Of a stretch of 64,000 bases of DNA, positions 1 to 64,000 are shown piece after piece (within the stretch, counting starts at the first letter, position 1; each line of letters begins with the position of its first letter). Made by a program: the position numbers and the translations under genes. This DNA comes from Crambe crambe (taxonomy: Eukaryota > Porifera > Demospongiae > Poecilosclerida > Crambeidae), in assembly GCA_963924555.1 (NCBI GenBank), contig OZ004597.1, forward strand, positions 744,001 to 808,000, given 5' to 3'. The notes beneath the pieces were generated by a model. That model did not search any database. It saw only the letters and a program-made list of their open reading frames with translations, and was not told the origin of the DNA.

Positions 1-228
1 CTCATTTTCTTCGAAACCATGCTTATAGAGCAACAATAACTTAAGCAAGGTACTTAAATACTCACAAGCATATGTCCAAATTTTACTGCTAATGATTTTG
101 TTTATGTTCCATTTAAAGATTGAGGGGTCTAATGATATATCAGTTCCCTTGTTTTTAGCATCAATTAATCCACACAAAAATTTCCCGCTATAACAAGTTC
201 ATAGCATTATTGGTATTATTATTTTTAG

Positions 229-14817
<14,589 letters not shown>

Positions 14818-14884
14818 TCTAACATACACCAAGAATTTTTTATGTTTGCTTTGAATCAGAATGTAATTGAATTAAAATTTACAT

Positions 14885-17484
14885 TTAAAATCCAGCTAGT
14901 TTTGTCTTATTGAGAGTTGGGCCTTTTGAGTTGGTTTTAATGTTCAGTCGTATAGCAGCTGCTCCTTCTTTTCCTCCAGACTCCACCACAAGTTGAACCT
15001 TGCCATTTGGGGTAAGTGTTCCTTGTTCGAATGCATAGGCCAGTTGCGTTACCACAACTCTCTCCACCTATAGTGATAAATGTACAGAAACTCGCCCAAT
15101 CCTAGTCTTGTGAACACCTGGCTTGCAAGACTAACCCAATCCCTCATTCATAAAGAAAGATATCACTACATGGCTAAACCTTTCCTTCACCCCAAGTATT
15201 TGAGAAATAAGATCCCAACTTACTTCATGTTTTATGGATCGAGCTCCATACTTCACATTGTAGCCATCAGCTAGCACATCTAGAGCTTCTCTCTCCCATG
15301 TGAGGTCAATTGAGTGTCTTTCCATAGCCTAGCTAAGTGTGTAGTCATGTGCAGGTCATGTGATAGTCACATGAGGAACATACCCTTTCTTTCCATATCT
15401 TCAACTGCTTCTCTACCAACAGATTCAGTTCAGAACGTGAAAATGGCAAAAAGTAGAGCATTTCATTGATCCTGCCCAGAAATTCATCTCTCTTGAAGTG
15501 ACGCTGCATGTAATAGTCACATTATCAAGTATAAGTCAGGAAACTTATTGTACCTTCAAAATTGGTTCTACAACATTCTCTTTAAAATCTCGAGAAATTT
15601 CAATGTGATCTGGAGAAAAATCACATGCAGACATTAATTTTAGAGCCAAATTTTGCATAGGAAATCACCTTCTTCACTGTGGTGGTATTTCTCTGCAACT
15701 AGCTGTGCTTGTCGTCTCAGTTTCAGACCATGAGCTGCAATCTCGTCACTGGCTAGGTTGGAAGTCATCACAAAGAGAGCATCCTTGCACACGATGGTCT
15801 TCCCCTGTCCATCTGTCAGACGCCCCTCATCAAAGAGCTGCAGCATGACGGTCAGGACATCAGGATGAGCTTTCTCCACCTCATCAAACAACACCACAGC
15901 ATTGGGACATTTTGAGAGCTGGGAAGTCAGCTGACCTCCTTGGTCATGACCAATATATCCAGGAGGTGATCCGATAAGCTTAGCCACCTTGTGTATATGC
16001 ACAGTGAACCATGTCAGTGGGAATTTTAACCCACAAAAATTCCCCACTACCTCATGCTTTTCTTGATATTCTGACATGTCCAATCTGATGAAAGCCTGGA
16101 AATGATTTGTTGGTGGGGAACACGATTATAATTATGCCCATTTAGCGATACACACCTCTTTTTTGTTTTTGTGGAGATATTTGGCAATCTGCTTGGCCAG
16201 TTCAGTTTTACCTGCAAATGCAAATGGATGCTAAGAATACCATCTTTTTATCTAAATCTTTACCAATTCCAGATGAGCCTAGAAACAAGAGGACCAGAGG
16301 ATGATCGTCATCAGCCCAACCCATCTCCCTCCTTCGGATGGCAGCAGCTGCAGCAGTGATAGGACCTTCCTGTCCAACAATATGCTCCTTCAGACGATCT
16401 TCCAAAGGGAAGCGTCGTCTTTCTTCTAGTTCTTCTCTCCGCTTCTTCTCCTCATACTGTGTAAGCCAATTGAAATCTATACCCTTGGATATTAATTGAT
16501 CAGAAGATACCTTTCTGGTATATTCTTCCAGAAGCAGCTTGATATTATCATTTGTGCAGTAATCTATGGGGATATGGCCTCTATTATTTTCCAGAGTTGG
16601 ATCAGCACCATTGTCGAGGAGGAGCTTGGTTATCTCCTTGTTGTCCAGTAAGATGGCATAGTGCAATGGAGTAAAGCCAGAGTAGCTCATATAGTGGTTG
16701 ATATGTGAACAAAACTCTGAATCTCTTAATTCAGCAACTGGAAATACAGGTTAAAAATGAAAACAAAAAAAAAACAAAAAAGGAAGGAAAAGAAAAAACA
16801 CACTCCCCGACCGGGAATCGAACCCGGGTCTTCCGGGTGACAGCCGGAGATACTGACCACTATACTATCGAGGACTGGACGCTGGAAGTCTCAGTAAATC
16901 ATATCAAGTACATAAAACGAACCTTTCCTACTGCTAACCATCTCTTGTGATGCAATCCTGATAGCTGAAGAGAATTCATCTTTAGCATTTACATCTGCAC
17001 CTTTCTTTATCAACAGTCTAATTATATCTGAGTGCCCATTTATTACTGCTGTATGCAAAGCATTCCAACCAAGAGGGTGTCTACAATTAACATCAACTCC
17101 ATTCTTTAGCAACTGATTCAATACTTTGACATTATTATCCTTGGCTGCCCTAAGAAACTGCTTTTCCTCATCTATATTAAAAGTGCACATAAAAAGTGAT
17201 CAAAATGTACTAGCTATGTGGAACTCACTTCTGTTTTGGATACTGCATAATACTATTCCAGCACCTAAAAACTGTGAACAATTGACCCATTTGTTTGACT
17301 GCGAAGACCATGAAGAATGGCCATTATAATATGACTGCCTCCAAAGAGGTGCTTTGATAGGATGAAATGGTTTCATGGGAAGTGTACTCCTGCAGGCAAA
17401 ACTATTGGTGCCTGCCAAGTGCTTACAGATTCTAATATAGCAGTACTGAGTACTAACACGCCATAGCTTCCTCAGTAAACTCAT
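14885..17484 (-). CDS. CLPB: CLPB / SKD3 mitochondrial AAA+ disaggregase with ankyrin repeats
   Basis: This is an ATP-dependent protein disaggregase, which in animals works in the mitochondrial intermembrane space. The first exon (17229-17484) starts [11 protein letters not shown], a basic, Ser-rich presequence suited to mitochondrial import. Ankyrin repeats follow in exons at about 16923-17171 and 16511-16688, including the [20 protein letters not shown] and [13 protein letters not shown] segments. The AAA+ domain has Walker A GSSGIGKTELAK, split by an intron, and Walker [15 protein letters not shown]. The conserved [16 protein letters not shown] pore region and the C-terminal [13 protein letters not shown] segment are also present. 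About ten exons can be followed to the stop at 14885-14887. The order of ankyrin repeats before a single AAA+ module matches animal CLPB rather than bacterial ClpB. Its start is 76 bp from the divergent NUDCD2 start. Confidence 0.95.
16803..16874 (-). tRNA. tRNA-Asp (GUC), nested in a CLPB intron
   Basis: On the minus strand the 72-nt sequence folds as a full cloverleaf. The acceptor stem TCCTCGA/TCGGGGA has one G-T pair, the anticodon stem is TCCGG/CCGGA around loop CTGTCAC (anticodon GTC), and the T stem is CCGGG/CCCGG around TTCGATT. The internal promoter boxes are intact: A box around TAGTATAGTGG, B box GGTTCGATTCC. A run of six T lies a few bases after the 3' end on this strand, as expected for a Pol III terminator. 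It sits between ankyrin exons of CLPB on the same strand. Confidence 0.96.
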
Positions 17485-17560
17485 GCTGATAGGTGCACTT
17501 TAAAATGGATTTTTAAATGTGCATTAATTAGAATAATCGCCGATGGCGTAGTATTATGAG

Positions 17561-18175
17561 ATGTCAAACTTTGACGAAAGATCTGGTGTTATCTACTGCA
17601 AGACTCCATGGGGCCAGTGGGCCCAGACTATAGATGAAATATTTATAGAGGTCCAGGTTACAGGCATTATCAGAGCCAAAGATATCTGCTGTGAAATTAA
17701 GCCAAAGTTCATATCTGTGACCATCAAAAATGAAGTTCTGTTCAAGGTAAGGCAATGGAGATCAGATGTAAAGTATGCAAGACTGATCATCTTTAATAGG
17801 GGAATCTATTTGGTACTATAGTAAAGGATGAGTCAGTTTGGACACTAGGTATGCTTTTGTTTGTAGTGATTATTATTGCTTAGCTGCGATTTCTCAGAGG
17901 ACGGGACACTTCTGCGGATTGTTCTTGCGAAGTCTCATAGGGAAGCATCAAATTGCTGGAAGTCCTTGCTAGAGGGTCAGTATGAGGGCAATCTGTGGGA
18001 GCTGGACCAGATGGAGAAGAAACTGACACTGGAGAGATTTCAGAATGAAGTACTAGCTATAATTAATGTCTCTGTAGTGATATTATTGTCCATTGTCACA
18101 CAGAATCCTGGATTCGATTTCAGTGGTGCTTCCATTACTGGAAATTATCATGGAGGAGGACCCAAGCTAGAGTAG
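17561..18175 (+). CDS. NUDCD2: NudC domain-containing protein 2
   Basis: This is a small CS-domain co-chaperone; vertebrate NUDCD2 works with HSP90 and stabilises LIS1. Four exons can be read: 17561-17746, 17800-17848, 17897-18048 and a last one ending at the stop 18173-18175. The protein starts MSNFDERSGV and shows the family's TPWGQWAQTIDEIFIEVQV. The CS core follows, then RIVLAK, and the characteristic C-terminal KLTLERFQNENPGFDFSGA and ITGNYHGGGP. It is about the size of the human protein (157 aa). The start is 76 bp from the CLPB start, so the two genes probably share a promoter region. The 3' end is 120 bp from the convergent KAT6 stop. Confidence 0.95.
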
Positions 18176-18295
18176 AATTTTTTTTTTTGGAATTTTGAAA
18201 TTGAACCACCATTGAATAGAGCTAGTGCGTTCAGTATCTAATGCAAATACCAAAAAACAAAACAACAAAAACAACAAAAACTATGACAACAGACA

Positions 18296-21200
18296 TTAAG
18301 TGGAAGATGAAACAGGAAGATTTGGTAAAATACTTGGAGAATTCTGCAATACTGATGGCATGTTAGTAGCAGTGGCAACAGGAGCTGATGTCATTGTATT
18401 GTTCAGTGCTGCCATGTTGTTCTGTGAGCTTCCTCCATAGGACACATTGGACTGTCGTGATAAGCCACTCAATACCGAAGAGGAACGAGGCCAGAAATTA
18501 GAACTTGGGAAGGAGGACAGTGGGTTTAACCGAGGCATGGTGCTAGCTGCTGTCATGGAGGTAGCATGAGACAAGTCGTATGGCAAGCATGGAAGAAGGC
18601 GGTTACTCAGCAGAGACTGGCTTCCCATTAAATTCATGTACTGGAGCATTTGGGAAGGAGACGAGAGACGTTGCTGCTGCTGTTGCTGCAGGAGTTTGAG
18701 GTGTTGCAGCTGCTGGTACATTTGGCTGAGGGGAGGAAGAGGAGCTGTGGGAGCCTGGTTGTGGAGTCCACCACCCATCGGCACAGTGTCAGCTCTTGAT
18801 GAGAGGAGGGGGGTAGAAAAGGACTGGGAGATGCCAGTCGCAGGAAAAGGTAGAGCAGGAAATGATGGAGGAGCTGTTAGTTTGGGCAAAGAAGCAGCTA
18901 CACCTGAGAGAGTTGTAAGACTCTGTGGCTGACAGATGCTGATTCCCTCGCTTGATGATTGCACACTTTGTACTGGTGGCAGAGGAAGACTCTGAGATTG
19001 CCTTTCTATCAAGTTGGAATTATGTTGTGGTTGAGGACTTGGCACTTTGTCTTGCTCCACTACAGGAGCTGAGCTGACAGGAGGCATGCAAGATGGCAGC
19101 ACGTTGGAAGTGAGTTTCACTGACACATTTAGTGTGGGAGGACTACTGTTATCTTCAATACTTATGTCACAATCCTCATTTGATCCCAGTATGGTTGATG
19201 GCTCCCATGTTTTAGGATCTTCTCCCTTTGGTTTCTCTTTGGATACTTGCTCATCAGCTTTTGGTAAAATCTCACTCTTCAAGAGGGGATTATCTGTAGA
19301 AGCAGCTGGGGGATTGGTCTCTAACTCATCTGCCGAACTCTCTGATTTGGAATCAAATTCTTCAACATCAGAATCCCCTCCTAGCAATCTCTCTTGATCC
19401 TGTGTTTGAGAATCAGGGTCGGCAGCAGTGGAGTGATCTTTGCCTTCTTTTGACTGATCATGCTGTGAGGAACTTGATGATTTTGAGCTGCTGGAGCTGG
19501 ACGAATCAGAATCGGATCCTGAGCTATCAGATTCTGAGGATATCACATTCCTGGTCCTCCCTCTATTCCACTTTATGGATAGAGGCTGTTGATGTTCATC
19601 ATCATCATCATCATCATCAGAATCAACCGATCGGCTTTTCTTAACGCACTGATCTTCAAAAGTGGGAGGCTCGACACTGCCATCTCCCTCAGGACTTCCA
19701 AATTCCATATCAGCACTGGAAGCTGAAGTGTGGAGTCTTCGCCGTCTAGCTGGTTGATAATTGCTGATCCCCAGATTGAAGAACTTCCCCCTCTCGATTT
19801 CAATATTCTTCTGAGATCTGGTGCGTGTTGAAACTGGGTCAATATAGTCCTCTGGGTTCCTCCCATTATGTGGAGTTTTATTCTCCTCAATGGCCACCTC
19901 TTCAGGGGACATGAATCGTGAGCCAAGCATCGGCTGACCCCTCTTCCTTCGTTTGAACCATGTCTGTTTCCCCCGTCTTTTTCTCGTGCTGCGTCGGAGG
20001 GGCATGTCTAAGGGATGTTCTCTGACCCTTCTACTTCTCGATCGTTGAGGCAATGGGGCTGTGTTGGGATCTGCTTGAGTTGAGGCCAATCGGTCAACTT
20101 GTGGAGTGCTAAACAAAGAGTTCTTTTCTTCCTTCATTTTGGCATCTTCAGTCTTCTGGTTTGATTCCTTTGTAACGTCTTCCCCTTCAAGTCCGATTTT
20201 TTTAGCCTTCTTCTCATCAGAACTTTGATTAATCTCAGATTCATCACCCGTGTCTGTAACTGGTTGGGGGGCACTGTGCACCAACGGAGACCAATGAAGA
20301 GCATCCGGGTCAAGAGGAATCCGTACTTTGTGCCTCACTTTTTCCATGTGAGCTTCCAGCATGGTCATATCTTTCACAATCACCACATTGCCATCTTCCT
20401 TCAGCTTCAGCATGCCCAGCATCTGGAGAGTGGATGCAATATCGTGTGGATCCATGCCTGTATCTTTACTGATGGTACGGATGCTCAATTTAGGGCTGGT
20501 GTGATGGTAGAGGTACTCCATAATCACACTCTTCCAGTAACTATGATAACTGATCCGTCCAAGATCGGAGAGAGGCTTCTCTGGGGAGCCTGATTGGCCT
20601 TCAACTCGAGAGAGAAGGTAGCTGAAGTCAATGAGAAATCTACCATAGCCTTGTCTCTGGTACTGGGGCATTGTCATGATGCAGGAGACATTGTATTTCT
20701 GCTGACATGATTTCTCCTTGGAGAAGTATCCCACCAAATGACAGCCTTTCCTGTCGTTGAAGGTGAGGACGTAGAACAAAAAAGGCTCCACATCGTAGTA
20801 CAGGGTTTTGTGGTCCAGAAATAGCTTGGCTAAAAGGCAGAGATTCTGACAGTAGATCTTACTGGCCATCCCGTCCACCTCATAAACGGAGTGGTCACCT
20901 TTACGGTAAATCTCATTGGCTGGTGGGTGAAACCAGTTGCATTTGGCCCGGTGGCGTTTGAGAATGGTGCGGCTTTTCATATACTTTAGGCAAAATTCGC
21001 ACAAGTAGAGTTTAGGCTGCATAGCATACTCCTGAGGATACGGAGACGAGTACCACGTCTTGATCTCGTATTTCCCAAACTCAATCATGGAAGGGGATCG
21101 CATGTTTGGATCAAAGGGATTCTTTGTGCTCATGGAATTCACCATGGTTTCAAAAGCTCGCTCCTGTGCCTTCTTGAAGAGAGACATATCTCCCTCGGTA

Positions 21201-22345
21201 ACACCTGGTGGCAGCTGCAAAGGAGCTTCTTCTATCTTTTCCATAGGAGGTGGTTCATAGTCGTCTTCAATCTCCCTGTGTTCAATTTTTCTTTTCTTTT
21301 TACGTGTGCTTGGAGTGTAAGCATCAAAAGTGTTGTAATAATCTGTTGATTTGCGAGGACGTTTACCACTCTCCAAGATGTTTCCGTGATGACCCGATGG
21401 ACCGGGGTGACGTGCAGTTCGTCTACGGTTTGGTGGGGGGATGCACACAGGACAAATCCATCTCCCCTTCGGGAGGGACTCCAAAGGAGGATCCAGGCAC
21501 TCCATATGGAATCCTTTGTCACAGGCATCACAAAAAAGCAGATCATCAGTGGCTGCACCTTTATCACAATGCACACACCTCTTGCACTCAAGGCACAACC
21601 ATGGTTCAGCTTTCAGCCTCTCCACTAGAGGTGGCGAGTATTTTAAGCATGAAGGATGACCACTGTTTCCACAGTCGTGACAAGAGATAAGCTCTTCTGC
21701 TTTCTTCTGCTTGTTTTGTTCAACCGTTCCCAAGCAGAAGCTGCAAATAGAGCTGGGATTGACTTTAGGGGCAGGAAAGGGATCCATTCTGAAGATGGGG
21801 ACTTTGAAGAGACGTCCATTTCTCTGCAGTTTGCCAGCGTCCATCATCTTCCCAACTGTACTCTTTATCTGCTCAGTCAAGTCGGCATTATGCACCAGGC
21901 CATGCTCAGCGCAGATAGCATCCTCGACATCTCGCAAGGAAGCTCCTTCCAAGTTGACAGTTAAAATGGCCTTCTTTATCATTCTTGCAGTGTCTGAAGG
22001 ATTCATGGGTGCCTTGGACACAGCAAGAGTGTCAGGATCACGGTAAGATGGCATCCCCTTGTTGATGAGTTTAATCACTCTACCTACCCGCACGGCCTTC
22101 TCCAAGAGGGTGATCGTTTCATCCTGTGGCATACCATACTTGAGGACCATGGTGGCACATATTCGTTCTTCTCCAGGCCGCTGTTTCTGTCCCTTGATTC
22201 TCCTTATCGCTGCCAGCAAATTCTGCACAGATTCTTCATCTAGTTCTTCATCATCATCATCATCTCTTTGAGCAGAGTCACTCTGGTTATCTTGGCCCGC
22301 CAAGCTTCTGATTGGTGTTCTTGTTTTACGTTGTATTTTAGGCAT
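18296..22345 (-). CDS. KAT6: KAT6-type (MOZ/MORF) MYST histone acetyltransferase, single exon
   Basis: This is a histone H3 acetyltransferase that acts in a BRPF-containing chromatin complex. One uninterrupted 1349-aa frame carries the full KAT6 order. A winged-helix (SAMD1-like) region lies at about 38-105 and an H15-like domain at about 110-190. The double PHD finger is at about 201-301 (C4HC3 pattern, [11 protein letters not shown]). The MYST domain starts near 428, with a C2HC finger (CEFC...H...C), the acetyl-CoA loop [16 protein letters not shown], catalytic Cys near 554 in NVSCIMTMP and Glu near 589 in [11 protein letters not shown]. The C-terminal half is acidic, Ser-rich, then Pro/Gln-rich with a polyGln run. 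The ATG at 22343-22345 is preceded by no in-frame homology. Lack of introns over 4 kb is unusual here. It is divergent to RPS3, 223 bp away. Confidence 0.95.
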
Positions 22346-22507
22346 TCTAAATACGAAGAGTTACAGTCAATAGTTCAGTGGTAAATCGAGGGAGGAGAAT
22401 AACTTACATTTTTGAAATTCACCTGTCAGGTAAGAAACAGATCATAGGGCTAATAGCGCCAAAAGCAATTTGATTAAATATTCTTAATAGAGCGCACCAG
22501 GTTGGAC

Positions 22508-22516
22508 TGCGCATGC
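22508..22516. promoter_or_regulatory. NRF1-like half-palindrome between KAT6 and RPS3
   Basis: TGCGCATGC lies in the 223-bp spacer between the divergent KAT6 and RPS3 starts. It matches most of the NRF1 consensus YGCGCAYGCGCR, but the right half is imperfect. A pyrimidine run, TCTTTCTTTTT, lies just before the RPS3 ATG and resembles the 5' TOP tract of ribosomal-protein mRNAs. Confidence 0.4.
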
Positions 22517-22568
22517 CCCAGAATTTATACCGCGTACCTCGTGGCAGTCTTTCTTTTTGATGTCCACC

Positions 22569-23736
22569 ATGACTACTACCACAAGCAAAAAGAGGAAGGT
22601 ATGTATCTGATTCAATCTGTAAATCATCATTAGCATAAGCTATGAAATGTAGGCTTATATAAAAGGGTGAATGTATACGTTTTAGCCCCTGTACTGTTAG
22701 TATAATTATGTATACTTCACTTCGGTATAGTTTGTGGCTGATGGTGTTTTCAAGGCGGAACTGAATAACTTTCTCTCTCAAGAGTTATCAGAGGATGGGT
22801 ACAGTGGAGTAGAAGTCCGAGTGACACCCACTAGGACTGAAATCATTATCTTAGCGACACGCACACAGAATGTGTTGGGTGAGAAAGGTCGGAGAATTAG
22901 GGAACTGACGGCAGTTGTGCAAAAACGCTTCGATTTCACAGCAGGAACAGTGGAGGTATGGGATGTTGTGTTCTCCATATTAAGAATCTTAAAGTCAAAA
23001 ACACTCCCAAGGGAGGAGAGTCACACTCATGACTACATAACTGGGTGAAGGGTAAAGTATTTGTGTGTGATCTCTTGGCACTACTTTGCAGTTGTATGCT
23101 GAGAAGGTGGCAACAAGAGGACTTTGTGCAATAGCTCAGTGTGAATCTCTTCGCTACAAACTGATTGGTGGTCTTGCTGTCAGAAGGTGAGATGTGTAGC
23201 TTCATGGGCTCGAGCTTTTGACATTTATTTTTTCACCAGAGCTTGCTATGGAGTCCTTCGTTTCATCATGGAGAGTGGAGCCAAGGGGTGTGAGGTTATT
23301 GTATCCGGTAAACTACGAGGGCAGAGGGCCAAGTCAATGAAATTCGTTGATGGATTTATGATCCACTCTGGAAACCCAACAAGGGACTACATCGACAGTG
23401 CAGTCACTCATGTCCACTTGAGACAAGGTATCGTGGGACAACCAAATTGATAACGCTTGAAATTGACCCCACCCAAACTGTTTTGTGAACTGTTGCAGGT
23501 GTTTTGGGGATCAAGGTGAAGATTATGCTCCCACATGACCCCACTGGAAAGACAGGGCCCAAGAAGGCTCTTCCCGATAATGTAGGTCACATAACACATG
23601 TTTACATTTGCTGCCAACTGTGTGATTTCTCTTCTAGGTGAGTGTGGTTGAGCCCAAGGAAGAAGAGAAGATCTTGGATCCTTACTCGGAACAAAAAGGA
23701 ACTAAACCATTTGACACTGTTCAGCAGTCAATGTGA
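22569..23736 (+). CDS. RPS3: 40S ribosomal protein S3 (uS3)
   Basis: This protein of the small ribosomal subunit sits near the mRNA entry channel. Six exons: 22569-22598, encoding [10 protein letters not shown]; 22731-22955; 23092-23186; 23240-23427; about 23500-23579; and a last exon ending at the stop 23734-23736. The KH domain is clear ([39 protein letters not shown]), and the C-terminal domain includes [32 protein letters not shown] and [17 protein letters not shown]. The end, FDTVQQSM, is of the animal type. The very short first exon is typical of ribosomal-protein genes. Confidence 0.97.
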
Positions 23737-23882
23737 ATGGAATCTTTTTGTCTACCATGTTAACTACATGTAGTCATGTGCAGCATTGAGAAATGAATAA
23801 CAATACACGAGATGAATTCTAGTATTGGTACAAATGCCTATTAGTATTAATTGTAGTTCACTAGCTGCAAAAATAAAAACTA

Positions 23883-25056
23883 CTAAACAATCTCTTCTGA
23901 TCTTTGACTTGTTAATTCCTTGTTGGCTGCTCTGGAGTCCTTCTTTAGTTCACTAAACGGGCTCCATACTTTCAACATACACAGTCTAACAACACTCACT
24001 AAAAGCAAACCAGCCACTACATCAATCAAGTAATGATGACAGATATAAATAGCTGACAATGCTATCACAATCACATGAAGGGCCCCAAACTTCTTGCCTA
24101 ACCATGGATGATTCAGACAGATCACCATAGGAACTGCTACATGGAGAGAAGGGAAGGCACCAAACTTCATGGGAGAGGTCGAATAGAGTCCATGAAAGAA
24201 ATGAATTCCTAAAAATCTGTCCAACCTAGCAAATCCAGCTTCGTTGGGGTATTCATAGATCACACGCCCATGCTGATCCAGAACAGCACTGTCAACAAAC
24301 CATGGAGCAGCCGTTGGGAAGGAGATTTGAATCACAATAGCTACTATGTGGACCCATCCTAAGCACCAGTAGAAAGGGAAGATGGCTTCTCTTCTTCTTT
24401 CGCTGATGAGCAAGTAGAAAGTAAAGACGAAAGGGAGAGGGAAATGAAGGATGTAGGGGACAGCCGCTATCATGTCAAACACAGGATTAGCGAGAGTAGA
24501 GAGAATTCTGTGAGGATAGCAGAAGAATAATCTCTGTTCTATATTGGACAGTATCATGATGTGCGGTGGTGAGATTGTGTCCAGATGAGTGACATGGCGA
24601 ATAGTCTTATACAAGGAGAATAGAATGATGTAGAGAATATAGGGAGAAGTAGCCAGAAGCACCTTGAGAATGGGGATTTTCTTCAGCTCTAGTAGCCCCT
24701 GGCGACCAAAGCGTGGCAAATTCTTGAGATAAGTGCACACCATTATCTGCATGAGAGTATTAGAGCAAGTAGTCATGTAAACCAGACCATATATTTCATT
24801 ATGATGGTGATTTTACCTTCCTAGCATTGTGATAGGCTTTGATTGTACTGATAAGGGATGTTAGGAATAGGTTCCAAGTTACTCTAAGTGATTTCTTGTT
24901 CTCATTGAAGTCGAACTTCTTCTCGCTGGCAGAAATTGGAATGAAATGGCTCTCGCTGGTACTGCCCAAAAGAGAAAAAAATTTGATAATCCAGCCAGCT
25001 ATTATGGTGTTTATACTACTGATGTGGTCAAGATAAAACACTTACCACCGCTTCAT
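23883..25056 (-). CDS. AUR1-like inositol phosphorylceramide synthase-type PAP2 membrane enzyme
   Basis: This is a multi-pass membrane protein of the PAP2/AUR1 family. Three exons can be read: a tiny first exon encoding MKR and part of Cys (ATG at 25054-25056), one ending at about 24817, and a long exon, about 24750-23883. The two phosphatase-like signature motifs are present. The first is FGAFPSLHVAVPM (catalytic His in FPSLH) and the second is YICHHYLIDVVAGLLL (HHYxxD). Both match the fungal AUR1 pattern (GAFPSLH, HHYFVD) better than animal sphingomyelin synthases. At least six hydrophobic helices are visible, and a soluble loop with DSAVLDQHG precedes the first motif. In fungi AUR1 transfers phosphoinositol to ceramide; the substrate here is inferred only. 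It is convergent with RPS3. Confidence 0.75.
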
Positions 25057-25469
25057 GGTCAAACAACGATATGCCTCTCAAAGTTACAGGTAGCTAGCTA
25101 GCTAGCTGTCTTGATCACCATGAGATCGTGATTTCAGCTATTTCAGCTATGATCTAATAGCTGAGTGAGTGGTAAGGTGTGGTCGATCGTACAGCTATTA
25201 ATTAATTAATTTGTGGTTTCATGCGCATGCGCACACAATCAGCTGGTGAACATGAATTAAGCACACCACATGAATTTGTGTACACTGTTATACAAAAATT
25301 TTTAAATGCATGAAGTGAAATATGTGGTTGCATTATGATGCATTATTAGACAATACACAAAAAAAGGATGCATAAATACAAGCTGTTGCATACATAAGTG
25401 GAGTTAAGATGTATAAAAATTCAGTCCTGAGATAAATAGCTATGATTTACACACTTCAATGCATGAAAG
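25057..25469. other. Intergenic region upstream of the AUR1-like gene
   Basis: These 413 bp lie between the AUR1-like start and the stop of the next minus-strand gene. They hold a short tandem AGCT tract near 25091-25107, a perfect NRF1-type palindrome at 25222-25233 and AT-rich 3' flank. I see no coding exon or RNA gene. Confidence 0.6.
25222..25233. promoter_or_regulatory. Perfect NRF1-type palindrome TGCGCATGCGCA
   Basis: The 12-bp palindrome matches the NRF1 consensus YGCGCAYGCGCR in full. It lies about 165 bp upstream of the AUR1-like start codon, so it probably belongs to that promoter. Confidence 0.55.
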
Positions 25470-28400
25470 CTATCCTGAACTCTCAGTGCTGGTTCCAGAC
25501 TGTAAACTTGAGTCACTTGCATTCCGTGGCTGATATTAGAAAAAAAAAATCAGTTTATCAGTCACTTGAGTACTAGTCACTTACTATAGTTTCCTCAGCT
25601 TTAGAAAGGTCAGACCTGCTCTTAGAGTGCTTGCTTTCTCTCTCTTTCCTCTCCTTCTTTCTCTCTTTTTCTTCCTTCTCCTTTCTGCTTCGAGATGATG
25701 AGCCAGACTTGATCTTTGAAGCACTGGGACTGGTGAGGATCTTCCACACACTAGGAAGGCCCTCTGAACTTTTGGAGGATTTTCGATCTGTTGAGTGGTG
25801 CTTCTCGGAAGAAGTCCTGCGCTTCTTATCAGTGGAAGAGGAACCATGGTTATGATGGCTGTGATGGTGATGTCCCGAGTGATGCTCTCGCCTGCTCCTT
25901 CGATCTTGATCTCTTTCCAATGAAGAACTTTGGCCTTTCCTGTACTCACGAGCAGATGATGTCGACCCACGCCTCTCACTGCCATAGTGCAACAGCCTCC
26001 CACGCTCTTGATCCTTTCTGGGACTACCCATTACTTCTTCAGACGATGTCCTCTTTAGTTTCATGTTATTCCGAGGTGGTAGCTGTGGGGTCCAAGTCAG
26101 AGGAGGGTTGGAAGATCCCTCTCTCTTCTTCTCAACAACTGCCAACCTTTCATGCAAGTACTTCTGCTTCTGAAACGGAATGATGTCATACATGCCTTCT
26201 TGTCCTGCTTTAGAGGGAATAGGGGGTGCTGGAAGAACTCTTGGAAGTTTATCGTAAAGACTGGACATTTCTGAACCTTGGGTGTTATGAGGCACTGTTT
26301 CACCACTCTGTGAAGTGATGAATTCTGCTCGAGACTGAGCTGGTGGTGTGAATGATCTCATTGGTATAGGTGGGGGTGGAGTGGAGTGGTGCTGAGTGTG
26401 TGGTGCTGAAAGTGGCTGTGGAGGTGATTGTGTAGAATGTGTAGGAGTGGTGGTAGCTGATGACTCATTACTGTTACTGCTCCTAGAACGCTGGAGAGAG
26501 AGAGAGAGAGATTCGTAATATTCACCAAATTTAAAGCATGTAAATTTACCATTTGTTTCCATGGGGGAATGCGATCACGAATAAACAGGGATTTTTCTCC
26601 AGAATTACTTTCTGGAAGTGGAAGGGAAGAAGACCGATCCCTAGTGGATACAGACTCTGAAGAGTCCTGCTGCACCTTATCAGTGTTCACATCTTTGCTA
26701 GTTTCACTCTTAGATCGTGTCTCAGATGACTTTTTTTGCTTATTGACAGTGGCATACATGTCAGAAGGATCTTGACTGCTGCCACCTCCACCCTCTACAC
26801 TCAGAGGTGGGGAAGTGGGGGTGAGGAGTTTGAGTTGATCTGATAGCGAGTGAGGCAGCACTTTCACACTCCCAGGAAACTTCTTTGATGTACGAGTCAC
26901 ATCACCCTCATCTCCACTTTCCTCTGACTCCTGACTGCTGCCCTCACTAGAAGAAAGCTCTTGAGCTCCCTCATGAGAAAACTGGCTCCTACTATCTCCC
27001 TCTTCATCTGGGAAGAACTATACCAAAGATAAGATAATGAATATTGAGTTCACCAAAACAAGACTTAATGCTTTATCAAAATACTTCAAACAAGAGAGAT
27101 TGTATAAGCTTTGAGGTCCAGAAATTTACTTTAATATCCACTGCTGGTTACCTGCTGGTTTCTTTTAGGTAGTGACGGTGGTCTTGTTCTCCTAGCTGTG
27201 GCAAGGTTTCTCCGATCATGACCAGGCTTGATGCCAAGAGTAGGGGAGGTCTTAGGAACTCCTAGAAACTCATCAGGAGAATCTGGTTAGAGACATAAAC
27301 ATAATGATCAGAATTTAATGGAGCCAAAGCAGTCACACAGGAGTGATTCTTATACACAATTACAAGAATGGACATTAAATTCACATGTTCATGCACATAC
27401 CTTCATCCTTATTCCCCTTTGAATTCCTCCAGCTACCACCTGCTTCTGGTTTTGTTTCAGGTAGTGATGTTATAGTCACAGTTTCTGTGACCTTTGTCTG
27501 TCGTGACTCCAATACAGTGTCTTCAACTTCAATCAGCTCACTAGTTAGGGAACTCAGTCTGGACATGGCAGTATTCAGTTCAGCAAGTTCCTTGCTATTA
27601 TTGACTGATTCGTTAGAGCCCATGGAGGCCAATTCTGGGCTGACTTCAGCTACGGGCGAGAGGCCTCTGCAAACAGGTAGTTCCAAGTGAAGATTCGAGT
27701 GGGCATCATCAAATTCATCCTCCTCTTCATCATCTTGAGAGCTTTGGGGGCTAACTTCTCCTTCAGTGTACTGGTCAGAGTCTGGCGGGCTGCGGCTGGT
27801 CATGAGATCAGGAGTCACCAGCAGACTCTCTTCCAGCTGCACTTCTTCTCCAAAGTCCTTCTTCTGGGATCTTGCTCCAGTTCTATGTCTACTGCCCTAC
27901 AAGTGCAAGATAACACACACTTAATACACCTGACCAGAGACAACTACCACAAGGAAATAGTGTGAAGCCCTCCTGTAATGCAACCACTACAAGGAGGGCA
28001 TAAAAGGTGGTCTAGTAAGAGTTAGTGTCATGTTCCTTTCATCCGCTTTTTTTAGCACATGTGCGTGGTCTACAGACATACCAGTACATACCAGTACACA
28101 CGCAGGTTCACACAACAATGAAATTACTATTGCGTGTTATTGTATAATGCCTATTTGGACAGAGACTATCAGCTGGCATAATGCACAGTTCATGTAAACA
28201 ATATAAAGGTGACCTTGTCCATAAGGAATGAGTGGTTTACATGCAGTTGTGTAAATCATATCCATCTATTCCTGACAACCAACCTGTAACGGACAGTAAC
28301 TTACTTTCCCTTGAGGGAATCTGCCATCATCAATATCCTTCACATACTGGTCCAATTCAGAAATCAGGTTTTGCAGGTTTTCCTTGCCTCTAGAACGCTG

Positions 28401-29769
28401 CCTCCTGTATGAAATGATGTTTATTCTATAATACTAGAAGTTATTATAAAAAAACTGCTTACAAAGTTTCCAAGTCCATTGCTTGACCATGTGTACTCTG
28501 AGAGACCTAATGTTTTATAATTCACAATGAACTACACAGTGACTACAGCCTGTGCGAATCACATGAATTACTAGGCACTATTCAATAACAATACAACTGA
28601 ATCCCAAAAGAGGAGCCAAGGGGCTAAAGCTGAAGTTACGTCACTTAAAGTCCTCTAAGCTCTATGATTAGGGTCATTAATATTATACATAAGTATCTAC
28701 CTGAGCATCTGGTCCTGACTTGGAAAACTGGATGAGGTCTCGGATGAGCCTATATACCCTCTCTGTCTCTTCATCTTCATAGGACCTTGGAAACCTGTTG
28801 AAAAATATTCCATAACTTCCTAGTTAATGCTATTGATAATAAAGGAAACATCTGTAATACAGTCAGTGAAGTGTCATTTTTGATTGATCACATGCAGATA
28901 TACATTATCTGTATGAGTTATCTAGCAAGCTGCAAGCCCGGCCAAGCACATGTACAGATCATGTTCAATAAAATGGATAGAGGCATGAATAACACAATGA
29001 GGGGGAAAGATCTATAGATTTACCTTTCTGCTTCTTCTTCAGACTCTGCTGGGGAGGCTGAATCAAGTAAAATCTTTAACAGAGATGAAATGACAGCCTT
29101 TTTGCGATTCCTTCTCCCCATGCGAGTTTTCGGAAATCTCATTCCACCAGGTCCACAGTGCTGGCTATGATAGTACTCTTCATCTTCATCTCCTCCCTCA
29201 TTTAAAGTTTGTGTACCTATAGCTGGAATAAGGGAAGAGCTCAGTGGCATGTTTCAAGTGAACCTTGAGGGCATGGGTAGCATGCATAGCAACAGGATAT
29301 CAGCTGTTTTACTTTTATCTCTTCTTCTGTTTTTGTTCTTTGGGTTCAAACATTATTCACTCATTTTAAACTTGAAGGTGCTAATGGAATACACTCCCAG
29401 ACAATAGAGATAATTGTATTTAAAGAGTTCCTTTACTGTTCTCTCCAAAGCAAATGAATCAACTTACCAGTAGCACTGCTGGATATGGATTTTTTGAGAA
29501 GAATAGATCTAGCTGAATTCTTAGTCCAATTCCAAGTAACTCTAATTCTTCTTGCAACTCTTCTAGCATAGCTGACTGGAATACTATAAAGAGAGAAAGC
29601 AATGAATCAGCATTCTACAATCCATGGAAACTTACCTAACGACACTGTATAGAAAAAAGAAAATATATGACAATATCGTCCATACAAGAACAAGCGGCAG
29701 CTTGATTACATAAACCGTTCCCCTAACAGGTACAAGCGCAAGTTCCTTCAGACTAGATGCACTAGCCAT
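25470..29769 (-). CDS. Unrecognised membrane-anchored disordered protein with tyrosine motifs
   Basis: I do not recognise a family. The first exon (29636-29769) starts MASASSLKELALVPVRG and holds one hydrophobic helix (KLPLVLVWTILSYIFFFLYS). The next exon encodes a basic stretch, ARRVARRIRVTWNW, suggesting a type III membrane anchor with a cytosolic body. The remainder is predicted mostly disordered: acidic and Ser-rich segments, Pro-rich motifs (PPPPIPMR, LPAPPIPSK), His-rich and Arg/Ser-rich stretches, and a lysine/glutamate-rich end. Possible phosphotyrosine sites are MYATVNK, LYDKLP and MYDIIPF. Large exons are at about 27381-27842, 26550-27010 and 25577-26491, and the last ends ESSG at the stop 25470-25472. 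Its start is 289 bp from the divergent SMARCD start. Upstream exon joins between 27900 and 29250 are my inference. Confidence 0.6.
26492..26515. repeat. Short GA/CT repeat at a splice acceptor of the unrecognised scaffold gene
   Basis: On the minus strand a run of about eight CT units ends in CTCCAG|CGTTCTAGG, the acceptor of the large 3' exon. It is a shorter example of the CT-tract acceptors seen in SCLT1 and NAA15. Confidence 0.7.
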
Positions 29770-30058
29770 CACAGCAGAAATCCGGCTAGTTAGCTAGTTA
29801 TTAGTGCTACAAATAAATAAACACTTGGACAAGACCAGGTTCTTGTTTCTTCCAGGTTCACTGTCTGCGTGACCTCGACCTCTTCAGATATGTCAAGCTT
29901 GGCCGACACTGATTCAGTCATAGATAAACGATTGGGCTCTTAGGAACACATATGATTGCGGTTGTTTACCCGGATATCCGGCTAGCTATCTAATTATCCG
30001 TCAGATACCTAGACGAAAAGGAAAGTTTGAAAAGAAGTGGAGTGGTTGGTTTGGTGCC

Positions 30059-32105
30059 ATGTCGTCTCGTTATACACAAGGATCTATAGTACATTTTTCA
30101 TTTTTTCTCTTCCATGTAAGCTTAAGTTACCTTTTGGTTCTGTAGCCTGGGAGACATGGGGCTGCACGACCCTCTTCTGGGGGAGGGCAGAGATCAAGTG
30201 ACCTCACCAGGAAAAGGATGGCAGAAGCCAGGCTTAAAGCTTCTCAACAAGCTCAAAAAATGTATGTATTTATTATTGTATGCATGTATTCTTATTATTT
30301 ATCATGTATAGGAAGAAACGAAAGTTAGGTGATAAAGTTTTATCCCAACGAGTGAGGGTGACCTCTTAAATGACTATATTAAGGTTATCCTTTGTAAATT
30401 TGTTATACACAGGTTCGTGACTTAGTCCCAGAGTCTCAGGCCTATATGGATTTACTGACCTTTGAACAGAAGCTTGATGCTACCATTATGCGCAAAATGC
30501 TGGAAATCCAGGAGGCCATTCGTCGCCCGATGAAAAGGAAGAGAAAACTTCGCCTCTTTATTTCTCACCGATTCTTCACCTCAGAACCTGACAAAGTAAC
30601 CTAACCCATGTTAGTATGCAATATCCATTTACTAATGTATATTCTATAGGATTCAGCTATACCTCAATGGGAACTAAAAGTCACTGGAAAGTTACTGGAT
30701 GAGGTACAAATGATATCCTGATATTCAAAAAAATAAAGTGTTTTCCATTTTATAGAGTGGTACCAAATTTGATGATGAAGTAAAATCGAAGTTCACTTCT
30801 TTCTTCAAGAATTTGGTGGTTGAGTTAGACAGGGAGGTATATGGTCCTGATCACCACTTAGCTGAGTGGTTTCGAACTTCTGGTTCGGAAGAGAATGATG
30901 GATTCACGGTGTGTTATATTGAGTTAATTAATTAAATGGATTCTCCCTAGGTTTATCCTTAGAGAAATTTCATGCAAAATTCAACACTAATAATAATATT
31001 GTTGTTTAGATCACTCGTCCAGGTGAAGAGACGGTCAAGTCCACTATTCTGTTGCTACTCAACCATCAGGTAAGATCTTTGTACTCTGTTGGATTCTCTT
31101 GAGTGCACCATCACTTGCTCACTCCAGCCTGTTCAGTACAAACTGACTAGCAAGCTAGCTCGCTTGCTGGGGATCCATACTGCCAAGAGGCCCGACATCA
31201 TCAATGCTGTGTGGCAGTACATTCGTAGCAACCGTCTACAAGACTCGACTGAGAGGGAGTACATCAACAATGATAAGTACTTTCAGCAGGTCAGTAACAA
31301 TGTGTTCAATTTTTCTAAAAGTTTGAGAACTTTTCCCTCAAACTTTATAGATATTTGAAGTCCCTCGAATGAAATTTACTGAGATACCACGTCGTCTCCA
31401 GCCTCTGTTGGCACCTCCGGACCCAATAGTGATTCATCACCTCATCAAGTATGAGATAAAAGAGATCTATTGTTGATTTGATTTTTTTGTTTATATGATT
31501 GATAGTGCTGATGCTCCCGAAGGAAAGAGAACTGCTTGTTACGATATTGAAGTAGAAATTGTGAGGGTGCCATAGGATTAACTCACTGATCTTTCATATG
31601 ATGTTTGTATAACAGGACGACCCTTTGAAAAGCTCGATGCACTCATTCTTGATGTCTAACACTCACCAGCAGGAGATAGCTAATCTAGATTCAAAGGTAA
31701 GCTGATTTTGCTTTCTGGCGTAACAGAAACAAGTATTCAGTATCATCTTGTGGTAGATCCACGAAACTGTGGAGCAGATTAACAGTATAAAGTTGCAGCG
31801 GGAGTTTTACTTGGGATTTTCAGACAACCCACAGAAGTTCATCAATGAGTGGCTGGCTTCTCAGAGTAGGGATCTCAAGGTATATAGATCCCAGGCCACC
31901 CCTTTTTTATCAGAGTGTCTGGTGATCGCTGTACTGTTTGGTTATGTAGGTAATGAAAGATTCAATGGGTAACCCTGAAGCACAGAGGAGAGCTTCTTTC
32001 TATGATCAACCATGGAGTGCTGACGCAGTTCCTAGGTACTTTTATGCAAAGGTCAACCAGCGCAAATCTGAACTAGAGACTGCCTTGGGAATTAGGCACC
32101 CTTGA
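30059..32105 (+). CDS. SMARCD: SWI/SNF complex subunit SMARCD (BAF60)
   Basis: This is an accessory subunit of BAF-type chromatin remodelling complexes. The diagnostic parts run through at least ten short exons. An N-terminal basic region ([18 protein letters not shown]) is followed by [20 protein letters not shown] and [16 protein letters not shown]. The SWIB/MDM2 domain is around 31126-31290 ([35 protein letters not shown]). The C-terminal part includes [35 protein letters not shown] and [20 protein letters not shown]. The protein ends RHP at 32105. The first exon, starting at ATG 30059, is short and less certain; the body aligns with human SMARCD1-3 throughout. The 3' end is 68 bp from the convergent CCDC169 stop. 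Confidence 0.95.
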
Positions 32106-32173
32106 AATGTGCATCATTAGAATTATAAATTCACATCTTGAACAGTACGTTTAATTACTCTTTCAGCGATTCA

Positions 32174-32893
32174 CTAGTTTCTTTGGGACATTTTCTTTGT
32201 GTGACCTATTTGTGCCAAAATTGTCTTCTTCTCCTCACTGTACTTGAAATAGGCCTGCATAATAATAACAACCTTTGACCGACTGTATCATGCATGCCAA
32301 ACATTACCACTCACGGCTGACGTCTGGTCCAGCCTCCAGCCATACTCTTTTAATTGCCACTCTTGTTCCGTCTTTTCTCTCTCCAGCTTCCTTAGCTCCT
32401 GTCTAAGTTTTGCATCTGACATACTTTCATAGTCTTTGATGACATCGGAATCCTGTACTGGATCGAAAAATTGGTCTACGTAGCAAAGATTCACTGGCAA
32501 TAGCTATAACTAACAGCATACGATCATCTGCATGGTTGATCTGCAATCTCTTCAAATACTGCTGGAGTTGGGCCAACTCATTCTCTAGTTCTTGATTGTA
32601 GGCTTGCTGCTTCAAGTACCGAGTTTTCCAGATATTTTCTGTTGATTAATGAATGCATTACTGAACGAAGAGAAAATGAGTGCCAACCTTCATCTCGTAA
32701 GTGTTTTATTGTTTCCTCTGTACTCTCTATGGATTTTTCAATCTTAGCATTAGAGCTCAATAAGTCATCCCTTGCAGAAAGTGAAAATATCAATAAAATA
32801 ATAAAATGAAAAAATAATAATCTACCTCATCTCTCTGAGCTTCTTCATGTCTTCTTTCAATTTGGTTAGGTCCCATTCATTGATATCTTCCAT
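32174..32893 (-). CDS. CCDC169: CCDC169-like coiled-coil protein
   Basis: This is a small coiled-coil protein of unknown function. Starting at ATG 32891-32893 it reads MEDINEWDLTKLKEDMKKL. Exons then encode DDLLSSNAKIEKSIESTEE, a WKTRYLKQQAYNQELENELA segment, a middle exon with SMSDAKLRQELRKLEREKT and YGWRLDQTSA, and a last exon AYFKYSEEKKTILAQIG ending at 32174. The EN-x-WKTRY...LENEL segment and the short LRQELRKLEREK helix match human CCDC169 in order and spacing, which supports orthology. The protein is nearly all alpha-helical. It is divergent to the endoglycoceramidase gene, with 113 bp between the starts. Confidence 0.75.
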
Positions 32894-33006
32894 TCCTCCA
32901 TCCAAGGGGAAAAAATTAACACTTCAACTGAACGCGCATGGCCATGGCAACATGCATGCAGGGTCAAGGGTCAGGGAGCGGGCGAGATCGATCATAGCCT
33001 TGAGAG

Positions 33007-34225
33007 ATGTCATTGAGAGCAAGTATCTTGTGTTACCTGACTGTACTTGGTATAGTAGCAACAGCAGATAATGGAACTTTCAAGGTATTAAGCTATCAGA
33101 CTGTTAATTAATCAGTTTCATCGTGATCACCTGATAGGGTTTTGGGCTGGGCTATCTCTCCGTCAACACGACCACTAACCGCATTGTGGACGGCCTCCAG
33201 CGTGAAAGATATTTCCATGGAGTCAATGTGGTGGTGAAAGGTCCACCATGGATGCCAAACACAATGGGAGAATTCGACCCTTTGTGGAGCTTTGGGGAAA
33301 AAGATATGGAGATTCTTCATGAACTTGGTCTAAATGGCATCAGGTTTAGTGATAACGATAGCTAAATGCCAGCCCCACCCCATCCATTCTGAAGTGATAT
33401 TGTGGAAACCTTTGCACACATAATTATACTTATTGCATAATTTCTATATAGAGAGCAACATTTGTACAAGGAATTGATTGTACTGTCTTATCAGATACAT
33501 ATGTATGTACAGGAGCATAAAAAATTGTCAGCTGCACAGCAGATACATAATTAAGCACAGATGCAGAGTATGCTGGTGGTTTATGCTCCTGCATCTCTTT
33601 AATTTGAATGCACAACTATAAGACAGTTCTATCAATTCCTTGTATAAATGTTGCTCTCTAGACTATAGAGACTGTAGGAAGCTTAGCTGTGTACAGTCTG
33701 TTCTCTCTAATAGTCCATACCCTCTAATAGTCCACTCTGATCACCATGACCCAATTTTCACACACCGTTGCACAAATTTACATGTACACATGTAAAATGT
33801 TGTACATATCACTGCATGATCTGATCATGTGATCACTAAAGTGCAGCAGTATCTTTGCAAGCTAGTTTAACTGTACAACAACGGCTACTCCTTGGTGAAA
33901 TTGGTGTTCGTGGAGTCCCTAGTCAATTGAAGCATGTACCTTCACGTAAAGGAAAAAAGTACACCCAAGCTCAACTAGCATCCATGAAACCAAGAGTGGA
34001 ACTAACTTTAAAGCAAAAATGTGACATCTGTAACTGAAGATCTCTGCTTATTGATGAAGAATGCGAGTATTTCATCAGCTGTAGATGATCATGCTAGAGA
34101 CGGAGCCAGCTCATTTGTAGTGGTACGGCCATGCATAGCTACCAGTAAAATTTAATGTCAATTTCAATCTGGTATGATCTAGGCAATGCCATGTACTAAC
34201 TTATAAGTCCTTGTTATCATTCAAA

Positions 34226-34256
<31 letters not shown>

Positions 34257-36957
34257 AAACAAAACAAAAAACTCTGAATGGTGGTACGGCCATGGCCATG
34301 GCCGTACCAGCCGTAGCAGTGCCTCCAGTTCAACACAAGCAGAACATGTACTAATGGGATGGCAAGATGAGCTTGGAAATTTATCTGGCTCTCGAACATG
34401 AATTCAATGAAGGGGAAGCCCATGATCAGAAATGGAGATGATTCTACTGATGATGGCAATGAGTCACCAGAAGTAGAAGAGCCAAACTGTATTAGGAGAC
34501 TTCTTCACTCCTGTCCAGAGACTGCCACAGAGACTATTGATAGTGATATGCTTTCTGATTATGATGACTATTAATAATTATTATGAATATTTACTATGTT
34601 TTTCAATGACCTGTAATAGTCCACTTCAATGACCCATGCCCAGTGGTGGACTATTAGAGAACAGACTGTATTTGTTAAATTACACATCAACCACTTTAAC
34701 TATAGATATGGGATGATGTGGCCTGGAGTGGAGCCAGTTAAAGGAGAGTACAACCAGACCTACATAGATGCTGCTAAAGAAATTGTTACCAAGTAAGTGG
34801 TGGTCCAATGTATGTTGGAGGGGTTTGTTATGACACCATTTGTGATTGTAGAGCTGGTGAGAAGTATGGTATTTATACACTGCTCGACATGCATCAAGAT
34901 ATCCTTTCAGAGAAATTCTGTGGTGAAGGGATCCCTGACTGGGCAGTTGATACTGGCAGTAAGATGGTTAATACACCAGTGATTTTATGCTATTATATCC
35001 CTTCTGCTTTTACAGATGCTCATGGCTTTCCCTGGCCTCTTGGTTCTCCGTTTAAAGTAGACCCTAACACTGGCTACCCCTCAAAGAAGGTACATATGTA
35101 CTTCTATCGTCTATCAGACTGAAATACTGACATCATCTCTATAGGATTGCGCCAAGCATTCATGGTCATTGTACCAACTCACTGAAGCTGCCAGTGTTGC
35201 TTATCAGAACTTGTACAACAACAGCAATGCCATCAGGGACAGCTGTGCCAAATTTTGGGGGAAAGTAGCAGAAAATTTTGCTGACAGTCCATATATCATT
35301 GGCTATGATATTATAAATGAACCCTGGGCAGGTATGCTATTACAGTGAAGAGTAGATTATGTGATTTAGTATTCCTATTCTCTAATAGGTAACTTTTACA
35401 GGGATCTGATTTTACTGGTACCAAAAGAAGCAGACAGAAAGAACTTGGCAGCCTTCTATGAAGCAGTAAGATACTCATTGTTTTGTTTTGTTTTGTTTTT
35501 TCACTTCCTTATTAACTCTTATAATAAGATACATACTGAAGTGAGGAAGAGAGACAACCGTCATAAGTGAGAATTGTTAATTTAGACTGCGTAAACTACT
35601 TTTCAAATGTGTGTGTTCAGCTTCTTCTTTGAGAGTGTTACTTGGGATGAAACAGGAATAGGGTTTGAAGAAGTGCCTGGTGGAAGTGAGTACCGTAATC
35701 GCAGTGTTATTTCTTGGCATTTCTACATACCCCCCATGGTAAGTCTTTCCCTCCATTCTTCATCATGTTTGCTACACAACTTGTATTGGCTAGATCTCAC
35801 AGGCAATCGAATTTAGCGAAAGAGAAAAAGATGCCAAAAGACTCCAGTGCAGCTGTAAATCTTATACATCAATTTGTATGAGTTCTAAGTTCCGTATATC
35901 TTCCTCTTTTTGCACTCGTAACTTTAGCTTTTCTCAGTGAGTTTTCTTTGTCTGAACACACACTTCCCACCATGAATGCTGCAGATGAGTATTTGCAGGT
36001 ACATCTAGCTGGTAACTACATGACTGTAACTTGTAACTTTGTATTTCACTCTAGTCATGGCTTGGATGGGACTATAAGGGCTATGTGGATATCACAGTAA
36101 GTTTATTTATTCCTAACTCTATAGCAACCACAAGTCATCTCTGTTTCCTAGGGTTCTAGTAATGTCATGTGGTTCAACAATGGGTCAAGGAACGAAGCAG
36201 TTTTTGATGTGAGAAATAAAAAAAAATCGTGGCAACTTATTTATTTATTTTTTTCATTTCTTTTTTTGGTATGTAATTTTTCCTTTCTTTCTTTCTTTCT
36301 ATTCAGATGATAACGAGAACATATGCTCAGGTTGTATCTGGGGTCACTCTTAAGATGTACTATGACTCAACTACCAAAGACTTCTTACTCGAGTACTATA
36401 ATTCTCGATTTTGTGCTTCCAACACCACTCAAGTATGTTCCACAGTTTTAAGTCATATGTGATTGGCAAAATGTGAGAACACTAGGTCTTCCCCAAGCTA
36501 CAGCTAGATGTGCTAGTGTGTGAAAAACCTCGTATTTATGTTAGTGTGTTGGTTTCATTTCATGGCTTGCATTAATAGCATGCTACTGTTGATCCAGTAC
36601 TAAACTAATATTTATTCTGTGGTATATTCTGTACACAGTGGAACACTTTGGGACCAATAATAAGTGTCCTGATTACTTAATTCAGTAGTGCTGCAGAGGG
36701 ATCCTAAAACATGTCCTGATTAATATCCACATTTAGGGATTCCCTGCTGCATAAAATTACTGCATAATTATTGTCTTCCTTAGATATATTTGAATGAAGA
36801 TCGTCATTACAGAAATGGATATGATGTTAGCATCAGTTTGAGCCCCAATGAGGATGTTGTCACCTGGCACTCCCCTGCTAAAAACTACATTCATGTAGTG
36901 CATAATTTGTATATGCCCGAAGGTGCTGTCATTACAATCAAGATCAAAGCTAAATGA
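33007..36957 (+). CDS. Endoglycoceramidase-like glycoside hydrolase family 5 enzyme
   Basis: This is a secreted or lysosomal glycosidase that would cleave the bond between oligosaccharide and ceramide in glycosphingolipids. The chosen ATG (33007) gives a good signal peptide, MSLRASILCYLTVLGIVATA. Conserved blocks then follow: RYFHGVNVVVKGPPW, LGLNGIR, MMWPGVEPVKGEYNQTY, TLLDMHQDILSEKFCGEG and GYDIINEPWAG, with the acid/base Glu in NEP. FFESVTWDE comes next, then LSEFS at about 35932, which fits the EGCase nucleophile motif LTEFG. A C-terminal beta-rich domain ends KIKAK at 36957. About twelve exons can be followed. A 1.3-kb intron between GLNGIR (ending about 33343) and MMWPG (about 34709) contains two DNA transposons. 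Cnidarians have related active enzymes; activity here is inferred. Confidence 0.88.
33451..33658. mobile_element. 208-bp MITE with about 40-bp terminal inverted repeats, TA flanks
   Basis: The ends GAGAGCAACA and TGTTGCTCTC are inverted copies, and the similarity continues inward for about 40 bp with a few mismatches (left ACAAGGAATTGAT, right ATCAATTCCTTGT). The centre holds a second inverted pair, AGGAGCATAAA and TTTATGCTCCT. TA dinucleotides flank both ends, as expected for TA-targeting elements such as Tc1/mariner. There is no coding capacity. It lies in an intron of the endoglycoceramidase gene. Confidence 0.75.
33694..34668 (+). mobile_element. Degenerate pogo/Tigger-like DNA transposon (975 bp)
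   Basis: The element begins CAGTCTGTTCTCT and ends AGAGAACAGACTG, with TIRs of about 23-25 bp reaching AATAGTCCA, and is flanked by TA on each side. It sits 35 bp after the MITE in the same intron. Inside, a frame at about 33855-34037 ends KPRVELTLKQKCDIC, resembling the start of a CENP-B/pogo helix-turn-helix domain. A second stretch, about 34437-34575, encodes an acidic tail ending MLSDYDDY. The catalytic DDE core is missing, so it looks internally deleted and non-autonomous. A CA microsatellite lies at about 34229-34253. Confidence 0.7.
36422..36780. other. Intron with possible decayed repeat in the endoglycoceramidase gene
   Basis: This intron of roughly 350 bp separates the FCASNTTQ exon from the last exon. 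It contains TGTCCTGATTA twice (36665-36675 and 36712-36722) and an ACAGTGGAACAC segment that resembles an eroded transposon end. I cannot define element borders. Confidence 0.3.
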
Positions 36958-37021
36958 CTTCATTTTATCATTATTTCATAATAATAATTGTCTTAGCGCG
37001 CATGATCATGAATATTAAGCC

Positions 37022-37036
37022 GTTGTCCTGAGCAAC
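37022..37036. promoter_or_regulatory. RFX X-box upstream of SCLT1
   Basis: GTTGTC-CTG-AGCAAC matches the RFX X-box consensus RYYNYY-N3-RRNRAC at every defined position. It lies 66-81 bp upstream of the SCLT1 ATG at 37103, the usual distance for X-boxes in ciliary gene promoters. SCLT1 is a centriole distal-appendage protein needed for cilium formation. Confidence 0.7.
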
Positions 37037-37102
37037 CACTTTATAACCCCCTCGACTCCTCCCAGTTATGGACTTACACGTACACCTGGCCGGCTCTTCA
37101 TA

Positions 37103-40527
<3,425 letters not shown>

Positions 40528-40622
40528 TGTTTGTATACACCAAAAAATAACTATAATATCAGCATAATAATAATTGTGAAAAAAGTGGCTAAAAAACATA
40601 TAGATGTCTTGTCTTGTCTTGT

Positions 40623-43600
40623 CTAATTCTTTGGTGCTAGTGGGCGTACTACAGTAGCTGAAGTTTTCTTCATACATTTAGCAGAATCTGCTCCATTTTC
40701 CTCTTCCAAGCGTGAAATGGTCCGTTTACAGCGAGCTATTTCTGTTTTCAATTTTGCAATTTCCTGAAAGTGACCGCAAAGCATTAAAAGCTGGAAAGCA
40801 ACTACCACACACTCCTACATACCTGTTTTAAACTAGCATTATCATCTTTCAATTTCTTGACGTGTTGAATCTTTTGTTTCTGATTTTGATGTCCCAATAG
40901 TCTGGTGTACTGGTCGCTAAGTCTTTGGACCTCTGATTGTGCCATTGATGTCTGATTGCGAAGTAGAAAGTTGAGGTCTTCAAGTCCATCAATCTGATCA
41001 CGAAATGGTCGATAGCGCTCTTCAATCTCTTCATAGGCTCTTGTCAGCTTCTTGTTCTCTTGCTTCAAACTAGAATGTGCAACAAGGGATTATATATACA
41101 GCAAAAGAATGTTGTGTCTGTGAATAGAAAGACTGTGTCCTGAACTGGTGGCAGAGATGACTACATAATCCCTTAACCCCACCTCTCATTTTCCTTCTCC
41201 AATTCTTCTATCTTTGCAAGTAGATCGGAACGCATTTTGGAGTAAGTACCTATCTCTTTTTTCCTGGAAGAATACACAGCACAGATGAGTTGCCAGACCC
41301 CACTTTTAACAAACGAGTACAATTCTTACTGTTCATCACTTGTCATCTCCATGGCCTGTAACCGAGTCCTAAGAACACTCTCACGTTCCTGACTCACCAC
41401 TTTCTGATTCACTACAAAATTAAGGAAATGAAAAATACACCTTTTCTTTCCTTTAATATATCTTACTTAGTTCTTCCTCGAAGGCCAGACACTTATTAGT
41501 GAGAGACTCCAAGGCTTCCTGGTGCTCTGCTTGGAAACGATCTAGTTCATGTTGGATGTCGAGATTTTCTCTTGATTGACTAATCTCTCGTTCAAGTTCT
41601 GCTATCTGCTCCAATTGCTGGCTAGCTTTAGCTTTAAGCTTGTTCTTTGCTTCCCTTTCAGCAGTGAGCAAATCTTGTGAGGACTTCAGATTATCAGCAG
41701 AAATTTGAAGTTCTTCCTTCACTTTTGATATGACATGTACTTGCTCTTTCATCTTGGACTCCATTTCATCTCTAGCTGCCTTATGAATCACAATCTCTTC
41801 CCGACTTTGTTTCACTTCTTCCTTTACATTCTTCACTTCTGCTTTCAAAGTGCAGACCAACTCCAGCTGCTGAGTCAGTTTACTCTGGAGCTCATCTTTG
41901 ACTTTTTGTCCATTTTTGAGCTCTTGTTGGATATGCTGAGCAGTGGTAGCTGAACTTTCCAAATCTCTCTCCAATCTAGCAATGTACTCAGTTTTTTCAG
42001 TAAGACCAATAGAGAGTTTTTGCTTTGCCTCCATCTCACATGCAAGCTGTTCTTCAATGTGCCTAGTCTTCTCAGCTGAGCATTCAACATTCTTCTTCAG
42101 CTCCGTTATCTGTTCCAGTTGAGACGAGATTTTGGTCTGGAACTCTTGCCTAGCCCGTTTCTCGGCCTCATACTCAACCTCCACACTCCGAAGTTTGTCA
42201 GTAGATGCCCTCACTTCCTCTTCTAGCTCAGTAGTTTTCAAACTTAATCTACTCTGCAAATCTTTGCCGGATTCTTGTTCAGCAAGCAATTTCATTTGCA
42301 CTGCTTGGAGTGAGCTCTCAAGTTGAGCCACTTGGTCAGAATTTCTTGCACTTGATAACTGAATTTCCTCCATTGCTTTCCTTTGCTCTTTTTTAAGCTG
42401 TTTAGCCGATTCTTCCAGCTGCTTTTGTAGCTCTTCAACTTCCTTGCTTTTGCTTTCCAGCTTCTTTCCAGACTGTTCCAACTGAGTTTGGAGCAAAGCT
42501 GTCTTCTTTATATCGATCTCATTCTCACTCTATATGGGTAAATCATGAAAGCCCCTTAGAATTAACATGCTACTCTCTATACACAGATATACGAAGTCAA
42601 CACGTTACAGGACCTCTCTATTGAGGAAGTGGATGTAGGTCTCTTTATTGCATACCTTAGCTTGGAGTATTTTCTTGCTACGGGTTAAATCCAGGTTCTC
42701 CTTGAGCAGGCTGGCCACTTGAGCCTGGAGAGTTGACTTGTCCTTGGTAGCCATCTGTACAGAAAGAAAAACATAATCCACATGCTGGTTGCACATGGTT
42801 AATGCACCTAATAATGCTGATCATAAAACTGATCTACACTTGCTCCCACACAAAGAATGACAATTCTTGTGTAGGAGAAAGGCATAAGTAGTCTGTGATG
42901 ATGGTAGATTAATAAATCATTAATAATAATTTGTTTGATGTAGCACACACTATGTACAGGCAGCAATCCTATTATGTAACAAGGACAAGATCCATACATG
43001 AACTCTGGTGTAGCACACATGCCAAATGCCTTAATTGGAAGTTTTTGGTGTTGATAAACAATACAGACTATATTTAGCACAGGTGTCTTACTTGAAACTT
43101 GCCCTCGAGCTTTGTGACTTCATTCTTGCTTGCTGTGAGCTGCTTGTACAATTCATTTCTCTCTGCTAGAAGCTTCTTTACCTAAACACACACATAGGAG
43201 AGACATGTTAGCAGCCATTATGAAACAATGCCTCATTCTCCAGCTAAAACATAATTGGGACAAGGTATTTTGTCCTTTGTAGAGAGGTTGTCCTCTCCTT
43301 TGAGGTGGAAAATGCATCACCACTGTTTAAGGAAAGCATGCAGTGTCCTCTATTCGTTATTGTGCTCTTTGTTCAGTGCCTTCCCTGTTCAACAACAACA
43401 CACCCATAGAAACACACTTCCTTCCAGTAAGAACTCACCTCTTTTTCAAGCTCTGCTTCTCTTCCAAAATCAGCAGGACTTTTCTTAGGAACCTTCGCTT
43501 GACCATTTCGAGACTCCTTGCTGATGGACTCTTTCTTGAAGGATTTGTCGTTTTTTGACAGCTGCAATTAACAGTTTTTATTAAAACCGATGTTCCGTGA

Positions 43601-43956
43601 CAAAGTTTTGTATTGTGCTCTCATCAGCTGAGCAATAAAGAATCACTTACTGAAAGCGTGGTGTCATCTGCAAGTGGATAGCCCCCATCTAAAGTCACAA
43701 ATAGGTTATTTAGCTGGCTGGCTACAGCATATTGCCTGGTATTACCTGGTGTCTTTCCATCCCTGAATCTCTCAGACTTATCAAATCTAGTAGCTCCAGC
43801 GTTAGAGATTTCTGTCCATTTCACATGGCTAAGGAGAGGTGGGGGGCCCTCAGGTTCTATTATTATTATATTAGTAAGCCACCTAGCTAAAATGGTGAGT
43901 ACAGCCATAAAACGAGGCCTACCTTTGTCTTTGAATCTTTCTGCCTTACTGAACAT
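40623..43956 (-). CDS. HMMR: HMMR / RHAMM spindle-pole coiled-coil protein
   Basis: HMMR is a microtubule-associated spindle-pole protein that, in vertebrates, works with TPX2 and dynein in spindle assembly and orientation. The N-terminus MFSKAERFKDK leads into a TRFDKSERFRDG segment like human SFQKSQRF. Long coiled coils follow, mainly one exon at about 41453-42530. The diagnostic C-terminal basic-zipper region is well conserved: YTRLLGHQNQKQKIQHV followed by KKLKDDNASLKQEIAKLK, against human YAKLLGHQNLKQKIKHV. An EERYRPFRDQIDGLE segment corresponds to the human KTKPFQLQLDAFE stretch. The stop is at 40623-40625. The ATG at 43954-43956 is 261 bp from the divergent NuMA ATG. Confidence 0.88.
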
Positions 43957-44217
43957 CAGCTGTTAGCTAAGAGTTGACGCTTAGTGAGGAGAGAAGAAGA
44001 TCTGATATTTCTGGGTGTACTGGAACCGGAGATACACAGATATACTTGCGGATATGCCTACAGCGACAGCAGATTTCCTCAAGCACAAGCCAGCCAGGTG
44101 CATGTTGTGAAAAAATCCCGCGAAAATGCCATTTAAAACCGCCACACCTCTACTGCGCATGTGCAAATTCAAAATAGCCAGGCGGTCATTTTAGCATAGA
44201 TTGTCTATATTTTAGCT
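43957..44217. promoter_or_regulatory. Bidirectional HMMR/NuMA promoter region
   Basis: These 261 bp separate the divergent HMMR and NuMA start codons. They contain a perfect E2F-type site TCCCGCGAAAA at 44116-44126, a TTTAAA motif five bases later (44132-44137) that could be a CHR-like cell-cycle element, and an NRF1-like TGCGCATGTGCA at 44154-44165. E2F and CHR elements drive S/G2/M expression of mitotic genes in other animals, so cell-cycle control of both genes is a reasonable inference. Confidence 0.65.
44116..44126. promoter_or_regulatory. E2F/DP site TCCCGCGAAAA
   Basis: On the minus strand this reads TTTTCGCGGGA, a full match to the E2F consensus TTTSSCGC with the extended palindromic core. 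It is about 92 bp upstream of the NuMA ATG and 160 bp upstream of the HMMR ATG. Confidence 0.7.
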
Positions 44218-47200
44218 ATGGAACCTTCTGGAGGATCAATAGCTAGGTTAGAATCGCTTATGAAGTGGGTAAGGGAGTAGATATGTCACTGTGATGATGC
44301 CTGCCTTATGTATGCTCATTTACAGGTCAATACTTTCGATGGAATTGAGTGCAAGTCCTTCAACGATTTTACTTCAGGAGAGGTGCTACTCAAATGTCTT
44401 CAAACAATGTAACACCCTGCTCTGGGTTCTAGTTAGCTATTCACTGATCTTTTATGGTCCACAGTATGCCTGATGTTATGGCAAATAACACTGATGATCC
44501 CTGGGGGGAGCTATTTGCCATTTTTGAAGGTTTGAAGCAGTTACCCCTCACTAGAATGGTTTAAAATAGTCCTTGTTTGCTTATTAAGATTTTTGTGGCT
44601 GTACACTGGAAAAAGCTGTCTCAGCAGAAAAAATCATTTCTGGGAGCCAGGAGCACATTTCAAGGGTAAAGGCACTATAAGTTATGAGGACTAGGCTATA
44701 CCTACTGATATGTTTATCATAGGTGATTGTGCTGCTGTTGGCTCTGGCTGTGCAGAGCAAGAACAACGACAGGATCATATCTGCCATTACCAGCCTGGAT
44801 TACGGGGCACAGAGGGACATCATGTTCTTCATAGAATCCACACTTGCCAAAGTGAAGAGCCATGCCATTGTAGCAGGCACTTTTACTTCAGGTATGTAGA
44901 TACAAAGAATTGTGATCTTTTTCATTGAGAGATGGCTCAAATAAATTTGTTTTGTAGGTGTAGGTGAGCCTCTTCCTCACCTGGAGACTGAAACTACACC
45001 TATCCAGTGCACACCTCTTTCACCCTCCAGTCCTACGAATAACAGAGAACTGGATATGACTCCCTTAGCCTCCAAGGTCACCGATGAGACATTTATCCTA
45101 CCTACTCCCCGAAAACCTAACAGGAACTGTCATTCAAATTTTTATAATGGCCTGGATTCTTCCGCTGGTGCTAAACTCTTGATGTCCCCAGCCATCATTG
45201 GCAGGACTATCAGGAAGTCACATATCTTTACAAAACCACCCACAGTTAAGTTTAAGGTAAGGCATCATACAGAAATGAGTTGAGAGTTAAGGGTCACAGA
45301 GGTCAAAGTTTAATCATCTGTTGACCTAAAAAGGATAGTACATCTTTTTAGGATATAGAGTCTGAGGGTGACAAGGAAGAGATTTCCCGTCTGAAGCACA
45401 GTATACGAGTGTTGGAAGGAACTCTCCAAGTGGAGAAGAAGCTAGCCCAGGAGTACTATGGCGAGCTTTGTGGCAAGATACAGGAGTGCGAGAGTTTGAA
45501 GAAAGACTACTATCAGCTGGAGAGAAAGCTGGACTGCCTTCAGCAGATGGACGACCTTCAAGATGAACTGGCACATGCTTCCACCAGTCTGGCTGCTAAA
45601 GAGAAATCTCTGCAGTGCCTGCAGAAGAAGGTGGAAACTCTGGAAGGCTCCAAAGAGAGAGCTGTGGAATTGGAAATGAAATTGAAAGAGTGTGAATCAA
45701 CCATTTCTTTGTGTGAAGAACAGAGTCAGGTCAGTAGCAAAATTCCCATGCCTTTCCCCTCTCTCGCCCTGCCCATCCCCTTCCCCCCTCTCGCCCTAAC
45801 CCATCCCCTTCCTCCCTCTTGTCTTGCCCGTCCCCTTCCCCGGCCCCCTCTCGCCCTAGCCCATCCCCTTTTCTCTGGAATGATTAGCCCAATCTTATTT
45901 GCAGAGTGTGAAGCAGTTAGAGAGCTTGCTTATGGAGAAGATGAGTGCATTGAAGCGTTCAGAGCTGCAACTTAATAAACTCACAATTAGCATGGAGATG
46001 AAGTCATCACAGATAGAAAGTCTACTGCAGGAAAACAGAGAAGTATGTACCGTCTTTATTATTAGCCATATCCCTCCTGTGAGGAAATGCTTCCCTCTCC
46101 CTCCTCCCCGGTCCCTTGTAATTATTCTAGCATAAAAGAGAGTTGAATGAATCCAAAGGAAAGTGCAAACTTCTTGAAGATACCATAAATCACCTGCAAA
46201 TGAAGCTGGACAGCAAAGCAGGTATCTTGATCTGCTCCATGCAGCTTGACGTGGTCATTTATTTCATCTGTTTACTGTAGATTCTGAGGTCATAATGATG
46301 CAAGAGAAGCAAGGTCTTGTGTTAGATGTCGAAAAACTTCAGGTAATGATAATATAACAGAATTGTATAGAGAAACCACGGTGAATTGATCATTAGGAAT
46401 CTCTTGAGGGCATCAAGCAGGAAGTTTCTTCTCTGAGAGTGCGAGAGAAAGAGAGCAGCTCCTATCTCACTGCTTTCGAGCAGGAAAAGAAGGAATTACA
46501 GGAGGAACTCATTGCCAAAATCGCTGAATTATCCTCTAAAGATTTCCGAATCCAGTCCTTGGAAGGCAGCAAGACAGACTTAGAAAATGAAATAATGCAG
46601 CTTCAGTCAAGCTTGCATGCTCTCAGACAAGACTTGGCCATAAAAGAAACTGAGATCCAAAATGTAGCTCTTTCCAGAGATATTCAAATCAGGTCCCAAG
46701 TGAACACCAAGAAAGATCTCGAGGCCCAAGTGGAAGAATTGCAGGCTTTTTCCAAGACTTTGGAGGACTGCCTTGCAGCTAAAGATGTCGAAATCCAACA
46801 AAGACTCTCTTCTAAGGATGATCAAATCAAGTGCCTAGAAAGTGCCAGGGACGAATTGGAGAACCAAGTAGCAGAATTGAAATCAAGCATGGTGTTGATG
46901 GAATCTAAACTATCTACCAAAGAGGAGGAGATTCAAAATGAAATTGCTCGAATAGGATTGATTGAGAGTGCTGGCAAGAAGCTGGAGGCTCACAATGTGC
47001 AGCTCCAGCACACCATCAGCTCACTGGAGCAGTCTCTTTCCACAAAGGAAGTGGAAGCCGCATCTAGGGAGAGTCGGATCAGTTCTTTAGAGAGTACCAA
47101 TGCAGAGCAACAAGAGAAAGTGGTGGATCTTCAGTCCCGCCTCGAGATGCTGGAACAAGACCTGGCTGCCAAAACTGCCAAGCTTGCTGCCAATAGTGAG

Positions 47201-48580
47201 GATCTCTCGACCCAGAAAGAAAAGCTAGAAGAAGAAATGGAGTCACTCCAGAGCCAGTATTCAACAGCTACTGCCAAGATTTGTGCACTTGAGTCCGAGA
47301 TGGTATCTAAGGCAAAGTCATTCACTGCTCTAATGGAAGAGTACGCCAAAATCCAGACCAACATGTCCCTCGCTGAAGAAGAGGTATCTGACTGTCGGGC
47401 TTCTCTTGAGTCAGCAAATTTCCTTAATTCTTCTCTTATGACTGAGAAATCTCACCTTGAGAGACGATATGCAGAGCTCCAACTCAACATGAAGGTGCAA
47501 ATGGATGTCAACGAAGCAAATAAAACTACCATCTTGGGGCTGAAGAGTGAGTTGGATCACAGTGAGAGCCTCGTGCAGGACTTGAAGGCCCTTAACATAG
47601 GTCTCAAAGGTGAACAGGATCAGATTGACAAACTCACCAGAGATAATCACATGCTCATCTCTGAGAAGAACAAAATCATGGAGAAATTCAGTATCCTATC
47701 GGACAAAGAGAGAAAAATTGCTTCTTCCAATCGACAATTCGAAGACGAGCTCATCAGAGAGCAGGCAAAATGCTTGAAGCTGAATCGCTATCTGTCAGCT
47801 CTCAAGGCTGAGCTTGCTGCATCTTCTACTCACACATTTGATGATTCTTCCCTACCAGTGTCGTGTGGGGAATGTGACAACAAATCACCTTCCCCTCTAC
47901 CCAGTCCAGAGCTGGGTAGCGTAGCAGCACTGAAATTGGAAGTGGAAGCTGATGAGAAGGACAGAGTGAAGGAGCTAAAGCGCAGAAATAAGCAAGCCTT
48001 GCCCCATCTCAAGTCTTCATATCCCATCGAAATGCAGATGCGACCAGAAACACCAACGACCTCAAATGAGAAGTTGAAGAAGATTGATAGATCATCCAAC
48101 AGTTTTGTTCCAGCTACAGCCAATCAATTTCAGGAGCCAGTCTGCTATAACACCAGGGCAAGAAGTGCTCAAGAACCTCCTTATTCCCGGAGACTCAGTG
48201 CTCCCCCGACACCTCAGACCCCCACGGATCTGAATTACAAACACAAGGCTTCACTTATGCGCCAGTCCATGTGTCCCTCCCTCAACCTCCGTGAATTTCT
48301 GGATGCTCCAGAAACTCGTGTCTCACTTCGAGAAGAGCAACCCAATCAAATGCTAAGTTCAACTGCATTCGAGGTGACATTCTCACCACCTAAGGCCAAA
48401 GGGTCAGTTCCCAAGAGGCTCCAGGAAAACAAATTTCGGCGGACCTTCAAGGAAGGGTCTGCTGCTGGTGGAACGCGGAGGGAGACACTGAGCAAACCCA
48501 AGAAAGTGGTGGCAACTTCCAGCAAGTCTCGAGGTGGTGTCACTACTGGAAGAAAGGGCATCCTCAAATCCAATAATTAA
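44218..48580 (+). CDS. NUMA1: NuMA (nuclear mitotic apparatus protein) homologue
   Basis: NuMA links dynein to spindle poles and, through LGN/Pins, to the cell cortex. The N-terminus (MEPSGGSIARLESLMKWVNT, then the EKIISGSQEHISRVIVLLLA helix) fits the NuMA hook-type CH-like domain (LLSWVNSL; AQKVLEGSELELAKMTMLLL). A long coiled coil follows, mostly in one exon at about 46397-48580. The C-terminus has RVKELKRRNKQALPHLKSSY (47962-48021), closely matching the human LGN-binding peptide RIAELQQRNRVCPPHLKTCY, and then PIE. It ends with a basic region (FRRTFKEG, GRKGILKSNN). I estimate about 1100 residues, roughly half of human NuMA (about 2100), with the loss in the coiled coil. Stop 48578-48580. 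It is convergent with the monooxygenase fusion gene. Confidence 0.85.
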
Positions 48581-48726
48581 GAATTGTCTCATTGTATATA
48601 ATATGACACTGTATTCTCATTCAAATAAGGGGTTATTTTTTTTATCAAAAATAATATTCTAAGACTAAAAAAAATTTGTTTCAGTTTTATAAGAATATAT
48701 ATTTGTTTGTTTGTTTGTTGTTCTTT

Positions 48727-51681
48727 CTACGGAATAGACAGGACAACTTTTCCTCGTGTCTGACCTGTTTCGACGTGCTTGTGAGCATCAATAACCTCGT
48801 CCAATGAATACACAGCATCAATCAGGGGTCGAACTGCTCCAGATTCCACCAAACCACACACTTGGCCAAGAGCAGAAGCATTGACCTCTGTATTGGAGTA
48901 GTAAAAACTCCTGCCTCCAAGGAAACGATTGATGAAGACTTTGTACCGATACAACCACGAGAAGGCAATTTCTCCAAAGAGCCCACCAAGTGAGTGGACC
49001 AGCTTTTCACGAGGAGAGACCACACTAATGTAAGTAGCTCCCTGATACAACTTGAGAATGGATAGAGATTGACGCTCAGATTTGCACCCAACCGTGTCTA
49101 AGACGACATCATAGCCACTTAGGACAGTGGAGAAGTCACCAGTTTTGTCATCCACGACTTTATCCGCCCCCAAATGGTGAGCCAGAGCTGTGTTCTCTGC
49201 AGTGCAGGTAGTGGTGACATAAGCTCCCCACGCCTTCAGTATCTGTACGGCAAATGAACCAACTCCCCCCGTCCCTTGATGAACGAGAATCTTCTTGCCA
49301 TGGGCATTGTAAGGACCGAGGCCGGCATGGGTGACAAGAGCAGTCCAAGCAGTCATGGCTACCCAAGGGATGGAAGCTGCTTCTTTGTGGTCGATAGAGC
49401 TCGGTTTGAAAGCCACATGCGCTTCGTTCACAGCTACTAACTGAGCATGTGTCCCCTGGCGAGAGGGAGGAACAGCTGCAAAGACAAGATCCCCTGGAAG
49501 ATACTTCGATACATTGTCTCCCACGGCGACTACTTCTCCTGAGCAGTCTCTTCCTAAAATAAGAGGGAAAAGATGTCCAGCAGAGATCTTCAAGAAGTTC
49601 TGGTTAGTGATACCACTACAACCTTGCCTCATCTGCAGATCTAGCTCATTTACGGAAGCAGCATGGACTCGAATAAGCACATCATTCGGCCCAAATTTTC
49701 CAACGTGCTTTGGTTCAATCCTCAGCACACTATCAGCACTTCCGTACTTGTTGATAACGGCAGCCTGATGTCTTGAAGTTGACTCGATGTTCTGCTTGGG
49801 AGGAACAACTTTCACAGCTCTGAGGAGTGCAAAGACACCGAAACCAATCATTCCAGAGGTCAATGGTGACAAACTGGTGTAGTTGAATACCAGACAAGAA
49901 ATGCTGACTCTTACAAGCAGATCTTTAATAAAGCTTTCTACAGGTCGTGGAGGTGAGGTATATGTAGAAATAGGAGGAGGCAGACGAGGAGGAGGTGTGT
50001 GACCTGTGATGGTTGAGACGATCTTGCTGGATTCAGCAACACTTGGTTGATAGTCAGACCTCCAAGCTACCACTCCATCTGGTCGGATCACGAAATACTT
50101 CTGATTGTAGACTTCAACGAGCTCCGGAAGAGGTGGGTAAGTGTAAGTACTGAATGGGACCTTTCCTTTCATAAGTGCCTCCTTCAAGTCTCCCAGGTCG
50201 CTCTCCACCCCTCCAACGATCAGAATGATAAACTGCTTTCCAAATAGATCAATAATGGTCGGACATTCGGGCAGAACAACGTGAGGAGCACGGCAGCCAG
50301 GAAGGGAAGCAGGAGTGAACCCATATGATTGATTACAATGGAGTCGAATTGAACCATCTTCATTGTACTGGTGCATCACAATGCCAGAGTTGGAGTACTG
50401 GAAGCCAAGGATTTTGTCAATGCCCTCAGTGAACTGCCGAGGGAGCTGGCGACTTATAAAACACCCCAAAATCCATCTGGCGATGGGGGATCTCGTTATA
50501 TTCTGGCGTATCTTCATAAAAATATCAAATCCAACTATATTTTGTCCCAAGCTCAAGGCAAATCTTCGGGTGGAGTCATCAAGAGGCCTGCGTTCCATTT
50601 CATATGAATCCAGGAGATACTTACCACCATAACCCTTTACCATTGCTTCTAACTTCCAAGCAAGGTCTGCCACATCACTAAGGCCGGTATTCAAACCCAG
50701 TCCTCCAGCAGGCAACCATTGGTGAGCACTGTCACCGGCTAAAAAGCACCGTCCTTCACGAAATTTTGTGGTCATCAAGGCATGCATATTGTACGCAGAC
50801 ACTGCTGTGACATCAAAAGGAATGTCAGAACATCCAATTGTATTCTCGACACACTTCCGTGGATTTTGAACGTGCCATTCAACCTTTTCATCAGATGTTG
50901 ATGGTGTTAGGAATATGTGAATCACGTAGTCACCCTTAATATTCAACATTATTAATAAGCAGCTGATATTCGGGTTCAGGATAAAGTTAAACCCAGCGGT
51001 CTTAGCCTCCTTCATGTACTCAAAGAGTTTAGGTGAAGAGAATCTGATGCTGCAAGCCCTGGCAAGAACGAATTTCCCATACATGTGCAAATTTAACTCT
51101 TTTCGCACGAAACTTGAGCCACCATCACAGCCAACCAGATAATGGCCTTTAAAGGTTTTTTCTCTTCCATCCTTATCCACGCCTTTTATAATAACACCCT
51201 CATCATCCTGGTTGATGGTGGTGACTTGACAACCCCAGGACATCTTGGTCACCTTTGACGTATCTTCGATATGCTTACGAATGACAGCTTCACTAGTGAA
51301 TTGAGGGCACATCATAGGGATGGACAGAGATGCTCCATGTTGGAATAATGGATATTCCTTGACTTCTCCATTGGCCATTTCACCCCAGGAAGCAAACTGA
51401 TTCTTGTACATCACTTTTCCTTTATAAGCTGCAGTGGTAAAGCATATTTCAATTGGCATATCGGGAGGGTATGATCCATCCTGGATTTTTTTTTCAAGTC
51501 CCATCCTTCGAAAGTGCTCCATTGATCGGGCAGAAAGACTAATGGCCTTTGGCGAGTTGGAGGTGGTGGGTTTGCTTTCAACAAGAATTGTGCTGATCCC
51601 ACGATAGGAGAGCTCAGCAGCCATTGCTAGCCCAACTGGACCTCCTCCTACAATCAATACATCAGCTTCTTCACAAGACAT
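48727..51681 (-). CDS. Fusion of FAD aromatic-type monooxygenase and RTN4IP1-like zinc-free reductase, single exon
   Basis: One uninterrupted 984-aa frame joins two enzymes. Residues about 1-560 are a PheA/TfdB/MhpA-type flavin monooxygenase. They show the dinucleotide fold DVLIVGGGPVGLAMAAEL, the GCDGGSS motif, the FAD-binding RCFLAGDSAHQWLPAGGLGL, and a thioredoxin-like C-terminal part ending YFVIRPDGVVAWR. A Pro-rich linker and a hydrophobic segment (GMIGFGVFALLRAV) follow at about 590-630. Residues about 640-984 are a medium-chain reductase close to RTN4IP1/OPA10: LIRVHAASVNELDLQMR, FPLILGRDCSGEVV, VHQGTGGVGSFAVQILKAWGA, LDTVGC, and TRGKVVLSIP at the end. The reductase half lacks the usual catalytic zinc ligands, as in the RTN4IP1 group. 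Substrate unknown. Its ATG (51679-51681) is 292 bp from the divergent MRPL22 ATG. Confidence 0.88.
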   Translation of the reverse strand: MSCEEADVLIVGGGPVGLAMAAELSYRGISTILVESKPTTSNSPKAISLSARSMEHFRRMGLEKKIQDGSYPPDMPIEICFTTAAYKGKVMYKNQFASWGEMANGEVKEYPLFQHGASLSIPMMCPQFTSEAVIRKHIEDTSKVTKMSWGCQVTTINQDDEGVIIKGVDKDGREKTFKGHYLVGCDGGSSFVRKELNLHMYGKFVLARACSIRFSSPKLFEYMKEAKTAGFNFILNPNISCLLIMLNIKGDYVIHIFLTPSTSDEKVEWHVQNPRKCVENTIGCSDIPFDVTAVSAYNMHALMTTKFREGRCFLAGDSAHQWLPAGGLGLNTGLSDVADLAWKLEAMVKGYGGKYLLDSYEMERRPLDDSTRRFALSLGQNIVGFDIFMKIRQNITRSPIARWILGCFISRQLPRQFTEGIDKILGFQYSNSGIVMHQYNEDGSIRLHCNQSYGFTPASLPGCRAPHVVLPECPTIIDLFGKQFIILIVGGVESDLGDLKEALMKGKVPFSTYTYPPLPELVEVYNQKYFVIRPDGVVAWRSDYQPSVAESSKIVSTITGHTPPPRLPPPISTYTSPPRPVESFIKDLLVRVSISCLVFNYTSLSPLTSGMIGFGVFALLRAVKVVPPKQNIESTSRHQAAVINKYGSADSVLRIEPKHVGKFGPNDVLIRVHAASVNELDLQMRQGCSGITNQNFLKISAGHLFPLILGRDCSGEVVAVGDNVSKYLPGDLVFAAVPPSRQGTHAQLVAVNEAHVAFKPSSIDHKEAASIPWVAMTAWTALVTHAGLGPYNAHGKKILVHQGTGGVGSFAVQILKAWGAYVTTTCTAENTALAHHLGADKVVDDKTGDFSTVLSGYDVVLDTVGCKSERQSLSILKLYQGATYISVVSPREKLVHSLGGLFGEIAFSWLYRYKVFINRFLGGRSFYYSNTEVNASALGQVCGLVESGAVRPLIDAVYSLDEVIDAHKHVETGQTRGKVVLSIP

Positions 51682-51973
51682 AGCTCAGATAGATGTGGAA
51701 CTGAAGATACCCTATAAATTTATGAGACAGAAAATGATTTTAAATCACAAATCACTCTGTAGTGCGTACCTTAAGAATGAGAGAGGCGAGGCAGACCTGT
51801 AGAGTCTGTGATCGAAATAGTGTAGTCTCTCAATTCTTTCCTTTTTCTTGCGAGACTAGAAATGGTGCTTGTTGTATAAAGCTTGCTCACATAATAGTGG
51901 GTGGGTCCGGTAACCACGTGCCATCATCTACAGATTAAAACTTTGACCCGGTGGTCAATCCAATAGTCCAGTC

Positions 51974-52828
51974 ATGAATTTTTCCCTTAGGATCCGCAGT
52001 AAAATTGCTAGCGTTCTTCTACAGGCTGAAAGGTAGGTGACCAGATCAAGTCTCTTTGTTTTATGATTGAATGATGCAGTAGCTGGAGCACTCCTGCAGT
52101 TGCTCCCATCCAACAAAGACTGGCTTCTACTGTCAGCAGGAATGAAGCAGACAGCAGTTCTCCTCCTCCAAGGGTGAGTGGGCATAATTTAGGCAGTGAT
52201 CATCACCCTCATCAAGTATAATAACTTCAGGAATTCTATGGAGCTATTCACCAAGTAAAAGGTGCTCCAATGAAGATGAATCTTGTGGCAAAATTGGTAA
52301 AATAATATATTCAATACCAGATGATCGTACCGGATGATCTGAAAATCATATTTATGCATAGATACGAGGCATGCCAATTGCTAATGCTTTGGCGCAGTTG
52401 GAGTTTTGTGAGAAGAAGGCAGCAGAGTACATCAAAATGGTGAGAAGACTTTTGAAATGGAACGTGATATGAAATGCAAAAATAGGTTGTACTGGATACA
52501 CAGAGAAGAGCTGTCCAACAGTTTGAAGCAGAGCCTCTCAACCTGTGGATAGGTAAAGTGTTGTTAACAGTTTCTACTTTTAACTGCTTGCTGTTTTCAT
52601 TCAACATGTGCAGCTGAGTCGTATGTAGGAAAAGGTAAATACCGCAAGATGGTGCGTTACCATGGTAGAGGGATGCATGGCATCATGCACATGCACTACT
52701 CTCACTATTTCCTCAAATTGAGGGAGGGAAAACCCCCAAAGAAGGAAAAGCATGTAGAGGACACTTGGAGATATAGAACTAGGAAATTTATCCAGGCTGG
52801 ACCCAGAAGTATACCCAATTCATTGTGA
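51974..52828 (+). CDS. MRPL22: Mitochondrial ribosomal protein L22 (uL22m)
   Basis: This is a protein of the mitochondrial large ribosomal subunit lining the exit tunnel. The first exon encodes a basic presequence, MNFSLRIRSKIASVLLQAE. Later exons give EFYGAIHQVKGAPMKMNLVA, then KLIRGMPIANALAQLEFCEK, LWIAESYVGKGKYRKMVRYH and GRGMHGIMHMHYSHYFLKL. These match human MRPL22 ([51 protein letters not shown]). The stop is at 52826-52828. Five or six exons separated by short introns can be followed. It is convergent with SUMO. Confidence 0.93.
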
Positions 52829-52972
52829 ATCCAGTTTTCATGTATTGCACATCTTAATTTCTGTTACTTGGATTAGAAATGCATAATGTTATAGAACATA
52901 AAAAAAGGCATACATACAAAATGAATTATTTATGCTGGTAATCATGGCAGGTAGATCAGGAGGACATTCTAA

Positions 52973-53448
52973 CTAATGCCCACCAGTTTGTTGTTGGAAC
53001 ACTTCAATAGTGTCATCATCTTCCATTTCAAGCTGAAACAGAAAATGTGGTTTACAATTGGTAGAGACGAAACTTATTTCTCACCTCGGATGGTGTGGTG
53101 TCTGGACCTAGATGATTTCCATCAAACATAAACCTAATAGTGTTCATTTGAAAGCCTTGTCTGTCACAATATGCTTGCATCAATTTCTTCAGTTGAGTAT
53201 TACGTTTGATCTTGAAGTGTACTACTGAGCCATCCTGAACAAATTTGATAGTCATACAGATGGATGGGACATTATCAGCAAAACACCTTCAGCTACTTAC
53301 TGATCCAGTGACTTTCAAGTTGATGTGTTCGTTCTCACCGGCAGGAACATCTGGCTTCACGTCTGGCTACAAAAACAAACCTCGGTATCCTAAACTTAGC
53401 TACAAAACTAGTTGTATTCTTACTCACTTTTTTGTCGGACTCTGACAT
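52973..53448 (-). CDS. SUMO: SUMO (small ubiquitin-like modifier), SUMO2/3-like
   Basis: SUMO is a ubiquitin-like protein conjugated to nuclear proteins. Starting MSESDKK (ATG 53446-53448), the protein has an N-terminal VKPD that fits the psi-K-x-D/E sumoylation motif used for SUMO2/3 chains. The beta-grasp fold follows: HINLKVTGSDGSVVHFKIKR, LMQAYCDRQGFQMNTIRFMF, DGNHLGPDTTPSE. The last exon reads LEMEDDDTIEVFQQQTGGH. Maturation after the GG pair would remove only the final His. The CDS spans four exons. Its start is 177 bp from the divergent WBP4 start. Confidence 0.96.
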
Positions 53449-53625
53449 GATCGGAATTATCTCTGGTCTCACTCGGAAAATAGCAGAACCTATAAACCAC
53501 GTTGCGTTCTGCCCACGAAATTTGGCGGCATTTTTTCCCCTGGTACGGTACGTACGGTACGTACTGGTATTTTCATGTCGTGGTCACATGACTTAATCGG
53601 CCCAACCCCCAATAAATTCCAAATA

Positions 53626-54824
53626 ATGAGCACCATGTGAGTGAGGACAGAGAAAAAATGTAAGGCACAAGAGATCGTCATAACTCCATGTGTTATTTAT
53701 ACAATCTACATACAGGGCTGACTACTGGAAGTCTAATCCTAGAAAGTTTTGTGAAGTATGCAAGTGTTGGTTTGCAGATAACAGGGCTGTAAGTAGCAAG
53801 TACCTATAATGCATTGTTTTGATCTGTAATATCATGCAGAGTATAGAGTTCCATGAAGGTGGACAGAGACATCAAGCAAATGTCAGAAAGAAGCTCCAGG
53901 AAGCTAGAAGTCGCTCGGCTGCAAATGAAAAGGAGAAGGTGAACCTTGCTAAAGTGTTGAATACAATAGAGAATGCTGCTTTCAGTGCCTACCAGCAAGA
54001 CTTGGCTGGAGGGCCAGCAAAGAAAGCCAAACCTAACGTTGCAGACATCAATCAGGCACAGCAAACACACCGGGAAGAACAGGCTGCTGAGCAGGCAAAA
54101 CTGGAGAGAGAGATGGAGAAGAAGATGATTGAGGTACATGCACAACAGAAAATACAAGAAATACAAGCAAAGGCTGCCCTTGAAGCCAGAGCTGCTTTGT
54201 ACGCTTGGCAGCAGTGCTATTCTCCAGAAGGTTACGTTTATTACTACAATAATGTAACAGGAGGTAAATATAATAATTATAAATTTTATAACAAATTGAA
54301 TCACACTTTTACCAATGTTCTCAGTGTCCCAATGGGAGGTACCAAAAGAGTTCAGTCAGTTCACACCATCCATTCAACCCCCGGCACAAACAGCACCTTC
54401 ACAGGTCACCATATCACCCTCAACAACTCCTTCAATAGTACCTCCTGCATCATCATCACCCTCTTCCAAATCTCTCACCTCTGTCACATCTTTGGAGCCT
54501 GTGAAAAGACCCCCAGACAATGCCGAACCAGACAAGTGTGATTACTACCCTCCTCCCAAGAGGAGGACACCATACGGACAGTGGACTACAGTGACCATTA
54601 TAGAGAGAGATAATGTGAAAGAAGATAAAGAAAGAGAGGAGGAGGAGGAGGAGGAAGAAGAGACGGGGGTGCAATTTGAGGAAAAGACATTAACTGGTGG
54701 GTTGGGTGAAGAGGAGGAAAATGGGAGTGGTGAGGTTAAGGGTGAATTTAAAGGATTCACGTTTAAAAAACGGACAAAATTCAAAGAAAGACCTCAGGCT
54801 AGACAGAGAACAAGTGATATATAA
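53626..54824 (+). CDS. WBP4: WBP4 / FBP21 spliceosomal WW-domain protein
   Basis: WBP4 is a spliceosome-associated protein that binds proline-rich splicing factors. The first exon gives MSTM, and splicing to CAG|GCTGACTAC yields MADYWKSNPRKFCEVCKCWF, the matrin-type U1C-like zinc finger (CxxC, FHEGGQRH). A coiled-coil region with Ala/Gln/Glu follows. One WW domain is split by an intron after YVYYYNNVTG, continuing VSQWEVPKEF. Downstream come a Ser/Pro/Thr-rich linker, a YGQWTTV segment matching human NPYGEWQEI, an acidic poly-Glu run, and the conserved FEEKTLTG and FKKRTKFKERPQARQR end. Human WBP4 has two WW domains; I see only one here. The stop is at 54822-54824. Confidence 0.93.
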
Positions 54825-54906
54825 GAAGAATAGAATAGATAGTTCAAAACCATCTCATAATAATTTTTTAAAAAAACTATACAATAAAAAAAGAGAGGAT
54901 AATAAA

Positions 54907-56503
<1,597 letters not shown>

Positions 56504-56560
56504 GGTGAACTCTTGCAGGGAATAGCCTCTGGCACCGCCTTTTTTTCTCACTTGAACGAT

Positions 56561-56590
56561 CACGTGGAGCCGGAGGCACAGAAGCACGTG
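56561..56590. promoter_or_regulatory. Two CACGTG E-boxes between RNF121 and NAA15
   Basis: CACGTG occurs at 56561-56566 and again at 56585-56590, about 24 bp apart, in the 259-bp spacer between the two divergent start codons. Such palindromic E-boxes bind MYC/MAX, USF or MITF/TFE-type bHLH-ZIP factors. Confidence 0.4.
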
Positions 56591-56762
56591 TAATAATAAA
56601 AAGAAGAAACAGCTGAAGAAAGATATTTTCCTGAGCTAACTCCTTCCTAGCACTCCTTGGAGCACTGAGCTACGTAGATGCAGAAAATCCAGCATATGAC
56701 TGAGAGAATTTTATCATAAACTTGTTGAAGAAATTTCACCACAAGTTAGCTGACTCCTTGAG

Positions 56763-58706
56763 ATGTCAAGCACAACCCAAAAACTTCCCCAGAAGGAAAA
56801 TGCTATATTCAAGAAAGTAGTGGTAAGTAAGGATTGATTATTCCTTGACCCCCCAATCAAACCTCTCCTTTGTACAGAAATGCTATGAGTGCAAACAGTA
56901 TAAGAATGCCCTGAAGCACTGTCGTCAGATCCTCAGCAACCCGAAATTCAGTGAACATGGTGGTAAGTAATCCATTACCAGGAAGTAGATTGAGTTTATT
57001 GTAGGGATTGTGCACCCCCATCCTCTGAAAATAATTTCATATCCTTTATAATTATAGTGGGCAGCTGTTTTACACATGCCAAGATTTAACTCTTAGTTAT
57101 TGTGTTTGACAGAAACATTGGCCATGAAAGGGTTAGTTCTAAATTCCATTGGGAAGAAGGAAGAGGCGAGTGAATTTGTCAAGCGAGGGTTGAAAAATGA
57201 TCTTCGGAGTCACGTCTGTTGGCATGTGTATGGACTTGTCCATCGGACGAACAAGATGTACGATGAAGCAGTGAAGTGCTACAGGAATGCTCTCAAATGG
57301 GACAAGGAAAACATTCAAATCTACCGTGATCTCTCCATAGTTCAGCTGCAGATGAGAGAGATTGAAGGGTTCAGGGTACATGAGAATTTAAATAGACTCC
57401 AACTGGTCATAAATGAGCAGACTGCCCCCCCCCCCCCCCCCCCCCCCAGCTTCTTGCCTCTCATTATGCCACGTTACTTTCTCTAGGATTCTCGTTATAA
57501 CTTGCTGAAGTTAAGGCCTTCACAACAGAGTTCCTGGGTTGGTTACTCCCTGGCCTATTACCTGCTCAAAGACTACCCCATGGCCCTCAAGGTCATCTCC
57601 GAGTACAGGAAGACAATGGTAGTGGTAAGTCAAACCACACGTGTGAGGGTTTTGGGAAGGTTTCTTCTTCCCTCTATCCAGAATAAGGTGCCTCCAGAGT
57701 ACAGTGAGGTGGTGCTCTATGAGGTAATGGTAATGCTAGAGGCAGGAAACTATGAAGAAGCCCTCAAGCACATCTCTAACTTCGAATCAGACATTTGTGA
57801 TCTCTTGGGCCTGAAAGAGGCTAAAGGTAGAGTCACTTCTGGATAGAGTAAAAGAACTTGTCCATTATCTTCTGCAGCGTCCATCTTGCTGAGGCTGAAA
57901 CGTCACTCGGAGGCAGAGCAGCTGTACTGGGAGCTGATTCACAGGAACTCTGAAAATTACTCGTACCATCAGAAACTGGAGGAGTGTCGAGGTCTGAGCT
58001 CCGAGGAGTCCAAACTGGCCCACTATCAGGAGCTGGCCTCGGAGTTTCCTCGGTCCCATGTCATACGAAGAATGCCACTATTGATTTCCTCTGGTAAGGC
58101 AGCTAGGCTGGTGTTTCTCCCTGAGGTGGATTCACCATGGCACTGTGGGAGGGAAATTTTCAGCTCTTACTTTCTTTGCAGGTAGTGTGTTTAGGGAGCT
58201 GATAGGTCATTTCCTCCGCACTTCACTGCAAAAGGGCGTGCCCTCAATATTCGTAAGCATACGAGTGCACTATGACAACCCAGAAAAGGTGAGTGGGAGA
58301 GAATTTGGGGGTTTCTCTATTTAAGTAAAGTGTGTCCCTGTTCAGGTTAAGATCATAGAAGAGTTGATTACGGGATACTTACAGCAACTGAGGGTTAACG
58401 AGACACTGGATAGCGATTGTAAGTTAAGTGGGGGGAGGGGGGTCCAAAAGAGAGAGAGAGTAATAATAGTTATAATTAAGATTATTCTTTCTCTTCATTT
58501 CAGCCTCTGGACCTCCTGAGCCTCCCAGTACCCTGCTGTGGACTATAGCCCTGGCTGCTAAGCACTTTGATGCTGTCGGGAAGCCTCTGGAAGCCTTGGA
58601 CCTCATCAATGAGGCCATTGAGCACACACCCACAGATATACAGCTCTACATGATAAGAGCTAAGATATACAAGGTAAAGAGAACTCGATTGATCGTTCTC
58701 ATAATA

Positions 58707-58776
<70 letters not shown>

Positions 58777-61108
58777 CTGGTGACCTCATGGAGGCAGCAA
58801 AGTGGATGGAGGAGGCCAGAATCTTGGACACTGCTGATAGGTTCGTCAACTGCAAGTGTGTCAAGTACCTCTTCAGAATCAACAAAATAGATCATGCCAT
58901 TGACGTAGCCAGTCTCTTCACTCGGGTAAGCAACCTAAACGCGGTCATGTGAGTTGAGTGAGAAGGTACATTGCATTGATTAGGAGGGTCCTCCTCCTCT
59001 GGAGACCATGGACGAGATGCAGTGCATGTGGTTCCAGACAGAAATGGCCTGGGCCTATCATCGTCTGGGGAAGCTTGGCGAAGCTTTGCAAAAACTCCAT
59101 GAAATTGACAAAGTATGCTCCAAAAGGATTGTGAAGGATATTAAAATGACCTGCTCTCTTCTCCAGCACTTTACAGATATGATCGATGACCAGTTTGATT
59201 TCCACAGCTACTGTATGCGGAAAACCACGCTGAGGTCTTATATAGGGTAAAGGGCAACTCTCTGAGCAGTGCAGTCTATAATATTATTAAGGTAGTACTG
59301 TATTTCCAGAGTTCTCAGGTCAGAAGATAAATTGAGATCTCATTCTTTCTACGTTAATGCTGCCAAGACAGCCATTGAGGTGTGTCACTGTGTGTTATGA
59401 GATTCATTGGTGATGTTTTCTTCTTCTTTATAGATTTATCTCTTCCTTCATGATCACCCTGAGGCGAAGAAGGGGTCAATGAATGGTCCTTTGGCAAGCA
59501 CCAGTGAGTTTCTCAGGCTGACTCTTTCTCTCCATATCCATTCCACTGGTATGCTTTCAGGTGATTTATCTGCTTCCGAGCTGAAGAAACTGCAGAGAAA
59601 GGAACGGAAAGCACAGCTCAAAGCACAGGCTAAAGCACAAGAGGAGAGGAAAGGTAAGGATTAGTATTTCTCAGCTTAGTTGGTAAGGTCCTTCCTCATT
59701 TGTACAGCTTAGTCGGTACGGTGTCACCAGCCTCATTTGTATAACTTCTCTCTCCCCAGAGAATAAGCCCCATAAAGGTCAAGAACATGATAAAGTGATG
59801 TCAGACAACCAGAAGCCTAAGTTTGTTGCTAAGGATCTCCTCAGTGTGAGTTTATTTCTTTTTTCTTTTCTTTTTTTTTTTTTTTTTCTGCTTCTTCCCA
59901 AGGGGTGGGGACTGATTGAAGTGTTTGTGTGTAGACGGAGGCACCTCTGGATGAAGCTATCAAGTTTCTGAAGCCTCTCCAGATGCTCTCAGGCTCAAAG
60001 ATTCCCTCCCACCTGTTGGCTTACTCCATCCATTCTCGCAGACGTAAGTCCAACACTTCTTTCCCTTCTCACTTTAGTGATGGTCAATCTCAGTATTCAT
60101 TCTTATGCTGTGGTCAAATTTCTAGGCAAATTTTTGCTGATGTTACAATCAATCAAACGAGCACAAGCAATAGATGCAGAGAATGGAGAACTCCATTCTA
60201 TCATTGCAGACTTTATTTTAGCATGTGAGTCATCATCTAATGGCTTAAAACCAAGTAAAATTAGGGTTCGTAACAGTTGTTGTTGTTTGTTTGTTATTGT
60301 TTTGTTGTTGTTTGTTATTATTTTTGTTATTGTTGTTGTTTTTCCTCCCTCATTTATTGTACTTTTCTTCCTAGATGAAGAGACTCGGTTGAAGCTTCCT
60401 GATCCCGTTCAGCAGGTGATTGACAGTGCTCGGGATGTCCTCACAGACGGCAAAAGTCTCATTGAGCTGAACCAGGAGTTTCTGCGAAAGCACGAGTATT
60501 CACTGGACCACATGATCTCTGGTGGGTGTGGTACTTTATTAAATCACACACCATGTTAATTGATCATGTTATCTTTCCATTGCAGGGTCACAAGTGCTGT
60601 ACAGACTGCAACCTGATTCAAGGGACTCTGCCCTAGGATACATCACCAATCTATCTGACAAAATGAAAGGAAGAACTCTAAATGTAAGATTTTTTCGAAT
60701 GTAGCTAGAGTCCATCTTTGTTTTTTATTTTTTTGTTTTTTTCCCCCTCTTCTTTTTTAGAATTGTGTGAAAGTGCACAACCTTCTCCGGTCCAACAAGT
60801 TTGGTGTTCTGGAGCCTGCCGTGACCAAGTCTTACGAAGAAAACTGCTTGAAACTCTTTCCCTTAGCAACAGCTTTCAGACCAGAGTCTCCACCCCCCAT
60901 CCCCCTCTCTGGGGTTAAAGAGGTGGCAGCCAAGAACATCAGTGCCAGTGGAGGAGGTGTGGTTGTTCTGAAAGAAACTGCTCTGAGCTCGGCAGCCATG
61001 TCGGATCTATCAGGTGATATCAACGAGATCTCTAGTACTTCACAGAAAAACTTGACAGATGATGAGAAACTGAACGAAGCAATTAGCAGTGGAAAAATCA
61101 AGCACTAA
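56763..61108 (+). CDS. NAA15: NAA15/NAA16 auxiliary subunit of N-terminal acetyltransferase A
   Basis: NAA15 is a TPR scaffold that anchors the NAA10 catalytic subunit at the ribosome. It starts [20 protein letters not shown] (ATG 56763) and continues [19 protein letters not shown]. The TPR series includes [56 protein letters not shown] and [20 protein letters not shown]. It goes on through [54 protein letters not shown] and a Lys-rich segment ([16 protein letters not shown]). The end is KIKH at 61108. Roughly 20 exons with short introns are used. Intron repeats include a poly-C run (about 57426-57448) and a CT microsatellite (58710-58770) that abuts a splice acceptor. Confidence 0.95.
58710..58770. 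repeat. (CT)n microsatellite abutting a NAA15 splice acceptor
   Basis: About 30 perfect CT repeats end in CTCAG|CATGCTGGTGAC, the 3' splice site of the exon encoding [15 protein letters not shown]. The repeat is the polypyrimidine tract of the intron, the same arrangement as in SCLT1. Confidence 0.95.
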
Positions 61109-61441
61109 GTCACTAAGGTGTTTATGTTGTCTGTATAGGGTTAATTGGTATTAAACTCACGGAGTTTTCTAGTGAAGATGAATTTTGTGGAAAAAAAATT
61201 TTTTTGTGTGATTTTACACTTACAATAGAATTTGGCGCTTTTAGTTATCAGTGAGTGTATATAGCCCCAAGGCAGATTAATGCACTGTGTTTGTCTCACT
61301 ACAAAATGGATTTAAAAATAGTAACAATGAATTAAAAAAATTATATTAGTTATTGTCTCTTGACACAAACTTGTTACTGGTGCAACTTGGACAAGTGGAA
61401 TTATCACTTGGGCCTTTCAGCTAGCTACACCATTATCATAT
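61109..61441. other. Intergenic 3' flanks of NAA15 and the cadherin gene
   Basis: These 333 bp lie between two convergent stop codons. They are AT-rich, with an ATTAAA near 61150 that could serve as a polyadenylation signal and an A8T7 palindrome near 61191-61206. I see no exon or RNA gene. Confidence 0.5.
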
Positions 61442-64000
61442 TCATTGTCTCTGGCCCAAACTTGGCTTGTCAGTGAGGTTATCACCAAGCCCAGTTGCAC
61501 CATTTTCAATGGATTCTTCAGTGGTGCTCAACTCGCTACAAGTGGGTATAGAGCCCCAAGAGTCAGTTCTTTCCACCTCAGTCTCATTGTTCAATACATC
61601 TTCACACACATTGAACATGGGATGTCCAGGAGCGGCCTTAAGAGCTGCTTGTTGTATCAAGTATTGGATGACACTTTGGGGACGACGAATGGGACTTGGG
61701 GGGTGGTAGAAGGCAGTTCGGGGGCTATGCATGGCAGTTAGTGGGCGATGGATGGAGCGATGGATATCAGTTTGGGGATACATGGCAGTTTGTGGGCGCT
61801 GGATGGCAGTTTGTGAGGAATGGACACTGGTTTGGGAAGGATCAGGGTTGTTATGTGCACTTTGGGGGTGATACATGGCAGTTTGTGAGCAATGGATGCC
61901 AGTTTGGGAAGGATCAAAGTTGTGATGTGCACTTTGGGGGTGACACATGGCAGTTTGTGAGCAATGAACACCAGTTTGGGAATCAGGGTCATGGTGTGCA
62001 CTTTGGGAGTGATGGATGGCAGTTTGGGGACGATGGATGCTAGTTTTGGGGTGGTAGGGGTCGTGTCTGGTTGCTTCTTGAGCAGATAGTCGCCTGCCTT
62101 TCTTCTTATACATATTATTATCCATGGAAAACTTACTTTTATCTCTCTCTTTGCTATGAAGAAGCCACTCCACAGCTGTGGAAGAGTTTGCAAATGGTTC
62201 AATGATGTCAGTAGGAGGAATGTTGGAATCCTCCTCCTTGGAATCCTGCAGCCCTTCGGACGTGAATGTGTGACTGTTTGATATGCTGGAGCTGATTTTT
62301 TTCCTATAGTAAACTTTTAGAGAGGGATTTGCGTTTTGGACCTCAACACCAGTGTCAACATCTGTTTCACGAGTACCCTGTGTTCTCGTCTCACTCCACT
62401 TTATTTTTTCTTTCGGTAGAAACGGGTCAGTGTGGACTTTCATATGAGGAGTTGGTGGAGGGTGACTGGCATTCTTGGCTGATGACGTACTCTGCATCTT
62501 TGTGGTATTGAGGTGCTTCTTTGCTCGAATGACAGCAGCAATGGTTAGGATGACCAAAAAAAGAGCGACTGAAACGACCACAGCTGGAACTACACTTACT
62601 ATCATGGTGTTTCTATGTGGCACAAGAGGGTCAACGAGAGAGTGATGAACTTGAAAATTAATCTGCTTAGACGCTGTTCTGCTTCCATCAGATACCATGA
62701 CTGTAGCTATGATGGTGTAATATTCGGATTCAGACTCTCTAGTCAAATTGGTACAGGATCTGGTTCTATTGAAGTGAATCTCTCCTGTTGAATCATTGAT
62801 GGAAAAGCAATCTGGTTCAGGCCTCTTAAAGTAGAACCTTAGATGTGAATCTGGATCTTCGTCGACGGCTGTGACAGTGTACAATGCTTGTCCCCTTTGT
62901 ATTGTATCCATGTCAACAAGAATGGAATCTGGTATATTATTGGTGAACACAGGTGCTACTCTATTGAGTCCATGTATTGCAATAGTCACACTTGCCATGG
63001 AGGACCGACTTGGACGTCCACCATCGAATGCAATGATGTCAAAGGAGTACATCATTGTAGATCCAAAGTCAAGAGATGGTGTTGCTGAGATTTGACCGCT
63101 TCTTCTGTCAATTCTGAAATGGTTCTCATCGTTCTGGGCAAGCCTGTAAAAAACTGTGCCATTCTCCCCAAAATCTGCATCAGTTGCTGTCACATTCACT
63201 CCATATATCAAATACTCAGCGAGGGAGTTGCCTCTTACCTCTCCATTGTATGGGAGATCGATGAAAACAGGGGAATTATCATTTTCATCGATAACTTGCA
63301 CTGTCACATTGATCTTTGACGGAAGCTCAACACCATCACTGCAGCTGATTCTCAATGAGTGGCTGCTAACTCTTTCCCTGTCTAGAGGAGCTATCAAGAA
63401 GATCTCTCCTGTTCTGTCATTAATCCTAAACTTTTCATGCTCATTACCTGCTACAATTCCAAATCGCAGCTGATCAACAGGGGTTTCTCTATCGCTTGCA
63501 TCAACATTGATCACAAGGTGATTAGGGAATGCCTGGTTTTCAACAACAGCAGCTGTGTATGTTCCCCGCCTGTCAAACATGCACCCATTTTCGTTCACAT
63601 CAGTGATGAGGACAGTGATATTCATTGCTCCTGTCCACTTGCCATCATAAGCACTCAGTGTTAGATCATATCTGGGTGTTATCTCATAGTCAAGTAAGCT
63701 TACTAGAATCACACGACCAGAAACAGAGTTGATTTGGAAGGGCGAGTCTTGTGGTGTCAGGGAATAATGAAGGTTGGAATACATTTCAGTATCGCTATCA
63801 GAAGCAGTGAACATGAATGCCAGAGTGTTGATTGGTCGGTCCTCTAGAATCCTCACTACTGCTGATGAAGAAGGAAAGGTCGGTCGTATATCATTAATGT
63901 CGATCAACCTGATATTCACAACAGCAAAATCACTCAATGGATGGCCACGATTTGGAGACGGGTTGTCACGAGCCTCGACAAGAACAGTCAAGGACTCCTG
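61442..64000 (-). CDS. Cadherin-repeat transmembrane protein, 3' part only
   Basis: This is the membrane-proximal end of a large cadherin, open at the window edge with no start codon visible. The N-terminal part of this fragment has one partial and about four further extracellular cadherin repeats. Their calcium-binding motifs are DINDIRPTF, DVNEN and DENDNSPVF, with DAD/DRE/LDYE-type sites, as in LDRE and TDADFGENG. One TM helix follows at about 62520-62620 (MIVSVVPAVVVSVALFLVIL). The cytoplasmic tail contains a tandem repeat of about 23-27 residues rich in His, Gln, Ser and Pro (CSQTAMYHPQSAH units; about 61690-62060). I see no clear beta-catenin-binding region. All 2.55 kb is a single exon, and the stop is at 61442-61444. 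Confidence 0.85.
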   Translation of the reverse strand, partial: QESLTVLVEARDNPSPNRGHPLSDFAVVNIRLIDINDIRPTFPSSSAVVRILEDRPINTLAFMFTASDSDTEMYSNLHYSLTPQDSPFQINSVSGRVILVSLLDYEITPRYDLTLSAYDGKWTGAMNITVLITDVNENGCMFDRRGTYTAAVVENQAFPNHLVINVDASDRETPVDQLRFGIVAGNEHEKFRINDRTGEIFLIAPLDRERVSSHSLRISCSDGVELPSKINVTVQVIDENDNSPVFIDLPYNGEVRGNSLAEYLIYGVNVTATDADFGENGTVFYRLAQNDENHFRIDRRSGQISATPSLDFGSTMMYSFDIIAFDGGRPSRSSMASVTIAIHGLNRVAPVFTNNIPDSILVDMDTIQRGQALYTVTAVDEDPDSHLRFYFKRPEPDCFSINDSTGEIHFNRTRSCTNLTRESESEYYTIIATVMVSDGSRTASKQINFQVHHSLVDPLVPHRNTMIVSVVPAVVVSVALFLVILTIAAVIRAKKHLNTTKMQSTSSAKNASHPPPTPHMKVHTDPFLPKEKIKWSETRTQGTRETDVDTGVEVQNANPSLKVYYRKKISSSISNSHTFTSEGLQDSKEEDSNIPPTDIIEPFANSSTAVEWLLHSKERDKSKFSMDNNMYKKKGRRLSAQEATRHDPYHPKTSIHRPQTAIHHSQSAHHDPDSQTGVHCSQTAMCHPQSAHHNFDPSQTGIHCSQTAMYHPQSAHNNPDPSQTSVHSSQTAIQRPQTAMYPQTDIHRSIHRPLTAMHSPRTAFYHPPSPIRRPQSVIQYLIQQAALKAAPGHPMFNVCEDVLNNETEVERTDSWGSIPTCSELSTTEESIENGATGLGDNLTDKPSLGQRQ
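61690..62060 (-). repeat. Coding tandem repeat in the cadherin cytoplasmic tail
   Basis: A degenerate tandem array encodes repeated His/Gln/Ser/Pro units built on SQTA-x-x-x-PQSA-x-x-x-PDPSQT. The best-conserved units, about 72-81 bp each, lie at about 61830-62000, and shorter RPQTA and RPLTA half-units flank them. Unit number may vary between alleles. Confidence 0.75.

Follow-up and report, generated by a model that had tools for sequence, protein, structure and literature searches.

The 261 nt between the divergently oriented genes for HMMR and the NuMA orthologue are best read, with a probability of roughly 70%, as a bidirectional promoter that is ordinary for this compact animal genome and carries a weak E2F/CHR-like cluster. 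Transcription would start both ways inside the spacer, driven mainly by elements of the NRF1/KLF type; a degree of proliferation-dependent control by E2F/MuvB may come on top for one gene or for both. That two spindle genes are paired here most likely follows from the packing of genes in this region, not from selection for co-regulation. The analysed genome has 143 Mb in 119 contigs; the window, i.e. the whole 64-kb stretch of DNA analysed here, lies on contig C20.

The HMMR and NuMA genes and their shared spacer

The locus comprises the following features.

40802..43956, minus strand: HMMR gene (ATG 43954-43956; first exon about 43923-43956; left end approximate)
40802-41089, minus strand: frame of the HMMR C-terminal domain (Pfam HMMR_C)
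43957..44217, no strand assigned: HMMR/NuMA spacer, putative shared (bidirectional) promoter between the two start codons; CpG o/e 0.70
44218..48580, plus strand: NuMA gene (N-terminal hook domain, long coiled coil, LGN-binding-like motif; stop at 48580)
about 47951-48031, plus strand: LGN-binding-like motif of NuMA, by likeness to the human LGN-binding peptide

An earlier note on this DNA had described HMMR and NuMA as diverging from a spacer of 261 bp. The layout was borne out, with the HMMR ATG at 43954-43956 (minus) and the NuMA ATG at 44218 (plus), and so were the names. HMMR was identified by its Pfam domains PF15908 HMMR_C (E 3e-23) and PF15905 HMMR_N (E 1.5e-7), both above the cut-off; a profile search found one HMMR_C match genome-wide. 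For NuMA, the first exons (joined by eye) matched PF21670 HOOK_N_NuMA with E 5.4e-8, passing the curated cut-off, and in a PDB search gave a weak match to Hook3 structures (E 8.5e-5). The C-terminal stretch resembled the LGN-binding peptide of human NuMA (12 of 26 residues identical, E 6e-10, in one single comparison); the query is what we take to be that peptide. No NuMA chain came up when the tail was searched against the PDB, where the coiled coil and the tail returned only weak unrelated matches or none. Genome-wide, PF21670 had no matches, though the joined exons of the window match it; since the domain is spread over exons, the genome-wide result gives no copy number for NuMA.

Two similar F-x-K-x-E-R-F motifs were seen by eye in the first two HMMR exons (43624-43962, minus strand) and perhaps reflect a small exon duplication. 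Relatives of HMMR were also sought in bacterial and archaeal contigs (117 pattern matches) and in viral contigs (24); none was confirmed, a result uninformative on animals.

Two identified protein genes whose starts lie 261 bp apart have the geometry of a bidirectional promoter (divergent protein genes, starts <1 kb apart). The raised CpG content of such promoters is found as well: the spacer has CpG o/e 0.70 against a window mean of 0.35, and 107 of 3187 sliding 261-bp windows along the 64 kb reach 0.70 or more. A CACC/KLF-like box is also present, and the genome encodes an NRF1 DNA-binding domain (PF10491, E 1.2e-91). The CpG contrast and the encoded NRF1 domain argue for an ordinary promoter.

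So does the comparison with Amphimedon queenslandica, where almost one-third of genes appear to be driven by bidirectional promoters, Nrf-1 and KLF motifs are enriched, and genes lie a median of 0.59 kb apart (Sci Rep 2016, PMC4773876). Common to both are divergent genes <1 kb apart, a compact genome, CpG kept near starts, Nrf-1/KLF motifs and CACGTG, here in two of the three divergent pairs that neighbour HMMR/NuMA. The HMMR/NuMA spacer is a putative promoter, read from the DNA sequence; a point of difference is that E2F has no occurrence in the main text of PMC4773876. The Amphimedon figures may not be transferable to the analysed genome.

Motifs in the spacer and their expected frequency

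Four motifs were located in the spacer.

44116..44126, plus strand: E2F-like site TCCCGCGAAAA (11-mer), which departs from TTSSCGC by one base on both strands
44132..44137, no strand assigned: CHR-like TTTAAA, 5 nt past the 11-mer and 7 nt past CCGCGAA
44154..44165, no strand assigned: NRF1-like TGCGCATGTGCA, one mismatch from YGCGCAYGCGCR, which we take to be the NRF1 consensus
44168..44173, minus strand: CHR-like TTTGAA (TTCAAA on plus)

The distances of the E2F-like site to the start codons are 159 bp on the HMMR side and 91 bp on the NuMA side, and the site matches only WTTSSCSS, a looser E2F consensus. The 11-mer and TTTAAA stand where the earlier note had placed them, and the NRF1-like site that it mentions is present; its 'perfect E2F site' did not survive comparison with TTSSCGC, the E2F motif of Table 1 in PMC5716687. 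The site reads ATCCCGC on one strand and TTCGCGG on the other, and with a mismatch on both it is not perfect.

The CHR hexamer TTYRAA, a motif described in the accessible text of PMC5716687 and PMC4974476, occurs twice, as TTTAAA at 44132 and TTCAAA at 44168; TTTAAA is given as an optimal CHR in CCNB1 (PMC4974476). Hexamers of the TTTAAA/TTTGAA type near a CG-rich E2F-like site are shared with the CDE/CHR or CHR promoters that drive mammalian G2/M genes, as far as these are described in PMC5716687, PMC4974476 and PMC4705690. The arrangement differs from the mammalian one. Mammalian CDE/CHR has a spacing of 4 nt (PMC5716687), whereas here the gap to TTTAAA is 5 nt for the 11-mer, 7 nt for CCGCGAA and 10 nt for TCCCGC; 1 nt separates TTTAAA from the sole TGGCGG (minus strand), and the spacer contains no GGGCGG.

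Chance expectations came from two Markov models, each used to simulate 20,000 stretches of 261 bp. Exact TTSSCGC occurred in 2-11% of simulated stretches, WTTSSCSS in 8-16% and TTYRAA in 31-35% (two or more in 5-6%). The least expected elements of the spacer include the NRF1-like site, a 12-mer with a simulated frequency of 1e-4 or less. The exact 11-mer TCCCGCGAAAA is equally rare (1e-4 or less), as a word chosen after being seen. WTTSSCSS within 20 nt of TTYRAA was found in 0.4-0.8% of simulated stretches, a pairing likewise chosen after the fact. This proximity is mildly unusual and, as an uncommon feature, counts against an ordinary promoter. Among the 3187 sliding windows, 116 contain both WTTSSCSS and TTYRAA; if one mismatch is allowed in the E2F site, 583 have it together with TTYRAA, and 10 of these also have an NRF1-like site.

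Genome-wide, the 11-mer has 25 copies, compared with 4 for the reversed pattern, 5 for a scrambled control and 15 for the reverse of the latter. We do not regard this as enrichment. A BLAST comparison of the 25 surroundings with the fetched loci placed 17 copies in repeats, where DNA like theirs extends across the site in one or more of the other loci; a further copy (L015) looks repeat-like by eye; the 7 or 8 remaining copies, the window's included, are within the controls (4, 5 and 15), so outside repeats the 11-mer is no commoner than they are. The surroundings of the HMMR/NuMA copy had no match among the other fetched loci. At least two repeat families, delimited by eye, contain TCCCGCGAAAA, among the loci L011, L016, L017, L022, L027, L028 and L030 (around position 5000) and L012, L014, L020, L021, L026 and L029. 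Most copies of one TCCCGCGAAAA-bearing family also have a GCATGCGCATG stretch; repeats therefore spread E2F-like and NRF1-like words in the genome. A sigma-70 scan was discarded as not meaningful for animal DNA.

The positions of the motifs bear on a reading in which two independent promoters abut and the motifs serve one gene each, e.g. E2F/CHR acting on HMMR and the NRF1 site on NuMA. We consider this somewhat unlikely. There would be room for two core promoters in 261 bp, and the NRF1-like and second CHR-like sites (44154 onward) are nearer to NuMA; the E2F-like site, at the distances given above, is also closer to the NuMA start.

Replication-gene yardstick and possible cell-cycle control

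Sites of the same genome provided a measure for the E2F-like match. We took PCNA and four MCM loci recognized by the MCM N-terminal domain (MCM4, MCM5, MCM6 and MCM7; numbers assigned by eye), 3.1-3.2 kb each. Every one of the five has exactly one TTSSCGC, 36 to 118 nt before the ATG (frames read by eye). Four of these sites are TTTCCCGCCA or its complement, and the PCNA site is TTTGCCGCCA; the HMMR/NuMA site reads AATCCCGCGAAA and, unlike them, has no exact TTSSCGC. It shares with them the CCGC core, A/T flanks and a short distance to the ATG. Scored with a matrix of 14 columns built on five sites only, it reaches 6.55 bits, below all five replication sites (7.9-18.3, each scored with itself excluded from the matrix). 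Of 261-bp stretches drawn at random from the window, about 15% reach 6.55 bits.

The pattern TTTSSCGCSAAA has 200 strand matches genome-wide versus 10 for its reverse, a count in which palindromes are scored on both strands and some repeat copies are included. The palindrome TTTCGCGCGAAA stands at many genomic places among the matches listed. Two mitotic loci of 3.2 kb, NDC80 (L044) and BUB1 (L045), contained no TTSSCGC; their first exons and promoters perhaps fall outside these loci.

The score bears directly on the proposal of a DREAM/E2F-controlled mitotic pair, in which E2F/DP would bind 44116-44126 and MuvB (LIN54) TTTAAA and/or TTTGAA, with both genes silent in quiescence and rising at G2/M. 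The genome encodes candidate factors, E2F/DP (PF02319, 5 matches) and tesmin/LIN54-type CXC proteins (PF03638, 6 matches), and the presence of TTTAAA, an optimal CHR in CCNB1, within 20 nt of the E2F-like site is in keeping with such control. Human HMMR is listed in a table of p53-p21-DREAM-CDE/CHR targets (PMC4705690), a point that, together with the membership of both proteins in one pathway, also weighs against an ordinary promoter; NUMA1 is not mentioned in that paper's main text, which speaks against the pair being controlled jointly. The departure from TTSSCGC on both strands, the gap of 5 to 10 nt where CDE/CHR has 4, a matrix score that about one in seven random stretches equals and a hexamer expected in about one-third of simulated spacers point the same way. 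Taken together, this makes the DREAM/E2F pair unlikely. Our search for literature on E2F/DREAM cell-cycle genes in sponges, judged by titles and the starts of abstracts, returned nothing on sponge promoters.

The functional link that the earlier note had drawn between the two proteins holds; in mammals, HMMR modulates cortical NuMA-dynein (PMC5681225, accessible text). The note's further claim, a co-regulated mitotic pair, fared less well: cell-cycle control of HMMR and/or NuMA is plausible, but the E2F-like site is weak and the divergent layout is locally usual. A stronger version, a cell-cycle operon-like unit in which one spacer, through its two CHR hexamers and a divergent E2F-like site, would let DREAM/MMB switch both genes together, with the pairing selected and common to related sponges, seems to us distinctly improbable.

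Divergent neighbours and the age of the pair

Further genes and spacers of the window are relevant to the origin of the layout.

15640-16750, minus strand: CLPB gene (best PDB match 'Caseinolytic peptidase B protein homolog', E 2.3e-51)
51682..51973, no strand assigned: divergent spacer of 292 bp between the FAD/ADH gene (minus) and MRPL22 (plus)
53449..53634, no strand assigned: divergent spacer of 186 bp between SUMO (minus) and WBP4 (plus), whose E2F-like match at 53521 outscores that of HMMR/NuMA
54907-56503, minus strand: RNF121-like gene, named by sequence likeness
56504..56762, no strand assigned: divergent spacer of 259 bp between RNF121 (minus) and NAA15 (plus)

Moving right from NuMA, strand alternates from gene to gene. 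Three more divergent pairs, with spacers of 292, 186 and 259 bp, are found within 13 kb, and HMMR/NuMA is one of four consecutive pairs. Such a run, with spacers of 186-292 bp in about 13 kb, argues for an ordinary promoter; as the head-to-head layout is common to the next three pairs, whose functions are unrelated, it carries little signal of co-regulation.

MRPL22 and NAA15 were identified by PDB matches (E 2.4e-12 and 1.4e-42, respectively). Pfam matches support the FAD and ADH domains as well as the SUMO-like fold. The WBP4-like gene gave a sub-threshold WW match in Pfam and the RNF121-like gene no Pfam match; these two were named by likeness to what we take to be WBP4 and RNF121. The WBP4-like start codon is apparently split by an intron between AT and G (53634-53716, splice sites by eye). 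The FAD/ADH gene is a single frame of 985 residues (48727-51684, minus strand) that joins an FAD-binding domain to a zinc-type alcohol dehydrogenase, an unusual-looking fusion.

The SUMO/WBP4 spacer, for which we know of no mitotic link, has CpG o/e 1.23 and an E2F-like site of 9.63 bits at 53521, a score reached by 2.4% of 185-bp stretches. The HMMR/NuMA match is thus weaker than those of the five replication genes and of this neighbour, in favour of an ordinary promoter. Against that reading, none of the three neighbouring spacers has an NRF1-core match or the combination of an E2F-like site with TTYRAA: one has TTTAAA with a poor E2F score and two have no TTYRAA.

The earlier note had suggested that the pair is ancient, a claim for which we found no support. 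Human HMMR lies on chromosome 5, at 5q34. Human NUMA1 appears in a list of 11q13.4 genes that includes RNF121, IL18BP, LRTOMT, FOLR3, FOLR1, FOLR2, INPPL1, PHOX2A and CLPB and, as far as given in that study of oesophageal cancer, not HMMR (PMC3561653). This listing of NUMA1 with RNF121 and CLPB is a further argument for an ordinary promoter. Our literature searches found nothing on an HMMR/NUMA1 bidirectional promoter or a head-to-head HMMR/NuMA order, nor on a bidirectional arrangement of HMMR and NUDCD2; PMC8576264 reports a Pins/LGN candidate in Amphimedon, its accessible text containing nothing on NuMA gene order. An ancient metazoan HMMR-NuMA pair held together by selection for co-expression, the case for which is the pathway shared by the two proteins in mammals (PMC5681225), is therefore very improbable indeed.

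The CLPB, NuMA and RNF121-like genes all lie within 41 kb of the window and possibly form a conserved microsynteny block; searches for literature on NUMA1-RNF121 microsynteny found none. Given the human locations, any old linkage here is more likely to be that of NuMA with RNF121 and CLPB than with HMMR, which we offer as a lead only.

A striking gene pair arises easily where most neighbours are divergent. For E2F sites, the TTTCCCGCCA-type sites at MCM and PCNA genes provide a yardstick from within the genome, and for gene order the window points to a possibly older link, that of NuMA with RNF121 and CLPB.
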